Source: a bacterium (GTDB lineage Bacteria > Patescibacteriota > Saccharimonadia > CAILAD01 > BJGX01). Taken from it: 57,396 nucleotides of DNA. The position numbers were made by a program, and so were the translations under genes. The DNA is taken from NCBI GenBank assembly GCA_029778565.1, contig JAKOQC010000181.1, positions 1-57,396 on the forward strand, in the 5' to 3' direction. Under the pieces are notes generated by a model. That model worked only from the letters and a program-made list of their open reading frames with translations. It was not told the origin of the DNA and searched no databases. Every line of letters starts with the position of its first letter. Within the stretch, counting starts at the first letter, position 1. Below, piece by piece: positions 1 to 57,396 of this stretch.

Positions 1-1596
1 TACAAATTCTGGCCCGCGGATAACTCCTGATTTAGTCTTTGTGCCATAGAAATCAAACTTTAAGGTTGTGCCATACATTTGTGTTTGAATAAGAATATAA
101 TGGCCGGTGTCATTTAAAAACTTCATATCTACTTGTGGATAGTAGATAGTAGCATCCACCCCCGGGACGCCGTAAGGGGCGGTGTAGTAGCTAATTGCAA
201 AGGCATGGTTAGTGCGCTGCAATATTGGTAGGCCAGCCAGCAGAGCAGCTCTGTAGGCTGTAGAAGATACCTGACACAACCCACCACCATAGGCCTTTTC
301 TTCGTGATCACCAAGAATAATAAGCCCAGGAGCATAGCCAGTAGCAGCACTTACCTCACCTAAATATTCACCAAAACTAAATACTTGTCCTGGTTTTACA
401 AGCACCCCATTAAATTTCTTTGCCCCGGTGCGTACATTCTGCAAACGGTTGGCTGGTGAGCCAGGGAAGTATGTTACACCTTCAGAGATTAACTCTTTAA
501 TACCGAGATTGTCGATATTTTCATTACTTACGGCGGCGGGTATTGTTTTTACATTTAGTGCTATTTGCCCATTAGATGTTTGCCCATTTACATAATTGGT
601 AATTGCTTGAACAGTTGAGACTTCATCGAGTTGAAGACCATTCTTACTTTGTGCAAAGACTGTGGCGCGACCATCGACAATGGTTAGCTCGGCATCCTGA
701 GGATCGGTATTAATTTTGCCAGCTAAATCTTTTACCCAAGCGGCAATTTTTAGGCTGTCAAAATATGTCGAAGAATTTTTTGAAGGCGGTGTATAGTAAT
801 TGGTAAGAATATCTTTCTTTAGTGGCAGATCTGTAGGGGTGGCTGCAAGCCAGTTGGCTACAGTATTAGATTCTATCTTCCAAGAGTTACCCGCGTATGT
901 AAGTGTAATTGGTTGAGTATTGATAGATTGCCAGAGATTAGTATAGGTTTTGAGTTGGTTACTACTAATAGTTGGTTGTACTTGAAAAATCGGAACAACA
1001 CCTGGTTTATTGATTTGACCACCGAAGTAATTTGCTAGCCATAGCTGGGTAGTATACAGATTCAGGCGATTTCCAGCTGAGCTATCAGAAATTACTACAT
1101 TACCATCAGTAAAATTAATTGCAGAGTTTTGTACCGGTTGGCTAACAGATTGGTTTTGACTGACGAGAAAATCACTCATTTTAGCTGGATCAAAACTAAT
1201 AGCCGCAATTGGTGTTTGTCTACCAAACAGTGCAGCTACCTGGGCTGAAATATTTTCGATAATATTACCACCTCTACCTGTCATGAGGGCTTGGTTGGCA
1301 GCAGCAGTATTGTTATAGTTTGCCCCAAGGTCGCTTGCTGATACGGTAATTGTTTTATCGGCAAAGGTTAGGCTTTGTGATTGATTCTGGTAACTACTGG
1401 TTTGCTTTTGTAGTTCTTTTTCAGCCTCAACGGTAGTGAGCCCGCCCAAGTAAACACCATTTGCACTCACACCTGGGTAGATCCGTCCAAAATAGGCCAA
1501 TCGTAAACCGAGTATAAGCAATACAAAAAGAGCCAGTATTACACCAAGCCCAATAAGTGATTTCTTTACCCAAGATAATTGTTGTAGTTTTTGCAT
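1..1596 (-). CDS. VanW-family cell-envelope protein, 3' end cut off by window edge
   Basis: The reading frame starts at ATG 1596 on the minus strand and is still open at base 1, giving 532 visible codons. A single membrane segment lies at about residues 10-32, so the rest should be outside the membrane. The middle resembles the repeated peptidoglycan-binding-like domains of YoaR/VanW proteins (PG_binding_4). The last 150 visible residues form a VanW domain with the hallmark GGGLCQVSSTAYRAAL. VanW domains occur in envelope proteins of Gram-positive and CPR bacteria; the biochemical role is not settled. No Shine-Dalgarno is visible; a TATAAT lies on the minus strand at 1623-1628, giving a short leader. 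It diverges from rmlB. Family call is firm, function is not. Confidence 0.88.
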   Translation of the reverse strand, partial: MQKLQQLSWVKKSLIGLGVILALFVLLILGLRLAYFGRIYPGVSANGVYLGGLTTVEAEKELQKQTSSYQNQSQSLTFADKTITVSASDLGANYNNTAAANQALMTGRGGNIIENISAQVAALFGRQTPIAAISFDPAKMSDFLVSQNQSVSQPVQNSAINFTDGNVVISDSSAGNRLNLYTTQLWLANYFGGQINKPGVVPIFQVQPTISSNQLKTYTNLWQSINTQPITLTYAGNSWKIESNTVANWLAATPTDLPLKKDILTNYYTPPSKNSSTYFDSLKIAAWVKDLAGKINTDPQDAELTIVDGRATVFAQSKNGLQLDEVSTVQAITNYVNGQTSNGQIALNVKTIPAAVSNENIDNLGIKELISEGVTYFPGSPANRLQNVRTGAKKFNGVLVKPGQVFSFGEYLGEVSAATGYAPGLIILGDHEEKAYGGGLCQVSSTAYRAALLAGLPILQRTNHAFAISYYTAPYGVPGVDATIYYPQVDMKFLNDTGHYILIQTQMYGTTLKFDFYGTKTKSGVIRGPEFV

Positions 1597-1671
1597 TGTC
1601 ACATTGTCTTTTTGATGGCTTAATTATATACTACTTTACCACCTTTACAAAGCATAAGAGTTGCAGGTTAG

Positions 1672-2703
<1,032 letters not shown>

Positions 2704-2771
2704 ACTCTTGCAAAAGTAGTTATTTTCGCTATACTACATCTGTTGTACCTTCTAAACGACAGGAGAGTGGT

Positions 2772-3326
2772 ATGGAAGTTGAAGACCTTGGTCTAAATGG
2801 TGCACTACTGATAAAACCAACAATTTTTGGTGATGATCGAGGCTACTTTTTAGAAACCTACCGCCGCGATGTCTATCGCGAGGCCGGAGTGATTCTTGAT
2901 GAAGTTCAGATGAATCGTTCGCGCTCGAGCCATGGTGTGCTGCGGGCAATTCATTTTCAGCTCAGCCCTGGCCAGCCCAAGCTGGTAAGCTGTGCCCATG
3001 GAGAAGTATTTAATGTAGCTGTAGATTTACGACTGCAGTCACCTACCTTTGGTATGTATGCCGGTGTAGCACTCACTGAGAGAAACGGCTATCAACTGTA
3101 TCTCCCAGTTGGTTTTGGTAATGGGTTTGTGGTGGTTTCAGATACCGCTTCGTATAACTATATTGTAGGCAGTCTCTACGACCCAGCTAACGAGGCCGAA
3201 ATTGCCTATAACGACCCCGATATTGATATCGATTGGCCAGTTGATGATCCAATTGTTTCTGAGCGCGACAAGCAAGCTCCACTTCTGAAAGATTTTGACT
3301 GGAGTAGGTGTACATGGCAAAGATAA
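2772..3326 (+). CDS. rmlC: dTDP-4-dehydrorhamnose 3,5-epimerase
   Basis: Third step of the dTDP-L-rhamnose pathway, epimerising C3 and C5 of the 4-keto sugar. The 184-residue cupin has the family features DDRGYFLE, the presumed base His61 in RAIHFQ, Lys70, and Tyr128/Tyr130. The usual P-G-F-x-H-G-F segment reads PVGFGNGF here, so the conserved His is Asn117. A purine-rich AGGAGAG lies 5-11 bases before ATG 2772. Its end overlaps the start of rmlD by 13 bases, so the two should be translationally coupled. The pathway role rests on sequence and neighbours; the His-to-Asn change is the only doubt. Confidence 0.9.
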   Translation: MEVEDLGLNGALLIKPTIFGDDRGYFLETYRRDVYREAGVILDEVQMNRSRSSHGVLRAIHFQLSPGQPKLVSCAHGEVFNVAVDLRLQSPTFGMYAGVALTERNGYQLYLPVGFGNGFVVVSDTASYNYIVGSLYDPANEAEIAYNDPDIDIDWPVDDPIVSERDKQAPLLKDFDWSRCTWQR

Positions 3327-4192
3327 TAGTATTTGGAAAAAATGGCCAACTTGGTAGAGCACTGAAAGATGTTCTAGGTGAAGCAGCGTATTATTCAAGT
3401 AGTGAGTGCGATGTCACAAACCATGCTGAAGTTGCTAATGTTTTTGCCTCTCACCCAGGGGTAAGGTTTGTTATTAATGCAACAGCATATACCAAAGTAG
3501 ACTTGGCCGAAACCGAACAAGAGCAAGCATTCTTAGTAAATGAAAAGGCTGTAGAATTATTAGCCCGCAAAACTAAGCAAGCAGGTTCCACCTTAATACA
3601 TATCTCAACTGATTATGTGTTTGATGGTGCAGCTATTAAACCATATGTACCAACTGATACACCATCTCCATTATCAGCCTATGGCGCTTCAAAACTCGCA
3701 GGTGAGCTAGCAGTACAAAGCACTTGTGCCAATTACTATATTATTCGCACAACATGGTTGTATGGAGATGGTAACAACTTTGTAAAGACCATGCTACGTA
3801 TTGGCCAAAAGCATTCAGAGGTTACCGTAGTTGCTGATCAATTTGGTCTACCTACCTTTGCTAAAGACCTAGCTAATTTCTGCCGATTCTTAATAGAGAC
3901 TCAACCTCGTTATGGTATCTACCATTTCTCAAATGGCGGGGAGCCTATTTCTTGGGCTGATTTTGCAGAAGCAATATTTTCATTAGCAAAGATTGATTGC
4001 AAAGTTAAGAGAGTCAGTACGAGTGAATACATCGCTGCTAATCCAAACATTATCGCACCAAGACCTCAGTACTCAGCACTGAGTCGACTAGGTAACATGA
4101 TTGATCCAAGCAAAGATAGATTAAACTTCTATGAGCGTGGTTGGTATGCTGCACTTACAGATTACCTTCACGACCTAGGCTTCATTACATAA
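3314..4192 (+). CDS. rmlD: dTDP-4-dehydrorhamnose reductase
   Basis: Final step: NAD(P)H-dependent reduction to dTDP-L-rhamnose. The 292-residue protein has the cofactor loop GKNGQLG near residue 7, STDYVFDG about residue 100, and the YGASK catalytic pair. A GTG at 3308 would add two residues, but ATG 3314 lies 9 bases after GGAG (3301-3304) and is preferred. The gene starts inside the end of rmlC. Its stop codon sits within the stem-loop of a terminator, and rmlA then has its own promoter. Confidence 0.94.
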   Translation: MAKIIVFGKNGQLGRALKDVLGEAAYYSSSECDVTNHAEVANVFASHPGVRFVINATAYTKVDLAETEQEQAFLVNEKAVELLARKTKQAGSTLIHISTDYVFDGAAIKPYVPTDTPSPLSAYGASKLAGELAVQSTCANYYIIRTTWLYGDGNNFVKTMLRIGQKHSEVTVVADQFGLPTFAKDLANFCRFLIETQPRYGIYHFSNGGEPISWADFAEAIFSLAKIDCKVKRVSTSEYIAANPNIIAPRPQYSALSRLGNMIDPSKDRLNFYERGWYAALTDYLHDLGFIT

Positions 4193-4205
4193 TGAAGTCT
4201 TTTTT
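4180..4205 (+). terminator. Intrinsic terminator after rmlD
   Basis: A 7-bp stem (CTTCATT with AATGAAG, loop ACAT) overlaps the rmlD stop and is followed by TCTTTTTT. A -10-like TATAAT at 4208-4213 follows directly. Confidence 0.65.
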
Positions 4206-4238
4206 GTTATAATTACAGATTGAAAAGGAGATTTTTGT

Positions 4239-5108
4239 TTGAAGGGAATTATTCTAGCTGGCGGCAGCGGTACTCGTTTGTACCCAATTACCAAAGGTAT
4301 TAGCAAGCAGCTAATGCCAATTTATGACAAACCAATGATTTATTATCCGCTGAGCACGCTTATGATGGCTGGTATTAAAGATATTCTTATTATTACTACG
4401 CCGCATGATAGCGACCAGTTTCAGCGTCTTTTAGGGGATGGCAGTGATCTTGGCATTAACTTACAGTATGCTGTTCAACCTAGCCCAGATGGCCTTGCCC
4501 AAGCATTTATTATTGGCGAAGAGTTTATTGGTAATGATAAAGTTGCACTGATTTTGGGCGACAATATTTTTCACGGACACGAGTTTGGCCAAAGCTTAAA
4601 ACAATGTAGTAAACCAGAGGGCGGAATTATCTTTGCCTATCAGGTATCAGACCCAGAACGCTATGGTGTAGTTGAGTTTGATAAAAATAAACAAGCCCTC
4701 TCCATAGAGGAAAAACCTACTAAACCAAAATCTAACTATGCGGTGGTAGGTTTATATTTTTACGATAACGACGTGGTAGAAATTGCCAAAAATATTAAAC
4801 CAAGCGATAGAGGAGAGTTAGAGATTACTACTGTTAATGAAGAGTATCTTAAAAAGGGCAAATTAAAAGTACAGATTATGGAGAGAGGTTCTGCTTGGCT
4901 CGATACCGGTACATTCACTTCTATGATGGATGCCGCTGAATATATTCATGTAATAGAGAAAAGAACGGGGTATAAGATAGGTTGTATAGAAGAGGTAGCC
5001 TACCAACAAGGTTTTATTAGCAAACAACAATTAGAAAAACTTGCCCAGCCACTTACAAAGAGTGGATATGGAACATATCTCGATAAAATATTAGAGAAGG
5101 TAGAGTAA
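4239..5108 (+). CDS. rmlA: Glucose-1-phosphate thymidylyltransferase
   Basis: First step of dTDP-rhamnose synthesis: dTTP plus glucose-1-phosphate to dTDP-glucose. The 289-residue protein opens with the nucleotidyltransferase signature GGSGTRLYP followed by [16 protein letters not shown], and has [10 protein letters not shown] and EEKP further on. The start is TTG 4239, placed by AAGGAG (4225-4230) 8 bases upstream and by homology, since the family begins with KGIILAGG. Separated from rmlD by a terminator and a new TATAAT, so it can be transcribed apart from rmlBCD. It ends 4 bases before the next gene. Confidence 0.95.
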
Positions 5109-5112
5109 AGAA

Positions 5113-5811
5113 ATGAGAGTGGCATTTGTAATACCAGCCTACAATGAAGCAACAGTAATTTCTAACGTCTTAAAAGACTTAAAAAAGGCTCTTGCCAAGA
5201 CAAAATTAGATTATGAAATTGTTGTTGTAGATGATGGTAGTAGCGATAAGACTGGACAGATCGCAAAGGCCGAAGGTGTTTTTGTAATATCACATATACT
5301 TAATTCAGGTAGTGGTAGTGCAACGGCAACTGGACTAAGCTATGCTCAACAAAATGGTTTTGATATTGCCGCTACTCTAGATGCTGATGGCCAGCACGAT
5401 CCGAGTGAAGTAATTATGGGTGTAGAATTAATCCAAAAGAAAAAAGCCGATCTTCTTATCGGTAGTCGTCTCATCAATTCCAAAGGCATGTCAAAAACAA
5501 AAGTTGCTGGTAATAAAGGGCTTAGTTATATTACATTTTTGCTTTTTGGTATTAATGTTACAGATTCACAATCGGGAATGCGTATTTATTCAAAAAAAGC
5601 TCTAGACAGTCTTAAATGGAAAAGTAGTGGCTATGAGTTTTGCTCAGAAATGCTTTGGCGCGCAAAACAGCAAAATATGAAAGTAGATGAATATCCAATA
5701 ACTGCAATTTACACTGACTATTCGAAGGCAAAAGGCCAGAATAATTGGAATTCATTTAATATTATTAAGTCACTATTACAACGTAGAATAATGGAGGTGT
5801 TTGGTGAGTAG
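5113..5811 (+). CDS. Family 2 glycosyltransferase, DPM1/polyprenyl-phosphate type
   Basis: A 232-residue GT2 domain without C-terminal membrane segments. It has the N-terminal VIPAYNEA, the nucleotide-binding VVDDGSSDKTG and the DADGQHD metal motif. Proteins of this subgroup usually pass a sugar from a nucleotide donor to a polyprenyl phosphate carrier. The next gene, a DUF2304 membrane protein, overlaps it and is a standard partner. The likely role is making a lipid-linked sugar for the surface glycan; donor and acceptor cannot be read from the sequence. Confidence 0.85.
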   Translation: MRVAFVIPAYNEATVISNVLKDLKKALAKTKLDYEIVVVDDGSSDKTGQIAKAEGVFVISHILNSGSGSATATGLSYAQQNGFDIAATLDADGQHDPSEVIMGVELIQKKKADLLIGSRLINSKGMSKTKVAGNKGLSYITFLLFGINVTDSQSGMRIYSKKALDSLKWKSSGYEFCSEMLWRAKQQNMKVDEYPITAIYTDYSKAKGQNNWNSFNIIKSLLQRRIMEVFGE

Positions 5812-6169
5812 ATATTTACTATTAGTATTGCTCAATACACCACTAATAATACTCGGTATTACTAACGCAGTGGTCGCGTATAAATTAGATCGTACAAGTC
5901 GAAGGAGATTTATCTTTAGACTAGTATTATGGCTAGGTATATTTGCTGGTTTAGTCTTTGCAGAACCTATCTATACTTTTCTATTTAATAAAGGCTTAAC
6001 ACAAACAGAACCACTAAGTTTGTTTGATGTTATTCAGATAACTGCCATAATTCTGGTTCTGTTTTTAGCCAACCTTGCAAATAGCCGAGTAGCTATATTA
6101 GAAAAACAAGTTAGAGATTTACATCAAGAGCTTTCTATTCGACTTTCTGAAAAACAAAACAAAAAATAG
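5804..6169 (+). CDS. DUF2304 membrane protein
   Basis: A small membrane protein of about 121 residues with three hydrophobic segments (roughly 5-25, 35-55, 70-90) and a charged, coiled C-terminus (about 95-121). It fits DUF2304, which is typically encoded next to DPM1-like GT2 enzymes and may anchor or assist them. The start is GTG 5804, 5 bases after GGAGGT (5793-5798); TTG 5801 is too close to that site. The gene overlaps the GT2 gene by 8 bases, so the pair is an operon. Confidence 0.75.
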   Translation: MSRYLLLVLLNTPLIILGITNAVVAYKLDRTSRRRFIFRLVLWLGIFAGLVFAEPIYTFLFNKGLTQTEPLSLFDVIQITAIILVLFLANLANSRVAILEKQVRDLHQELSIRLSEKQNKK

Positions 6170-6223
6170 TTAGAATAATCAGGTTAAATCTGCTACTATA
6201 CTAGGTATAACTTTGTGGAGATT

Positions 6224-7255
6224 ATGAGCAATTTTACTAACAAAACCTTATTAATTACCGGTGGAACTGGTTCTTTTGGTAATACGGTTTTACGCCGTTT
6301 TTTAAAAACAGACATTAAAGAAATTCGAGTGTTTTCCCGAGATGAGAAAAAGCAGGATGATATGCGAAAAGCATTGGGCAGTGATAAGGTAAAATTTTAC
6401 ATTGGTGATGTAAGAAACCCGGAGAGTATACATGATGCATTGGTGGCTGTAGATTATGTGTTTCATGCAGCAGCACTTAAACAAGTGCCCTCGTGTGAAT
6501 TTTTCCCAATGGAAGCAGTTAGAACAAATGTTTTAGGCACAGACAATGTATTAAACGCAGCCATTCGTGAAGGCGTAAAAAAGGTAGTGTGTCTGTCTAC
6601 CGATAAAGCTGCTTACCCAATTAATGCTATGGGCACATCTAAAGCAATGATGGAGAAAGTAATTGTTGCCAAGTCTCGAACGGTCGATCCCAAAAATACC
6701 ACCATTTCAGTTACTCGTTATGGGAATGTTATGGCCTCTCGCGGCTCTGTAATACCACTTTTTATTGAGCAAATTAAGGCAGGAAAGCCGCTCACTATTA
6801 CTGATCCAACTATGACTCGCTTTTTAATGAATTTAGATGAAGCCGTAGACTTAGTATTATTTGCGTTCGAGAATGCTAATCAAGGAGATCTGTTTGTTCA
6901 GAAATCACCAGCCTCCACAATTGAAGTGTTGGCCCAAGCAGTAAAAGAACTATTTGAGGCAAAGAATGAGATAAAAATTATTGGTACGCGTCATGGTGAA
7001 AAGAAAGATGAAACCTTGCTTACGCGCGAAGAACGGGTAAAGGCCGATGATTTAGGTGGATATTTTAGAGTTCCGGCCGACACAAGAGATCTAAATTACG
7101 GTAAGCTAGAGGGAGGGACTAAAAAAATATCTGATGCGCTGGAATATACATCCGATAATACTGATAGGCTTAATGTAGAAGAAGTTAAGAAAAAACTTCT
7201 TACTGTAGAGTACGTTAAGGCAGAGCTAGATAACAAAAAAGGAGAATTGTTATAA
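6224..7255 (+). CDS. UDP-GlcNAc 5-inverting 4,6-dehydratase (FnlA/CapE/WbvB type)
   Basis: An extended SDR of about 343 residues with GGTGSFG at the N-terminus, HAAALKQVP, and STDKAAYPINAMGTSK. In that last motif MxxxK stands in place of YxxxK, as in CapE/PseB-type dehydratases. Family members start the route from UDP-GlcNAc to UDP-L-FucNAc or UDP-L-QuiNAc. The gene is followed by an RmlD-like reductase and a WbuB-like transferase, the order expected for that route, but no 2-epimerase (FnlC/WbvD) lies in the window. ATG 6224 has a close GGAG; GTG 6215 is an alternative. Product assignment is by family, not proven. Confidence 0.85.
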   Translation: MSNFTNKTLLITGGTGSFGNTVLRRFLKTDIKEIRVFSRDEKKQDDMRKALGSDKVKFYIGDVRNPESIHDALVAVDYVFHAAALKQVPSCEFFPMEAVRTNVLGTDNVLNAAIREGVKKVVCLSTDKAAYPINAMGTSKAMMEKVIVAKSRTVDPKNTTISVTRYGNVMASRGSVIPLFIEQIKAGKPLTITDPTMTRFLMNLDEAVDLVLFAFENANQGDLFVQKSPASTIEVLAQAVKELFEAKNEIKIIGTRHGEKKDETLLTREERVKADDLGGYFRVPADTRDLNYGKLEGGTKKISDALEYTSDNTDRLNVEEVKKKLLTVEYVKAELDNKKGELL

Positions 7256-8118
7256 AAGCTAAAAATATACTTGTATTAGGTGCGGCCGGGATGGCTGGCC
7301 ATGTGGTTTCGTTATATTTACGAGAACAGGGCTTTGATGTAAAAACCCTTTCAGCACATAACAAGCTAGACGAAAACACCACTCTCCTGGATGTTACAAA
7401 TACAGAGGGACTAAAAAAATATCTCGATAATAATAAGTTTGATGTAGTAGTTAACTGTATTGGTCTGCTTATTAAACAAAGTGAAGAGCGTAAAGATTTG
7501 GCAGTTTATCTTAATGCATATTTACCACATTACTTAGAGAATTATTATAGAGATACTACAACAAAGCTGATTCATCTCAGTACCGATTGTGTTTTCTCAG
7601 GTAAAAACCCACCGTATAAAGAAGATAGTTGGTTTGATGGTGAGTTATTTTATGATCGAAGTAAAGCACTTGGCGAGATTGTTAACAACAAAGATCTCAC
7701 ATTTAGAATGTCAATTATTGGGCCGGATATGCAGGAAAATGGCGTTGGATTATTTAATTGGTTTTATGCCCAAAGTGGAGAAATATTTGGTTTTACTAAG
7801 GCAGTTTGGAATGGAATTACTACTATTGAACTGGCTAAGGCAATTAAGGCAGCAATAGAGCAAGATTTAATCGGACTCTATCAATTAGTACCAGACAGTA
7901 ATATTACTAAGTATGATCTGCTTAAATTATTTAAGCAAGAATTTGATCGTGATGATATAACAATTAAGCCCAGAGATGAGGTTTCTCTGGATAAAACATT
8001 AATAAATAGCAGAGATGATTTTAATTTTAAGGTTCCAGACTATCAAACAATGGTGCATGAAATGTATGAATGGGTCCAGCAGCACAGTAACTTATACCCC
8101 CAATACCTCAAACAGTGA
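7252..8118 (+). CDS. RmlD-like nucleotide-sugar reductase (WbvR type) with apparent ATA start
   Basis: A 288-residue SDR with the cofactor loop GAAGMAG near residue 10, STDCVFSG, and a YDRSKALGE YxxxK pair. It most likely reduces the 4-keto product of the preceding dehydratase. The first canonical start in frame is ATG 7291, which lies inside the cofactor loop and would delete the first beta strand. Between the upstream in-frame stop (TAA 7231-7233) and 7291 there is no ATG, GTG or TTG. AAAAAAGGAG (7235-7244) points to ATA 7252, 7 bases downstream and overlapping the previous stop; ATT 7246 is too close. The start is therefore noncanonical, or the sequence contains an error. Confidence 0.75.
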   Translation: MKAKNILVLGAAGMAGHVVSLYLREQGFDVKTLSAHNKLDENTTLLDVTNTEGLKKYLDNNKFDVVVNCIGLLIKQSEERKDLAVYLNAYLPHYLENYYRDTTTKLIHLSTDCVFSGKNPPYKEDSWFDGELFYDRSKALGEIVNNKDLTFRMSIIGPDMQENGVGLFNWFYAQSGEIFGFTKAVWNGITTIELAKAIKAAIEQDLIGLYQLVPDSNITKYDLLKLFKQEFDRDDITIKPRDEVSLDKTLINSRDDFNFKVPDYQTMVHEMYEWVQQHSNLYPQYLKQ

Positions 8119-9374
8119 AAAAGCATACTAAAGTATTAGTTATTTGTCAGCATTATTGGCCTGAAACTTTTCGGGTTACAGACCTTTCAGAAGGTTTTGT
8201 AGAATATGGTTATAAAGTGGATGTATTATGCGGAATTCCAAACTATCCTGCCGGTAAGTTCTTTAAAGGATATGGTTTATTTAATAAAAGAAAACAAACC
8301 CATAATGGCGTAAATATCATTAGAGTTCCAGAGATTCCACGAGGTAAAAACACGAATTTCAGAATCGCATTAAACTATTTATCATTTACTTTTTTTGCGA
8401 TATTTTATATTCCTAAGCTATACAGACAACATTATGATAGAATTTTTGTCTATGAATTGTCGCCGGTTTTTATGATATTGCCAGGAATAATATTAGCAAA
8501 ATTACAAAAGATAAAACTATATGTTTATGTGTGCGACTTTTGGCCTCACAGTCTCTTCTCTATAATTGATATCAAAAATAAGTTCTTAAGAAAAATTATT
8601 ACTAAGAACTCATATTGGTATTATCGACAGGCAGATGGAATTATGGCCGTGTTTAAAGGAATACAAACACGATTAGTAAAAAATGTTGGGATTAGCAAGG
8701 AGAAGACATTATATACTCCACAGGCCGCAGAAAAATTCTATGAAAAACCGGTATATGATAAAGCCTTAAAAAAAAGATTCGAAGATAAATTTAAGATTGT
8801 CTTTGCAGGGAATATTAACCCTGCACAATCATTTGAAACAATATTGGCTGCAGCAGAAATACTAAAGAAAAAAAACTACAATAAAATTTGCTTCATCATA
8901 GTTGGTGATGGCATGTCGCGTAAGTGGCTTGAGGCAGAGGTAAAAAAGCTTGGTTTAGATGAGTATTTTTCTTTTGAGGGTCTTAAGCCTACGGAAAGGA
9001 TACCTGCTTACCAAACAATCGCAGACTTACTTGTTGTCGCACTTTCAAAGAGTAAGTTGTTCGAGTATGGGATACCCGCCAAAGTACAGTCATATATGGC
9101 TTCTGGTAAACCAATTGTAGGTGCAATGGATGGAGAGGCACAAAAACTAATAAATGAAAGTGGTTGTGGCTATTGCGTGTCTTCCGGTGACTCTAAGGGG
9201 CTTGCCAAGGCAATTGAGAAATTAATAAACATGTCCACATCTGAACGTAGCATAATGGGTAATAAAGGTAGAAAATATCATTTTATGCATTTTGAAAGAG
9301 ATTATAATCTGAAACGAGTGGTTGAGTTTGTTTTTAATAATAATCGAATTGATGACAAAGAATATGATTATTAG
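8115..9374 (+). CDS. Family 4 glycosyltransferase, WbuB-like
   Basis: A 419-residue GT4 (GT-B fold) enzyme. The N-terminal QHYWPETFRVTDLSEGF and GIPNYPAGKFF match the WbuB/L-fucosamine-transferase group. The C-terminal half carries the nucleotide-sugar-binding fold with FAGNINPAQ, VGDGMSRKWLE and SYMASGKPIVG. GTG 8115 overlaps the previous stop by 4 bases (GTGA), indicating coupling. Placed straight after the UDP-GlcNAc dehydratase/reductase pair, it probably adds the resulting 2-acetamido-2,6-dideoxy-L-hexose to the lipid-linked glycan. The exact sugar is inferred from neighbours. Confidence 0.85.
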   Translation: MKKHTKVLVICQHYWPETFRVTDLSEGFVEYGYKVDVLCGIPNYPAGKFFKGYGLFNKRKQTHNGVNIIRVPEIPRGKNTNFRIALNYLSFTFFAIFYIPKLYRQHYDRIFVYELSPVFMILPGIILAKLQKIKLYVYVCDFWPHSLFSIIDIKNKFLRKIITKNSYWYYRQADGIMAVFKGIQTRLVKNVGISKEKTLYTPQAAEKFYEKPVYDKALKKRFEDKFKIVFAGNINPAQSFETILAAAEILKKKNYNKICFIIVGDGMSRKWLEAEVKKLGLDEYFSFEGLKPTERIPAYQTIADLLVVALSKSKLFEYGIPAKVQSYMASGKPIVGAMDGEAQKLINESGCGYCVSSGDSKGLAKAIEKLINMSTSERSIMGNKGRKYHFMHFERDYNLKRVVEFVFNNNRIDDKEYDY

Positions 9375-9435
9375 AATACTATATTTAGCTGATTAAATAA
9401 CTATGTAAACATTTTCTTAGTTATACTAATTCTTG

Positions 9436-9441
9436 TATAAT
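9436..9441 (+). promoter_or_regulatory. -10 box TATAAT, leaderless type
   Basis: Ends 6 bases before ATG 9448; no Shine-Dalgarno. Decides for ATG 9448 over the in-frame TTG at 9433, which overlaps the box itself. Confidence 0.6.
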
Positions 9442-9447
9442 GTACAG

Positions 9448-9801
9448 ATGTTGAAAATTATAGTTGCATTATATGTTCTAGTAACTTCTGCTGCACTGAT
9501 AGTCATTAAGCTAAGTACTAGCGGCAGTGTTCCGGTCTTATATTCGAATAGTAAAGTACATTTTAGTATTAATATACTCACTATAGTCGGCTTGTTTTTA
9601 TATGGCCTGAGTTTCTTAACTTATCTTTATTTAATTTCTAAATTTGATCTGGGGTATATTATACCTGTTACAACAGGTCTAGTTTATATTATTATCTTTA
9701 CTGCTTCATATTTAATATTTAGAGAAGTTTTTACCATATGGAAAATAATAGGTATTAGCTTGATAATACTTGGTTTAATTTTTATCAATATCAAAAAATA
9801 G
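9448..9801 (+). CDS. Small multidrug-resistance-like (EmrE/ArnE-like) membrane protein
   Basis: A 117-residue protein with four evenly spaced hydrophobic helices and the layout of one half of an EamA/SMR transporter, ending in a short lysine tail. There is an acidic residue in helix 3-4 (REVFT). Four-helix proteins of this kind in polysaccharide loci (ArnE/ArnF-like) can flip lipid-linked sugars; drug export is the other option. It has its own leaderless-type promoter and converges with the DUF2142 gene 8 bases later. Function is a guess from fold and context. Confidence 0.65.
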   Translation: MLKIIVALYVLVTSAALIVIKLSTSGSVPVLYSNSKVHFSINILTIVGLFLYGLSFLTYLYLISKFDLGYIIPVTTGLVYIIIFTASYLIFREVFTIWKIIGISLIILGLIFINIKK

Positions 9802-9809
9802 ACCAGAAA

Positions 9810-11192
9810 TTATGTATATCTTGCAATTAGAACAAGAATTGTAGAGATCTGGAGTAAGAAAGCACCAATCATTAAATAGCCCCTTACTCTAATAGAAGGT
9901 TCAGCTCTTTTTATCACTAATACAGGTAACAGTATTGCTAAAATTGGTATGAAATATCTACCCTGTAGACCTTGTACAACACCAATTTTTACTGGCGACC
10001 ACGTTAGGTATAAAGCTGTAGTCAACATGCCAATTAACAGAATTGGAATTGTAAGGAAAAGAGTAACTTGCCACTTTGTCAATTTTGATTTATCTTTTGG
10101 CGACCAAGAACCCATCGATTTAAACAGCACTGCAAACCAAGCAAATGTTAACCAAATAGGCAATGAGGTATCGAGCCAGCCTAGTACCCCGATAAACCCT
10201 ATATAAATTGGGTTTGAGTAGAAAGTAAAATATGTTCTCCATAGTACTTTTAGATAATAAAATGGGTGTTTAATAATAACTTTTAATTGTTGACCAGCAT
10301 CTACGCCTGGAATTGATACTGCCAAAGCATATTTATTGGTAAATAACTGCCAGGAAAAAGAAACGATTGCAGATATGATAAGAATTACTGAGGATAACAG
10401 ATAATATTTTTTCTTAGAAATAAAACTTGGTATTGGCAGTGCAAACAATAGTATCGAGACTACAAAAAATGTTTGTTTTGTTATACCTAAAAATAGTGTA
10501 GTCAAAAGCAGCACTAAAACATATTTTTTTGTTAACGCTTTTGGATTAATTATGCCATTAAAAATCATTGCAACGACCAAAAATACTAAACCGTTTGTTA
10601 TGTTGTCGGCTGAAACTATCGATGCAATAAAGAGAGACATTGGTAATAACGCATATATAGCTAAAAGCCATTTACCCTTTGGTATTATTTTAATCGCAAA
10701 GTATGTAAGTAAAATCCAAACTATTAAGCCTACAATCCGCATTAATATAAATAAAATGTAAGGATTTAAATTAAAAATTGCACCAAGAATATAGGTGAAA
10801 ATATATTGGGTATAGCTAAAAGGTAAATAAGTACTGGCTGGTATTTTAACAAATTGACTTCGAAATTTACCTAGATTTATTTTCAACAAAGTTGGTATTT
10901 GAGTTTTGTATGAGTAGGTATTACCATTCGTTAAATTTGGAAAGCGATAATACAAATCAATTGCACCAGAATTTGTCCTTGTCCCTATTTTGCTATTTTC
11001 AGTGATAGGGGTGAGATATCCATTAGAATATCTTGATATTGCTAAAAAGTGATTCGGTTCGTCTGGACCTTGAAATAGGGGTGTTAGTAAACAATATGTC
11101 ATACCAAACACCAAAGCAGTAACCAAAAAGAACTTCTCTGGGGCAATATTCATATCTACTATTTTTGTCTTTAAGGATTTTATAAATTCCAT
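9810..11192 (-). CDS. DUF2142 multi-pass membrane protein
   Basis: A 460-residue protein with about ten membrane helices. The early periplasmic motif FQGPDEPNHFLAISRY is the signature of DUF2142, a family linked to GT-C-like membrane glycosyltransferases and often found in polysaccharide loci. The large loop between the first two helices would hold the acceptor site in such a fold. It is the only minus-strand gene inside the polysaccharide locus. It shares a 53-base divergent spacer with the next gene. A role in adding sugars from polyprenyl-phosphate donors is plausible, given the GT2/DUF2304 pair nearby. Confidence 0.75.
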   Translation of the reverse strand: MEFIKSLKTKIVDMNIAPEKFFLVTALVFGMTYCLLTPLFQGPDEPNHFLAISRYSNGYLTPITENSKIGTRTNSGAIDLYYRFPNLTNGNTYSYKTQIPTLLKINLGKFRSQFVKIPASTYLPFSYTQYIFTYILGAIFNLNPYILFILMRIVGLIVWILLTYFAIKIIPKGKWLLAIYALLPMSLFIASIVSADNITNGLVFLVVAMIFNGIINPKALTKKYVLVLLLTTLFLGITKQTFFVVSILLFALPIPSFISKKKYYLLSSVILIISAIVSFSWQLFTNKYALAVSIPGVDAGQQLKVIIKHPFYYLKVLWRTYFTFYSNPIYIGFIGVLGWLDTSLPIWLTFAWFAVLFKSMGSWSPKDKSKLTKWQVTLFLTIPILLIGMLTTALYLTWSPVKIGVVQGLQGRYFIPILAILLPVLVIKRAEPSIRVRGYLMIGAFLLQISTILVLIARYT

Positions 11193-11233
11193 GCTATTTT
11201 TTCACTTAACTTTACGGGTTAATTTAGGTATTA

Positions 11234-11239
11234 TATAAT
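11234..11239 (+). promoter_or_regulatory. -10 box TATAAT, leaderless GTG start
   Basis: Ends 6 bases before GTG 11246; no ribosome-binding site in between. Confidence 0.55.
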
Positions 11240-11245
11240 GAAATT

Positions 11246-11755
11246 GTGAAATCAAAAAATAATAATAAAAAAATAATTCTGTTTATTCTAATATTTTTAT
11301 TGCTAGTAGGGGTATTTCTAGCAGTTTTTTTAGTTTATAAAAAAATAAATAACAAACCTAATCCTACAAAAGAAATTTCTCAACAATCTACAGCAACCAA
11401 TACAGAGAACTCTAACAAAGCTAATACCGTAAATACCCCGGTCAACAGTAACTCTTCAACATTACAAACACCTACAATCACAAAAAGTAGCGGCAATAAC
11501 GGATCTGTACCGGTAAATGTGCTGATTAATTTTGTTTGTAACTCTCAACCAAATACTACTTGCCAACTTATCTTAATAGATGGAAGCAAAAAAATTACCT
11601 TAGAAGAAAAACCAGTAATAGACAACGGTAGGGGTCAGTTTTTTGCAAGCTGGGATTGGAAGTCGATAGCTGGTAATTGGCAGGTATTTGTACGTGCCAA
11701 AAATCAACAGGGTAATACAGCTGATTCCATTAAGCAATCATTAGTAGTAGAATAA
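11246..11755 (+). CDS. Membrane-anchored protein with Ser/Thr/Asn-rich stalk and Ig-like end
   Basis: A 169-residue protein with a lysine-rich start, one membrane helix (about 10-32), a low-complexity Asn/Thr/Ser stalk (about 35-90) and a beta-rich end with two cysteines (Cys in FVCNS and TTCQL) that could pair. The end looks like an Ig-like or CARDB-like module, with phrases such as SIAGNWQVFVRA. It lies 5 bases before the next secreted protein, so the two are likely co-transcribed and both face outward. No specific function can be named. Confidence 0.6.
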   Translation: MKSKNNNKKIILFILIFLLLVGVFLAVFLVYKKINNKPNPTKEISQQSTATNTENSNKANTVNTPVNSNSSTLQTPTITKSSGNNGSVPVNVLINFVCNSQPNTTCQLILIDGSKKITLEEKPVIDNGRGQFFASWDWKSIAGNWQVFVRAKNQQGNTADSIKQSLVVE

Positions 11756-11760
11756 GAACT

Positions 11761-13719
11761 ATGAAAAAAGTATTTTCTATTCTTTTGGCGACCATACTAT
11801 TAGCAACTAGCTTTGCTGTAGTTACGCCTTCGAGTAAGCCAGCCAAAGCTTATGGTAATAACAATATGATAGATGATGCTGTTTTCGATAATTCTGGCAG
11901 CATGAGTACAGTTGCGATTCAGAATTTTCTCAATCAATTTCCAAATAGCTGCCTCAAAAATTATTCCGATGCTTACCCAAACGACTATTTCAGTTATGGT
12001 GCGCCAGTTAGTGCTGCAACAGTAATTCGTCGAGTTTCAGATTTATGGGGCATCAACCCACAGGTAATGTTAACCAAGCTAGAACAAGAAGAAAATCTAG
12101 TTACCGGTAATGCAGGATGTCCTCTATACAGATACGTTAGTGCTGTAGGTTTTAATTGTCCTGGCCCCACACGCAATGCAGTTTATAACGGTACAGCTGT
12201 TGTAACCTGCGTACAGAACGATGCAAATATGGGATTTTCACGCCAAGTCACTAAAGGAGCATGGCTACTTAAATGGGGTAAAGAACGGGCAAATGGCAAC
12301 CTAAGTTGGTTAGTACCAGATGATGCTAGTTATTATTATCGTGGGCCAATGACGCAAGGTAATAGGCAGCGTAGTGCATCGAGCCCAGTGGTTTACTATG
12401 ATGGCTATTGGAATGGAGTACATCTTGATAGTGGAGCTACCGCATCACTTTATAACTACACACCATATCTTAATCAGGCCTTCCCTTCTATCTTTGAAGG
12501 CTTCTTTGGTGCAGGATCGACAAGTGCTACACCGAGGGACTATAGCTTAGTTTCGGCGTCAACATCGGTCCTATGGTCAAATCCTGGACAGACACTTTCT
12601 GGCAACACTATTACGATAAGAAATACAGGCTACACTACTTGGTATCCAGACGATAATATACCTCCTGGACAACATCCAACACGATTAGCTCTTGCTGGTT
12701 ACCAAAATTCTCCTTTTGCAGATACAACAGATCCTGCATGGCTGGGAACTAAAAATCAAATAAAGATGGTTGGTTCGAGCTCTGTTGCACCTGGACAAAA
12801 TGCAACGTTTACATTTCGTTTTAAAGGACCCTTCCAGTATATTAACGGTTATATTCACAGGTTTGTTCCGGTTACAGACTCGGTAGCATTTTTTCCAGAT
12901 CGTAGTATGTATTTTGCCAATTATAATGTTCCTTCGGCCTATAGTTTTGTTTCGGCATCGGGCCCTCCTTCTACCATGTACTCAAATCAAAAGAATGATC
13001 TTAATGTAGTATTAAAAAATACCGGTACAGCACCATGGTATGCAGACGGGTCTGTACCTGCTGGAGCACGGCCAACTAGACTGGTTGGAGTGGGTTACCA
13101 GGGAACTCCTTATGCAAATACTCATGATCCAGCTTGGCTTGGTACTAACAATCAAATAAAGATGACTCCATCAGTAGTCAACCCAGGGGAAAATGCAACT
13201 TTTAGCTTTTCTTATGTAGGTCCATTCTCAGGATTATCTAATACTTTTAGATTTTACCCATCCCTAGATGGCGTAGGACCAATGCAAGATATTGGAATGG
13301 GCTTTGCTACAAGTACGCCTGCTCGAAATACATCGTATCAGTTTGTATCTAGTATCGATCCGCCTACAATTATGGCGCCAGGATCTGTGGCTAATGTTCA
13401 GATAACCTTGAAGAATACCGGTAGTGTAGTCTGGCGCAACGAGGCAAATGGTATCGGTGCTGGAAATACACGACTAGGGATGACACAGCCATATTATCGA
13501 GCATCAAAATTCTATAGTTCAGCTGACACTAACTGGCTCAGTAGCTCACAAATTGGCCTGACTACAGCAACTGTAGCACCAGGCCAAAATGGAGTATTCA
13601 ATTTTCAGTGGAAAGCCCCTACGCAGCCAGGGACATATACAGAATGGTTTGCACCCGTATTAGATAGTGTTCAGTGGATGCCAGATATTGGTATGGGCTT
13701 TAAGGTAATAGTTCAATAA
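11761..13719 (+). CDS. Secreted lysozyme-like protein with three Trp/NTG Ig-like repeats
   Basis: A 652-residue protein with a signal peptide (about 1-30, ending near AKA). Residues about 35-255 form a domain in which INPQVMLTKLEQEENLV resembles the helix holding the catalytic Glu in lysozyme-like/transglycosylase folds, followed by SAVGFNCPGP. Three repeats of about 125-130 residues follow, each with NTG plus W, a PTRL-like strand, (DP)AWLG or TNWLS, and APGQN. They resemble NBR1-type Ig-like domains. It is probably a cell-surface or released protein acting on peptidoglycan or binding surface glycans. The fold calls are by eye; the repeats are clear. Confidence 0.65.
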   Translation: MKKVFSILLATILLATSFAVVTPSSKPAKAYGNNNMIDDAVFDNSGSMSTVAIQNFLNQFPNSCLKNYSDAYPNDYFSYGAPVSAATVIRRVSDLWGINPQVMLTKLEQEENLVTGNAGCPLYRYVSAVGFNCPGPTRNAVYNGTAVVTCVQNDANMGFSRQVTKGAWLLKWGKERANGNLSWLVPDDASYYYRGPMTQGNRQRSASSPVVYYDGYWNGVHLDSGATASLYNYTPYLNQAFPSIFEGFFGAGSTSATPRDYSLVSASTSVLWSNPGQTLSGNTITIRNTGYTTWYPDDNIPPGQHPTRLALAGYQNSPFADTTDPAWLGTKNQIKMVGSSSVAPGQNATFTFRFKGPFQYINGYIHRFVPVTDSVAFFPDRSMYFANYNVPSAYSFVSASGPPSTMYSNQKNDLNVVLKNTGTAPWYADGSVPAGARPTRLVGVGYQGTPYANTHDPAWLGTNNQIKMTPSVVNPGENATFSFSYVGPFSGLSNTFRFYPSLDGVGPMQDIGMGFATSTPARNTSYQFVSSIDPPTIMAPGSVANVQITLKNTGSVVWRNEANGIGAGNTRLGMTQPYYRASKFYSSADTNWLSSSQIGLTTATVAPGQNGVFNFQWKAPTQPGTYTEWFAPVLDSVQWMPDIGMGFKVIVQ

Positions 13720-13788
13720 AAGTTGGATCAATTAACAAATACGAGTATTCTACAGGTTGAGAAACGTTATACTTATCTGTTAAAATAG

Positions 13789-14589
13789 ATGAGCATGAAA
13801 AAGAAAAAAACTAACTTGCTCGACCTCGTTCGTCAGCTAGCAATAACTGATTTTAAGATAAAGTATCAAGGCTCAATCTTGGGTTATGCCTGGTCTCTGG
13901 CAAAGCCTTTGGCGATGTTCGGGGTATTATATTTAGTATTTACAATATTTGTACGTATTGGCTCTACTATCCCACACTATGCACTCTACTTGCTGTTAGG
14001 TATTGTACTTTGGACGTATTTTTCGGACACTACCCTCACTGCAATGCGATCGGTAGCAGATAAAGGTGACTTAATGCGTAAAGTATACTTCCCTAGAATA
14101 GCTATTATATTGGCTGCTAGCATAACTGCCGCAATAACCCTTGGGCTTAACATGTTAGTTGTAATTGCATTTATGATATTTGCCCATATAGTCCCTACTG
14201 GGCTAAGTCTATTATTTACTATTTTGTTACTACTAGAATTTTATATATTATGCCTGGGGACATCCTTTATTCTCTCGGCACTATATGTTAAATATCGCGA
14301 CATCGGCCATATCTGGGAGGTGTTGTTGCAACTCTTGTTTTATTCTAGCGCGATTATTTATCCGCTGAGTATTGTTCCATTACGTTATCAAAAACTTGTT
14401 CTGTTAAGCCCAATTACTCAGATAATTCAAGATGCAAGATACGTATTAATTAGTCATGACGCAATAATACCGCACAATGTCTTACGCTTTCCATATGTCT
14501 TAATACCCTACATTATTCCTGTTATTCTATTAGTACTAGGTTACATATATTTTGAGAAATCTGCTAAGAATTTTGCAGAGGAGGCATAA
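13789..14589 (+). CDS. wzm: Polysaccharide ABC exporter permease (Wzm/TagG type)
   Basis: A 266-residue ABC-2 permease with six hydrophobic helices. It contains the DFKIKYQGSILGYAWSLAKPL entry segment and YFSDTTLTAMRSVADKGDLMRKVYFPR, typical of Wzm/TagG. It moves the finished lipid-linked glycan across the membrane using the ATPase encoded 2 bases downstream. Two starts are possible, ATG 13789 and ATG 13795; the TAAAAT at 13781-13786 does not decide. It ends 2 bases before wzt. Confidence 0.88.
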   Translation: MSMKKKKTNLLDLVRQLAITDFKIKYQGSILGYAWSLAKPLAMFGVLYLVFTIFVRIGSTIPHYALYLLLGIVLWTYFSDTTLTAMRSVADKGDLMRKVYFPRIAIILAASITAAITLGLNMLVVIAFMIFAHIVPTGLSLLFTILLLLEFYILCLGTSFILSALYVKYRDIGHIWEVLLQLLFYSSAIIYPLSIVPLRYQKLVLLSPITQIIQDARYVLISHDAIIPHNVLRFPYVLIPYIIPVILLVLGYIYFEKSAKNFAEEA

Positions 14590-14591
14590 TT

Positions 14592-15764
14592 ATGAATAAT
14601 GAAGTTGCCATATCAGTTAAAGACATTAGTAAAAGCTTTAAAGTACCGCACGAGAAGCACGATACTTTAAAGTCAAAAGCAATCCATATTTTTTCAAGCC
14701 GTAAATACTCAAAATATAACGCTTTATCAGATATTAATCTAGAGATAAAAAAGGGTGAATTTTTTGGTATTGTTGGCAAAAACGGATGCGGTAAAAGTAC
14801 CTTACTAAAAATAATCGCCAATATTTATGCACCCACTAAAGGTGAAATAAATGTTAAGGGAAATATTGCACCATTTATAGAACTAGGTGTGGGTTTTAAC
14901 CCAGAACTCACGGGTCGCGAAAATGTTTTTCTTAGTGGTACTATATTAGGCCTATCTCGTAAGAAGATAGAACAGCTTTACGATGAGATTGTAGATTTTG
15001 CAGAGCTGAATGAATTTATGGACCAAAAACTTAAAAACTACTCTAGTGGAATGCAGGTGCGGTTAGCATTTTCGATTGCTATTCGATCGGATTCAGATAT
15101 ACTGCTTATCGATGAAGTCTTAGCTGTTGGTGACTCGAGTTTTCAAAGAAAATGTCTCAACTATTTTGACAAACTAAAAAAAGATAAAAGAACTGTAGTA
15201 TTTGTCAGTCATGACATGGAAACAATTAAACAATTTTGTGATAGAGCTGCCTTAGTTGATAAGGGCAAGATAATAAGCAATGACAAGCCTGTGATCATCG
15301 CAAATAAATATAATAAACTTAATGCACCAGCATTACAAAATAATTCTAAAACAAATAAATCAGTACAAGGTAATATTACAATCCAAGTCCAGGACGAAGA
15401 TGGCAAAAATAAGTCAATCTTTAGTACTGGTGAAAAAGCAGCCCTTGTATTTAAATGGAAAAAAAACCCATCAGTAAAAAATCTTGGGGTCGCAATTATG
15501 AATAATAGAGGCGATTTTATATATGGGACAAATACGTTAAATCTAAACAATTCAGGCATTGAGAAAGTTCAGCAATTTTTTGTTAGTATCAAACTTGATT
15601 TAAAGCCTGGCAGTTATTATTTAACTTTCGGTACCTTTGGTAATAATCAAATGGAGGTAATTGATCTTATTGAACACGGTCCAGATATCACAATCGAAGA
15701 AGATGAGCATTCAAGATTCAATTGGGAAGGTAATGTTTTTCTGCCAACGAAATGGGGTGAATGA
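14592..15764 (+). CDS. wzt: Polysaccharide ABC exporter ATPase with C-terminal glycan-binding domain (Wzt type)
   Basis: A 390-residue ATPase. Walker A GKNGCGKST is near residue 65, followed by the signature YSSGMQVRL, Walker B ILLIDEVLAVGD and the switch VSHD. Residues about 250-390 form the beta-rich domain found in Wzt proteins that recognise the modified end of the polysaccharide. That predicts a capped chain, and two methyltransferases and an acetyltransferase follow directly. It overlaps the next gene by 4 bases. Confidence 0.9.
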   Translation: MNNEVAISVKDISKSFKVPHEKHDTLKSKAIHIFSSRKYSKYNALSDINLEIKKGEFFGIVGKNGCGKSTLLKIIANIYAPTKGEINVKGNIAPFIELGVGFNPELTGRENVFLSGTILGLSRKKIEQLYDEIVDFAELNEFMDQKLKNYSSGMQVRLAFSIAIRSDSDILLIDEVLAVGDSSFQRKCLNYFDKLKKDKRTVVFVSHDMETIKQFCDRAALVDKGKIISNDKPVIIANKYNKLNAPALQNNSKTNKSVQGNITIQVQDEDGKNKSIFSTGEKAALVFKWKKNPSVKNLGVAIMNNRGDFIYGTNTLNLNNSGIEKVQQFFVSIKLDLKPGSYYLTFGTFGNNQMEVIDLIEHGPDITIEEDEHSRFNWEGNVFLPTKWGE

Positions 15765-16315
15765 TGAAGGAATTCTATACTAAAGACCTTCTCGTGAACA
15801 ATAACTATACTATTGGAAATTACACATACGGACTCCCTAAAGTGTATGATTGGGATGATGGGACAAAATTAACAATTGGTAAGTATTGTTCAATTGCCGA
15901 GAATGTTACTATTCTTCTTGGCGGTAATCACCGTGCCGACTGGGTGACAACATATCCATTTCCAGCAATCGCTGATTTCCCTGATGCTAAAGAGATTTCA
16001 GGGCACCCTGCAAGCAAAGGGGATGTAGTTATTGGAAATGACGTATGGATTGCGTATGGGTGTATTATCTTGTCTGGTGTTACTATTTCTGACGGTGCTA
16101 TAATTGCAGCTGGAGCTGTGGTTACTAAAGACGTCTCCGCCTACTCTATAGTTGCAGGAAACCCTGCAAGAGAAGTTAAAAAAAGATTTGATCAAAAACA
16201 GATTGATCGACTTCTAGAAATTTCTTGGTGGAATTGGAGTGAGCAAAAAGTAAAAGAGAACTTTAAGAGCTTATGCAATGAAGATATCACCTTATTTATA
16301 AAGGATAATTGTTAG
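15761..16315 (+). CDS. CatB/Vat-like hexapeptide O-acetyltransferase
   Basis: A 184-residue left-handed beta-helix acyltransferase. It has the IGKYCSIAENVTILLGGNHR opening, the GNHRADWVTTYPF segment typical of the xenobiotic acetyltransferase group, and repeated hexapeptides such as IGNDVWIAYGC and DGAIIAAGAVV. Family members acetylate antibiotics or sugars using acetyl-CoA. Inside this cluster, sugar O-acetylation of the surface glycan is more likely than drug resistance. Either ATG 15761 or ATG 15764 can be the start; both overlap the wzt stop. Confidence 0.8.
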   Translation: MMKEFYTKDLLVNNNYTIGNYTYGLPKVYDWDDGTKLTIGKYCSIAENVTILLGGNHRADWVTTYPFPAIADFPDAKEISGHPASKGDVVIGNDVWIAYGCIILSGVTISDGAIIAAGAVVTKDVSAYSIVAGNPAREVKKRFDQKQIDRLLEISWWNWSEQKVKENFKSLCNEDITLFIKDNC

Positions 16316-16320
16316 ACAAT

Positions 16321-17214
16321 ATGTCGCAGTATACAAAAGTCAGAACAAAATCACCAATTACACTAGAGGATAGTTTGGGTAACCTATATAAATATCTAAA
16401 GCCAAATTCTAAGATATTAGACGTTGGGTGTAGTGCGGGATACTTTGGCGAATTCTTAATAAAAGAAAAGAATGCTGCTGTAGATGGAATTGAATATAAC
16501 CCGGATGACGCAAGAGTTGCTAAAAAGGTACTAAATAACGTATATACATTCGATTTAGATAGCTCTAATTGGCCTAAAGAATTATTAAAAAATAAATATG
16601 ACTTTATTCTTTTTGGTGATGTTTTAGAGCATTTAAAAAATCCTGGTGAAGTTTTAGAAAAATTTAGAAAACTATTATCAAAAAAAGGCAGGGTGATTAT
16701 ATCAATTCCAAACATTGCACACGTTTCTATTCGTCTTGAGATATTAAATGGTTCTTTTGAGTATGAAAAACTTGGTATTATAGATGAAACACATTTAAAA
16801 TATTTTACTTTTAAATCATTTTCCAGACTGCTCTCTGATGCTGGCTATAAAGTTATTGATTATGACCAAACAACGATACCAGTTTCGAAAGATGTTATTA
16901 ATAAGTATCTGCAATCAGTAGGGTTAAAGGCTACCAACAGTTTTTACAAAGAAATGTCAAAACCAGAAGCCTTGGCCTTTCAGTATAAATTTATTGCTGA
17001 GCCGGGCAATTCTAGTAAAAAATTAAAGCTATCTTCAAAACCAATGCAGCTCTCACAGGAATACCAAGTTGAAATAAATAAACTTTTACAAGACATAGAT
17101 AAACTTAATATTAAAGAAAATGAGCTAGAAGGCTTAAAAAGCTCCAAATCATGGAGGTATACTCAGCACCTTCGTAATATACGAAACCTTACAATTAATA
17201 GAAAGAAAAGATAG
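16321..17214 (+). CDS. SAM-dependent methyltransferase of the glycan locus
   Basis: About 297 residues. The class I fold is marked by ILDVGCSAGYFG (motif I), DFILFGDVLEHL and VIISIPNIAHVS. The C-terminal 50 residues form a coiled segment ending in SSKSWRYTQHLRNI, a tail common on enzymes of O-antigen loci. With a Wzt that has a glycan-binding domain, a methyltransferase can cap the non-reducing end and signal export; that is inference. TTG 16309 is an alternative start, but AAGGAT (16301-16306) sits too close to it. Confidence 0.8.
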   Translation: MSQYTKVRTKSPITLEDSLGNLYKYLKPNSKILDVGCSAGYFGEFLIKEKNAAVDGIEYNPDDARVAKKVLNNVYTFDLDSSNWPKELLKNKYDFILFGDVLEHLKNPGEVLEKFRKLLSKKGRVIISIPNIAHVSIRLEILNGSFEYEKLGIIDETHLKYFTFKSFSRLLSDAGYKVIDYDQTTIPVSKDVINKYLQSVGLKATNSFYKEMSKPEALAFQYKFIAEPGNSSKKLKLSSKPMQLSQEYQVEINKLLQDIDKLNIKENELEGLKSSKSWRYTQHLRNIRNLTINRKKR

Positions 17215-17216
17215 AT

Positions 17217-18632
17217 ATGGCGACTATAAAGAAATTAAAGGTTATTATTAATTGTTTAGATGTTATTGGTGATTCAATGGCAGGCCCAGCTATTCGCAGT
17301 TGGGAATTTGCTACTCAATTATCAAAAAAATATTCTGTAGTGGTATTGTCACCTAATAAAACCACATTAAAAAGTAAAGATTTTGTGTTAAAGCAATTCA
17401 GCCAGAAAGTTTTCGAGAAAGAAATTGCCGAGGCAGACTTTTTAATTACCCAAAAAATACATCCAAAAACTGCCAAATTAGCCAATAAATACAAAACAAA
17501 AATTATTATTGATGCCTACGATCCTATCTCTATTGAAGCGCTTGAAGCATTAAGCCATGAAAATATGCGCCTCAGAACCTCAATGAATGACATAATACTT
17601 ATGGAACAAAGTATCTCACTAAAGTATGCAACTAGCATAATATGTGCAAGCGAAAAACAACGTGATTTTTGGCTAGGCGCCCTATCTAGTTTGAATAAAA
17701 TTAGCCCCTCAACATACAATCAAGATAATTCTCTAAGACATATTATTGATGTAGTGCCCTTTGGTCTTTCAAGCAAAGAACCAAGTGCTTCAAAGGATGG
17801 GCTATTGAGGAAAAAATTTGGACTTAACAAAAATGACTTTGTTATTTTATGGGGCGGCGGTATATGGAATTGGTTTGATCCATTATCGGTAATAAAAGCA
17901 GTTAACTTAGTTAAAGAAACAGTACCCGTTAAGCTAGTGTTTATGGGTATAGATCACCCTAATCCCGATATTCCGAGAATGCCGATGGTAAAAAAAGCTA
18001 TAGAGCTTGCTAAAGAGTTAGACCTTTATGATAAAAATGTATTTTTCAATGAGGGATGGGTACCGTATGATCAACGTCAAGAATTTTTGCTAGGCGCGGA
18101 TGCAGGTATATCAACTCACTACGACCACCTAGAAACGCGATTTTCGTTTAGAACCAGAATGCTGGACTACATTTGGGCAAATCTACCTATCATCGCCACC
18201 AAGGGAGATTCGTTTGCAGAGCTTATTGAAGAAAAAGATTTGGGGGTTGTAGTTGATTATGATAATGAAGGCTCAATTGCTGAGGCAATTAAAGAACTAT
18301 ACAGTAATAGGACCCACTACAATCTTATAAAGAGAAACCTACTAGGGGTAAAAGAACAATTCTACTGGGAAAATTGCACACTACCGATTGAGCATATGAT
18401 CTCTTTTTGGAGTGAAAATACTTCAGAAAAATCGAGCAACGTCCAATATACTACTATTACATTACTTAATCTGTATGGTGGGCACAAAACGATCGCAAAA
18501 AAATATATTAAGAAAATAATAGGTCTTCAAGAAAATAAAGTAAGGATTGGCAGGGTTTATCGATCTCAGAATATAATCCGTAGAAAAACCTTTAAAAAAT
18601 TACTAGGTGTAAAAGAAAGAAATAGCCAATAG
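17217..18632 (+). CDS. GT-B glycosyltransferase (family 4-like)
   Basis: A 471-residue protein. The N-terminal half has VIGDSMAGPAIRSWEFATQL, as in several O-antigen GT4 proteins. The C-terminal half has WGGGIWNWFDPLSVIKAV, GWVPYDQRQEFLLGADAGIS and the acceptor/donor-site segment SFRTRMLDYIWANLPII. The C-terminal 60 residues are basic. ATG 17217 follows the previous stop by two bases. It should add a sugar to the lipid-linked glycan; the sugar is unknown. Confidence 0.8.
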   Translation: MATIKKLKVIINCLDVIGDSMAGPAIRSWEFATQLSKKYSVVVLSPNKTTLKSKDFVLKQFSQKVFEKEIAEADFLITQKIHPKTAKLANKYKTKIIIDAYDPISIEALEALSHENMRLRTSMNDIILMEQSISLKYATSIICASEKQRDFWLGALSSLNKISPSTYNQDNSLRHIIDVVPFGLSSKEPSASKDGLLRKKFGLNKNDFVILWGGGIWNWFDPLSVIKAVNLVKETVPVKLVFMGIDHPNPDIPRMPMVKKAIELAKELDLYDKNVFFNEGWVPYDQRQEFLLGADAGISTHYDHLETRFSFRTRMLDYIWANLPIIATKGDSFAELIEEKDLGVVVDYDNEGSIAEAIKELYSNRTHYNLIKRNLLGVKEQFYWENCTLPIEHMISFWSENTSEKSSNVQYTTITLLNLYGGHKTIAKKYIKKIIGLQENKVRIGRVYRSQNIIRRKTFKKLLGVKERNSQ

Positions 18633-18633
18633 T

Positions 18634-19569
18634 ATGAACAGAAAAGATAGGGCACTAAGCGCTATTAATCTAAATGGTGTTGGCTTAGAGATTGGTCCGT
18701 TAGATCATCCAATGTTAACTAAAGATGATAGTGAAGTATATTATGTTGATCATATGAGCTTCGATGAGTTAAAAAATAAGTACAGAGACGAACCAGTTAA
18801 TCTCGAAAAAATAGTAAAACCTGACTATGTACTTGGCGACAAAACTCTTCAGCAAGTAACAAACGGTAATAAGTTTGATTATATACTTGCGTCACATGTC
18901 ATTGAACATATTCCAGACATAACGAGGTGGTTGAATGATATAGCTTCAGTCCTAAAACCAAATGGTATTCTCAGCTTAATTATTCCAGATGGACGCTTTA
19001 CATTTGATATTGAAAGAAATATTTCTAGGCCCGCCGATATCATTGGTGCATATTTAGATAAACATGTCCGGGCAACATCCTCTTCTATGTATGATTATTC
19101 GATGGAAGCAAGGGATAATATTAATGCCTCAGAAGTATGGAAAAACCCATTTAGAGACTATGCAAAAAAACCATTCCATTTTACAAGAGACGAGGCATAC
19201 AAGAGAACATTAACCAATAGCGGTGGAAAGACCTATGTTGATGCACACTGTTTTGTGTTTACCCCATATTCTTTTGTTGAAGTTATGAGATGTTTGATCG
19301 ATCATAATCTTTTTAACTTTGAAGTGGTGAAGTTTGAAGAAACTCAAGAGAATGACATGGAGTTTTTTGTAGGTTTGCAAAAAACCAAACCAAACAAACA
19401 AAAACAACTTGCTAGTCTTCCAAAACTAAAAAAACCTACCGAATTCTGGGAAGTCCAACGCGATTTACTAGACGTTAATACTGAGCTAGAGAGAATTATA
19501 AATTCTCGTTCTTGGAAACTAACAAAACCTCTACGTACACTAAAAGAAATGGTTAAAAAGAAAAAGTAA
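18634..19569 (+). CDS. SAM-dependent methyltransferase, second of the locus
   Basis: A 311-residue protein with LEIGPLDHPM, a variant motif I seen in methyltransferases of polysaccharide loci, followed by YVDHMSFDEL, DYILASHVIEHIPD and GILSLIIPDGR. The tail NSRSWKLTKPLRTLKEMV matches the one on the methyltransferase ending at 17214 and on many glycan enzymes. It begins 1 base after the previous stop. Likely methylates a sugar of the chain or its end; whether it also contains a transfer function cannot be told. Confidence 0.78.
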   Translation: MNRKDRALSAINLNGVGLEIGPLDHPMLTKDDSEVYYVDHMSFDELKNKYRDEPVNLEKIVKPDYVLGDKTLQQVTNGNKFDYILASHVIEHIPDITRWLNDIASVLKPNGILSLIIPDGRFTFDIERNISRPADIIGAYLDKHVRATSSSMYDYSMEARDNINASEVWKNPFRDYAKKPFHFTRDEAYKRTLTNSGGKTYVDAHCFVFTPYSFVEVMRCLIDHNLFNFEVVKFEETQENDMEFFVGLQKTKPNKQKQLASLPKLKKPTEFWEVQRDLLDVNTELERIINSRSWKLTKPLRTLKEMVKKKK

Positions 19570-19586
19570 TCTCCAGATAGAAATGC

Positions 19587-19592
19587 TATAAT
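19587..19592 (+). promoter_or_regulatory. -10 box TATAAT, leaderless type
   Basis: Ends 7 bases before ATG 19600; no Shine-Dalgarno. Starts a separate transcript for the two GT2 genes and the ligase fusion. Confidence 0.6.
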
Positions 19593-19599
19593 ATCAGGT

Positions 19600-20571
19600 A
19601 TGAATCAACCAACCGTAACCGTGGTAATACCTAATTGGAATGGCAAAGATGTTATTAGTAAATGTCTCGACTCTTTGCAGGCGCAAAGCTATAAACCTAA
19701 CGAAATTATCGTAGTAGAAAACGGCAGCACAGACGGTTCGACCGAATACATTGTTAAGAACTTCCCTAAGGTAAAGCTTATACAAGAACCAGTTAATCTT
19801 GGTTTTGCCGGTGGGGTAAATGTAGGTATTAAAGCGGCTACATCAGACTATATTTGGCTATTTAATAACGATGCTGTAGCCCAAAAAGATTGTTTGGCAA
19901 AATTGGTAGCAACGGCAGTAAAAACCAAGGCCGATATTACCTCAGCTGTAATGCTCAGTGCTGATGGTAAAAAAATTGATTCCGATGGCGATGTCTATAC
20001 TATCTATGGGTTTCCTTACCCCAGACACCGTAACTTGGCAGCTAGCGAACTACCAAAGCAAGATGAACCTATCTTTGCTGCTAGCGGTGGTGCTAGCCTG
20101 TATAAAGCATCGCTATTTACAGACATTGGCTACTTCGAAGAATCGTTCTTTGCGTATTACGAAGATGTAGACTTAAGTATGCGTGCACAGTTGCAGAAAA
20201 AATCTCTTTGGCTTAGCCATAATGCCATTGTGTTACATGCCACCAGCCATACCAGTAATAAAATTCCCGGGTTCGGCAGAGAGATGGCAATTAGAAATAG
20301 TATATATATCTTTTGGCGTGATCTACCAAAAGGTGTACAGGGCAAAGTTTTTTGGCGATTCTTATGTGCCAATTGGCGGCTGAGTTTGGTTTCGATACTC
20401 AAGGGACATCCATACAGAGTTTTGCGAGCGCACTTTACTGCGTTATTCCATACTCCACAATTACTAAAGGCAAGAAAAGAAATTCAATCTACCAAAAAAA
20501 TAAGTGCCGAACAATTTCTTGGCCTTATCAGTAGAGAGAATCCTTTTAAAGTATTAAAGAGCCGCCAATGA
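19600..20571 (+). CDS. Family 2 glycosyltransferase, rhamnosyltransferase-like
   Basis: A 323-residue GT2 of the WbbL/rhamnosyltransferase type. It has VVIPNWNGKD, VVENGSTDGST, the metal motif in WLFNNDAV, AASGGASLYK and FFAYYEDVDLSMRAQ. This subgroup commonly uses dTDP-L-rhamnose, which rmlBCDA supply. It overlaps the next GT2 by 4 bases (ATGA). The donor is inferred from subgroup and context. Confidence 0.85.
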   Translation: MNQPTVTVVIPNWNGKDVISKCLDSLQAQSYKPNEIIVVENGSTDGSTEYIVKNFPKVKLIQEPVNLGFAGGVNVGIKAATSDYIWLFNNDAVAQKDCLAKLVATAVKTKADITSAVMLSADGKKIDSDGDVYTIYGFPYPRHRNLAASELPKQDEPIFAASGGASLYKASLFTDIGYFEESFFAYYEDVDLSMRAQLQKKSLWLSHNAIVLHATSHTSNKIPGFGREMAIRNSIYIFWRDLPKGVQGKVFWRFLCANWRLSLVSILKGHPYRVLRAHFTALFHTPQLLKARKEIQSTKKISAEQFLGLISRENPFKVLKSRQ

Positions 20572-21407
20572 AGCTCAGTATCATTACTATTAATTATAAT
20601 ACTCAAAAATTGCTCGAGGATTGTTTAAACTCTATTAAGCGATATATAAATATTGAGAGTTATGAGGTAATTGTAGTAGATAATGCCTCAGAAGAATTTA
20701 GTGAGGCAGCATTAAAAAAAATAATTCCAGGCATTACTATAATTCGTTCTAAAGAAAATCTTGGTTTTGCAAAAGCCAATAACTTGGCTGCCAAGCAAGC
20801 AAAGGGTGAGTACCTATGGTTTTTAAATAGTGATACCAAGCTAAATAAAGACAGCAATATTAGCGCGCTAATACATTTTTTAAACTTACACAAAGAATAT
20901 GGTGCTGCCGCACCACTGGTACTCGATGCAAAGAATGTTCCACAACAATATCAATATGGGTATTGGCCGGCAGTCTGGCGAATGTTACTCGAAAAGCCGG
21001 TAAAGAAGCGAGTAGGCAAAGATCCGCTTAGGGCCAAACATTGGCGTTGGCTAAATGCCGATTATTTGCCACTGCAAAGCCGCGATGTAGATTGGGTAAG
21101 TGGAGCAGCTATGATGATACGCAAAAATGTGTTCAACGACGTGGGTGGGTTTGAGGCCGAATACTTCTTGTATTATGAAGACGTCGACTTGTGTCGCAAG
21201 TTGTGGGCCAACAAACAAAAAATTCGCTTTGTAAAAGATGCACAGATTATTCATTTAGAAGGTGGTAGTGAGGGCGATATGTCTAAGAAAAAACTTATTG
21301 CTTATCATAGCCAAGATATTTACTTTAAGCGCTGGGGGAGTCCGGTATCGAGATTTGTATTACATACGTTTCGTCGGCCGTACGCAAAGAGATGGCAACA
21401 AAAGTAA
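20568..21407 (+). CDS. Family 2 glycosyltransferase, rhamnosyltransferase-like
   Basis: A 279-residue GT2 closely similar in plan to its upstream neighbour: IITINYNTQKLLEDC, VVDNASEEFSE, FLNSDTK as the metal motif, WVSGAAMMIRK, and LYYEDVDLCRKLW. The pair probably adds successive rhamnose or related residues. Its 3' end overlaps the ligase/DUF2079 gene by 16 bases. Confidence 0.83.
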   Translation: MKLSIITINYNTQKLLEDCLNSIKRYINIESYEVIVVDNASEEFSEAALKKIIPGITIIRSKENLGFAKANNLAAKQAKGEYLWFLNSDTKLNKDSNISALIHFLNLHKEYGAAAPLVLDAKNVPQQYQYGYWPAVWRMLLEKPVKKRVGKDPLRAKHWRWLNADYLPLQSRDVDWVSGAAMMIRKNVFNDVGGFEAEYFLYYEDVDLCRKLWANKQKIRFVKDAQIIHLEGGSEGDMSKKKLIAYHSQDIYFKRWGSPVSRFVLHTFRRPYAKRWQQK

Positions 21408-24175
21408 GCGGGTTACGCGAGCAAACCAACTTTTATCTTCTTAGCGCATTATTATTTTTCTTGCCCTTCGAAATTTGGCCACAAATAGCTTGGCACGGTC
21501 TGGCTATTCGACCCAGTCATATTGTTGGCGTGTTGCTTGTTGTTATTAATCTACCAATGTTGTTTCGCCGACGCTGGGATTGGCTACAGTTACCCTGGGC
21601 TTTGCTCATACTCTTTATTATCACCGGAATATTTTCGGCCTTCTATAACAAAAGTAGTAGCCATAGTTATATAACCGTATTGTTGTATGGTTATGAGTTT
21701 GTATTAGCTTTTTGTATAGCGCAAATAGTACATAAAACCGATCTAGTATGGTATCGAAATATCATACTCGTTAGTGGAAGTTTGGTTGTGTTATTTACTC
21801 TGTGGCAATTCTTTGGCGATGTAGCCGGTATCTCGGCCCGTTATACACTCTTAGCTACTCGCTACTCCAAACTTGTTTTTGGTTATCCACGAATAACTGG
21901 GCTGAGTTTCGAGCCAGCCACACTAGTAAACTATCTCATCATTCCGCTCAGTCTGGCACTCGTAACATTCTTTGCAAAGCCTAGTAAGCGCTATTTTGCT
22001 CTGAGCGTTGGTTTTATAAGTGTTATTCTTTTGGCGACATCACGTACGGCACTTATTGGGCTATCACTAATAACACTCATACTACTGGTAGTATTCGTAG
22101 CTAAACGATACTATAAAGAAATTGCCTACCTTGGTTTATTAATAGTTACGTCTGCTGTGCTGGCGGCCGCAATCTTATTCATGGGTGCGCGCTTGGCCAA
22201 ACCAGTGCAGGCTGTAGTTCCGGCTGATATTCAGACAACCATACCTCAGACCGGTATTAGTCCTTCGGTGGTACGTCACAACCTAACTACCCAGCTTGCT
22301 TCGGTAGAAACTAATACCTCGGTACAGACACGGTTCGATTCGTGGCGAGCAGGAATAAAAGTATTTCTTACTCACCCTATATTTGGAATAGGGCCAGGCA
22401 ATTTGCAAGCAGCCTTGGCGAGACAACTTAGTGTTGATACTACTATATATACAGGCAACTCGCTTACACGAAGTGTATATATACAACTCTTAGCCGAGCA
22501 AGGTTTTGTCGGCACCGGAATATTAATTGTTTTTCTTATTACTTTGCTTTGGTTGGCAGTACGAGCCTGGCCAAGAACACACAGTAAGATAGAAGAGATA
22601 TGGTTACTTGCCATTGCACTAATGGGCGTTATGTTTTTGGTGCAATGGCAGAGCCTTGGTAATCTAGCCGTTACTCATACGTGGATTATAACTGGCATAC
22701 TCCTTGCTATTACCGGAAGTATTAAAGTTACCTATTTAGATAATCTGCGGAGACGCCTGCAGAGCAGTGTGTGGCTGCGTCAAAACAAGTGGGCACTGGT
22801 AATTTCTTTGGCAAGCCTTGGATATTATTTATTGCTCGAGTATCTGCTCTATAGAAAGTTGCAAATTCCCATGCTCGATCTTGGATTATTTAACCGGCAC
22901 ATGTACGGGCTTGTACACTCTGGCCTCAGTATTAATCCACTTAAAGGCTATAATCTCTTGGGCGACCATGCGCACTTTTTCTTATTGCCACTCGCACCAG
23001 TCTATTATTTCTGGCAAGCTCCGGGATTCTTACTGGTCCTGCAAGCACTTTGTATTGTATTAAGCGGTTGGCCTATTTATCTAATCGCCAAGAAATATTC
23101 TCCTAAACCTAAGTTAGCAGCTCTGTGGCTGGTACCGTACTTTCTTTTCTTTGGATATTTTTCGGCACTGGTCTATGCGTTTCACGACTCGGCAGCCGCC
23201 GTCTTGCCGCTGGCTTGGGTACTGTACTTTCTATTGGTCGGCAAGAACTATCGGTATTTGTGTATTGGCTTGGCAACACTTTTACTCTTTCGCGAAGACA
23301 TGCCCCTGGTGGCTATTATGGTGGGTGTGTACTTAGTAATTATTGAGCGCAAATATTGGCTTGGGGCAATTATCGGGTTTGTGAGCGCGCTATATTTTGT
23401 TACGGTAACCAAGCTGTGGCTACCACTGTTTGGGCCTAGCTATGGGTACGAAAAAACAAATTTTGGCAGTAGCATACAAGACGTTATAAAGGCAGTATTT
23501 CTTCAGCCACTCAATGTAATAAAAGCTTTCTTTTTGCCAAACGAAAAACTACGCAATATATTGGCCATGCTATTCTCATTTGGTGGTTTTGGTATCTTTG
23601 CACTCGAGGTACTAATTCTGCTTTTGCCGTTGTGGCTAGGCCGGTTTTTGAGTGTCGAGATGTGGCGATGGGGAAGCTTAGAACACTACACCGCATCTCA
23701 GGGGCCGATTCTTGCAGCCGCCTCTATTATTGGACTGTATCGAGTTATGCAATACCTGCACAAAAATTATGGTATTAACAAAGAACTGGTATATAAAATT
23801 GCACTAAGTGTAACTATTATTTTAGCATTTGGACTTAACCTAGTAATGCATCAAAACGGTATTCTTAAGCCTCTCGCTTTGCGGTTTTATAAGCTTACAC
23901 CAACCGAGCGTAGTGCGCACGAGGCAACTCAGTTAATTCCAGCCAATGCTAGTCTTGGTGCGAGTTCGGCCTTTGCACTGCTTTCGTCGCGACCAGAGAT
24001 TTATAACTTACCATTACCCGAGGGCGCCCACCCACAATACATTATTATTTCGAGCAACTTAGAAAAATGGCCATTTATGAGTAGGCAAGAAGTTGATGAT
24101 TATATTGTACGGCTAAAATCACAAGGTTATAGTGAAATATATAATGAAAACGCTGTTGTGATATTAAAAAAATAA
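21392..24175 (+). CDS. O-antigen ligase/polymerase domain fused to DUF2079 domain
   Basis: A 927-residue protein with about 20 membrane helices. Residues about 15-450 match the Wzy/WaaL O-antigen-ligase layout. The large outer loop holds SVETNTSVQTRFDSWRAG and HPIFGIGPGNLQAAL, the segment normally around the catalytic residues. Residues about 490-900 match DUF2079, a GT-C-like membrane family, with LDLGLFNRHMYGLVHSG near the start and GDHAHFFLLPLAPVYY. The usual lengths are about 400-450 for each family alone. One frame runs through without a break, so the fusion is real in this sequence. It probably attaches the exported glycan to its final carrier and may add a further sugar. Confidence 0.78.
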   Translation: MATKVSGLREQTNFYLLSALLFFLPFEIWPQIAWHGLAIRPSHIVGVLLVVINLPMLFRRRWDWLQLPWALLILFIITGIFSAFYNKSSSHSYITVLLYGYEFVLAFCIAQIVHKTDLVWYRNIILVSGSLVVLFTLWQFFGDVAGISARYTLLATRYSKLVFGYPRITGLSFEPATLVNYLIIPLSLALVTFFAKPSKRYFALSVGFISVILLATSRTALIGLSLITLILLVVFVAKRYYKEIAYLGLLIVTSAVLAAAILFMGARLAKPVQAVVPADIQTTIPQTGISPSVVRHNLTTQLASVETNTSVQTRFDSWRAGIKVFLTHPIFGIGPGNLQAALARQLSVDTTIYTGNSLTRSVYIQLLAEQGFVGTGILIVFLITLLWLAVRAWPRTHSKIEEIWLLAIALMGVMFLVQWQSLGNLAVTHTWIITGILLAITGSIKVTYLDNLRRRLQSSVWLRQNKWALVISLASLGYYLLLEYLLYRKLQIPMLDLGLFNRHMYGLVHSGLSINPLKGYNLLGDHAHFFLLPLAPVYYFWQAPGFLLVLQALCIVLSGWPIYLIAKKYSPKPKLAALWLVPYFLFFGYFSALVYAFHDSAAAVLPLAWVLYFLLVGKNYRYLCIGLATLLLFREDMPLVAIMVGVYLVIIERKYWLGAIIGFVSALYFVTVTKLWLPLFGPSYGYEKTNFGSSIQDVIKAVFLQPLNVIKAFFLPNEKLRNILAMLFSFGGFGIFALEVLILLLPLWLGRFLSVEMWRWGSLEHYTASQGPILAAASIIGLYRVMQYLHKNYGINKELVYKIALSVTIILAFGLNLVMHQNGILKPLALRFYKLTPTERSAHEATQLIPANASLGASSAFALLSSRPEIYNLPLPEGAHPQYIIISSNLEKWPFMSRQEVDDYIVRLKSQGYSEIYNENAVVILKK

Positions 24176-24396
24176 ACTCTTCTTTGGTGCTATGTAACTA
24201 TTATTGCACCGATACAGAGAAATTATATGATTCTTCATATAAAGTATTCAAGCTGTGAAGTAATAACAAGTTAGCAAAAACTACATAAATAGAACAGTTT
24301 ATTTAGATAAGTGTTAATTGAAGCATAGTGGGTTATTCTAGGCTCTATCATAATTGTTCTTAAGGATGAAATAATTCTACGGCTATCTAATATTGT
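24176..24396. other. 221-base spacer between convergent genes
   Basis: AT-rich, no open frame of note, no clear hairpin plus T-tract, and no copy of the module seen at 30.5-41 kb. Nothing further is seen in it. Confidence 0.5.
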
Positions 24397-24939
24397 TTAA
24401 CTGGCTCGAACACCATTAGGCTGGATTACCCACCACAGACCGCCATACGATCTAACGTTATGGCATTTTACCTCACCAGGTTTCTCATGTGCATAGTAAT
24501 ACAATGGGTGACTATTGTAGGTAACTTGAGTAGTGCCATCAGTACGCTTGGTAGTTCCAAGCAAATCATTAGTTACTTTACCAGTTGCAATTGGTACGCC
24601 ATCAGTGAGCACTGGAGGCCACTCTTTAGCGCAGTCTCCATAACATGCGGCCGTAGTTGAATCTTCTAGCTGCCATATGTAAATAGCCTGGTCCTTGCTA
24701 TCAAAAAGCATCGGACCATACTGGCTGTTGCCAGTTTTAATGACTGTTCCGGTAGCGGTCTCTTTCTTTTCTGCTGGGGGCTGATTGTTAGATTGTGCTA
24801 CTTTGGCATCTTTGTTAACTGCTGTTTGGCTATTATCACTCTGTGAGCGGAACACAAAATAGCTAACACACGCAATACCTATGACAACAACAAATATAGC
24901 CAGCCAGACCAACCCAGAACTCTTTTTTATCACTTTCAT
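24397..24939 (-). CDS. Membrane-anchored COG4315-type (Yx(FWY)xxD) secreted-repeat protein
   Basis: A 180-residue protein with one N-terminal membrane helix (about 10-30), a Lys/Asn/Gln linker and a domain with two copies of the secreted repeat (PF03640). Recognisable parts are MLFDSKDQAIYIWQLED, CYGDCAKEWPPVLTDG, and HPLYYYAHEKPGEVKCHNV. The family is found in lipoproteins of unknown role. Two cysteines in CYGDC may pair. It is read from its own TATAAT 6 bases upstream, directly after the terminator of the gene behind it. Confidence 0.82.
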   Translation of the reverse strand: MKVIKKSSGLVWLAIFVVVIGIACVSYFVFRSQSDNSQTAVNKDAKVAQSNNQPPAEKKETATGTVIKTGNSQYGPMLFDSKDQAIYIWQLEDSTTAACYGDCAKEWPPVLTDGVPIATGKVTNDLLGTTKRTDGTTQVTYNSHPLYYYAHEKPGEVKCHNVRSYGGLWWVIQPNGVRAS

Positions 24940-24945
24940 AGACTT

Positions 24946-24951
24946 ATTATA
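24946..24951 (-). promoter_or_regulatory. -10 box TATAAT (minus strand), leaderless type
   Basis: Six bases separate the box from ATG 24939 on the minus strand. Confidence 0.58.
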
Positions 24952-24953
24952 CT

Positions 24954-24982
24954 AAAAAAGACCTATACTAAATGTATAGGTC
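24954..24982 (-). terminator. Intrinsic terminator of the CHAP/NlpC-like gene
   Basis: On the minus strand, GACCTATAC pairs with GTATAGGTC (9 bp, 5-base loop) and is followed by six T. The next promoter begins two bases later. Confidence 0.75.
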
Positions 24983-24989
24983 GCAATTA

Positions 24990-26315
24990 TTATCGGCCGG
25001 GCCAGCTACTATCTGCCCAAGCCCAGCCAATATATGGTCCGGCGCCAACCGAACCAATAGTAGTAATGTGCGCACCGTACACACGGCCGTTCCAGGTGTA
25101 GCCATTACTAATAAATTGACCATTACCAATAGAAATCATCACATGGCCATAGCCACCATTGACGGTAGCTGCTCCAAAGAACGCCAAGGCGCCCGCAGGA
25201 ACATTAGCATCACCACTATGCATTTGTCTAGCGGCAATTTTGGCATTGGCATTGGCAAGCGCACTTCCATAGCGACCGCGCGTGCCAAAAGCTTGCTCTG
25301 CCATAAGCTCACACAGCCCATTCCATGAGGTACTGCCAAGCTGTGATTTTGCCCAGTCGATTGCTCGCTGTTCTTTGGTAGAAATTGCCGGCGGAGGTGG
25401 TGCCGCACAACCAGCGGCACCAGCGTATGGGTAAGTAGCAAACATAGCGTTAATTTCGGCTTGTGACGCCAAGCGAACGCCATTCCAGCCACCATAACAA
25501 CCAATTAATGTCTCGGCATTTGGCATACCAAAAATCTGACCATTGTGCAGTAAGAAAACCGTTCCATTTGGCGCCAAAAGCTTTGATCCTTCTGGCAGGC
25601 TATACGGACAGCCTGCAGTGCCACCATTAGGATAGGTAATTGTAAGGCGCAGAATTTCAGTATCACTTACATGACGTACTGCTGGCCAGCCCCCATAGCA
25701 GCCAAGTACGGACGGATTAGGAATTCCATACCAAACGCCGTTCCTCACTAAATATACGCCAGGACCAGATCCCTGTAACAGCGTGTTGTTAGAATATGCA
25801 ATCTTACTACAAGCAAATGTACCCGCACTTGGGTAGCTAGATATTGCCCACCGAAATTCATAGGCTGGCATATTCATCTGTACTGGCGCCCAGCCACCCA
25901 GGCAGGCAATGAGTGTTTCGGGGTTAGGAACCCAATAGCTATTACCACCAGAGATGACATAGACAGCCCCGCTATCAGATGTTTTAAATGTCTTACCGTT
26001 TTGGTAACTAACATGACAAAAAGCTGGCCGACCAACACCCATGGTAGCTACAGCGTCATTAAGGAGAGTATCACTTATCCAATTAACGCGAGACCAACCG
26101 CCCAGGCAAGTGGTGAGTGTTTCAGGGTCGAGGACTGGGTGCAAAACACCACCATTGACATAATATACACCAGGGCCAGAGCCCTTCACCAAGCTACCAT
26201 CACCGTAACGAGTGGCGGCAGAAGCTGGAGATTGTGAAAGTGCAAGGCCACAAATCGTAAGAATGATGGCCAAGAACGAAAAAACGACCTTGTGGGTCGT
26301 GGGGGAGGTTTCCAT
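24990..26315 (-). CDS. Secreted CHAP/NlpC-like hydrolase with four N-terminal Trp/Cys repeats
   Basis: About 441 residues with a signal peptide (residues 1-34, ending SPASAA). Four repeats of 60-65 residues follow, each with a G-x-Y-hydrophobic turn (GPGVYYVNGG), a PNPETL-like strand, a Cys-(L/Y)-GGW turn and a closing cysteine; each repeat may form a disulfide. The last 125 residues look like a cysteine amidase/peptidase: Cys in WNGLCELMAEQAFG and His in YGHVMISIGNG. It likely cuts cell-wall peptide. The start is ATG 26315, 6 bases after GGAGG; ATG 26321 touches that site. A terminator follows. Confidence 0.75.
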   Translation of the reverse strand: METSPTTHKVVFSFLAIILTICGLALSQSPASAATRYGDGSLVKGSGPGVYYVNGGVLHPVLDPETLTTCLGGWSRVNWISDTLLNDAVATMGVGRPAFCHVSYQNGKTFKTSDSGAVYVISGGNSYWVPNPETLIACLGGWAPVQMNMPAYEFRWAISSYPSAGTFACSKIAYSNNTLLQGSGPGVYLVRNGVWYGIPNPSVLGCYGGWPAVRHVSDTEILRLTITYPNGGTAGCPYSLPEGSKLLAPNGTVFLLHNGQIFGMPNAETLIGCYGGWNGVRLASQAEINAMFATYPYAGAAGCAAPPPPAISTKEQRAIDWAKSQLGSTSWNGLCELMAEQAFGTRGRYGSALANANAKIAARQMHSGDANVPAGALAFFGAATVNGGYGHVMISIGNGQFISNGYTWNGRVYGAHITTIGSVGAGPYIGWAWADSSWPGR

Positions 26316-26420
26316 TGTCATCCTCCTTTTTTAGGCGCTGGGGTGGTAGACCACAATGGAATATATGTAACTTACCAACTCAAAAAACTCAATGCAAGCA
26401 GCAGCGGTTTTATGCCGCCT

Positions 26421-26454
26421 CATGCTTAATAAATTGGGTCTTTTAAGGTATAAT
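26421..26454 (+). repeat. Possible decayed copy of the cassette module
   Basis: CATGCTTAA followed by TTGGGTCTTTT and then TATAAT keeps parts of the trailer, the second hairpin arm and the promoter of the 30-41 kb modules. The first hairpin arm and the tRNA end are missing. Weak and possibly chance. Confidence 0.25.
26449..26454 (+). promoter_or_regulatory. -10 box TATAAT, leaderless type
   Basis: Ends 7 bases before ATG 26462; no Shine-Dalgarno. Confidence 0.6.
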
Positions 26455-26461
26455 ACGCTAG

Positions 26462-27583
26462 ATGAAGATAGTAATTGATGGTCGCTTTATAAAGCAAACT
26501 GGCATTGGCCGTTACATAGAAGAAATGGTTGAGCAAGTTTTATTGCTCGACAAAAAAAACGAATATGTATTAATTGTTCGTGAGAAAGATAAAGACCTTA
26601 TTTCTCTCAAAGCCAAAAACCTCTCGTTATTACCAGTCGATATGGATTGGTATAACTTTAAAGAGCAAATTAGGCTCGCCAAAATTATCGAATCGCAAAA
26701 ACCAGACTTGGTACACTTTACTAATTTTAATTTTCCTCTGCGGTATCGTGGCAAATTTGTCATGACTATTCACGATCTCACGCTTTTGCATTTTCAGAAT
26801 ATCCGTAAAAGAGGTGTTGGCACACTCAAGTACAAAGTGCGCGATCAGGCTAGGCGTCTAGCTATGCGCCAAGGGGTAAAACGCGCCAAGATGATCTTGG
26901 TAGATAGTGAGTATGTCAAAGAGGATATTGCAGGGACGTACCATGTACGGCGCAATAAAATTGTAGTTGCTCCGCTTGCTGGAGAAGCAGCGTATCAGCG
27001 AGCGCGAGTTGATTTAGAAAAATATGGTATTAACAAACCGTTTTTGTTTTACACTGGTAACGCCTATCCCCACAAAAACCTCGAACGACTAATCTTGGCC
27101 TTTGGCCGGCTCACCACCAAATATTTGCTTGATTATCAGTTGGTTATTGGTGGTAAAAAAGATGATTTCCACGAAGGTCTAGAAGAAGAAGTAAAGAAAT
27201 CTGGTCTGAGCGAAAGAGTAATCTTTACTGGTTTTGTTAGTGATGCCGAACTAGCTGGTCTGTATAAAGCCGCTACACTATATGTGTTGCCATCACTCTC
27301 GGAAGGCTTTGGCTTGCCTGGCCTAGAGGCGATGAGTTATGGCTTGCCAGTAGTGAGTAGTAATGCCACATGTTTGCCAGAAGTTTTAGAAGATGCCGCT
27401 GTATACTTTAATCCGCGAAGCGTAAATGATATGGCGGCGGTTGTTGCCAAAGTACTTGCCGATAAAGACTTGCAAGCTAAGCTAGTAAAAAAAGGGTATA
27501 AGCAGATCAAGAAATATAGTTGGCGTAAGACTGCCAAGATTACGCTTGAGGTATATGAGAAGATCTTACGTCAGAACAAGTAA
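26462..27583 (+). CDS. Family 4 glycosyltransferase, mannosyltransferase-like
   Basis: A 373-residue GT4 with the N-terminal DGRFIKQTGIGRYIEEM glycine loop, FYTGNAYPHKNLERLI opening the second domain, and the catalytic/donor motif SEGFGLPGLEAMSYGLPVV. This subgroup includes cytoplasmic mannosyl- and glucosyltransferases of envelope glycans. It stands alone, with its own leaderless-type promoter, and meets the convergent GH-like gene end to end with no spacer. The donor sugar is unknown. Confidence 0.85.
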   Translation: MKIVIDGRFIKQTGIGRYIEEMVEQVLLLDKKNEYVLIVREKDKDLISLKAKNLSLLPVDMDWYNFKEQIRLAKIIESQKPDLVHFTNFNFPLRYRGKFVMTIHDLTLLHFQNIRKRGVGTLKYKVRDQARRLAMRQGVKRAKMILVDSEYVKEDIAGTYHVRRNKIVVAPLAGEAAYQRARVDLEKYGINKPFLFYTGNAYPHKNLERLILAFGRLTTKYLLDYQLVIGGKKDDFHEGLEEEVKKSGLSERVIFTGFVSDAELAGLYKAATLYVLPSLSEGFGLPGLEAMSYGLPVVSSNATCLPEVLEDAAVYFNPRSVNDMAAVVAKVLADKDLQAKLVKKGYKQIKKYSWRKTAKITLEVYEKILRQNK

Positions 27584-28612
27584 CTAATTCTTATTTGGCA
27601 CAGTTTTTACGGCTTCCCACATCTCGGGGTGGCCGTTTTGCTTAAGCCAGTACCACCATTCCGACCCCCAGAGATCAAAGTCTTTTATTTGGCTCTGCCG
27701 AGCATACTCGATATTTTCGTAGAGAATTTTGGGGTTCATAGTTGCAAATCCTTCTTGAGGTGAGAGATTTTCGTTGCCAACCTTACCCCAGGCCTCAGCT
27801 TGAAGCTCGTGTATCTTTATGTCTGCCCGGGTATAGAGATTAATGATTGCGGCTTTCCACCAAAAGTAGAGACCAGTTTGTGGATACCTAAAGTAACCAA
27901 ACGGGCTCCATACCCAACGATACATTGAGAAGCCAAAAATATTTCCGTATGGCAAACGCACTGGGAAGCCATTTTGATTGCTTTGAGTTATTACTATCGG
28001 TCGTGATGCATCCAAGCTTTTTACTAAATTATATTCGCCCTGATAGTCTTTAGAGTTTAGATTTTGTGATGGACAGTCGCCAAAACTTTTTAGCAAGAAC
28101 TCGTTTTCTAACTGCCACTTCTCTATAGTGGGATTATTTTTGTAGCGATTTACTACAGCCTCGAGCATTTTGAGTGATTCTGTATGTACTATTTCGGAAT
28201 TATTTTTGTCGAGCCAAGTGGGGTAGTAACATTCGGGCACCCGTAGGCTTTTTTGGCCAATTACCATGGTAAGTTTGGCACCGCGCTTGCTAGCCTCATT
28301 TACCATATAGTCGGTTTGGGTAAAATCGTACACACCAGGCTGTGGTTCTAACCTATCCCAATAGGCCGCTACACGAATATGTCTAAAACCTAGCTCATCC
28401 ATTATGGCGGTATAATTTTTTTGCCAATCGCTACCGTAACGCTCTGCCTGAACCTGGCTAAAACTCACTCCAATCTGCTCTGGTTTGCTATGGTTGCTCA
28501 ACCAAAAACGCATCATCAACACAAATGAGACAACAATAACTGTACCAACTACAATAAGTATGGTTTTTACAGCCCAATGCAGTTTTGGATCGGTAGTTTT
28601 AGTATCTTTCAT
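27584..28612 (-). CDS. Membrane-anchored glycoside-hydrolase-like TIM-barrel protein
   Basis: A 342-residue protein with one N-terminal membrane helix (about 15-38) and an outer catalytic-type barrel. The likely acid/base Glu is in WQLENEF and the likely nucleophile in HELQAEAWG, the spacing seen in clan GH-A enzymes such as GH5. Other strands read RHIRVAAYWDRLEPQPG and SEWWYWLKQ. It may trim or remodel surface glycan; the substrate is unknown. The minus-strand TATAAT lies 8 bases before ATG 28612. It abuts the convergent GT4 gene. Confidence 0.72.
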   Translation of the reverse strand: MKDTKTTDPKLHWAVKTILIVVGTVIVVSFVLMMRFWLSNHSKPEQIGVSFSQVQAERYGSDWQKNYTAIMDELGFRHIRVAAYWDRLEPQPGVYDFTQTDYMVNEASKRGAKLTMVIGQKSLRVPECYYPTWLDKNNSEIVHTESLKMLEAVVNRYKNNPTIEKWQLENEFLLKSFGDCPSQNLNSKDYQGEYNLVKSLDASRPIVITQSNQNGFPVRLPYGNIFGFSMYRWVWSPFGYFRYPQTGLYFWWKAAIINLYTRADIKIHELQAEAWGKVGNENLSPQEGFATMNPKILYENIEYARQSQIKDFDLWGSEWWYWLKQNGHPEMWEAVKTVPNKN

Positions 28613-28630
28613 AGATGTGTATTATAACAA

Positions 28631-28657
28631 ATAAAACACCCCACCGTCTGGTGGGGT
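28631..28657 (-). terminator. Intrinsic terminator of the 413-residue gene
   Basis: On the minus strand ACCCCACC pairs with GGTGGGGT (8 bp, 4-base loop AGAC), followed by GTTTTAT. Confidence 0.75.
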
Positions 28658-28663
28658 AAATGA

Positions 28664-29905
28664 TTATGATATTAGTAAATGATCTTTATCGAGCAGCCAT
28701 GGACTACTGGCCTCTTGGCTACGATACCGAATTTCTCGTTGAATTACTTCAACTCTCTGGCTATACTCTTTTTCTGTTGTAGACTTAGAAATTGCTAACG
28801 TTCGTTGTACAGAACGCCGCAGCCTTAAGAAAAATGTTTGGTAGTCGACCGATTTGCATTCCATATTACTAAGAGTCATGGTAATAATGCGCAAAACGAG
28901 ACGCTGCTGATTTTTATCTGAATGTTTCAACTCAGAAAGCAACATATCAATCTCACCAAGTTGTTGTTCGGCAAGAAGTACTTCAACAATTAGCCTAGCT
29001 TCTTGAGCGCTGTACACCTCGGTATTGAGCCATCTATCTATCCAGACTTTCGCCCAGAAATAGGGCTTAATACTAATTCTTTCAAGACGGCTTCTTGTCT
29101 CGGCAGAAAAGCTCTTTGCAACTCTCTTACCAGACAAAAATTCCTTAAGCAAAACCTGTATGTCCCAAATGTCTGCCGCAATCGTTTCGGCAAACGTGGT
29201 ACAGTTAAGGTAACGATATCGAAGCGACTTTTGGGTAAGCTCATCGTATTCGAGCTGTAGACGAAGTCGAGCAATAGCAGCAGTTAGACGTGCTGCATTG
29301 GCTCGTGGATTCATCCTACCGATAGAGTCGAGAAACCCTACAGATTGTTCTACACGACCTCTCACATCTTTTCTCAGCAACGTTCTGCATAGTTGCATGT
29401 CAGAAACAATCAGCTCGAGTAGCTGCGATTCTCTTCCGTCGCTATATTGTAGTAGCCTTTGCCAATCGTCTAGCAGTCGCTGGCGAACTTCTACTACGGT
29501 GTCCGAACGAACTGATTCTAACTGAGAACGTAATGCACTATTTCTACTGCCTTGAATACCAGAACGAATACCAGATTCTACCGTTACAAAAGTTTCATGT
29601 TCTTTAAGCGGTGGCCTAGGTTTGACGAAGATAAGAAGTTCGCCAACAAGATCGAGATCTTTTGCATCTGATACCTTGGTAACTACCCAGTACTTTTCGC
29701 TAATATTTCGACCAGGGCGAACAAGAATTTGCCTGGCTCGAATATTGCTAGAGCGCAACTTTTTGCCAGTAATAATAGGCTGTACCTCAGCCCCAAGAGT
29801 ATAGCTAAAGCGCATATCTTCTTGCACTGTCAACGTTCCTCCCTTTGTAGGCTCTCTCTTAAGAGCGAACGTATAATACCATGTAACACCTTGACTTTCA
29901 ACCAT
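28664..29905 (-). CDS. Unrecognised 413-residue soluble protein
   Basis: I do not recognise this family. The first 100 residues are beta-rich (WYYTFALKRE, GELLIFVKPRP), and there is no signal peptide or membrane helix. Residues about 115-390 are helical, rich in Arg, Leu and Glu, with repeated short helices such as LVLRIITMTLSNM and LRRSVQRTLAIS. The overall look is of an alpha-solenoid or coiled scaffold. A possible minus-strand -10 (TATATC) lies 7 bases upstream. Single gene with a strong terminator; the neighbours give no clue. Confidence 0.6.
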   Translation of the reverse strand: MVESQGVTWYYTFALKREPTKGGTLTVQEDMRFSYTLGAEVQPIITGKKLRSSNIRARQILVRPGRNISEKYWVVTKVSDAKDLDLVGELLIFVKPRPPLKEHETFVTVESGIRSGIQGSRNSALRSQLESVRSDTVVEVRQRLLDDWQRLLQYSDGRESQLLELIVSDMQLCRTLLRKDVRGRVEQSVGFLDSIGRMNPRANAARLTAAIARLRLQLEYDELTQKSLRYRYLNCTTFAETIAADIWDIQVLLKEFLSGKRVAKSFSAETRSRLERISIKPYFWAKVWIDRWLNTEVYSAQEARLIVEVLLAEQQLGEIDMLLSELKHSDKNQQRLVLRIITMTLSNMECKSVDYQTFFLRLRRSVQRTLAISKSTTEKEYSQRVEVIQREIRYRSQEASSPWLLDKDHLLIS

Positions 29906-29954
29906 ATCAACAGATATAATCGTGTGGTTAGAGGTATTTTAAAAGCAGAAGAAA

Positions 29955-30269
29955 ATGAAAAAAGATACTCGAAAATATATTGATAGGCGGGATTATCTAA
30001 TTGCTGCAGTTGCCAAAAGACGTAAGGTACTAAAAGAAAAATCAGTACAATACAAAGGTGGTAAGTGCGAGCTATGTGGCTACGAGAAATGTATTGAAGC
30101 CTTGGATTTTCATCATAAAGATCCAAAAACAAAGAAATTTGGCATTAGCCATAAAGGATATACTCGCAGCTGGCAGGATGTGCAAGGCGAACTAGATAAG
30201 TGTGTTTTGGTTTGTGCAAATTGCCATAGAGAGATAGAAGCAGGAGTATCAAACATTAATCCGGGGTAG
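29955..30269 (+). CDS. HNH endonuclease-like protein running into the tRNA gene
   Basis: A 104-residue protein with an HNH core: Cys38/Cys41 (CELC), His53-His54 (DFHH), and Cys83...Cys87-Cys90-His91 (VCANCHRE), with a basic helical N-terminus. HNH proteins of this size cut or nick DNA and include homing-type and free-standing forms. The last codons and the stop are made from the first 10 bases of the tRNA-Asn gene, so coding sequence and tRNA overlap. Since that tRNA carries a group I intron, a past link as a homing endonuclease is possible but unproven. Confidence 0.75.
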   Translation: MKKDTRKYIDRRDYLIAAVAKRRKVLKEKSVQYKGGKCELCGYEKCIEALDFHHKDPKTKKFGISHKGYTRSWQDVQGELDKCVLVCANCHREIEAGVSNINPG

Positions 30270-30561
30270 CTCAGTGGTAGAGCAGTTGGCTGTAAATTGA
30301 TGCAGCGTTTAGTGGTAACACTAAGATGAAAATAGGGTGAATTGCGGGAAGCCTAAGTGAGAATATGGTAATCCGCAGCCAAGCCAAGAAGAGCAAAGGT
30401 TTCTTGGAAGGTTCAGAGACTAGAGGGTGAGACTCAACAATAATCTCTCAGATAGCGCCCTACATCCGTCATGGCGGATGATGATATAGTCCATTCCCAT
30501 TTGAAAATTTGGGGTAGATGTAACCAATTGGTCGCTGGTTCGAATCCAGTCCCCGGAGCCA
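30260..30561 (+). tRNA. tRNA-Asn(GTT), split by a group I intron in the anticodon
   Basis: Exons are 30260-30293 and 30521-30561. The 7-bp acceptor stem pairs 30260-30266 with 30551-30557, then G and an encoded CCA (30559-30561). The D-arm is 30269-30283, the anticodon stem GTTGG/CCAAT is 30285-30289 with 30524-30528, the variable loop has 5 bases, and the T-arm is 30534-30550 with loop TTCGAAT. Joined, the loop reads CTGTTAA with anticodon GTT. The unspliced loop reads CTGTAAA and would be mistaken for Tyr(GTA), but bacterial tRNA-Tyr has a long variable arm. The GCCA end also fits Asn. Confidence 0.93.
30294..30520 (+). ncRNA. Group I self-splicing intron in tRNA-Asn
   Basis: It has 227 bases and no ORF. 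The 5' exon ends in U and the intron ends in G. P1: exon GCTGT pairs with GCAGC (30302-30306), leaving the expected U-G at the splice site. P2 is TTAGTG-GTAA-CACTAA. P3 is TAGGGTG with CGCCCTA, P4 is TTGCGG with CCGCAG, P6 is CCAAGAA with TTCTTGG, P7 is GACTA (30419-30423) with TAGTC, and P8 is CATCCG with CGGATG. The stretch GTTCAGAGACTAGAG is the classic R element. A 33-base extension between P7 and P3 resembles P7.1/P7.2, which suggests an IA-like layout. It should splice out by itself with guanosine. Confidence 0.9.
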
Positions 30562-30576
30562 AAGAACTTATGCTTT

Positions 30577-30603
30577 AAAGATCTGAAATATGGTCTTTTT
30601 TTT
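30577..30603 (+). terminator. Terminator after tRNA-Asn
   Basis: AAAGATC pairs with GGTCTTT (one T-G pair), loop of 8 bases, then a run of eight T. Confidence 0.7.
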
Positions 30604-30605
30604 GA

Positions 30606-30611
30606 TATGAT
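30606..30611 (+). promoter_or_regulatory. Extended -10 TGATATGAT, leaderless type
   Basis: TATGAT preceded by TGA; ends 6 bases before ATG 30618. The T-tract of the terminator occupies the region where a -35 box would partly lie. Confidence 0.6.
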
Positions 30612-30617
30612 TAATTA

Positions 30618-31091
30618 ATGAAAAAGAATGTAATCATAATCATATCTGGTTTAGCATTACTTTTACTGGCTATAATTATTGTAAGCACACTCTATCTTTT
30701 TAGGCTACCGAGACAAACATTGCGGTACAAAGACCAGGTTTTCTCAGTTGAATTCTCTAATGATGCTACTACATTTACAGACCCAGCATCAGGACTTAAT
30801 TATTTAACAAGCAAAAAGTTGAATATGGGTATTGGAATTAATAATTCTACATCTCAAAAAGATTGTGGACAAAGTGGGTCAAAAACCTACCAACAAATCA
30901 ATGTTAGTGGAAATTTATACTCACTATGTGCAGGCACAAATACAGAAACCGGCAAGCCTGCATTTTGGACAGTTAATTTTGCCATAAATAGTAGGTGGTA
31001 CAGTGCAACACTGATCCCAAATAGTACTGATACTATCATTTCACAAAAGCAGGCTGCAGAAATATTTTCTAGTATTCAAATGTCAAACTAG
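30618..31091 (+). CDS. Small membrane-anchored protein, unknown
   Basis: A 157-residue protein with a strong N-terminal membrane helix (about 5-28) and an outer domain of about 125 residues. The two outer cysteines (QKDCGQ and SLCAGT) could form a disulfide. The domain is beta-rich and ends in a short helix (KQAAEIFSSIQ). I do not recognise a family. It is the first single-gene unit after the tRNA, with its own promoter and with module B starting at its stop codon. Confidence 0.6.
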   Translation: MKKNVIIIISGLALLLLAIIIVSTLYLFRLPRQTLRYKDQVFSVEFSNDATTFTDPASGLNYLTSKKLNMGIGINNSTSQKDCGQSGSKTYQQINVSGNLYSLCAGTNTETGKPAFWTVNFAINSRWYSATLIPNSTDTIISQKQAAEIFSSIQMSN

Positions 31092-31133
31092 TTCTAACTT
31101 CCATCACCACGCGGAGCCAAAGAACTTATGCTT

Positions 31134-31157
31134 AAAAGACCCATTGGGTCTTTTTTT
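31134..31157 (+). terminator. Terminator in module B
   Basis: AAAAGACCC pairs with GGGTCTTTT (9 bp, loop ATT) and runs into seven T. Confidence 0.8.
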
Positions 31158-31159
31158 GA

Positions 31160-31165
31160 TATGAT
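31160..31165 (+). promoter_or_regulatory. Extended -10 TGATATGAT before the Nudix gene
   Basis: Six bases before ATG 31172. Confidence 0.6.
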
Positions 31166-31171
31166 GTATTG

Positions 31172-31720
31172 ATGGATACAAAAATAGATATTTATGATAA
31201 AGACGAGAATCCTTTACATAAAACCGCAACCTATGATGAGGTGAGAAAAAATGGACTGTGGGCACGTGGTGTACATATTATTTTATACACACCGTCAAAA
31301 AAAGTTGTAATGCAAAAACGTAGTAAAAAGCTCGATTATCATCCTGGTGAAATAGAAGTGTCGGTAGGTGGTGGAGTAAAAGCTGGAGAAACAACAGAAC
31401 AAGCAATTATACGTGAGGTTAGAGAAGAAACCGGAATTAATCTTTCGGCAAAAGATATTAAATATATTGGTAAAAATAAGTTTAGTCGTAGGTATAAAAG
31501 AAATGGGCATAAGTATTATATGAAAGATTTTATTTATTCATATTCAGCACAAATACCTGAAAATATTGAGTTTAAGCCAGAAGATGATGAGGCTCAAGAA
31601 TTATTTTTGCTACCCCTAAATCAAGTAAAACGTTCTGTGCGAAAACATTATGTTTTACACTTCGGTAGATTAGCCTCTATGTATAGCTATTGGTTGTATT
31701 TACTTCGATCGATAGAATAG
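31172..31720 (+). CDS. Nudix hydrolase
   Basis: A 182-residue protein with a complete Nudix box: GGGVKAGETTEQAIIREV followed by REETGI, fitting Gx5Ex7REUxEExGU. The N-terminal MDTKIDIYDKDENPLHK and the overall plan resemble the isopentenyl-diphosphate-isomerase-like Nudix group (YfcD type), which hydrolyse nucleoside or other diphosphates. The start is ATG 31172, six bases after the -10; the in-frame TTG 31169 is not needed. A broken copy of its first 38 bases lies at 41065-41102. Confidence 0.85.
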   Translation: MDTKIDIYDKDENPLHKTATYDEVRKNGLWARGVHIILYTPSKKVVMQKRSKKLDYHPGEIEVSVGGGVKAGETTEQAIIREVREETGINLSAKDIKYIGKNKFSRRYKRNGHKYYMKDFIYSYSAQIPENIEFKPEDDEAQELFLLPLNQVKRSVRKHYVLHFGRLASMYSYWLYLLRSIE

Positions 31721-31762
31721 TCCTAACTTCCACTACCACCTGGAGCCATAGTACTTATGCTT

Positions 31763-31787
31763 AAAGAAGCCGCCAAGGCTTCTTTTT
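31763..31787 (+). terminator. Terminator in module C
   Basis: AAAGAAGCC pairs with GGCTTCTTT (9 bp, loop GCCAA), then T5. The same hairpin is in module F. Confidence 0.8.
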
Positions 31788-31789
31788 GA

Positions 31790-31795
31790 TATAGT
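31790..31795 (+). promoter_or_regulatory. Extended -10 TGATATAGT before the GNAT gene
   Basis: Six bases before ATG 31802. Confidence 0.55.
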
Positions 31796-31801
31796 ATTGT
31801 A

Positions 31802-32332
31802 ATGGAGCCCAAACCAATGCCGCCAGAAGATGAACCCAAAGTTGAAATAAAACTGTGTAGCGAGAATGATTTAGTGTTACTCAATAAAGCCATTCCCGAA
31901 CCAGGCTATCATGAAAGACGATTTGCATCGCAACAAGATGGTAAGGCTAGCTACTTGCTGGCTTGGCAAAATGGTGTGCCAGTTGGCCATCTATTAATAA
32001 AGTGGGAAGGCAGTGGGCCACAGGTAAATAAATATCTGCCCGATACGCCCGAACTAAATGCAATTGGGGTCTGGCCACCAAAAAATCGTTCCAAAGGAAT
32101 AGGCGGACAATTAATAGAAAAAGCTGAGGGAATGGCGAAAGAGAAAGGCTTCAAACAAGTAGCTCTCGCAGTTGAAATAGATAACTCTCGTGCAAAAGAA
32201 CTATATGAGAAGTTGGGGTATATGGATTGGGGTCATGGAGAATACATTGATGAATGGGTAGAAAAAGGCGATGACGGTGAAGAAACACAACACAAAGACC
32301 CCTGCTACTATTTGGTTAAGAATTTAGAATAA
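31802..32332 (+). CDS. GNAT-family N-acetyltransferase
   Basis: A 176-residue GNAT. The acetyl-CoA loop is RSKGIGGQLIEKAEG (fits R/QxxGxG/A), followed by QVALAVEIDNSRAKELYEKLGY, the standard motif B. An N-terminal proline-rich stretch of 12 residues is unusual. Substrates of single GNATs cannot be told from sequence; small-molecule or protein amines are possible. It has its own promoter and shares terminator D with the convergent peptidase gene. Confidence 0.85.
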   Translation: MEPKPMPPEDEPKVEIKLCSENDLVLLNKAIPEPGYHERRFASQQDGKASYLLAWQNGVPVGHLLIKWEGSGPQVNKYLPDTPELNAIGVWPPKNRSKGIGGQLIEKAEGMAKEKGFKQVALAVEIDNSRAKELYEKLGYMDWGHGEYIDEWVEKGDDGEETQHKDPCYYLVKNLE

Positions 32333-32337
32333 AACTA

Positions 32338-32403
32338 GTTCTAACTTCTGTTACTACACGGAACCAAAGTACTTATGCTTAAAGACCTGAAAAGGTCTTT
32401 TTT
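32338..32403 (+). repeat. Cassette module D, between convergent genes
   Basis: GTTCTAACTTC, then CGGAACCA (tRNA end with one change) at 32359-32366, AAGTACTTATGCTTAAA and the hairpin. The promoter part is absent because the next gene is inverted. Confidence 0.75.
32381..32403 (+). terminator. Terminator in module D
   Basis: AAAGACC pairs with GGTCTTT (7 bp, loop of 6) followed by T3; serves the GNAT gene and lies just past the stop of the minus-strand peptidase gene. Confidence 0.7.
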
Positions 32404-33028
32404 AGGTTTGAAACACCAACACCTCGCCATCCCTAACTGTTTTGTATTTGATACCATGTTCTTCACAATACTGTATTCCACGGTCTATGGCTTCTGTTTC
32501 TGGGTGGACAGATTTGTAATGTGGCATAAAAGCAAAATCAACCAAGCCTAGGCCTTCCCAGATAATTTCGTTCCAGCCCTCATATGGTGTAATTGTAGCA
32601 TCACCTACTACTTTATAAGGTTCGAGAGAAGGCGCCAGCAAACAACCAGCCGCGCTGTAGCCTGAATAGAGAAAATCTGCGTTATTTTTTGCTAGTTCAA
32701 TAAGAACCCTGTCTAGCCCACACAGTCTCATAGCCTGGCGCAGCACAAAAACATTGCCACCCATTATAAAAACAGCGCCATAACTTCTAACTTTTGCTTC
32801 TACCTCGTCATTTTTGCCAAAATAATCTTTTAAGTCTAGTACTTCGACATTAAACCCAATTTCTTCTAGCCGCATCTTCTTGTTTGCAATGGCATTTAAC
32901 GACTGGTCGTCATCAAAAGCCCGAAAGTCTAACGCATTCGGAATAACCCAAATATTATCAGTTGGCGCCATAGCTTTGAGCTGATCTTTTTTATTACCGA
33001 ATTTAAAAGATGACAAATAGAATTTCAT
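32402..33028 (-). CDS. Peptidase family S51 protein (dipeptidase E-like)
   Basis: About 208 residues in an alpha/beta fold. The likely nucleophile Ser is in YSGYSAAGCLL, preceded by FIMGGNVFVLRQAM, and the histidine region is FMPHYKSVHPETEAI. S51 enzymes split Asp-X dipeptides, but several relatives have other roles. A longer frame from ATG 33064 exists, but ATG 33028 is the start: TACAAT (33035-33040 on the minus strand) is six bases upstream and the homology begins at MKFYLSSF. It is the only inverted gene in the array. Confidence 0.8.
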   Translation of the reverse strand: MKFYLSSFKFGNKKDQLKAMAPTDNIWVIPNALDFRAFDDDQSLNAIANKKMRLEEIGFNVEVLDLKDYFGKNDEVEAKVRSYGAVFIMGGNVFVLRQAMRLCGLDRVLIELAKNNADFLYSGYSAAGCLLAPSLEPYKVVGDATITPYEGWNEIIWEGLGLVDFAFMPHYKSVHPETEAIDRGIQYCEEHGIKYKTVRDGEVLVFQT

Positions 33029-33034
33029 ACTATT

Positions 33035-33040
33035 ATTGTA
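33035..33040 (-). promoter_or_regulatory. -10 box TACAAT (minus strand), leaderless type
   Basis: Six bases before ATG 33028; decides that start over the ATG 12 codons upstream, which the promoter itself would exclude. Confidence 0.55.
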
Positions 33041-33075
33041 CTTGTAAACATACTTAATCAACAATGCCGCGACTT

Positions 33076-33098
33076 AAAAGACCCATCTGGGTCTTTTT
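33076..33098 (+). terminator. Terminator in module H
   Basis: AAAAGACCC pairs with GGGTCTTTT (9 bp, loop ATCT), T-tract of five. No plus-strand gene lies directly upstream. Confidence 0.7.
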
Positions 33099-33100
33099 GA

Positions 33101-33106
33101 TATACT
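33101..33106 (+). promoter_or_regulatory. Extended -10 TGATATACT before the methyltransferase gene
   Basis: Six bases before ATG 33113. Confidence 0.58.
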
Positions 33107-33112
33107 TGATGT

Positions 33113-33862
33113 ATGAAGCTTTCTGAATCGACCAAAATGAATCAACAATCTTATGATGCTCATGCCGAAGAGTGGCATGCAGCTAAAGATATTAATTATG
33201 GCCATCGTTTTTTAGAAAAGCCTGCCATGTATAGCCAACTACCACACAGCTTAGAGGGCAAAGAAGTACTGTGTATAGGTGTAGGGTCAGGTGAGGAACT
33301 AGAAGAGTTAGTAAAATTAACACCTAAAAAGATAGTTGCAATCGACATTTCGGCTAATTTACTTAAGCTTGCGAAGAAAGAATTTCCACACGTTGAGTTT
33401 CATCAAATGAACATGATGAAGTTAGCTTTTGCAGACAATAGTTTTGATATGGTGTATTCGAGCTTAGCATTTCACTATACTAACGATTGGGATAAGCTGC
33501 TTAAAGAGATGTATAGAGTATTGAGGATGAGAGGAATATTGTTATTCTCAACACATAACCCAGAATATTGGAAGAATAAGCCAGCAACCGGACAAAAACA
33601 CGTAAATGCTAGAGGTGTAGAAACCCTCGAACACACTGCCTCGTTGGGCAAGATTGAGATTGTTTATTACAACCTTCCAAACTTACAGGCAATTGACGAG
33701 GCGGTGACGCATGCCGGTTTTGTAATAAAGAATGCGTTTACGCCAAGTGTAGTGAATGATGGAGTTTACTCTTTAAATAAATCTGAGCTTGAGGTACTCG
33801 AAACTTTAAAAACAAAGAACAATGCCACTCCTTTGTTTTATGTTGTGAATGCAGAGAAGTGA
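33113..33862 (+). CDS. Class I SAM-dependent methyltransferase
   Basis: A 249-residue protein of the methyltransferase-11 (UbiE/Smt-like) type. Motif I is VLCIGVGSGEELEEL, then VAIDISANLLKLAKK, FDMVYSSLAFHY and LYRVLRMRGILLFSTHNP-like segments (MYRVLRMRGILLFSTHN here). Substrate unknown; small molecules are usual. Monocistronic, leaderless-type promoter, module E at its end. Confidence 0.83.
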   Translation: MKLSESTKMNQQSYDAHAEEWHAAKDINYGHRFLEKPAMYSQLPHSLEGKEVLCIGVGSGEELEELVKLTPKKIVAIDISANLLKLAKKEFPHVEFHQMNMMKLAFADNSFDMVYSSLAFHYTNDWDKLLKEMYRVLRMRGILLFSTHNPEYWKNKPATGQKHVNARGVETLEHTASLGKIEIVYYNLPNLQAIDEAVTHAGFVIKNAFTPSVVNDGVYSLNKSELEVLETLKTKNNATPLFYVVNAEK

Positions 33863-33908
33863 TTGGTTCTGGCTTCTATCACCACCCGGAGCCAAAGTAT
33901 TTATGCTT

Positions 33909-33932
33909 AAAAGACCCGAAAGGGTCTTTTTT
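33909..33932 (+). terminator. Terminator in module E
   Basis: AAAAGACCC pairs with GGGTCTTTT (9 bp, GAAA tetraloop) followed by T2 more. Confidence 0.8.
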
Positions 33933-33934
33933 GG

Positions 33935-33940
33935 TACAAT
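33935..33940 (+). promoter_or_regulatory. -10 box TACAAT before the ATP-grasp gene
   Basis: Eight bases before ATG 33949, slightly longer than the usual six or seven. Confidence 0.45.
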
Positions 33941-33948
33941 AATAACCA

Positions 33949-34770
33949 ATGAATATCTTATTAATTAGTGACCCGGAATTACGTAACGCTGTCACCTGGG
34001 AAGAGTGGCTAAAAAGTGAAGGCCATAGGGTAGCACACATACAAACCCTACCTACCAACTGGGCAAAAGGCAATATACCATCATTTGATTTAGTCATTCC
34101 ATTAATCACTATTAGGGATTATACCGATAGGACAACCAGAAGATATGACCTTGTTAAATTCTTAGAAAACGATAATTATAGGTTACTCAACTCAACACGA
34201 ACAATAGATTTGTCTTCAGACAAATCTTTAACTTATAAAGCATGGTCAAAGGCCGGTATATCTCAACCAAAAACTTTTAAACTATCTAGCTTATCAAAAT
34301 GGCCAATGAAAAATGAAAAAATGGTTTTTAAACCAATCTTTGGGCATAGTGGTGACCACATACTACTGGTCTCGTCACTAGATGAGGCGGCACGACACAG
34401 TACTGCACTGGGTCTAGATGCTATCCTGCAAGAGTATATTAAGTCGCCTAAGTGTATCAGAATGATTTGTTCAAAAAAAGTAGTGCTGAGTTGTTACGAA
34501 AAATACATCCCTGGCAGAGTTGTGGCAAATGTAGCCAAAGGTGCTTTAAGACATTCATTTTCTCCAGGTAATGAGCTGGTAGAACTGGCATTTAAAATGA
34601 TGAAAACAATTGATGCCAATTTAGCAGGTCTAGATATATTAATTAGTGGCAGCAACTATTATGCGTTAGAAGCAAACATACCCTTTGGATTTGATAAAAA
34701 AGACAACAAATTAAGAGGACATCTCATGAAAGTCATTAGTGGATATGGAGGTATGCGGTCTGCTGATTAA
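33949..34770 (+). CDS. ATP-grasp (RimK/YheC-like) ligase
   Basis: A 273-residue protein. The N-terminal third (ILLISDPELRNAV, FDLVIPLITIRDYTDR) is the preATP-grasp part. Then come SSDKSLTYKAWSKAGI, MVFKPIFGHSGDHILLV (ATP-binding Lys and glycine loop), LQEYIKSPKCIRMIC, and the metal/ATP end YYALEANIPFGFD. These enzymes join a carboxylate to an amine using ATP. The substrate is not evident. Single-gene unit with no module at its 3' end; a decayed stretch follows instead. Confidence 0.8.
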   Translation: MNILLISDPELRNAVTWEEWLKSEGHRVAHIQTLPTNWAKGNIPSFDLVIPLITIRDYTDRTTRRYDLVKFLENDNYRLLNSTRTIDLSSDKSLTYKAWSKAGISQPKTFKLSSLSKWPMKNEKMVFKPIFGHSGDHILLVSSLDEAARHSTALGLDAILQEYIKSPKCIRMICSKKVVLSCYEKYIPGRVVANVAKGALRHSFSPGNELVELAFKMMKTIDANLAGLDILISGSNYYALEANIPFGFDKKDNKLRGHLMKVISGYGGMRSAD

Positions 34771-34807
34771 GTATTTTAAGCCGGGTGTAAGAGAAGCTTT
34801 TCTTTAA

Positions 34808-34981
34808 TGGCGTATCATACCTGGCCAAATCATAGATTCGACATATCAAAGCCTACATGCGGTCAATCAATTCAAATACATGCTTTTGAAACATGGTTAT
34901 ATGTTTATTTACTTTATGCCTCCAAAAAATAAAGCAGATGATTTGTTTAATTCAAAATACAAGCAGTTTATAGTAAAATAA
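34808..34981 (+). pseudogene. Possible C-terminal gene remnant without a start
   Basis: A 57-codon open stretch between stops, with no start near its beginning, reads like real protein (IIDSTYQSLHAVNQFKYM then HGYMFIYFMPPKNKADD). It ends at TAA 34981. I do not recognise it. It may be the tail of a gene lost by deletion. The rest of the 34771-35005 spacer holds only the Shine-Dalgarno of the next gene. Confidence 0.35.
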
Positions 34982-35005
34982 ATAAATAAATAGGAGACAC
35001 AAATA

Positions 35006-35680
35006 GTGGAACATTTGAATCAAGTTCAGCCAGAATCTATGCCTAAAAAAGATAAAGCTGCTGAAAATTATGCAGCTGAAAGAGCTAAAAACTTCAAAAC
35101 AATTCTCGATACATTAACCGCTGCTCTTAGCAAGAACGAAGATGTTGATCGAAATGATCTACTTGCTGTAGATGGATATATAGATGCAGAAGGAATTACT
35201 CGTTATCGTCAAGAAGTTGGTCCAGTTAAATTTGATAATACTAAAGAAGGTGATTTACAAGCTAGCTATGAAGAAATAGATGACTGGGAAGACTTGTTAC
35301 CGAATGGCGTTGTTGACTATATCAAAACAGAAACTGCAAGATGGAAACGAACGGGTGAAGATTTAGAGCTACATGTACGTTATTTGGGAGTAGCATTCGC
35401 ACCCCCCAGATATACAGAAGGATATGGTGGTTGGCACACTGCAACTCAACCAGAAGAAGGCTGGTACGTACAAGTGGATACACCTGATGAAGTATATGAG
35501 AATGTATTTTCTGTTGATGTTGATGTTTATAAAGAAATGACCAAGGAAGACAAACTTGCTTATTTAAAGTATTTGCAAGAATGGGTATCTACTGGTAAGT
35601 ATAAAGACTATATGTATGAGGACAAAGCAAAAGAATATGATGATAAAGCCAGAGAGTATCAAGAAAGGGGTAATAACTAA
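35006..35680 (+). CDS. Unrecognised 224-residue soluble protein
   Basis: An acidic, highly charged protein with no signal or membrane helix. The N-terminal 55 residues are helical (KDKAAENYAAERAKNFKTIL), the middle is rich in aromatic residues (HVRYLGVAFAPPRYTEGYGG), and the C-terminus is a Lys/Glu helix. The start is GTG 35006 with AGGAGA (34992-34997) 8 bases upstream; it is one of few array genes with a clear Shine-Dalgarno. No family is recognised; similar proteins could exist in related genomes. Confidence 0.6.
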   Translation: MEHLNQVQPESMPKKDKAAENYAAERAKNFKTILDTLTAALSKNEDVDRNDLLAVDGYIDAEGITRYRQEVGPVKFDNTKEGDLQASYEEIDDWEDLLPNGVVDYIKTETARWKRTGEDLELHVRYLGVAFAPPRYTEGYGGWHTATQPEEGWYVQVDTPDEVYENVFSVDVDVYKEMTKEDKLAYLKYLQEWVSTGKYKDYMYEDKAKEYDDKAREYQERGNN

Positions 35681-35747
35681 CTAATACGAAAGAACATATG
35701 AGGCACCTCATTCTTATCTAGCACACGGAGCCAAAGTATTAATTTTT

Positions 35748-35772
35748 AAAGAAGCCGCCATGGCTTCTTTTT
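35748..35772 (+). terminator. Terminator in module F
   Basis: AAAGAAGCC pairs with GGCTTCTTT (9 bp, loop GCCAT), then T-tract. Confidence 0.8.
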
Positions 35773-35774
35773 GA

Positions 35775-35780
35775 TATGAT
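35775..35780 (+). promoter_or_regulatory. Extended -10 TGATATGAT before the permease gene
   Basis: Six bases before ATG 35787. Confidence 0.6.
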
Positions 35781-35786
35781 ATAGAT

Positions 35787-36908
35787 ATGAATGCAATTGC
35801 TCATGCGCTATCAATTGCTTTTGCAATGGGCTGGGAGATACTCTGGGCTTTAATTCTCGGTTTCTTTTTATCTGCAATAGTACAAGCGGTTGTTAGAAAA
35901 TCGAGTATTGTAAAGCTTATGCCAGACGACTCAGCAAAAACCTTAGCTATTGCTGCTGGGCTAGGTGCTGCCTCTTCTTCTTGCTCTTATGCAGCGGTGG
36001 CATTGGCCCGCTCGTTATTTCGCAAAGGGGCAAATTTTACCGCCGCCTGTGCATTTGAGATAGCTTCTACAAATTTAGTTATCGAGCTAGGAATTATTAT
36101 GGCTATTTTGCTGGGCTGGCAATTTACCTTAGCAGAATTTGTGGGCGGACCAATTATGATACTTATTCTCGCTGTGTTATTTCGGCTTACGTTACGTAAA
36201 GATATACTCAAAGCCGCCTTCGAGCAGGCTAACAAAGGAGTTGCCGGAAGAATGGAGGGTCATGCTGCTATGGATATGAGTGTTGAAGGTAACAAGAGTA
36301 TTTGGCAAAAAATGTTTTCTGCAAAAGGCTTTACCTCAATAAGTGAATATTTTGTTATGGATTGGGGAGCCGTCTGGAAAGATATTGTTGGAGGATTATT
36401 GATAGCTGGCGCTATTGCTGCTTGGATACCGCAAGAATGGTTTGCTAAGTTTTTCTTTACTGGGCATCCTATATTTAGCAAAATTTGGGGGCCATTAATT
36501 GGACCATTTATTTCAGTAATCAGTTTTGTATGTTCGATAGGTAATGTTCCTTTGGCGGCTGTGTTATGGAATAGCGGTATTAGTTTTGGTGGGGTTATTA
36601 GTTTTATTTTTGCCGATCTAATTGTTATTCCAATATTACTGATTTATCGTAAATACTACGGAACCAAAATGATGCTATATAAGTTTGTAACTTTTTATAT
36701 TGCTATGGTACTAGCTGGATATTCAGTTGAAATTATCTTTAGTATTTTCCATTTAATCCCTAGCACCCACAACGCAACTGTATTAGAAGCCAGCATAAGT
36801 TGGAACTATACAACGATTCTCAATATTATCTTTCTTATTCTTGCTGTGACATTGTTAATTCGTTTTATTCTCTCGGGCGGAGTTAAAATGTATAAGATGA
36901 TGAATTAG
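35787..36908 (+). CDS. Predicted permease, DUF318/ArsP-like
   Basis: A 373-residue protein with about eight to ten membrane helices. The family hallmarks are GLGAASSSCSYAAVALARSLF near residue 60 and its inverted-repeat counterpart SVISFVCSIGNVPLAAVLW near 250. The first matches the CSC/CSY region around which ArsP binds methylarsenite. Between the halves is a hydrophilic loop (about 150-190). It may export organoarsenicals or an unknown small solute. No arsR or arsM is nearby, so the substrate is open. Confidence 0.8.
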   Translation: MNAIAHALSIAFAMGWEILWALILGFFLSAIVQAVVRKSSIVKLMPDDSAKTLAIAAGLGAASSSCSYAAVALARSLFRKGANFTAACAFEIASTNLVIELGIIMAILLGWQFTLAEFVGGPIMILILAVLFRLTLRKDILKAAFEQANKGVAGRMEGHAAMDMSVEGNKSIWQKMFSAKGFTSISEYFVMDWGAVWKDIVGGLLIAGAIAAWIPQEWFAKFFFTGHPIFSKIWGPLIGPFISVISFVCSIGNVPLAAVLWNSGISFGGVISFIFADLIVIPILLIYRKYYGTKMMLYKFVTFYIAMVLAGYSVEIIFSIFHLIPSTHNATVLEASISWNYTTILNIIFLILAVTLLIRFILSGGVKMYKMMN

Positions 36909-36969
36909 GTGTATTTTTCTTGTTGCTGTTGAAACTTATGGACGAGAGAAGATATTAGTAAATTTTTGG

Positions 36970-36975
36970 TATGAT
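36970..36975 (+). promoter_or_regulatory. -10 box TATGAT, leaderless GTG start
   Basis: Six bases before GTG 36982; no Shine-Dalgarno. Confidence 0.55.
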
Positions 36976-36981
36976 GAGAGA

Positions 36982-37542
36982 GTGAAGAATAGCAATAAAA
37001 TACCAGGTCTAAAAAAATTTCTCATTGTTTTGGCTATCGTAGTTATTTATTTGCTAATATCTGTTTTGCAGTTTGGGTTGAAGGATGGATTTATTGTAAC
37101 GATAGTGAGTTGGTCATTTTTTGTATTTTGCACCCCTATTGCTGATGCAGGTTTTTTGCTTGATTTTCCAGTCCGATTAGTGACAGGAGTCCGCATGCTC
37201 AATACCGAAATTATCGTTTGGGCTATAGCCGCTACCGTTAATGTAATAACCTTATTAAGTAATCCGGCAATTTACCAAAAAACAGCCTTGTTGCAACTTT
37301 TTTATCAAATTATAACAAAACCATGGCCGCTATGGCTTATTATTCTACTATCAGCTGTTGGTACATTTGTGTCGATCTATTTAGGAGATGATGCTTTTGA
37401 TATTGTGGTATCAAATAATAAGTTGTCTATGTACAAAAGAGACAAAATACGTATTTATTTCTCAGCTGTAATCTTTATATTAACCGGAATATTGTATTTT
37501 GCATTATTATATCTTACCCATATAAATATAAAAGTAATCTAG
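36982..37542 (+). CDS. Unrecognised multi-pass membrane protein
   Basis: A 186-residue protein with four or five hydrophobic helices (about 14-32, 38-60, 75-92, 112-132, 155-178) and a short charged loop (YLGDDAFDIVVSNNKLSMYKRDKIR). The GTG start is chosen by the -10 box six bases upstream. No family recognised. Follows the permease after 73 bases and has its own promoter. Confidence 0.55.
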   Translation: MKNSNKIPGLKKFLIVLAIVVIYLLISVLQFGLKDGFIVTIVSWSFFVFCTPIADAGFLLDFPVRLVTGVRMLNTEIIVWAIAATVNVITLLSNPAIYQKTALLQLFYQIITKPWPLWLIILLSAVGTFVSIYLGDDAFDIVVSNNKLSMYKRDKIRIYFSAVIFILTGILYFALLYLTHINIKVI

Positions 37543-37623
37543 ATTCATCAATCCAAAAGATTTAGTTAAGTTTTTGTATTATATTTTTGCAAAAGAAGAG
37601 TCTGAGTTTGGTAGTATATTCTT

Positions 37624-38469
37624 ATGAATAAAAATATACATACTCATATACAAAGACCCTATTGGCATGTAGATCTAAAATGGATATTTGGTATAGGAAG
37701 CTACCTCATCCTTGTGATACTGGTGTTATGTATTGGGTTTTACCAGCTAACAACTCAAAAAGTAGCTGTAGCAATTATTAGTAATGGAGCTGCTGCTATT
37801 ATCAACCCAGAGGCGAGTGAAAATACAAATACCATCGTTGAAATAAAACAAAAAATGGATACAGAACATACTGATATATTTTATCCTTTTCCAGATCATT
37901 CAATAGTGATAACCAGAGAGGATGTAAATACACTTTCAGCTAAAGAGATAGAAAATAAAGTGTATATGCAATTGGCAGAAGCAATTTATAACAATAAGCT
38001 GACCACAGTTGATGCTTCTGGCCAATCTCAAAATAGTTCATTGCAAAAATTTGGTGTATTAGCAGTATTTACTAGTCAGTTTCATAACAATATAGGCAGT
38101 ATTTTATTGGTGTTAATATTCCCATTACTATTATTTTTAAGCCTAACCATTTACTTTAGTGCTGGATATGGACGACTAATCTCTCCTGCAATAGTGATAT
38201 TAATAGCTACTGGACCGCTATGTTTGGTAACACTGATTACCTCTGCCTTATTGCATCGCAGTTCTTCTCAAATCGGGAGTGTTGTTGATCAATCAGGCAG
38301 AGTAGATAATGCAATTTCTACTGTATTGCCCATAACAACCACTGAGTTAGTAAGAACATATGGACTAATTAGCCTTATAGCTATTATCCTCTTTGTTATT
38401 GCTACTATAGGCAAAGTGTTACAAATAATGAAAAACCGAAGCAGTAATCTTGCATTGCCAAAAAAATAA
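37624..38469 (+). CDS. Unrecognised membrane protein with outer domain
   Basis: A 281-residue protein. One helix at about 22-44 is followed by an outer region of about 95 residues (45-140) with many Asn, Thr and Glu. Three more helices lie at about 155-178, 188-212 and 246-266. A TAGTAT six bases before ATG 37624 could be the -10. No family recognised; topology is read from hydrophobicity only. Confidence 0.55.
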   Translation: MNKNIHTHIQRPYWHVDLKWIFGIGSYLILVILVLCIGFYQLTTQKVAVAIISNGAAAIINPEASENTNTIVEIKQKMDTEHTDIFYPFPDHSIVITREDVNTLSAKEIENKVYMQLAEAIYNNKLTTVDASGQSQNSSLQKFGVLAVFTSQFHNNIGSILLVLIFPLLLFLSLTIYFSAGYGRLISPAIVILIATGPLCLVTLITSALLHRSSSQIGSVVDQSGRVDNAISTVLPITTTELVRTYGLISLIAIILFVIATIGKVLQIMKNRSSNLALPKK

Positions 38470-38592
38470 CCAACCATTATCTTGTGAGTTGGCTAGCTAT
38501 TTTCTCCTAAACAATATCCATAATTTAGTATATATATAGTAAATTTATACAGAACAATATTTAATATAGAGGACCCATAAAGTCTTTTTTGT

Positions 38593-38598
38593 TATGAT
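38593..38598 (+). promoter_or_regulatory. Extended -10 TGTTATGAT, leaderless type
   Basis: Follows a T6 tract (38585-38590) and ends 7 bases before ATG 38606. The weak hairpin around GACCCATAAAGTC just upstream looks like a decayed cassette terminator. Confidence 0.5.
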
Positions 38599-38605
38599 AC
38601 CTATT

Positions 38606-38869
38606 ATGGAGAGTAATCCCAATAAACAAATTTCTGGAGGTGTAGTTCATAAGCTGCCTTTAGATTTACGAACAGCACTTATTGCTTCGCCAGATGCGCT
38701 AAAAGAATGGGAAGATATTACTCCGTTAGCGAGGAACGAATGGATCTGTTGGGTAATTTCGGTAAAGAAAGAGGAGACAAGAGCCCAACATATAAAAAGA
38801 GTACCAGAAGAATTATTAACTGGTAAGCGTCGTCCGTGTTGTTGGGCAGGGTGTCCACATCGAAGATAG
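38606..38869 (+). CDS. YdeI/OmpD-associated (OmdA) family protein with Cys-rich tail
   Basis: About 87 residues. The core LPLDLRTALIASPDALKEW followed by TPLARNEWICWVISVKKEETR and RAQHIKRVPEELLTGK is the OmdA (PF13376) helical domain. The end PCCWAGCPHRR adds three cysteines and a His and could bind a metal. The start is ATG 38606 by the -10 position; ATG 38594 overlaps the box. Role of the family is unknown. Confidence 0.78.
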   Translation: MESNPNKQISGGVVHKLPLDLRTALIASPDALKEWEDITPLARNEWICWVISVKKEETRAQHIKRVPEELLTGKRRPCCWAGCPHRR

Positions 38870-38942
38870 TGTATAGAATAAAACTGATCACAGATGCCCA
38901 TGTAAATATCGTGATACAATAAAAGCATAAGAGGTTAAAAAA

Positions 38943-39119
38943 ATGGCAAAAAATAGTAATACACACAACAACTCAATTATTGGAGGGGTGGTTTTAGTAG
39001 TACTAGGAATTATCTTCTTGTTACAAAGTTATCTTCATATAGATATCTTAGACAAATTATGGCCACTCATTCTGGTAGCGGTTGGTATTGTGATAATCTT
39101 CAATTCTACTCGGCGTTAA
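38943..39119 (+). CDS. 58-residue LiaI/DUF5668-like membrane protein
   Basis: Two helices (about 11-29 and 36-53) around a short loop with LHIDILDKLWPLILVAVG, the pattern of the DUF5668/LiaI N-terminal region. It has GAGG (38931-38934) about 8 bases before ATG and a TACAAT at 38915-38920, so its transcript does have a leader. Such proteins are found near envelope-stress genes; here it stands alone. Confidence 0.68.
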   Translation: MAKNSNTHNNSIIGGVVLVVLGIIFLLQSYLHIDILDKLWPLILVAVGIVIIFNSTRR

Positions 39120-39223
39120 TAGGTATCAATACCACCGAAATAAATAATAACCATTAATATGAAACATAATCTAAAAACAGCAGCCAATAAGTAACTAGAC
39201 CACTTTAACAACAACTAATCTGA

Positions 39224-39229
39224 TATGAT
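39224..39229 (+). promoter_or_regulatory. Extended -10 TGATATGAT before the CDF gene
   Basis: Six bases before ATG 39236; same sequence as in the cassette modules but without the hairpin. Confidence 0.58.
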
Positions 39230-39235
39230 ATTTCT

Positions 39236-40129
39236 ATGTCTCATAGTCACGACCACAGCAACCATAGCCTAGACAATCGTTTTAAGCTTGGCTTTGTATT
39301 AAACACAGGCTTTATGATTTTTGAGCTTATTGTAGGTATTGCTATAGGCAGCCTTGCTCTTATTTCAGATGCAGCTCACAATCTATCTGACTCACTTTCC
39401 CTAGTCATTGCTTGGCTTGGCAATAGAATTTCTAAAAAACCAGCAGATAGTAAACGCACATTCGGATATGGACGAGCTGGCATACTTACAGCCTTGGTAA
39501 ACAGCTCAATCCTTATAGGAATCGCTTTGTTTATCATCGCCGAGGCTTATCAACGATTTATGCACCCCGAACCCGTTGCTGGCGGAGTTATAGCAATCGT
39601 GGCTGGGGTTGGGATTATTGTGAATGGTGCAGTTGCATTATTGTTTCTAAAAGACCGCCACGACCTTAATGTTAAAGCGGCTTTTCTCAACATGGCTTTT
39701 GATGCTTTTGTCTCATTTGGGGCAGTTATTGCAGGTATTTTGATAGTGTTTACGAAACAATACTGGATAGACCCGTTGGTTGGTCTTATGATTGCACTTG
39801 CTTTAATATACGCAGCCGTTGGAATAGTAAAGGAAGCCACAAGAATACTACTAGAGGGTGTACCAAAAGGCTTGAAGATAGACGAAATACGCCAGTCAAT
39901 TGTGGATACCAGTGGTGTCTCTGGGGTAGATGATTTGCATGTCTGGGCACTATCCAGTAACGAGGTAGCATTAAGTTGTCATATCGTGCCCGAAAAGCAT
40001 ACTCTCAAAGAAATTGAGGAACTTAATAAACAACTAAAGAAAGAGTTAAAAGAAAAGTTTGGGATTAGTCACGCCACAATTGAGGCAGAGTTGGAAAATT
40101 GTCACGAGGACAAGGAAACTCACGATTGA
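39236..40129 (+). CDS. Cation diffusion facilitator, CzcD/ZitB-like
   Basis: A 297-residue metal/proton antiporter with six helices, a His-rich N-terminus (HSHDHSNH) and a cytoplasmic C-terminal domain. Helix 2 has DAAHNLSD (His48, Asp52), as in zinc exporters. In helix 5 the usual HxxxD is Asn152-xxx-Asp156 (LNMAFDAF). The metal site is therefore HD/ND, and selectivity may differ from zinc. It overlaps the VKOR gene by 4 bases, forming the clearest two-gene operon of the array. Confidence 0.88.
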   Translation: MSHSHDHSNHSLDNRFKLGFVLNTGFMIFELIVGIAIGSLALISDAAHNLSDSLSLVIAWLGNRISKKPADSKRTFGYGRAGILTALVNSSILIGIALFIIAEAYQRFMHPEPVAGGVIAIVAGVGIIVNGAVALLFLKDRHDLNVKAAFLNMAFDAFVSFGAVIAGILIVFTKQYWIDPLVGLMIALALIYAAVGIVKEATRILLEGVPKGLKIDEIRQSIVDTSGVSGVDDLHVWALSSNEVALSCHIVPEKHTLKEIEELNKQLKKELKEKFGISHATIEAELENCHEDKETHD

Positions 40130-40734
40130 AACAAGACAGTAAGCAACCAAAGCTAGTCAAAATCTTGCCTTACATTCTAATAGTCGCAGGCATTATTGGT
40201 TTAATTGCTTCGTTTGTCATCACAATTGAAAAACTCCATTTGTTACAGAACCCTGCTTACAATCCATCTTGTAGTATCAATCCCGTGGTAAGCTGCGGCC
40301 CAATAATGGCTTCAAAGCAAGCTAGTGCTTTTGGTTTCCCCAACCCCATACTTGGCCTTATAGGCTTTGCATTTGTGCTAAATGTGGGCGTAAGTATGCT
40401 TGCAGGCGGCAAGTTTAAGCGGTGGTATTGGCTATTATTTAACTTCGGAACCTTATTTGGCGTTGTTTTTGTACACTGGCTCATTTTTCAATCACTCTAT
40501 AGTATTAAGGCACTTTGTATCTACTGTATTGCGGTCTGGATTGTAACAATTCCAACTTTCTTATATACGACACTCTTTAACTTGCAAGCAGGAAATATCA
40601 AAGTTCCAGCAAAGTATGAAAAGGCGATATTATTTATTATTAGGCAGCACCTTAATATATTGGTTATTTGGTATTTTATAATTACGTTGATGGTACTATT
40701 TCAATTTTGGTATTATTGGAAGACAGTTATTTAG
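40126..40734 (+). CDS. Vitamin K epoxide reductase family protein
   Basis: A 202-residue membrane protein with four or five helices. Loop cysteines Cys49 and Cys57 (NPSCSINPVVSCGP) and the active-site CIYC (about 132-135) match bacterial VKOR, which reoxidises periplasmic disulfide catalysts and passes electrons to quinone. There is no fused thioredoxin domain. TTG 40126 is the start: AAGGAA lies 8 bases upstream and TTGA overlaps the previous stop; a TTG at 40099 is less likely. Disulfides are plausible in several secreted proteins of this window. Confidence 0.85.
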   Translation: MKQDSKQPKLVKILPYILIVAGIIGLIASFVITIEKLHLLQNPAYNPSCSINPVVSCGPIMASKQASAFGFPNPILGLIGFAFVLNVGVSMLAGGKFKRWYWLLFNFGTLFGVVFVHWLIFQSLYSIKALCIYCIAVWIVTIPTFLYTTLFNLQAGNIKVPAKYEKAILFIIRQHLNILVIWYFIITLMVLFQFWYYWKTVI

Positions 40735-40830
40735 CGAGAACTTTCTCACCATTAATTATTAGTTTCAGGGCATCCAGACTAAAGCCAAACTCTATTTTTC
40801 GGTTGCTGAATGCGTTCTGCAGCCCGAGCC

Positions 40831-40866
40831 AAGTAAAAAGACGAGAAACATCTCGTCTTTTTACTT
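40831..40866 (+). terminator. Strong intrinsic terminator after VKOR
   Basis: AAGTAAAAAGACGAG pairs perfectly with CTCGTCTTTTTACTT (15 bp, loop AAACAT). Works on either strand. Confidence 0.85.
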
Positions 40867-41026
40867 GCTTGTGAGATTTGAATTTGAGAAACAGATTACC
40901 GGCGTAGCCGGCTGGTTCGCAAGGAGCGAAAGGATCGCAGAAGCCGCAGGCTTTGAGAACCGAAGCGACGGAATAGCTAGCGAAGCGCAGCGTCATCCAG
41001 TCCCCGGAGCCAAAGTACTTATGCTT

Positions 41027-41050
41027 AAAAGACCCAGAAGGGTCTTTTTT
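41027..41050 (+). terminator. Terminator in module G
   Basis: AAAAGACCC pairs with GGGTCTTTT (9 bp, loop AGAA), then T2 more. Confidence 0.8.
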
Positions 41051-41052
41051 GA

Positions 41053-41058
41053 TATGAT
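41053..41058 (+). promoter_or_regulatory. Extended -10 TGATATGAT, six bases before a 4-codon frame
   Basis: The leaderless position is ATG 41065, whose frame stops after four codons. The phosphoesterase starts 21 or 30 bases further on. Confidence 0.55.
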
Positions 41059-41064
41059 GTAATA

Positions 41065-41102
41065 ATGGATACAAAATAGATATTTATGATAAAGATGAAA
41101 AA
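41065..41102 (+). pseudogene. Duplicated, frameshifted 5' end of the Nudix gene
   Basis: Bases 41065-41102 match the first 39 bases of the Nudix gene at 31172, with one A lost from an A-run and a few substitutions. The frame then reads M-D-T-K-stop. The upstream promoter and terminator are also near-identical between the two places. The similarity ends inside the phosphoesterase start region. Confidence 0.8.
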
Positions 41103-42156
41103 TAGCTCTAACAAACAATTGAATCAAAAGATAGTCTCAACTGAAATCTCACAAGAAGATATAAATATTGATAACAAACATTATGTGATTTTGTCGATAC
41201 TTATTGCTATCTTGGTGGCTACTTTGCTAGTTATGGTGGCTGTTGGTTTGCTATGGTGGCCATTTAATATAGTTAAAACTAGCAAAAGTACTGTTATTGC
41301 TCCTCCGGCAAAATTACAACCTTTAAAGATTGTGGCAGTGGGGGATATTGCATGCGATCCCACTAGCCCCAAAGCCAATGGCTTAGATCCTGTAGAGTGC
41401 CAAGATAAAAAAGTTAGAGAGCTGGTGAATAGTATAAATCCAGACAAGATACTCATTCTTGGTGATATTGCGTACGACAAGGGAACTACAGAGTCATTTA
41501 CTAACGGTTTTTATAAAACCTGGGGTGATATAAAAACTAAATTTTTGCCAGCTCCGGGAAATCACGAATATGGTACTAAGAATGCCGCTGGCTACTTTAA
41601 TTATTTTGGTTCTCAAGCAGGTGAGGGTTTGGCCGGGTATTATACTACCAAAATTGGTGATTGGTCTATCTATTCACTCAATTCTAATTGTCCAGAAACC
41701 AATGATTGTTCGGTAAATTCTACGCAAATAAACTGGTTAAAATCACAACTTCAGAATGATACTAATAAGTGTCAATTGGCGTTCTGGCACCATCCGCAGT
41801 TTAGTACCAGCAAACACAGTGTAGACCCAGCACAAACAAATCGTCTACCTAGTGCTTGGCAACTCCTACAGAACTCAAATGCAGAATTAGTGCTGAATGG
41901 TCATGAGCATAACTATGAAAAATTTGCACAACAATTGCTAGATGGAACAAAAAGTGACGATGGCATTAGAGAGTTTGTAGTAGGTACCGGGGGAAGATCG
42001 TTATATCAACAAGTACGACAAAATGCGAATAGCGAATATTTTTATTCTGGCTTTGGTGCCTTAGAACTCGAATTATACCCATCTTCTTATTCGTGGAAAT
42101 TTTATAATATCGATAACAAAATTTTAGATAGTGGTGTCGGCATCTGTAAAAGATGA
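41086..42156 (+). CDS. Membrane-anchored calcineurin-like metallophosphoesterase
   Basis: A 356-residue protein with a membrane helix at about 35-60 and an outer catalytic domain. All metal motifs are present: VGDIACD, LGDIAYDKG (GDxxY as in purple acid phosphatases), PGNHEYG, WHHPQFS and NGHEHNYE. It should hydrolyse phosphate esters outside the cell. The start is ATG 41086 or ATG 41095; both lie within the duplicated Nudix sequence, so the gene uses a borrowed promoter and 5' end. Confidence 0.85.
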   Translation: MIKMKNSSNKQLNQKIVSTEISQEDINIDNKHYVILSILIAILVATLLVMVAVGLLWWPFNIVKTSKSTVIAPPAKLQPLKIVAVGDIACDPTSPKANGLDPVECQDKKVRELVNSINPDKILILGDIAYDKGTTESFTNGFYKTWGDIKTKFLPAPGNHEYGTKNAAGYFNYFGSQAGEGLAGYYTTKIGDWSIYSLNSNCPETNDCSVNSTQINWLKSQLQNDTNKCQLAFWHHPQFSTSKHSVDPAQTNRLPSAWQLLQNSNAELVLNGHEHNYEKFAQQLLDGTKSDDGIREFVVGTGGRSLYQQVRQNANSEYFYSGFGALELELYPSSYSWKFYNIDNKILDSGVGICKR

Positions 42157-42162
42157 AAAACA

Positions 42163-42705
42163 CTAATGGTTCTTTTTGCTGAAGACAATAATTAGCAATA
42201 CACCAAAAGCAAGCTGAAACACTATTTGTGCCTGCAACAGCAGGCCGTGGCTTAGGGGGAGATAATAAAAAGCGGCAACCCCACTTAAAAATTCAATTAG
42301 TACTAATACCAGAGTTTGCCAGGTAAAATACACCTTTGCTATAAGCCATATCGATAATACTAGTTGATAGAAGAACAGAATCGAACCTATAGCAGTGTGA
42401 ATAGGATTAACAATTTGGTGTGGGGTAACAACTAGACCAACTAACAATATGGCCATAAAGCGCAAACTTATTATAATAAACTTCCTATGTAACATCTTAG
42501 AATGAAGCTTATTGGTAGCACCCCAATAAGAACAGGCTATTGCAAGAAATGCTAACGAATACGGAATGGCAGTGTTGATATAGCCACCGAAGTAACTAAT
42601 ACCATCATTGGCTGCAAGCCCTGCTGGACGAATTGCTATACATAAAGCTAATAGTAAAAGCCCCGTTACTAGTCCATAAAGAATATTTTTAGAGGAATGT
42701 TCCAT
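42163..42705 (-). CDS. Unrecognised multi-pass membrane protein
   Basis: A 180-residue protein with about six hydrophobic helices and a basic cytoplasmic stretch (NKLHSKMLHRKF). It converges with the phosphoesterase gene, leaving 6 bases between the stops. A TATGAT lies further upstream on the minus strand, giving a leader of around 20 bases. No family recognised. Confidence 0.55.
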   Translation of the reverse strand: MEHSSKNILYGLVTGLLLLALCIAIRPAGLAANDGISYFGGYINTAIPYSLAFLAIACSYWGATNKLHSKMLHRKFIIISLRFMAILLVGLVVTPHQIVNPIHTAIGSILFFYQLVLSIWLIAKVYFTWQTLVLVLIEFLSGVAAFYYLPLSHGLLLQAQIVFQLAFGVLLIIVFSKKNH

Positions 42706-42784
42706 AAGTATTTTATTTATCTATTATCATATCTATATTCACACAAAATATCGAATCGTATGAAATATATGAAATAGTATTTGT

Positions 42785-42790
42785 TACTAT
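42785..42790 (+). promoter_or_regulatory. -10 box TACTAT, leaderless type
   Basis: Six bases before ATG 42797. Confidence 0.5.
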
Positions 42791-42796
42791 AGATAT

Positions 42797-42958
42797 ATGG
42801 CTATACGACCAATTTGTGATCTATGCGGTGAAGAACTAAATGAATATGGTGCTATATTACTCAGCCCACCCGACGATAGCGGAAGTGTTAAAAAGTATCA
42901 TATATGTAAAAAATGCTACGAAAAAATAAAACCAAAAAATAGGAAGGATGGTGAATAG
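42797..42958 (+). CDS. 53-residue zinc-ribbon-like protein
   Basis: Cys7 and Cys10 in CDLCGEEL and Cys38 and Cys41 in CKKCYEK form two CxxC knuckles, enough for one zinc site. The C-terminus is lysine-rich. Small proteins of this shape bind nucleic acid or act as protein adaptors; nothing specific can be said. Real because of the spaced cysteines, the -10 six bases upstream and a stop well clear of the next gene. Confidence 0.6.
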   Translation: MAIRPICDLCGEELNEYGAILLSPPDDSGSVKKYHICKKCYEKIKPKNRKDGE

Positions 42959-43000
42959 AAGTATATAATTAGAGATATATACAAAGAAGAGGGTGTGTAA

Positions 43001-43888
43001 ATGAATATTATTGAGACAACCAAGCTGAGCAAATTCTACGGTAACGAACGTGGAATAGAGGGTTTGGATATGCAGGTAGAAGAAGGTGAGATTTTTGGGT
43101 TTATTGGTCCAAACGGTGCAGGTAAGTCAACCACGATTCGTACAATACTCTCAATAATTCATCCTACTAGTGGGTCTGCGACCATCTTTGGTAAGGACGT
43201 AACTAAGTTTGGGCCTGAAATTCGAGAGAATGTTGGTTACTTACCCTCTGAGGTTTTCTATTACGATAATATGAAGGCCATTGATTTGCTGCGATATTCA
43301 GCCAGTTTTTACAAGAAGCCACAAAAAGAGACGGAGAAAAGAATACACGAGCTGGCAAATTTATTAGATCTAAACCTGCATAAAAAAATAGATGATCTGT
43401 CTTTTGGTAATCGAAAAAAGGTTGGTATTATTCAGGGTTTACTTCATCAGCCTAAATTAATTATCCTCGATGAACCTACAGGAGGACTAGACCCACTAAT
43501 CCAACAAAAGTTTTTCAATCTAATTCGTGAAGAGAACAAACGTGGTGCGACAGTATTATTTTCTTCACATATACTAGGTGAAGTGCAGCGACTTTGTGAC
43601 AGAGTAGGGATTATTAAAGAAGGTAAATTGATAGAAGTGCAAAAAATTAGTGAGCTTCTCAAAAACAGCACAAAGCGATTCAAATTGGCCGCCAAAGCAC
43701 CCATTCCAAAGACCTTATTTTCTACAATAAAAGGGGTGAGCGAGATTGTCCAAGATCATAATGAGCTTAACTTTCTTTTTAGAGGTCACCTAAAAGATGT
43801 AACAAAAGTTATTGCTAAACTCGATTTAGTTAATCTAGAGGTGAGTGAGCCTGATTTAGAAGAAATATTTTTACATTATTATAAGTAA
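43001..43888 (+). CDS. ABC transporter ATPase (ABC-2 exporter)
   Basis: A 295-residue ATPase. It has Walker A GPNGAGKST, LSFGNRKKVGIIQGL as signature (FGNRKK in place of SGGQ), LIILDEPTGGLDP, and SSHILGEV. The last 75 residues form the extra domain seen in drug or lipid exporters of the CcmA/NatA type. Two permease genes follow at once, so it forms a complex with both half-size permeases. Substrate unknown. Confidence 0.9.
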   Translation: MNIIETTKLSKFYGNERGIEGLDMQVEEGEIFGFIGPNGAGKSTTIRTILSIIHPTSGSATIFGKDVTKFGPEIRENVGYLPSEVFYYDNMKAIDLLRYSASFYKKPQKETEKRIHELANLLDLNLHKKIDDLSFGNRKKVGIIQGLLHQPKLIILDEPTGGLDPLIQQKFFNLIREENKRGATVLFSSHILGEVQRLCDRVGIIKEGKLIEVQKISELLKNSTKRFKLAAKAPIPKTLFSTIKGVSEIVQDHNELNFLFRGHLKDVTKVIAKLDLVNLEVSEPDLEEIFLHYYK

Positions 43889-43897
43889 GGAAGACAC

Positions 43898-44692
43898 GTG
43901 AATTTTTTTTGGCAAGAACTAAAGTACTATCGGCGCTCGGTTGTTGTATGGAGTTTGGTTTTGGCAATTATTCTTTTACTATTTCTTTCGGTGTACCAAT
44001 CATTATCTTCACAAATCGATACCTTTAGAGAGATTATCTCTCGCTACCCAAGAGCACTATTGGCGGCTATTAACCTCAGATTTGAAATGTTTTATTCAAT
44101 ATATGGATATTTTGGCTATATATTAACGTTTGTGTGGGTTGCCGGGGCAATTCAAGCAATGAATTATGGTACTTCTGTTGTAAGTAAAGAAGTATCTGGC
44201 AAAACTGCTGATTTCTTATTGTCAAAACCAATTAGTCGCAACCGCATGTTAAGTGAAAAATTTGCTGCTGTGTTTGTATTGCTATTAATAACAAACATTA
44301 TTTTCATTGCAGTAGCATTATTAGGAGCTAAACTATTTTCTTCCGGTGGTTTTGATGTAAAGATTTACATTTTACTTGCAGTAACACTGTTCTTTATACA
44401 GCTATTCTTTGTGGCACTAGGGTTTTTATTTGGAAGTGTATTGCCAAAAATTAAAACAGTCATTTCTATAACTTTACCAACGGTTTTTGTACTCTTTATT
44501 ATTGCATCGTTCGGAGGCATTTTAGATAAACCGCAGTTTTATTATCTCACGCCTTTCAAATACTTTGATTCTTTGTATTTATATCAACACGGAACGTATC
44601 AATATAAATATCTCTGGGTGCTTTTTGGTTTTGTAATTATTTGCTTAATAACGAGTTATATAATCTATAACCGAAAGGATATTAATCTTTAA
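43898..44692 (+). CDS. ABC-2 permease, first of pair
   Basis: A 264-residue ABC-2 permease with six helices and the family loop VVSKEVSGKTADFLLSKPIS between helices 2 and 3, which couples to the ATPase. GTG 43898 has AAGGAAG 5-6 bases upstream. It ends 1 base before the second permease, which shares the loop motif. Confidence 0.87.
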   Translation: MNFFWQELKYYRRSVVVWSLVLAIILLLFLSVYQSLSSQIDTFREIISRYPRALLAAINLRFEMFYSIYGYFGYILTFVWVAGAIQAMNYGTSVVSKEVSGKTADFLLSKPISRNRMLSEKFAAVFVLLLITNIIFIAVALLGAKLFSSGGFDVKIYILLAVTLFFIQLFFVALGFLFGSVLPKIKTVISITLPTVFVLFIIASFGGILDKPQFYYLTPFKYFDSLYLYQHGTYQYKYLWVLFGFVIICLITSYIIYNRKDINL

Positions 44693-44693
44693 T

Positions 44694-45497
44694 ATGCAGA
44701 TGTTTATTCACGAGCTAAAATCGAATTATAAATCGTTACTAGGTTGGTCTGCAGCGATAGTATTCTTTCAGTTAAGTGGATATTCAAAATTTGAGGGTTT
44801 TCAGTCGGCTCAGAGTGGGGCAATTAATAATATTACAAATAGTTTTCCTAAATCTCTACAGGTTATTTTTGGGATGTACAATCTCAACATCGCTACACTC
44901 ATTGGGTATTTTGGCATTCTCTATTTATATTTTGCACTGCTTGCGTCAATCTATTCTGGCTTGTTGGGTGCTGGTATTGTCTCTAAAGAAGAGCGCGATA
45001 AAACCTCTGAGTTTTTATTAACCCGCCCAGTTAGCCGTAACTCTATTCTTTCAGCCAAGCTACTGGCAGGCCTTGTGAATATATTCATTCTCTTTTTAGT
45101 GATTAGCCTATCTTCGGTAATAGGAGTTGCACTAGTTAACCATAACTTTGCACTTACTAGCCAAGTAATCGGTATGATGTGGGGTATCTTATTGTTTCAA
45201 ATCTTCTTTTTTTCTCTCGGATTACTATTCGCAGGAATATTTCAAAACCCAAAGCTGCCAACAGCAATTGTTACGATTATGATTGTCGGAACATACTTTT
45301 TATTTGTTTTAGCAGATATTAGTAGTCAATTAAACTGGGTACGATTTATTACACCCTTTAAATGGTTTGCTGCGCCGGCAATTATACAAAATGGACATAT
45401 TAGCTATACATATTCTGTAATAACAATTATTGTGTCTGTACTCGCTGTAGTGGTGAGCTATGTTGCCTATTCTCGACGCGACATTACCGTTGCCTAA
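44694..45497 (+). CDS. ABC-2 permease, second of pair
   Basis: A 267-residue ABC-2 permease with six helices and the loop IVSKEERDKTSEFLLTRPVS, clearly related to the upstream permease, so the pair probably arose by duplication. Last gene of the three-gene exporter operon. A spacer of 60 bases with a Shine-Dalgarno for the next gene follows. Confidence 0.87.
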   Translation: MQMFIHELKSNYKSLLGWSAAIVFFQLSGYSKFEGFQSAQSGAINNITNSFPKSLQVIFGMYNLNIATLIGYFGILYLYFALLASIYSGLLGAGIVSKEERDKTSEFLLTRPVSRNSILSAKLLAGLVNIFILFLVISLSSVIGVALVNHNFALTSQVIGMMWGILLFQIFFFSLGLLFAGIFQNPKLPTAIVTIMIVGTYFLFVLADISSQLNWVRFITPFKWFAAPAIIQNGHISYTYSVITIIVSVLAVVVSYVAYSRRDITVA

Positions 45498-45557
45498 ATA
45501 AATTGTTGCCACTAGGGTGTATAATAGAAGTATAATATTAACTAAAAGGAGTATGTT

Positions 45558-45962
45558 ATGGCTTCAAAAAATAGAGAAGTAACTGGCTGGGTCGGTTGGG
45601 TGGCCTTTGCCGGTGTATATATGGTGATTGCTGGTATTTTCCAGCTAATTGTCGGGTTTGTAGCATTATTTAAAAACGACATTTACCTTGTTGGTAAAAG
45701 TACTGTTTGGTTCTTCGATTATTCAACCTGGGGTTGGATACACATGTTGATTGGTCTCATTGTCTTGCTGGTTGGTTTGGCAATCTTGGCTGGTCAAACA
45801 TGGGGAAGAGTGGTAGGTGTAATTATGGTAGCAATTAGCTTGATTGCTACTTTTGCATTTTTACCAATCTATCCATTCTGGTCGGTCGTTGTCTTGGTAG
45901 TAGATGCATTAATCTTGTATGCATTAATTGCCCATGGTGGCGAAATGAAGGAAATGGAATAA
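45558..45962 (+). CDS. DUF7144-type small membrane protein
   Basis: A 134-residue protein with four helices (about 13-35, 56-76, 82-102, 105-126). GWVGWVAFAGVYMVIAG and STWGWIHMLIGLIVLLVG match a family of small actinobacterial and CPR membrane proteins. Function unknown. A clear AAAAGGAG lies 6 bases before ATG 45558 and a strong terminator follows the gene. Confidence 0.72.
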   Translation: MASKNREVTGWVGWVAFAGVYMVIAGIFQLIVGFVALFKNDIYLVGKSTVWFFDYSTWGWIHMLIGLIVLLVGLAILAGQTWGRVVGVIMVAISLIATFAFLPIYPFWSVVVLVVDALILYALIAHGGEMKEME

Positions 45963-45987
45963 CCCAACATATTTCTTTCTCTCATGC

Positions 45988-46016
45988 AAAAAACCCACTT
46001 AATAAGTGGGTTTTTT
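45988..46016 (+). terminator. Strong intrinsic terminator
   Basis: A-rich arm with ACCCACTT pairs with AAGTGGGT and the T6 run (13 bp in total, loop AAT). Confidence 0.85.
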
Positions 46017-46054
46017 GTTTATAGGTAACCTTTGGGTTTATAATAAGCAAAAGC

Positions 46055-47308
46055 ATGTTAAAAAAGAACAAAAGTAAACAGTCTTTCTGGCATCACCATA
46101 GGGTATTCTTAGTAATTCTCGGTATTGTATTATTGACGATTCTGATCTTAATTGCTGTCTTGGGTTATCAGCAATATCAAGCTGCTCAATATCAGGCCAG
46201 TATTAGTTCTTTTTATAATACGAGCAATCTACCGCTCTCTGGACCACTTGGTCAGGTGGTAAGAAGTGAGTCTCTGGGGCAAACTGTTCCGGGTGGAAAT
46301 GCTCAGCGAATTTTATACCGTACGCAAAAAGCTGATGGCTCGCCAACATTTGCATCTGGAATTGTCTTTATTCCAACATCTGCCACTAGCTCGCCAAGAC
46401 CCATTGTAGCCTGGGCACATGGTACGATTGGTATGGGTCCACAATGCGCACCATCGAGAAATGCAAATTATGTGGCTAGTATCGACTGGATTGGTCTAAT
46501 GATGCAGAGGGGATGGGTGGTAACTGCTACTGATTATGCGGGTCTTGGTACACCAGGAATAGAAGAATATCTTGTTGGTAATAGTGAAGCAAACGATGTG
46601 CTTAATAGTGTTCGGGCAGCAAGAAATATTGCTAGTGCCCAAGCGGGTAATACCTTTACTGTTTGGGGACACTCACAAGGTGGTCATTCGGCATTATTTA
46701 CTGCAAAGAATGCTGCCAGCTATGCTCCAGAATTACAACTAGTCGGTACGGCTGCCACCGCACCAGCCGCCGAGCTAGTGCCATTATTTAACGAGCAAAA
46801 TGGCCAGGCTATAGACTGGGTAATTGGTCCTGAAGCAATTATTTCTTGGCCATCGGTTTACAAAAATCTCGATGCCAATGCTGTTCTAACAACCCAAGGC
46901 AAAAATAATTATCAACAAATTGCACAAAAATGTATCGACGCAGCAGCCATTAGTGGCATAATTCGCAATGATTTGCAGCAACAGTTTTTTAACACTAATA
47001 TTATGAATATACCGGCATGGAAAAATGTGGCACAGGCGCAAACTGCACCTGTTTTACAACCAAACCAACCAGTTTTTGTGGGTGAGAGTCTAACCGACCA
47101 AGTTGTACTGCCGAATACCACAGCGCTGTATATACAAAAAGCTTGCAGCGCCAACTCTAATTTAACTTCGTTGTGGTTAAACGATGTAGGGCATATTCAA
47201 CTACAAACCGTCATTGCACCAGCTGTTATAAATTGGTTAGGCGATAGGTTTGCAGGAAGAGCGAATGTTTCAACTTGCAATCAACCTCTACCGATAACAC
47301 CATCATAG
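46055..47308 (+). CDS. Secreted/anchored alpha/beta hydrolase, secretory-lipase type
   Basis: A 417-residue protein with an N-terminal helix (about 15-40) and a lipase fold. The oxyanion segment is VAWAHGTIGMGPQC, TATDYAGLGTPG is before the nucleophile, and the nucleophile Ser is in WGHSQGGHSALF. The late acid and His are probably in VGESLTDQVV and NDVGHIQLQ. Secretory lipases cut lipid or other esters outside the cell. TATAAT lies 10 bases before ATG 46055. Confidence 0.83.
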   Translation: MLKKNKSKQSFWHHHRVFLVILGIVLLTILILIAVLGYQQYQAAQYQASISSFYNTSNLPLSGPLGQVVRSESLGQTVPGGNAQRILYRTQKADGSPTFASGIVFIPTSATSSPRPIVAWAHGTIGMGPQCAPSRNANYVASIDWIGLMMQRGWVVTATDYAGLGTPGIEEYLVGNSEANDVLNSVRAARNIASAQAGNTFTVWGHSQGGHSALFTAKNAASYAPELQLVGTAATAPAAELVPLFNEQNGQAIDWVIGPEAIISWPSVYKNLDANAVLTTQGKNNYQQIAQKCIDAAAISGIIRNDLQQQFFNTNIMNIPAWKNVAQAQTAPVLQPNQPVFVGESLTDQVVLPNTTALYIQKACSANSNLTSLWLNDVGHIQLQTVIAPAVINWLGDRFAGRANVSTCNQPLPITPS

Positions 47309-47375
47309 ACCATGTAATAAGATGAATTGATATTCTCAATAACTCTGGGAAGGTTTATAATAAAGCGTAACCTAT

Positions 47376-48194
47376 ATGAGTAAAAAATATTCAAAACTCG
47401 ACATCCTTCGCTGGATTATTTTAATAATAATTGCCATTACCGATATTTATTTAGTAAAAAATCCAATCTTATCACTCTTGATATTTCTGCTACCTATTAC
47501 ATTTGTCTCTTTACACAGCGGTAATTATTTTGGTTGGATCCATACATTAATAATGTTTGTGCTCATTATTGCTATCGGCTTTTTAGGTGAATACCTGGGC
47601 GTACATACGGGTCTGATCTTTGGTAGTTACTACTACAATCCAAGTCCAAGTGTAAATGGCTTTCTTATTGGTGGTGTTCCACCACTAGTAACATTTAGTT
47701 ACGTTTCTATGGGCTATACGTGCTACATTCTGTCGCGCATTATCTTAGGATATTACAAAAAGGTTACTGGATGGATGGTGGTTGGTGTAGCTGCAATGGC
47801 TGCTGTTTTTATGGTTATTTGGGATATGAGTTTTGATCCAACCTCTTCTATAGTTCAACATTTATGGACATGGAAAAAAGGAGGAGCCTATTTCGGCGAG
47901 CCATTTCATAACTTTACCGGTTGGTTTATGGTAACCTTCACATTCTTTGTCGCTATAGGCTTATATTTATGGTTGCGCTCTAAGTCTAGTGATTATCTTG
48001 CTAAACCGAGTAAACTATTTTTACTTGAGCCAATTTTTCTGTTTGCTGCTAGCGCGTTTTCGATTGTTGTAAAAGAGATGACCCCTAACCCAACTACGCT
48101 GCAACAAAACTTAGCACTCATAGCATTATTCGGAATGGGTACAGTAGCATTAATTGCAATTTTACGACTACTAACAACCAAAGGTTTTCATTAA
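47376..48194 (+). CDS. Carotenoid-biosynthesis-family membrane protein (CruF-like)
   Basis: A 272-residue protein with seven or eight helices. Motifs GLIFGSYYYNPSPS, GVPPLVTFSYVSMGY, WDMSFDPTSS and FHNFTGWFM are those of the carotenoid biosynthesis family (PF04240), which includes the CruF hydratase of C50 and acyclic carotenoids. The next gene, 5 bases on, is CrtC-like. No crtB or crtI is seen in the window, so the substrate would have to come from elsewhere or from the host. Confidence 0.8.
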   Translation: MSKKYSKLDILRWIILIIIAITDIYLVKNPILSLLIFLLPITFVSLHSGNYFGWIHTLIMFVLIIAIGFLGEYLGVHTGLIFGSYYYNPSPSVNGFLIGGVPPLVTFSYVSMGYTCYILSRIILGYYKKVTGWMVVGVAAMAAVFMVIWDMSFDPTSSIVQHLWTWKKGGAYFGEPFHNFTGWFMVTFTFFVAIGLYLWLRSKSSDYLAKPSKLFLLEPIFLFAASAFSIVVKEMTPNPTTLQQNLALIALFGMGTVALIAILRLLTTKGFH

Positions 48195-48199
48195 CAATT

Positions 48200-49864
48200 A
48201 TGGATCTCGATAAAAACACCAAACAAAATATAGCCGCCGCACTTTGGCTAGATGAGTATGATGAAAATAACATTAGTGCGAGCACGTTAGGTAAATTACA
48301 TTCAGACAAAAATTCTATTAAGCAAATTGGTGCGCGTATGCGACACTATCTCGACTGGCTAAAAAATAATCCACAATCTCATAACCCAAATTATAATAAG
48401 CGCTACACGATCTTAAAAAACTTAGTTGGTGATCTCAGCCCACAAGAAGCCTATGTCATTGCAATGAAGTTTTTGGGTCAAAATTCTACCCAGGGTTTCG
48501 AAGAAATGCCAGAAGTTTCAAATATTGAGTTTCCGCGCGATCATGCACCTAAACTTCGTAGCCAAGTAGGGTGGCATTTCTTTGTTGGTAGTGCTTGGGA
48601 TGAGGATGGTGAAGAGTATGGTGTTGAATTAATGTTTTTTAGAATTGCTCTTTTACCACCAAATATGGCCAACCAACTTGGTATTAGTGACATAGAAAAT
48701 CAAATTGTTGAAATACAACTAGGAATTTCTAAAGCTGGTGAAAGACACTATCAAGCCGAGCCAATTGTAATTGCTGGTACATCTGGCTTGATTAATATTG
48801 AACCAAATCCATTAAAGTACACTGTCGGAAAAAACGAAATTTCAGTTGGTAAAAAGGATTCATTCTTTCCAATTACGGTTAAGGCCCGTGGCAAGGATAA
48901 TGGTCAAAGCGAACCAGTAAAATTGGGTGTAGACCTTACGTTTACAAACGGACGTGAATATCTTTATCAGGGAGATGACGGTTGTATGCCTTGCGTAGCG
49001 GGTATGGGTACACTGTACTATTCAATTCCTAATCTCACCCTTAAATCTGGCAGCACAATAATCTATAAAGGTAAAAAAATAACACTAAAAAAGGGTACAT
49101 TTTGGTTTGATCATCAGTGGGGTTTCTTGGGCGGCAACTCTCACTCTCCAGTTTTAAGAGCTGCAAATAATATTGGCAAGCCTATGCAGATGGGTTGGGA
49201 TTGGTATATGGCACAATTTGTAGGTAATAGACAATTAACCATGTTTGCTTCACACAGTCCTGCGAATAAGCAATTTTATTTTCAGACTGGGCCTAAACCG
49301 CCGGGCACAATGACTGTGGATGTGGCCGGTAAATATATGGATGAGAACAAAAAACTTCATAATACCTGGGGCACATTGGTAATAGATGAATGGGTAAAAA
49401 GTGAAGCTAGTCCTAACCCAGATTTGTACCCAGTTACCAACACTTGGCATCCGAATCACTGGAAGTTTAGCTTTGATAATACGTTACCAAAAGACATACG
49501 CAATTTTGAGTTTCGGCAAATTGTACCGGTTGCACAAACAAATTATTTTGCAAATGGTTCACAGTATAATGAAGGGGCCGTGTATATCACTGACCTAGAG
49601 GGAAAAGATATCGGTCGTGGGTTTGCTGAGGCAGTACAGTATGCAGATTGTACAAAAAATATGATTAAACTAGCTGGTTTCGAATATTCTCAAGAGCTGT
49701 ATAAACTGTTTTCGCAAAGCTCTTCATTGTCTCGTAAATTTTATAGCTTATTCTATATGCTTACTCATCAGAAGCCATTAAAACAGACACTTACAGAAGC
49801 AAAAGGTATGGAATTCTTTATTCGACCAAGTAAAAAATCCGCCAAAGTAAGTTCTCGACATTAA
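48200..49864 (+). CDS. CrtC/AttH lipocalin-like protein
   Basis: A 554-residue protein without membrane helices. Residues about 110-500 form the double lipocalin-like fold of the CrtC/AttH family, with FWFDHQWGFLGG (the family's DHxWG), MGWDWYMAQFVGNRQL, and LVIDEW. CrtC hydrates the 1,2 bond of acyclic carotenoids; other members act on unrelated lipids. Directly after a CruF-like gene, a role on a polyprenoid is likely. The first 100 residues are an added helical part. Confidence 0.75.
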   Translation: MDLDKNTKQNIAAALWLDEYDENNISASTLGKLHSDKNSIKQIGARMRHYLDWLKNNPQSHNPNYNKRYTILKNLVGDLSPQEAYVIAMKFLGQNSTQGFEEMPEVSNIEFPRDHAPKLRSQVGWHFFVGSAWDEDGEEYGVELMFFRIALLPPNMANQLGISDIENQIVEIQLGISKAGERHYQAEPIVIAGTSGLINIEPNPLKYTVGKNEISVGKKDSFFPITVKARGKDNGQSEPVKLGVDLTFTNGREYLYQGDDGCMPCVAGMGTLYYSIPNLTLKSGSTIIYKGKKITLKKGTFWFDHQWGFLGGNSHSPVLRAANNIGKPMQMGWDWYMAQFVGNRQLTMFASHSPANKQFYFQTGPKPPGTMTVDVAGKYMDENKKLHNTWGTLVIDEWVKSEASPNPDLYPVTNTWHPNHWKFSFDNTLPKDIRNFEFRQIVPVAQTNYFANGSQYNEGAVYITDLEGKDIGRGFAEAVQYADCTKNMIKLAGFEYSQELYKLFSQSSSLSRKFYSLFYMLTHQKPLKQTLTEAKGMEFFIRPSKKSAKVSSRH

Positions 49865-49874
49865 TACAATCGTT

Positions 49875-50045
49875 ATGACAGAAAAGACTCGTAAAAACCT
49901 TATAGCTGCCATTATTGCGTTGATACTCGTTGGTATTATCACTGCAACTATCTTCTATTTTGTACATTCACAAAGCGAAAACCGCGAAAAATATCTTAAA
50001 ATTACCCCAACTTTTACTGGTCCATCAACAAATTCTAACCAATAA
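49875..50045 (+). CDS. 56-residue single-pass membrane peptide
   Basis: A short frame with a basic start (TEKTRKN), one strong helix (about 8-30) and a polar tail. It lies between the CrtC-like gene and the two-component system, 10 bases after the former. A TACAAT at 49865-49870 is 4 bases upstream. Small and unrecognised, but its clean membrane pattern and position support it. Confidence 0.5.
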   Translation: MTEKTRKNLIAAIIALILVGIITATIFYFVHSQSENREKYLKITPTFTGPSTNSNQ

Positions 50046-50084
50046 TTACAGTGCATTTTCAGTAAAAATTCAGCAAAGATAGGT

Positions 50085-50090
50085 TACAAT
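50085..50090 (+). promoter_or_regulatory. -10 box TACAAT, leaderless type
   Basis: Seven bases before ATG 50098. Confidence 0.55.
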
Positions 50091-50097
50091 ACGGGCT

Positions 50098-50781
50098 ATG
50101 CGAATACTTATAGTAGAAGATGAACATAAAATTGCCAATGCTCTAAAACGTGGTCTCGAGCAAGAATCGTACGCTGTAGATGTTGAATATGATGGAGAGG
50201 ATGGGCTACACGCCGCGCTTAATGAAGAGTATGATTTATTGATTCTCGATAGAATGCTACCGGGTGTAGAAGGAATGGAAATTTGTCGGCAAGTGCGAGA
50301 AAAAAATATTCACTGTCCAATTATTATGCTAACCGCCAAAGATCAAATAAAAGATCGTGTGGCCGGGCTGAATGCTGGGGCAGATGATTATTTAATAAAA
50401 CCTTTTGCTTTTGAGGAATTGTTAGCAAGAATTAAGGCGCTCATGCGAAGACCGCAAGACAATCTTGGTACAGTTTTAAAAGCAGATGATTTAACTCTAG
50501 ACACAGTCAACTATGAGGTTAAACGAGGAGGCAAGCCTATTAACCTATCTTCGAAAGAATACGCGCTACTTTATTATTTGCTACGAAATCAAAACAGAGT
50601 TATTAGCAAAGATACGATTATTGCCCATGTTTGGGATTTTGATGCCGATATATTACCAAATACGGTTGAGGTTTATATGGGTTATTTGCGCAATAAAATA
50701 GATAAACCCTTTAAGAGACCAGACTTAATTCATACTGTTCGTGGATTTGGTTATAAATTTGGAATGGAGAAGAATGTATAG
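50098..50781 (+). CDS. OmpR/PhoB-family response regulator
   Basis: A 227-residue regulator. Receiver domain (1-120): acidic pocket VEDE, phospho-Asp in LLILDRMLPG, Thr in MLTAKD and Lys in YLIKPF. The winged-helix DNA-binding domain (about 130-225) has SSKEYALLYYLL, TVEVYMGYLRNKID and HTVRGFGYKF. It activates or represses genes in response to the kinase encoded next, whose start overlaps its end by 8 bases. Confidence 0.93.
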   Translation: MRILIVEDEHKIANALKRGLEQESYAVDVEYDGEDGLHAALNEEYDLLILDRMLPGVEGMEICRQVREKNIHCPIIMLTAKDQIKDRVAGLNAGADDYLIKPFAFEELLARIKALMRRPQDNLGTVLKADDLTLDTVNYEVKRGGKPINLSSKEYALLYYLLRNQNRVISKDTIIAHVWDFDADILPNTVEVYMGYLRNKIDKPFKRPDLIHTVRGFGYKFGMEKNV

Positions 50782-51808
50782 TCTGTCCCATTATTGGCAA
50801 CGGTTAAGTCCGGCACTAAAGCTGACTATTGCTTATCTGAGTATTCTCATGCTAATTAGTTTATTCTTTAGTATTGTCTTGTATAATCTAGCAGCCAATC
50901 AATTAGAAAGTAGTCTACGTCGCCAGTATGTAAAACTAACTCCTGGTAGCACTATTGTTGTCCCACGCGGACCCAATCCCGTACAGGTAGCAGAAGAGGT
51001 AGAGAACGCGCGCCAGAATCTTTTGTTAGAGTTAATTTACTTTAATGCAATTATACTGGCATTAAGTGGGGCAATTAGTTACTTGCTAGCTCGTCAGACG
51101 GTTAAGCCAATACAAGATGCGCTTGAGGCTCAAAGCAGGTTTACGGCTGATGCTAGTCATGAGTTACGCACCCCATTGGCTGCTATGCAGACAGAAATTG
51201 AAATAGCCCTGCGAGCCAATAAAATTTCTACATCAGAAGCAAGAGAATTATTGCAAAGCAATTTAGAAGAAGTGATTAAATTACGTAATCTTTCAGACGG
51301 CTTACTTCGTTTGGCAAGAGCAGATAGCGATGGTAAGAATCTTACAACAAGCAAAATAAATCTTAACTTAGCAGTAAAAGAGGCAATAAAACGCGTTGCT
51401 GTCGCTGCAAAGAATAAAAAAATCATTATTACCAATGAAGTAAAAAAAGTTTCGGTATACGCAGAAAAGGATAGTTTAATAGAGTTAATAGTGATTTTAC
51501 TTGATAATTCAATTAAGTATAGTCAGAAAAAAGCTGAAGTAAAAATTACATACTCGACCTCGCCAAATCATATAAAACTGTCAATAGCCGATAGTGGCCC
51601 TGGTATTGCAAAAAAAGATTTAGAGCATATTTTTGAACGGTTTTATCGCGCAGATAATTCACGCACAAAAAAATCTGGATCTGGGTATGGTCTTGGGCTT
51701 TCAATTGCGGCCAAGATTGCACAATTGCATGGCGGAAGTATCGGCGTTAAAAGTGCCATAGGTAAAGGCTCGGTCTTTACCGTGGTTTTACCAAAGAATA
51801 ATTCTTAG
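50774..51808 (+). CDS. Membrane sensor histidine kinase
   Basis: A 344-residue kinase with two helices (about 18-38 and 85-108) around a short outer loop of about 45 residues. HisKA has the phospho-His in SHELRTPLAAM, and the HATPase domain has the N-box LDNSIKYS, ADSGPGI and GYGLGLSIA. The longer frame from 50741 is rejected; ATG 50774 lies 4 bases after GGAG. The short sensor loop suggests sensing in or near the membrane. Confidence 0.92.
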   Translation: MYSLSHYWQRLSPALKLTIAYLSILMLISLFFSIVLYNLAANQLESSLRRQYVKLTPGSTIVVPRGPNPVQVAEEVENARQNLLLELIYFNAIILALSGAISYLLARQTVKPIQDALEAQSRFTADASHELRTPLAAMQTEIEIALRANKISTSEARELLQSNLEEVIKLRNLSDGLLRLARADSDGKNLTTSKINLNLAVKEAIKRVAVAAKNKKIIITNEVKKVSVYAEKDSLIELIVILLDNSIKYSQKKAEVKITYSTSPNHIKLSIADSGPGIAKKDLEHIFERFYRADNSRTKKSGSGYGLGLSIAAKIAQLHGGSIGVKSAIGKGSVFTVVLPKNNS

Positions 51809-51845
51809 CTTTGTAAGATTATATCTGATAGGATAAGTATAGATA

Positions 51846-52493
51846 ATGAATAATTCTAAAAAAACTCAACCATTTAGTATTGAGCTAGAAAACTGGTTAA
51901 ATGGTAATTCTCCAAAAACCCTTGGTGGTCTACGAGATGTGTTTGCTGAGAAGAGTTTTGCAATCACCTTTATTTTACTCATGGCAATACCGGCACTTCC
52001 ACTGCCTACAGGGGGAATTACCCATGTTTTCGAAATTATTGTAATGCTTATGAGCTTTCAGATGATGTTGGGCTTTCAAAAATTTTGGTTACCTAAGAAA
52101 CTGCAAAAGACGAAACTTAAATCTTTAACCCATCCAAAAACTGTACGTAAAATTACCCGACTTGTTCAATGGTTTGAGAGACATTCAAAACCTCGAATGG
52201 CAGAAGGGATTAAAACCAAAGGCTTCGTATCAGTCTCGGCAGCGATAATATTTATCTTTACACTGGGGGCATTCTTATCACCACCTTTTTCTGGGCTTGA
52301 CACTCTACCAGCACTTGGCGTGGTGATTCTCTCAGTAGGGATATTACTTGAGGATATTATTGTTGTTGTGTTGGGTGTAATCTTTGGAATAATTGGTATT
52401 GCACTTTCATTGTTCTTAGGGGATACAATTATTGTCTTTATACACAACTGCATTTCTAGCGTACAGTCAGTTTGTAGACAGATAATTAAATAA
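51846..52493 (+). CDS. ExoD-family membrane protein
   Basis: A 215-residue protein of the exopolysaccharide-synthesis ExoD family. It has TLGGLRDVFAEKSFAITFIL, MAIPALPLPTGGITHVFEII, and the PPFSGLDTLPALGVVILSVG segment. It has four or five helices. ExoD affects polysaccharide output and stress tolerance in rhizobia, but its molecular role is unclear. It follows the two-component genes after 37 bases and could be co-regulated. Confidence 0.85.
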   Translation: MNNSKKTQPFSIELENWLNGNSPKTLGGLRDVFAEKSFAITFILLMAIPALPLPTGGITHVFEIIVMLMSFQMMLGFQKFWLPKKLQKTKLKSLTHPKTVRKITRLVQWFERHSKPRMAEGIKTKGFVSVSAAIIFIFTLGAFLSPPFSGLDTLPALGVVILSVGILLEDIIVVVLGVIFGIIGIALSLFLGDTIIVFIHNCISSVQSVCRQIIK

Positions 52494-52582
52494 TTAGCTT
52501 TTTTGTAGCTATAGCTTGAAATTTGTAAATCGACAAAATACAATTACTCTTAAGCATAACTATTAATAAGCTAGGAGAAAAA

Positions 52583-52984
52583 ATGACAGATTATTCAACA
52601 ACCACCACGACAACGGTTAATACCGGCGCGGTTGGTGCAGTACTCGTAATATATTGGTTACTTATTTTGGTACTTGCTGTTTTGGCAATTGCCGGTATGT
52701 GGAAGACATTTGCTAAGGCTGGTAAACCAGGCTGGGCTGCAATTGTTCCAATTTATAACATTATCGTGATGCTAGAAATAATTAATAGACCACTGTGGTG
52801 GATTATTCTTTTCTTCATCCCATTTGTTAACTTTATTGTTTATATTATCATTTCTCTCGATATGGCAAAGGCCTTTGGTAAAAGCGCAACCTTCGGTATT
52901 ATTGGCCTGTGGCTATTTAGCTTTATTGGCTATCTAATGCTAGGTTTTGGTCAGGCCAAATATGTTGGTGCGCCAAATAAATAG
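52583..52984 (+). CDS. DUF5684 membrane protein
   Basis: A 133-residue protein with a Thr-rich start and four helices. KTFAKAGKPGWAAIVPIYNIIVMLEI, here given as its parts KTFAKAGKPGWAA and PIYNIIVMLEI, and DMAKAFGKSATFGIIGL are the DUF5684 pattern, sometimes annotated as signal-peptidase-I-like. AGGAGA lies 5-6 bases before ATG. Function unknown. A hairpin follows 22 bases after the stop. Confidence 0.8.
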   Translation: MTDYSTTTTTTVNTGAVGAVLVIYWLLILVLAVLAIAGMWKTFAKAGKPGWAAIVPIYNIIVMLEIINRPLWWIILFFIPFVNFIVYIIISLDMAKAFGKSATFGIIGLWLFSFIGYLMLGFGQAKYVGAPNK

Positions 52985-53005
52985 ACATTAACTGTAATAT
53001 GCTTT

Positions 53006-53035
53006 AGTATCCCCGGTAGAATTGCTGGGGATACT
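53006..53035 (+). terminator. Hairpin terminator after the DUF5684 gene
   Basis: AGTATCCCC pairs with GGGGATACT (9 bp, 12-base loop). The following T-tract is poor (TATTATTA), so efficiency is uncertain. Confidence 0.6.
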
Positions 53036-53049
53036 TATTATTAAGCTGA

Positions 53050-53055
53050 TATACT
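53050..53055 (+). promoter_or_regulatory. -10 box TATACT, leaderless type
   Basis: Seven bases before ATG 53063. Confidence 0.5.
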
Positions 53056-53062
53056 TTAATAT

Positions 53063-53194
53063 ATGAGTAGATTTCGGCTTGTTATCATTAGCTTACTTAT
53101 ACTTACTTTTGCTATCTTGGCGTGGAAAGCTCACGATGTAGATTTTCATAAAAATCTAAGGTCAGCAATTTCGCTCGACCAACATTCGTTTTAA
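53063..53194 (+). CDS. 43-residue single-pass membrane peptide
   Basis: MSRFR followed by one strong helix (about 6-22) and a polar tail. The -10 box seven bases upstream of the ATG is what makes this short frame credible. No family recognised. Next gene (malic enzyme) starts 31 bases later with its own TACAAT. Confidence 0.45.
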   Translation: MSRFRLVIISLLILTFAILAWKAHDVDFHKNLRSAISLDQHSF

Positions 53195-53225
53195 TAGTGC
53201 TTGATTTGTTACAATACCTAATACC

Positions 53226-54389
53226 ATGAACAACAATATGTATTCAAAACAATCTCTCGAAGAGCATAAAAAAATGGCCGGAAAAATACGCATTACTAGC
53301 CGAGCCGATCTAACAAAGCCAGAGCAGTTATCTACGTACTATACTCCTGGTGTTGGCGCGGTAAGCTCTTACTTGGCGGAGCACCCTAATGAAGTTAAGG
53401 AATACACGATTGCTGGTAGTACTGTAGCGGTTATTTCTGATGGCTCTGCAGTATTGGGTCTGGGAAATGTTGGGCCCGAAGCAGCATTACCGGTAATGGA
53501 AGGCAAGGCAATGTTGTTTTCTCAGTTAGGTGGTCTTAATGCATTTCCAATAGTCTTACGTACTCAAGACACTCAAGAAATTATAGATACGATAATTAAT
53601 ATTGCACCAGTTTTTGCAGCTATTAATCTTGAAGATATAGCAGCACCAGCATGCTTTGCAATAGAAAAAACCTTGCAAGACAAACTAAAAATTCCTGTTA
53701 TTCACGACGATCAACATGCTACTGCTATTGCAGTTTTAGCCGGAATAATTAATGCATTGAAAGTTGTTAACAAACAAGCGAAGGATACAAAAATCGTGAT
53801 TTTAGGTGCAGGCGCAGCAGGCAATGCAGTGGCAAAATTATTAGTTGCTTTTGGCGTTGGCGAAGTTATTGTAGTTGACAGCAAGGGTACAATTTTTAAG
53901 GGGCGAGATGACTTAGATGAATATAAAACAGAGCTCGCTAACATTACTAATACAAGAATGGTTGACGGTTCTGCAGAAGACGCAGTAGAAAATGCCGATG
54001 TAATTATTGGCCTTACAACCGGAGGAATAATAACGTCTCAGTATATAAAAAAAATGAGTAATCAGCCTATTGTTTTTGCTCTCGCAAACCCTATCCCAGA
54101 GATAATGCCTGCAGATGCAATAGCAGCTGGGGCAGCTGTGATAGCAACAGGCCGATCTGATTTTGATAATCAAATAAATAATGTTTTGGTTTTTCCGGGG
54201 CTTTTTAAGGGCCTAATTGAAAGCGGGCAAAATACGGTTAGTGAAGAAATAAAAATTACTGCAGCAACTGCATTGGCAGAGTGTGTTAAAACACCATCAC
54301 CAAAAAACATTATTCCGAGTGTTTTTGACAAACAGGTAGTGCCAGCTATTACAGCAGCAATTACAAGCAAGCATAAGCATACTACTTGA
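53226..54389 (+). CDS. NAD(P)-dependent malic enzyme (decarboxylating)
   Basis: A 387-residue enzyme that converts malate to pyruvate and CO2 in the cytoplasm. Family features are YYTPGVGAVSSYLAEHP, GNVGPEAALPVMEGKAMLF with the catalytic Lys, NLEDIAAPACFAIE, HDDQHATAIAVLAG, and the cofactor loop VILGAGAAGNAVAKLL. The length fits the short prokaryotic form. For a reduced genome this may supply pyruvate or reducing power. TACAAT lies 10 bases before ATG 53226. Confidence 0.95.
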   Translation: MNNNMYSKQSLEEHKKMAGKIRITSRADLTKPEQLSTYYTPGVGAVSSYLAEHPNEVKEYTIAGSTVAVISDGSAVLGLGNVGPEAALPVMEGKAMLFSQLGGLNAFPIVLRTQDTQEIIDTIINIAPVFAAINLEDIAAPACFAIEKTLQDKLKIPVIHDDQHATAIAVLAGIINALKVVNKQAKDTKIVILGAGAAGNAVAKLLVAFGVGEVIVVDSKGTIFKGRDDLDEYKTELANITNTRMVDGSAEDAVENADVIIGLTTGGIITSQYIKKMSNQPIVFALANPIPEIMPADAIAAGAAVIATGRSDFDNQINNVLVFPGLFKGLIESGQNTVSEEIKITAATALAECVKTPSPKNIIPSVFDKQVVPAITAAITSKHKHTT

Positions 54390-54446
54390 TTTGCGCCTCT
54401 ATTGAGATTACGATAGAGAAAACAACTTAACATAAGGAACGTTATA

Positions 54447-55190
54447 ATGGACGTAAAGAAAACACCAAAAAAACCAGCTGCATCAAGTAATCAGGCAGCG
54501 CCTGCGACTTCACCAGAGGCTGCGCAAACGAGTACACCACAAGCTACAAAAAAGAATAATGGCATGGCTGTAGCTGCCTTAATACTAGTAATTATTGGCA
54601 TCTTTATTCCAGGTCTGAGTATTATTGGTATTATTCTAGCTATTGTTGCCCTGGTACAAACCAAAAAGAACAACGAAGGTGGTCGTGGAATGGCAATCGC
54701 TGCTTTAGTTATTGCGATTATAGAAATTTTATTAGGCGCAATATTATTGTTTGTTGTAATGTTTGCTTTTAATAAAGCACTTAAAGACAATGGCGTGAAT
54801 GTAAATAATGGCAGTGTAAATGTGACTGGCAAAAATGGCGAATCTCTAAGCGTTGGTAATGCTAAGATTCCAGATGGATTTCCAAGTGATGTACCAATTT
54901 ATAAACCATCCGATATAATACTTTCGCTTAAAACTAAGGAAGGCTACAACGTAACCCTGGCTACTAACGATAGCTCACAGCAAGTAGCTGATTTCTATCA
55001 ATCACAAATGAGTAGTAATGGTTGGACAAAAGATGACACCGGCGCAGTTTTTAACGCCAACGTTGTACAGTCTTATAGCAAGGGTAATAATCAAGTAGAA
55101 TTACTTATTGGTAGTGACTCTAAGGCTACTAATGGTAAGAAGACAACGGTTAGCATTACCTATGTTAATAAAGCCGATAGCAGTCAATAA
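54447..55190 (+). CDS. DUF4190 membrane protein with outer domain
   Basis: A 247-residue protein. The N-terminus (1-35) is rich in Pro, Ala, Thr and Lys, then two helix pairs (GMAVAALILVIIGIFIPG and GMAIAALVIAIIEILLG) typical of DUF4190. An outer domain of about 120 residues begins PDGFPSDVPIYKPSD and contains QVADFYQSQMSSNGW. AAGGAA lies upstream of ATG 54447. Function unknown. Confidence 0.75.
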   Translation: MDVKKTPKKPAASSNQAAPATSPEAAQTSTPQATKKNNGMAVAALILVIIGIFIPGLSIIGIILAIVALVQTKKNNEGGRGMAIAALVIAIIEILLGAILLFVVMFAFNKALKDNGVNVNNGSVNVTGKNGESLSVGNAKIPDGFPSDVPIYKPSDIILSLKTKEGYNVTLATNDSSQQVADFYQSQMSSNGWTKDDTGAVFNANVVQSYSKGNNQVELLIGSDSKATNGKKTTVSITYVNKADSSQ

Positions 55191-55210
55191 CCTCACCCGA
55201 CAATAAAATA

Positions 55211-55798
55211 ATGAGCATCAATACCGCCGACGTCCAAGCAGTTTTAAAACCGAGCATTAAGCGAATTGCCTGGACGTTTGGTATTGCTGTATCGCTGTTA
55301 GTGATAATAAATATCAATTTAATAGTATTGCAGGCTACGTCTAATACAATTCTTGCACAAAGCGACGTACAAGAAAGTATTATTACTCAGTTACAAACCT
55401 GGACATCATCGCCAATTTTAAATCTTGCAATACTTGTAATCTTTTGGGTTTGTATAGGGCTCATTGCTTACTCGGTAATATATGCAATATACAGTCTGGC
55501 TACTGAAGCACAGAATGAGGTAGTAGTAGAAGAAGAGTATGTAAATAGAGGAGAAACCAAAAAACGTCTTAAGGGGTCGGCATATGCACTTGGCATAATT
55601 GCTGGCATGATAATACTTGGCCTTATAAGTTTGCGAATATTGGTACCACTTTGGAATAGTTGGTTTGAAAACTTTATTCTAGGAATTCGCTCAACCCCAA
55701 TAACAGCAATTCTTTATCTTTTTGCCTCACTTTTGGGCCTGGCAATAAACGTGTATTTATTTGAAATACTTATTAACTGGTCGCTTTACTTAGAGTAA
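55211..55798 (+). CDS. Unrecognised four-helix membrane protein
   Basis: A 195-residue protein with helices at about 20-40, 72-95, 120-142 and 160-182 and a charged cytoplasmic loop (EEEYVNRGETKKRLKG). It lies 20 bases after the DUF4190 gene and converges on lexA. No clear Shine-Dalgarno. No family recognised. Confidence 0.55.
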   Translation: MSINTADVQAVLKPSIKRIAWTFGIAVSLLVIININLIVLQATSNTILAQSDVQESIITQLQTWTSSPILNLAILVIFWVCIGLIAYSVIYAIYSLATEAQNEVVVEEEYVNRGETKKRLKGSAYALGIIAGMIILGLISLRILVPLWNSWFENFILGIRSTPITAILYLFASLLGLAINVYLFEILINWSLYLE

Positions 55799-55806
55799 AA
55801 AAGTTT

Positions 55807-56430
55807 TTAGTACTTACGAATAAGACCAATAACTACACCCTGAATTTTAAGAGGAGTGCCTGGCTCTACGTAGATAGGCTCCATACTAGAGTTGGCTGGT
55901 TGCAAGCGAATACGACGAGCTTCTTTGTAATATCGCTTTAGAGTGGCCTCTGAGTTGTTTACCAAGGCAACTACCACATCACCATTGCTCGGTACTTCTT
56001 TTTCTTGCACAACCACATAGTCACCATCATGGATACCGTCTTCTATCATACTTTCGCCCTTTACTTGCAAAACATATGAATTTTTAGAACCGACCATAAA
56101 TGGGGGAACCTCAAGGGTTTCGGCATGTCCGGTCATTGTTTCTATAGGACTACCAGCAGCAATAAGACCAAGAATAGGCAAGCCTACCCCAGGCTTATTT
56201 ACTTGCTCTTGCACATCCTCTACTGGAATAAGTGAGCGGGCTGAATTATTACCTTTTTGCAATAGACCCTTTGCAACCAGAGTATCGATGTGTTGTGCAA
56301 CAGTTGCAACCGAGTTTAGTTTAAGCCCATTGGCAATTTCTCGATAACTTGGTGAATACCCTTTTTGTTCAATAAAGGTGGTGATGTAGTCGAGTGTTTT
56401 TCTTTGCTTCTTAGTAAGTGCTTGTTTCAT
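55807..56430 (-). CDS. lexA: SOS repressor LexA
   Basis: A 207-residue repressor. The winged helix-turn-helix domain (1-66) has YSPSYREIANGLKLNSVATV. The self-cleavage site is Ala92-Gly93 (LIAAGSP). The protease dyad is Ser127 (GESM) and Lys165 (ATLKRYY). It represses DNA-damage genes until RecA filaments trigger cleavage. GGAGG lies 7 bases before ATG 56430. A candidate operator overlaps its promoter, so it is probably autoregulated. Confidence 0.95.
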   Translation of the reverse strand: MKQALTKKQRKTLDYITTFIEQKGYSPSYREIANGLKLNSVATVAQHIDTLVAKGLLQKGNNSARSLIPVEDVQEQVNKPGVGLPILGLIAAGSPIETMTGHAETLEVPPFMVGSKNSYVLQVKGESMIEDGIHDGDYVVVQEKEVPSNGDVVVALVNNSEATLKRYYKEARRIRLQPANSSMEPIYVEPGTPLKIQGVVIGLIRKY

Positions 56431-56461
56431 TAGTGACCCTCCGAAAAATATTACTTACTAA

Positions 56462-56492
56462 CATAATAACGAACAGCATACGAACATGTCAA
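56462..56492 (-). promoter_or_regulatory. lexA promoter with candidate LexA box GTTC-N7-GTTC
   Basis: On the minus strand TTGACA (-35) and TATTAT (-10) are separated by 18 bases. Between them GTTC-GTATGCT-GTTC occupies 56485 to 56471. This direct repeat, not the palindromic box of Firmicutes and Actinobacteria, equals the alphaproteobacterial LexA-box form. Bound LexA would block the promoter. Confidence 0.55.
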
Positions 56493-56526
56493 GCGCTTTT
56501 GTTAATAAAATTGACATAAATATTAC

Positions 56527-57102
56527 TTATTTACCGTTTTTGTTCTGATAATCGAGAATTGCTTGGCTAACTTTGCCGTCTGGCTTTAAGTTTTCCCAGA
56601 AGAGAATTTCTTTCTTGTTAATATACATGCTGTCTTCCGGCCCATGCAATTCATTGCCAAGCTTGGTGAGCGAAAGTTGGGGTTGGGTGGTAGAGGTTTG
56701 GCTCTGAGTTTGTCCACTTTGTTGGTTTTGCACCTGCAAGTAAAAAATATTGGTTAGTTTAACATATTCATCATTAATGTTTGATAACTTACCGAAATAG
56801 ACCATGTTATTACTTAAGAACACCGCCTGATAGTCTTTAGTGTTTACTGCGCTACTAGTACTAACATTGCGCCACAACATAGTAAGAGCAGCACTAACTA
56901 ACACCAGCGCAATAGCTGCCAGAGCTATAATTCCTACCAAGAAAGGCATTTTGGATTTCTTAGGTGGTGCTGGTGGCGGCGGGACTGCAGCAGGACGATG
57001 GGGTGGCTGTGGGGCTGTTTGAGGGCGCACGGCAGTGCGGGGACGAGCAGAGTGACGCATACTTGGTGGTATACCAGTAGGACGGCCAGGTTTAGATTCC
57101 AT
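56527..57102 (-). CDS. Proline-rich membrane protein, unknown
   Basis: A 191-residue protein. Residues 1-50 are a basic, Pro/Arg/Ala-rich cytoplasmic tail (PPPPAPPKK), one helix lies at about 53-75, then an outer domain of about 110 residues with KDYQAVFLSNNMVYFGKL and EYVKLTNIFYLQVQ, a Gln/Ser/Thr linker and a C-terminal helix. This plan is common in CPR genomes without known function. AAAGGAG lies 8-9 bases before ATG 57102. Confidence 0.65.
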   Translation of the reverse strand: MESKPGRPTGIPPSMRHSARPRTAVRPQTAPQPPHRPAAVPPPPAPPKKSKMPFLVGIIALAAIALVLVSAALTMLWRNVSTSSAVNTKDYQAVFLSNNMVYFGKLSNINDEYVKLTNIFYLQVQNQQSGQTQSQTSTTQPQLSLTKLGNELHGPEDSMYINKKEILFWENLKPDGKVSQAILDYQNKNGK

Positions 57103-57282
57103 AAATATTAACTCCTTTGCTTTACAAACCTATTACTTACTCTATTCTAACCATATCGCTCATGCTTAGCAACGGGTTTTGACGGGTTAGGATGCAAAAA
57201 ACTTCGAATTTGCCTATTGACATCACCTTACAGGTTTCGTAATCTTAAGAACATAAGTAAAAATTAATTGAGGAGGAGTTAA

Positions 57283-57396
57283 ATGACTTACGAACACACT
57301 AATTCTAGAGGTCAAAAATATTTTCTTCACCAGCGAGAAGTAACTCTCAAAGGTGGACGCTTGCAAACAATTTACTTTTTTGCACGCGAAGTTAAA
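57283..57396 (+). CDS. Start of an unknown short gene, cut by window edge
   Basis: 38 codons visible from ATG 57283, with AGGAGGAG 5-6 bases upstream, one of the best Shine-Dalgarno sites of the window. The protein opens YEHTNSRGQKYFLHQREVTLK and then GGRLQTIYFFAREVK. It resembles short conserved CPR proteins of unknown function, but I cannot name a family. Confidence 0.6.
   Translation, partial: MTYEHTNSRGQKYFLHQREVTLKGGRLQTIYFFAREVK

Follow-up and report, generated by a model that had tools for sequence, protein, structure and literature searches.

The tRNA-Asn locus and its gene array

The window (the whole stretch of DNA analysed, 57,396 nt) contains a tRNA-Asn(GUU) gene followed by an array of accessory genes that are separated by copies of a short site (Table 1). 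The first-pass annotation had taken the first module of the array for the end of a real tRNA-Asn; the tRNA was confirmed, and its gene was additionally found to be split by a group I intron (RF00028 at 30283-30513, 98.5 bits, E 2.7e-24). Once spliced, the tRNA agrees at 75/75 positions with that of the sister species G001, whose tRNA-Asn gene has no intron. Two genes lie in interval E-F and several in interval F-G, so that the strict pattern of one gene per unit is limited to the first three. No recombinase gene was found within the window, in agreement with the integrase-free window reported before; no match to Cas1, the endonuclease of casposons, was obtained among ten proteins scanned.

Table 1: Features of the tRNA-Asn locus and its array (window positions).
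Feature	Position	Strand	Remarks
tRNA-Asn(GUU), 5' exon	30260..30293	+	spliced exons = tRNA-Asn by ARAGORN
Group I intron within tRNA-Asn anticodon	30294..30520	+	RF00028 match; splice points by comparison with G001
tRNA-Asn 3' exon: T-arm (B-type left half-site, GTTCGA) and core CGGAGCCA	30521..30561	+	module A, anchoring target
Right half-site of module A (AAGAACTTATGCTTTAA)	30562..30578	+	same register in sites and tRNA trailers
Cassette 1 gene, 157 aa	30618..31091	+	no Pfam match; stop codon overlaps site B
Site B (P-type left half and core)	31089..31119	+	
Cassette 2 gene, Nudix hydrolase	31172..31720	+	PF00293, E 4e-19
Site C (P-type left half and core TGGAGCCA)	31718..31748	+	
Cassette 3 gene, GNAT acetyltransferase	31802..32332	+	PF00583, E 2e-13
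Site D (P-type left half and core CGGAACCA)	32336..32366	+	
Cassette 4 gene, peptidase S51 / peptidase E, antisense	32402..33028	-	PF03575, E 5e-16
Cassette 4 gene, class I methyltransferase	33113..33862	+	PF08241, E 4e-24; terminator/promoter at 33073
Site E (P-type left half and core)	33864..33894	+	
Cassette 5 gene, RimK-like ATP-grasp	33949..34770	+	PF08443, E 3e-12
Cassette 5 second gene, 224 aa	35006..35680	+	no Pfam match
Site F	35703..35733	+	core CGGAGCCA retained, left half degenerate
ArsP-type permease	35787..36908	+	PF03773, E 8e-75; opens long F-G interval
Site G	40985..41012	+	tRNA 3' arm (ATCCAGTCCCCGGAGCCA) replaces P-type left half
5' remnant of second Nudix cassette	41013..41099	+	90% identical to cassette 2 start, from core rightwards
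Metallophosphoesterase	41086..42156	+	conserved right flank of array; common to G001

Architecture of the site

The cores (C)GGAGCCA of modules A-G end at 30561, 31119, 31748, 32366, 33894, 35733 and 41012; each is followed by the ACTTATGCTTAAA box and then by a hairpin with a T run. The shared layout of core, trailer and hairpin noted at first sight stands for A-G; module H (33073) proved to be a terminator and promoter with no site, and a left box (WAGTTCTAACTTC..NCACCACN), common to modules B-E directly 5' of the core, had been overlooked. Of the whole site, this left box proved to be what is shared universally. The site that the modules repeat is ~31 nt long, WAGTTCTAACNTC-NTCCACNA-(tRNA 3' end); it is followed by a right half specific to the lineage (ACTTATGCTTAAA) and by a terminator. 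The left half is not recognisable in module F; in module G the tRNA 3' arm, already recognised as such, serves as left half and has palindromes at the expected T-loop position. The right half stands in the same register in sites and tRNA trailers of class Saccharimonadia; outside this class no conservation of the right half was found. A 48-nt composite sequence model (R1) works, over-weighting the lineage-specific right box; a 29-nt pattern was better.

The pattern CGGAGCCANAGNACTTATGCTT (≤2 mismatches) gave 6 matches in the 2.25-Mb genome, every one on this contig; opposite-strand matches and matches of the reversed control were 0 each. The site is therefore neither a chance occurrence nor an ordinary 3' UTR repeated throughout the genome.

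Distribution and linkage to tRNA genes

Search of all GTDB r220 species genomes (257 Gb) gave 69 exact site stretches, nearly all in Patescibacteria; the exact site was not found in viral contigs. Within the phylum the site is present in 77 of 380 genomes (~122 matches vs 7 for the control). Same-strand tRNA genes 5' of the site are those for Asn (39/80), Trp (22/80) and Gln (15/80), more rarely Leu, His and probably Gly. The system, first seen as a local tRNA-Asn matter, is a phylum-wide one. The last 6-11 nt of the site copy the local tRNA end: the tail matches the local tRNA at 6.99 nt vs 4.90 nt when shuffled (0/2000; within-isotype P = 0.003). A single sense gene occupies 55 of 146 array intervals, the stop codon lying at a median of 15 nt 5' of the site; some intervals are long and multi-gene.

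Gene turnover and probable exchange at the core

The flanks of the tRNA-Asn locus (F03-F04-F06 on one side, F16/F09/F17/F10/F11 on the other) are conserved in relatives; genes of the window array are common to 0 of 17 compared tRNA-Asn loci, and no site was found at the tRNA-Asn loci of G006 and G009. Gene order is not fixed among relatives: array contents between the conserved flanks differ completely. Modules B and G are 90% identical right of the core and unrelated left of it. In another genome (G020) one 823-nt cassette is present core-to-core in two loci, with flanks at shuffle level; it is the first unit after one tRNA-Gln gene and the second unit after another. The 823-nt cassette with its unrelated flanks and the one-sided match of B and G indicate that site-specific recombination, acting at the core derived from the tRNA, has moved the cassettes; this movement is deduced from comparison, and the junctions support placing the putative exchange at the core. 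The arrays have the features of mobile gene cassettes bounded by a shared site (mobility again from comparison) and of integration at a tRNA 3' end in which the tRNA is restored and its end repeated. The first-pass proposal of serial, integron-like insertion of circles at a tRNA-derived site is supported: of the two outcomes named beforehand as refuting it, a trailer found genome-wide and a gene order fixed in relatives, neither was observed. It is amended as to the left box, the phylum-wide range with further tRNAs, and the type of enzyme.

Candidate enzyme

The LSR (large serine recombinase) genomes compared were picked partly for carrying arrays. LSR genes typically run antisense into tRNA genes in class Saccharimonadia (34 ORFs). 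An LSR cassette comes first, with sites downstream, in G164, G116, G050 and, on C474, in the genome of the window itself. C-terminal LSR remnants end at sites or tRNAs in 7 of 9 cases (0.39 expected, P = 2e-9). All 184 of 184 tRNAs have 20 nt from GTTC to CCA, as against 25 nt for 36 of 40 sites; this difference equals the 5-bp shift of the motif between attB and attP of serine integrases (PMC3783163) and points to serine enzymes, the attB/attP half-sites being offset by 5 bp here as well. The GTTC motif may be assigned to the LSR zinc domain.

Resolvase, recombinase and zinc-ribbon domains of LSRs were found in several arrays; the window array itself has none. The LSR profile matched the A118 integrase structures 4kis/6dnw; a single-sequence PDB search with one LSR gave no match. 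LSRs near arrays fall into two or more divergent groups, although one and the same left half recurs throughout the phylum; a resolvase match was absent in eight array-bearing genomes. LSR islands at Glu, Leu, Met, Pro and other tRNAs are mostly without the P-type site or have T-loop repeats, hence not every LSR island uses the site. An apparent LSR-type arm 3' of the site at L147 was rejected as a terminator-like hairpin with no LSR ORF. Judged from sequence, a tRNA-targeting LSR is the likely candidate enzyme; the remnants and the 5-bp offset speak for it better than for the tyrosine recombinase suggested at first.

Proposed mechanism

The window is probably a cassette array formed by site-specific recombination at a tRNA 3' end, one case of a Patescibacteria-wide system. 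Each cassette extends from one core (...SSWGCCA) to the next: the right half-site is followed by a terminator, a promoter and the gene(s), and the unit closes with the left half GTTCTAACNTC-NTCCACNA and the core. The LSR would recombine a circle with the tRNA gene. The circle would bear a P-type left half and the tRNA gene bears a B-type one (T-arm GTTCRA), each followed by core and right half, and the exchange would fall within the core (tRNA nt ~71-76). Since in Saccharimonadia the register of the right half does not differ between sites and tRNA trailers, and since the P-type half-site is joined to a tRNA 3'-end copy, each insertion would rebuild an intact tRNA, again a target, and would leave a P-type site at the far end of the cassette; arrays could in this way grow next to the tRNA. 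The junction of a Nudix cassette circle (distal site / own proximal right half) would read ...CCACTACCACCTGGAGCCA/AAGAACTTATGCTTAAAAGACCCATTGGG. The enzyme is a candidate, and the circles and any movement in trans of recombinase-less cassettes are putative. The wider proposal, that Patescibacteria own a class of integron in which tRNA-targeting LSRs mobilise, in trans, gene-sized cassettes that lack a recombinase, with tRNA-Asn/Gln/Trp as platform, is evenly poised.

Alternative explanations

Accretion and decay, in which complete LSR islands entered at the tRNA and later lost the recombinase, so that arrays are stacked remnants, is a real possibility, if short of an even one. The LSR C-terminal remnants at sites, the intact tRNA-proximal LSRs of several arrays and the long multi-gene intervals accord with it; the compactness of the units (stop-to-site distance and share of single sense genes as above), whole units shared core-to-core and window cassettes with no LSR remnant argue against it.

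Mobilisation of the cassettes by the host Xer or another tyrosine recombinase is improbable. Xer mobilises pdif modules, and a tyrosine recombinase is present in 39/41 genomes checked, usually one, including array genomes with no LSR; none, however, adjoins any examined array, the site shows no dyad or covariation, and the 5-bp offset and LSR remnants favour serine enzymes. The canonical pattern of dif, whose sites have an 11-6-11 layout, occurred in 11/61 genomes, no better than the control, and a dif of the class itself was not identified.

That the arrays are ordinary integrons, with IntI and folded attC, which happen to adjoin tRNAs is very unlikely. The layout is similar and GTTCTAAC resembles the attC R'' box; but no IntI beside attI or other integrase gene was found near the examined arrays (PF00589 usually one Xer-like gene per genome), no R''/R' folding is evident (no covariation in 226 sites, no conserved downstream GTTRRRY partner, no conserved right-hand partner phylum-wide), and the 3' part of the site copies tRNA. 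Folding into an attC-like hairpin was rejected, positions 9/20 pairing in only 42% of 226 sites.

A conserved but non-mobile motif of the tRNA and neighbouring genes (3' UTR, processing or terminator), for which speak terminator-like hairpins 3' of 92/175 sites (18 in shuffles) and the box 3' of a real tRNA, is hardly tenable given its absence elsewhere in the genome and the left half at fixed 25-nt spacing, and as an explanation of the array it is refuted by the turnover between flanks and the core-bounded units; an additional processing role of the motif is possible.

Comparison with known systems

Like integrons and CALIN, the arrays are tandem single-gene cassettes with a shared site and growth by one primary site, with or without a recombinase. 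They differ in that the primary site is a tRNA gene, the tail copies the tRNA, the candidate is a serine enzyme, and neither an IntI-type enzyme near the arrays nor a folded attC was found; array cassettes, unlike integron cassettes, seem to come with a promoter and a terminator of their own. The arrays would grow next to the tRNA in the way that integrons grow next to attI.

SCC/SCCmec elements (Ccr) likewise use large serine recombinases, integrate at a housekeeping gene's 3' end and lie in tandem between repeated att sites, some with no recombinase; they measure tens of kb and reside at one protein gene (rlmH) in staphylococci. The arrays, in contrast, consist of gene-sized units at several tRNAs and are phylum-wide. 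With serine phage integrases (A118, TP901-1, phiC31) they share the LSR domains and the 5-bp attB/attP shift; they differ in their non-phage accessory genes and, in Saccharimonadia, in a right half whose register is common to tRNA and cassette and would permit repeated insertion. With tRNA islands and tycheposons they share the tRNA 3' end as target, its restoration and the repeated 3' end. Islander tRNA islands are usually catalysed by tyrosine integrases, with one displaced fragment per island (PMC4383910); the arrays have serine candidates, many gene-sized units and a dedicated non-tRNA left half.

Implications

The arrays look like a previously undescribed counterpart of integrons; no description of integrons, cassettes or serine integrases in Patescibacteria was found in the literature searched, most subscription papers and preprints lying outside its coverage. 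Patescibacteria have very small genomes, and to our knowledge their capture of genes is poorly understood. The array sites, compact recombination sites coupled to tRNA ends, offer a search tool for mobile genes of uncultured bacteria, and the predictions can be tested, namely circles, recombination in vitro, and gain and loss between strains. If the interpretation is true, a directional serine recombinase builds arrays via interchangeable right half-sites of tRNA and cassette, and the phylum would possess a cassette platform that is the counterpart of the integron with a different recombinase and site, which would explain how minimal cells acquire genes.

The tRNA-Asn locus

The tRNA-like modules that the first-pass annotation had placed downstream of tRNA-Asn were recovered on the same strand, and the observation was extended to the phylum Patescibacteria. 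The modules contain the core and trailer described there; a left box WAGTTCTAACTTC, common to sites B–E and located 18 nt before the core end, was missing from that description, and H, listed as a partial module, consists of a terminator and promoter only. Site F has lost its left half; in site G the left half is the tRNA 3′ arm. An ordinary genome-wide 3′ UTR, envisaged as the alternative for the trailer, was not borne out: in the 2.25-Mb genome it is restricted to the contig of the window, the sole exception being a displaced copy in the tRNA-Trp array of contig C474.

A group I intron (Rfam RF00028, E 2.7e-24) interrupts the tRNA-Asn gene after the second anticodon base; once spliced, the exons match the intronless tRNA-Asn of sister species G001 at every position (75/75). 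ARAGORN misses this tRNA. A free-standing HNH-like ORF lies directly upstream of the intron and ends inside the tRNA 5′ end. Upstream of displaced tRNA-Asn 3′ arms, in the window and at locus L027, nested palindromes occupy the place of the remaining T-loop. The MAG is probably mixed (e.g., contig C346, locus L199): its size is 2.25 Mb, vs 0.8 Mb in the sister species, and it contains another tRNA-Asn contig, on which the tRNAs lack CCA.

Coordinates of tRNA genes, cores and adjoining features
Feature	Sequence	Position	Strand
Free-standing HNH-like ORF	window	29955–30269	
tRNA-Asn(GUU), intron included	window	30260–30561	+
Group I intron	window	30294–30520	
tRNA-like cores (core ends)	window	31119, 31748, 32366, 33894, 35733, 41012	+
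Displaced tRNA-Asn 3′ arm	window	40890–41005	
Displaced tRNA-Asn 3′ arm	L027	13250–13300	
tRNA-Leu(UAA), predicted	L202	303–987	

Site pattern and distribution

The same composite site was found in arrays adjoining tRNAs of relatives; a consensus from 84 Saccharimonadia sites was reduced to GTTCTAACNTC-NNYCAYNA-NNNNN-WGCCA. Scanning of all GTDB r220 species genomes gave 69 exact stretches (roughly 4 expected by chance, own estimate), nearly all in Patescibacteria: Saccharibacteria, Uhrbacteria, Yanofskybacteria, Nomurabacteria, WWE3, Kazan, Peregrinibacteria and others; 2.9 million viral contigs gave 0 exact matches. When two mismatches were allowed, the pattern matched in 77 of 380 phylum genomes (about 122 matches, vs 7 with the pattern reversed). 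The site is also present in a few MAGs (L179, L166, L130, L151) that bear the label Actinobacteria (SURF_21, with five sites; nzgw108; SRR5214706) or WOR-1; these are either mis-binned Patescibacteria contigs or a real spread outside the phylum.

Link to tRNAs

The nearest same-strand upstream tRNA of 80 sites was: Asn – 39, Trp – 22, Gln – 15, Leu – 2, Thr – 1 (an intron-containing prediction with an Asn-like tail), Gly – 1. The site tail copies the local tRNA: on average 6.99 terminal nucleotides are identical, vs 4.90 with loci shuffled (maximum of 2000 shuffles, 5.96) and 6.38 with shuffling within isotype, where 6.99 was reached in 6/2000; the common stretch is almost always at least 6 nt. 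A search allowing another discriminator base gave five sites and 0 control matches: two behind a tRNA-Leu (tail GCCCCACCA), one behind a tRNA-His (ACCCCA), one 9.4 kb behind a tRNA-Gly (common tail GCTCCA) and one on a short contig without tRNA. At the only tRNA-Leu array found (L202), the predicted tRNA has an intron of 609 nt, inside which an HNH-like ORF runs antisense.

Gene turnover and junctions

That gene order is not fixed was confirmed at 17 compared tRNA-Asn loci, none of which shares a gene with the window array; the flanks are conserved in relatives (families F03-F04-F06 left, F16/F23-F09-F17-F10-F11 right). The congeneric G001 has three sites with a different gene set; G006 and G009 have none. 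Intervals between sites (n = 146; median 1.05 kb) hold one ORF in 68 cases, 55 of them in site sense. Where a cassette has a single sense ORF, the median gap from stop codon to site is 15 nt; 92/175 sites are followed by terminator-like hairpins (18 in shuffles). Arrays of different genera, and at different tRNAs, contain homologous cassette genes, e.g., a Nudix gene (G019, tRNA-Trp; G034, tRNA-Asn; 55% identity) and a kinase (G030, tRNA-Asn; the G254 array; 46%).

To the right, starting with CGGAGCCA, sites B and G align over 97 columns at 90% identity, as far as the beginning of the Nudix gene; to the left they show no relationship, their alignment scoring at shuffle level. The Nudix cassette has thus become linked to a tRNA end in site G and to a P-type site in site B. 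G020 carries a cassette of 823 nt at two tRNA-Gln loci: core to core the copies agree at 672/828 positions, and the flanks on either side are at shuffle level. One copy stands directly behind tRNA-Gln(TTG); the other is second behind tRNA-Gln(CTG), after another cassette. A further complete unit, of 605 nt (69%), is common to G164 and G047. Judged from sequence comparison, these junctions place the inferred exchange at the core.

Candidate enzyme

Tyrosine recombinases, usually one Xer-like gene, are present in all but two of 41 class genomes checked, and none lies near any array examined there. Control by a serine recombinase appears probable. Large serine recombinase (LSR) cassettes lie between tRNA and first site in G164, G116, G050 and, at tRNA-Trp (L082), the genome of the window itself; a profile of eleven LSRs matches A118 integrase structures (4kis, 6dnw) and other serine recombinases. 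Of 9 LSR remnants (C-terminal in nearly every case) at loci chosen only for the site, 7 terminate 3′ at a site or tRNA (0.39 expected, P = 2e-9). Opposite-strand tRNAs contain, or lie close to, the ends of 34 ORFs of LSRs or LSR remnants, so that LSR C termini are partly antisense tRNA. Class LSR genes typically end inside such a tRNA gene, of many isotypes (L086–L121, L196, L202).

GTTC stands 20 nt from the CCA end in 184/184 tRNAs and 25 nt from it in 36/40 sites. Large serine integrases have an attP half-site of 25 bp, and their attB zinc-domain motif is 5 bp nearer the centre than in attP (PMC3783163); by this shift the tRNA T-arm can be read as a B-type and the array left box as a P-type half-site, with a putative crossover near tRNA nucleotides 71–73, inside the nearly always matching stretch. 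Eight array genomes gave no resolvase match: the gene may have been lost, be missing because the genome is incomplete or be supplied in trans, or another enzyme may act. Many of the LSR islands at other tRNAs lack this site at their end; two (L105, G096 tRNA-Glu; L110, G025 tRNA-Leu) end in a 15–19 nt tRNA repeat from the T-loop on, a different attachment type without the GTTCTAAC box.

Possible array growth

To the right of the core, some sites (L048, L050, L172, L189) have AGCATAAGC, the reverse complement of GCTTATGCT, in place of the ACTTATGC box; the right side of L066 contains GTTAGAAC, which is the left box exactly inverted. Cassettes without a recombinase may move in trans, or may instead be remnants of stacked LSR islands. 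No earlier description of these arrays was found in the literature searched. The tRNA-seeded cassette idea of the first-pass annotation is supported. The right half TTATGC (offset 7) is not conserved outside Saccharimonadia; within the class it stands in the same register in sites and tRNA trailers, so that insertion could regenerate the target and the array could grow. The arrays work like integrons, without membership of the integron family.

Follow-up and report, generated by a model that had tools for sequence, protein, structure and literature searches.

A stretch before a Patescibacteria phosphoesterase gene is probably a truncated Nudix cassette from a tRNA-Asn-anchored array

The question raised by this locus was how the terminator, promoter and 5′ end of a Nudix gene came to stand a second time, with a broken reading frame, directly in front of a metallophosphoesterase gene. 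The window, that is, the whole 57,396-nt stretch of DNA that was analysed, came from a metagenome bin of 2.25 Mb in 633 contigs. This bin (G000) is large beside its relatives (0.4–1.7 Mb) and may hold more than one organism.

The two loci, 31112–31210 and 41005–41102, were aligned with approximately 88% identity over 99 columns and three 1-nt indels, and the part after the terminator alone gave an alignment score of 45, where 500 shuffles reached 14 at most, which bears out the near-identity proposed in the initial annotation. The shared alignment opens in the CGGAGCCA core (31112/41005), further upstream than the start given before (31147/41041), and both copies begin at a GGAGCCA core; downstream, the alignment takes in ~38 bases at the start of the Nudix ORF. 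The terminator stem loops are unequal between the copies (ATT versus AGAA), as are the bases between the −10 element and the ATG; at 88% identity, the duplication is not recent. Direct reading of positions 41065–41079 (ATG GAT ACA AAA TAG) gave Met-Asp-Thr-Lys-stop, with one A missing relative to the Nudix copy and the phosphoesterase ATG at 41086, 21 bases past the lost start at 41065, as annotated; a second in-frame ATG lies at 41095. The missing A sits in an A-run of a metagenome assembly, the sole source of the sequence read here. The resulting four-codon ORF stops before the phosphoesterase ATG, a start which the short frame would overrun without the loss of the A. The full Nudix ORF (31172–31720) matched PF00293, and the phosphoesterase (41086–42156) matched PF00149.

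Searches of the window's own genome and 98 relatives returned just two copies of the coding part, both in its own genome (E values 4e-36 and 2.8e-17). No comparable copy of the stretch was found in the 98 relatives, and all other matches, those in the own genome included, were short terminator or promoter similarities or chance. This two-copy result ruled out a dispersed promoter repeat bearing no relation to the Nudix gene. In the same genus, a phosphoesterase homologue with 57% identity (G001, L029:4245) lacks the Nudix stretch and stands behind a different promoter, likewise of leaderless type, and the join in the window is therefore derived. Phosphoesterase homologues in G015, G042 and G054 had no array sites within the stretches read, and Nudix homologues in G096 and G106 (48% identity) lie outside arrays. 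The earlier proposal of recombination between modules of an array stands in so far as the stretch comes from the Nudix unit and the join is derived. It did not recognise that the modules adjoin a tRNA-Asn gene and have recombination sites as their borders, with the stretch starting exactly at such a site, and the duplicate looks like a truncated second cassette, not the product of a generic exchange. The features are listed below.

30260..30561, + strand: tRNA-Asn(GTT), found by ARAGORN with introns as tRNA-Asn (gtt) i(35,227)
30283–30513, + strand: group I intron in tRNA-Asn(GTT) (Rfam RF00028, 98.5 bits)
From 30538, + strand: tRNA-Asn 3′ end, GTTCGAATCC...GGAGCCA, putative attB left half and array anchor
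30562..31119, + strand: unit 1, with terminator, promoter, 157-aa membrane or secreted protein (30618–31091) and 3′ att motif (31091–31119)
31120..31748, + strand: unit 2, intact Nudix cassette, with ORF 31172–31720 (PF00293) and 3′ att motif (31720–31748)
31134–31154, + strand: terminator of unit 2, followed by −10 TATGAT (31160–31165) and ATG (31172)
31749..32366, + strand: unit 3, GNAT acetyltransferase cassette (31802–32332), with 3′ att motif (32338–32366)
32367..33894, + strand: unit 4, with peptidase S51 (32402–33064, minus strand), methyltransferase (33113–33862) and 3′ att motif (33866–33894)
33895..35733, + strand: unit 5, with ATP-grasp protein (33949–34770), unknown protein (35006–35680) and degenerate att core (35713–35733)
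35734..40825, + strand: variable stretch from the last cassette core to the non-coding unit, with genes for an ArsP-type permease, OmdA, cation efflux and unknown membrane proteins
40826..41012, + strand: non-coding unit with a terminator of its own, opening at a GAGCCA core
40995–41012, + strand: last 18 nt of the non-coding unit, equal to the tRNA-Asn 3′ end (ATCCAGTCCCCGGAGCCA)
41013..41102, + strand: probable truncated Nudix cassette, with att right arm, terminator, −10 TATGAT (41053–41058), lost start (41065) and MDTK-stop (41065–41079); Nudix ORF similarity ends near 41094–41102
41086..42156, + strand: metallophosphoesterase, ATG 41086 or 41095, behind the probably captured promoter

The units of the array mostly hold one gene (some two), open with a terminator and a promoter-ATG segment, and end in GTTCTAACTTCCAYYACCACNCGGAGCCA. 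In most of them the terminator hairpin, which closes the preceding tRNA or gene, is followed by TATGAT about six bases before the ATG, a spacing which suggests leaderless transcription. The core CGGAGCCAAAGTACTTATGCTTAAA was found on the + strand at 30555, 31113, 31742, 32360, 33888, 35727 and 41006, and a 24-nt site pattern gave six matches in the window, with none expected by chance; no att motif was found in the window downstream of the phosphoesterase. The left flank of the variable region is partly syntenic with G004 and G007, and the right flank, from 43001, with G001 and G004; in G001, tRNA-Asn is followed by cassettes carrying other genes. The tRNA-Asn intron lies in the anticodon region, and the corresponding tRNA-Asn of G001 (L029:61-135) has no intron. 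Immediately before the window's tRNA-Asn, 29955–30269 encodes a small CxxC...HH protein resembling an HNH-type nuclease, with a Pfam zinc-ribbon match below cut-off only, which may relate to the intron. Non-coding units of ~150–190 bp that end in at least 18 nt of the host's own tRNA-Asn 3′ end were seen in the window (40826–41012) and in G001 and G004 (L029:1691-1847 and L028:7139-7304), and are possibly a second class of element.

The cassette-site left arm GTTCTAACTTCCAYYACCACNCGGAGCCA is shared by Saccharibacteria and further Patescibacteria: model R1 detected it in 35 of the 393 class genomes and model R2 in 30 of 380 genomes of the phylum, and public records bearing the core carry the labels Saccharibacteria, ‘bacterium’ and Parcubacteria. 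Where flanks were readable, 26 genomes had a same-strand tRNA-Asn upstream of the motif; none was seen in seven genomes with at least 10 kb of upstream sequence, at least two of which are spurious regular-expression hits. The right half of the site varies by lineage, the conserved part being one half of an att site. Some families (L156, L162, L163) have long inverted repeats around GAGCCA, GTTATAACTT...AAGTTATAAC or GTTCTAAC...GTTAGAAC, and in several others (L033, L034, L079, L080) LexA and a cyclopropane-fatty-acid synthase-like gene stand just upstream of tRNA-Asn. Viral contigs had no match to the site pattern, to the tail pattern described below or to the recombinase of G032.

GTTC and GGAGCCA stood 22 nt apart in 56 of the 59 cassette sites, and 17 nt apart in 35 of the 36 tRNA-like ones. 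In serine integrases the zinc-ribbon motif occupies positions 16–24 in attP and 11–19 in attB, a 5-bp shift (PMC3783163). The two distances would correspond to this attP/attB shift, and both fit if the AG of GGAGCCA is taken as the centre, a position that we infer. With an attP half longer than the attB half by 5 bp, the sites have the geometry looked for in tRNA-Asn elements mobilised by a large serine recombinase (LSR). The stretch at 41013–41102 is best read as a truncated Nudix cassette, in an array inserted at tRNA-Asn by LSRs, whose promoter was captured by the phosphoesterase; we assign this reading a probability of about 0.68. The start of the copied stretch also bears on promoter replacement without cassette insertion, in which a template switch or gene conversion would have placed the Nudix terminator, promoter and start before the phosphoesterase by way of a shared TTTGATATGAT promoter and GATGAAAA microhomology. 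The G001 phosphoesterase promoter does have TTTGATATGAT in common with the Nudix promoter, and the join is located at the phosphoesterase start codon. A promoter-to-promoter switch, however, needs no att core, and the copied stretch opens exactly at one (GGAGCCA); moreover, the core of the copy at 41005 is preceded by a tRNA-like left arm that is absent from the Nudix copy. Such a replacement is unlikely.

Evidence for the recombinase came from the antisense strand. Of 38 aligned sites, 37 have no stop in the reverse complement of the motif, and variability peaks at the third codon positions (0.82 bits, versus 0.50 and 0.51 at the other two). The frame reads WLRxVxEVRT (WLRVVxEVRT), an LSR C-terminal tail, and in other Patescibacteria it extends as far as YIPDL-stop. 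In G434 this tail follows, in frame, a partial LSR C-terminus that shares 57% identity with another LSR over 103 aa; a short C-terminal piece is apparently in frame with it in G581 and, more weakly, in G527. These in-frame joins are partial genes, and an intact LSR with the native tail was not found. Four LSRs convergent to tRNA-Asn end in its antisense, with the C-termini WLRRPDSNRQPSP (G032), WLRGLDSNQRPSG (G156 and G035) and WLRLLGSNQRHPR (G192); they end in WLR-GLDSNQ because the reading frame enters the tRNA. Their domains are Resolvase, Recombinase and zinc ribbon (PF00239, PF07508, PF13408), the zinc ribbon falling below cut-off in G035, and in G156, G192 and G035 a copy of the motif lies beyond the LSR, ~16–19 kb from tRNA-Asn. 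The genome to which the window belongs showed no LSR at tRNA-Asn; LSRs were present there at Trp and Asp, and matches on C206, C37 and C200 were not tied to a tRNA. No PF00239 gene was detected in the array genomes G001, G002, G013, G034 and G045. Other LSRs (L222, L226-L230, L234-L239) are convergent to tRNA-Trp, Leu, Pro, Asp, Met, Glu, Val and tmRNA, with C-termini that enter the tRNA in antisense, and tail exchange may be general in the phylum. In G013 (L030, G013:C21, ~7030–7552, minus strand), the tRNA-Met 3′ end (CCCCCGCTACCA) is repeated ~450 bp downstream, which suggests another tRNA-targeting element.

Relic islands could also account for the ~16–19-kb elements that carry an LSR at one terminus and the motif at the opposite one, and for the partial LSR C-termini adjoining the motif in G434, G581 and G527. 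In that case LSR-carrying phages or islands would have integrated at tRNA-Asn one after another and shrunk to single genes, and the cassettes would have no dedicated mobility. This account has the att interpretation in common with the reading favoured here. It is rather doubtful, given that the units are uniformly short in several genomes, mostly one gene with terminator, promoter and motif, a regularity that decay alone would not give.

Arrays of single genes that all point the same way and share a conserved 3′ site, and inverted repeats such as GTTATAACTT...AAGTTATAAC in some lineages, would also be expected of an integron-type system, with a tyrosine integrase acting on attC-like hairpins and the tRNA end serving as attI. 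The sites in the window fold no better than shuffled sequences, with z-scores near 0 or weakly negative, and attC hairpins were rejected for the window; folding was seen at a few sites elsewhere, in other lineages. A XerA-like tyrosine recombinase was detected in every array genome tested, at ~143 bits, where TIGR02249 requires 265, and no such gene lies at the array; an IntI-type integrase was likewise rejected, and an integron-type origin is very improbable. Action of the housekeeping Xer on a dif-like right arm was also discarded, a similar palindrome at C618:5765 not being conserved in relatives.

In the truncated-cassette reading, the region from tRNA-Asn (30561) to ~41100 would be an array of small units, each composed of terminator, promoter, gene and a ~29-nt motif closing on GGAGCCA. 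The motif would be the attP left half for tRNA-Asn-specific LSRs and the tRNA-Asn 3′ end the attB left half, and circular cassettes would be inserted by an LSR supplied in trans, action in trans being the best-supported inference. As the 3′ end of the LSR gene would span attP, integration would swap the native tail (WLRxVxDVRT...YIPDL) for the antisense-tRNA tail (WLRGLDSNQ...). An older Nudix cassette would then have been truncated, and its terminator, promoter and first ~33–38 coding bases fused to the resident phosphoesterase gene at its start codon, presumably by deletion or template switch. The phosphoesterase is probably transcribed from the captured promoter, and its translation may involve re-initiation after the MDTK-stop.

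Among known systems, the arrangement comes close to serine-integrase att systems such as that of the A118/LI integrase. The tRNA-Asn-linked elements seen in relatives have the LSR domain set (PF00239, PF07508, PF13408), and the halves, ~24+2 nt for attP and 19+2 nt for attB with the motif shifted by 5 bp, resemble those of described serine integrases (PMC3783163). Unlike in those systems, attP here would overlap the LSR 3′ coding end, so that the tail would be exchanged on integration, and many small units bear the site without an LSR. Integrons are alike in their tandem, same-strand, mostly single-gene units, conserved 3′ recombination site and accessory cargo (here Nudix, GNAT, methyltransferase), but the array has no IntI and no consistent attC hairpin, tRNA-Asn replaces attI, and each unit has a terminator and promoter.

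SCC and SCCmec elements of staphylococci are moved by serine recombinases (ccr) and occur in tandem at one chromosomal site, some without recombinase genes. ACME has been described in tandem with SCCmec (PMC5964201). Such composite islands are alike in having serine recombinases and tandem elements at a single site, though the recombinase is probably only distantly comparable. SCC membership would call for ccr and an rlmH target, whereas the target here is tRNA-Asn and the units, of ~0.5–2 kb, hold a single gene or a pair. Like other islands at tRNA genes, tycheposons build up cargo at a tRNA 3′ end. They have been reported with tyrosine recombinases, whereas the enzyme linked to tRNA-Asn here is an LSR. 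Archaeal SSV-type ‘suicidal’ tyrosine integrases also have the recombination site within the integrase gene (PMC8371274); here the enzyme is a bacterial serine recombinase, and the tail alone would be exchanged, leaving the LSR body intact.

No description of such a system was found in the open-access literature searched, which is not the whole literature. We tentatively propose, at somewhat short of even odds, an integron-like capture platform in Patescibacteria, in which tRNA-Asn LSRs insert single-gene cassettes in trans, each with its own terminator and promoter, and the LSR tail is rewritten from native to antisense-tRNA on integration, a change that might switch the element from a free to an integrated state or back. 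In Patescibacteria, whose genomes are small, few routes of gene uptake have been described. A phylum-wide tRNA-anchored cassette array, if true, would be a concrete place to seek accessory genes, would add serine recombinases that target tRNA-Asn and whose att sites can be read, and would give a bacterial serine-recombinase parallel to the archaeal integrases with a site in their own gene. The truncated cassette would represent one way in which arrays can hand new promoters to resident genes.
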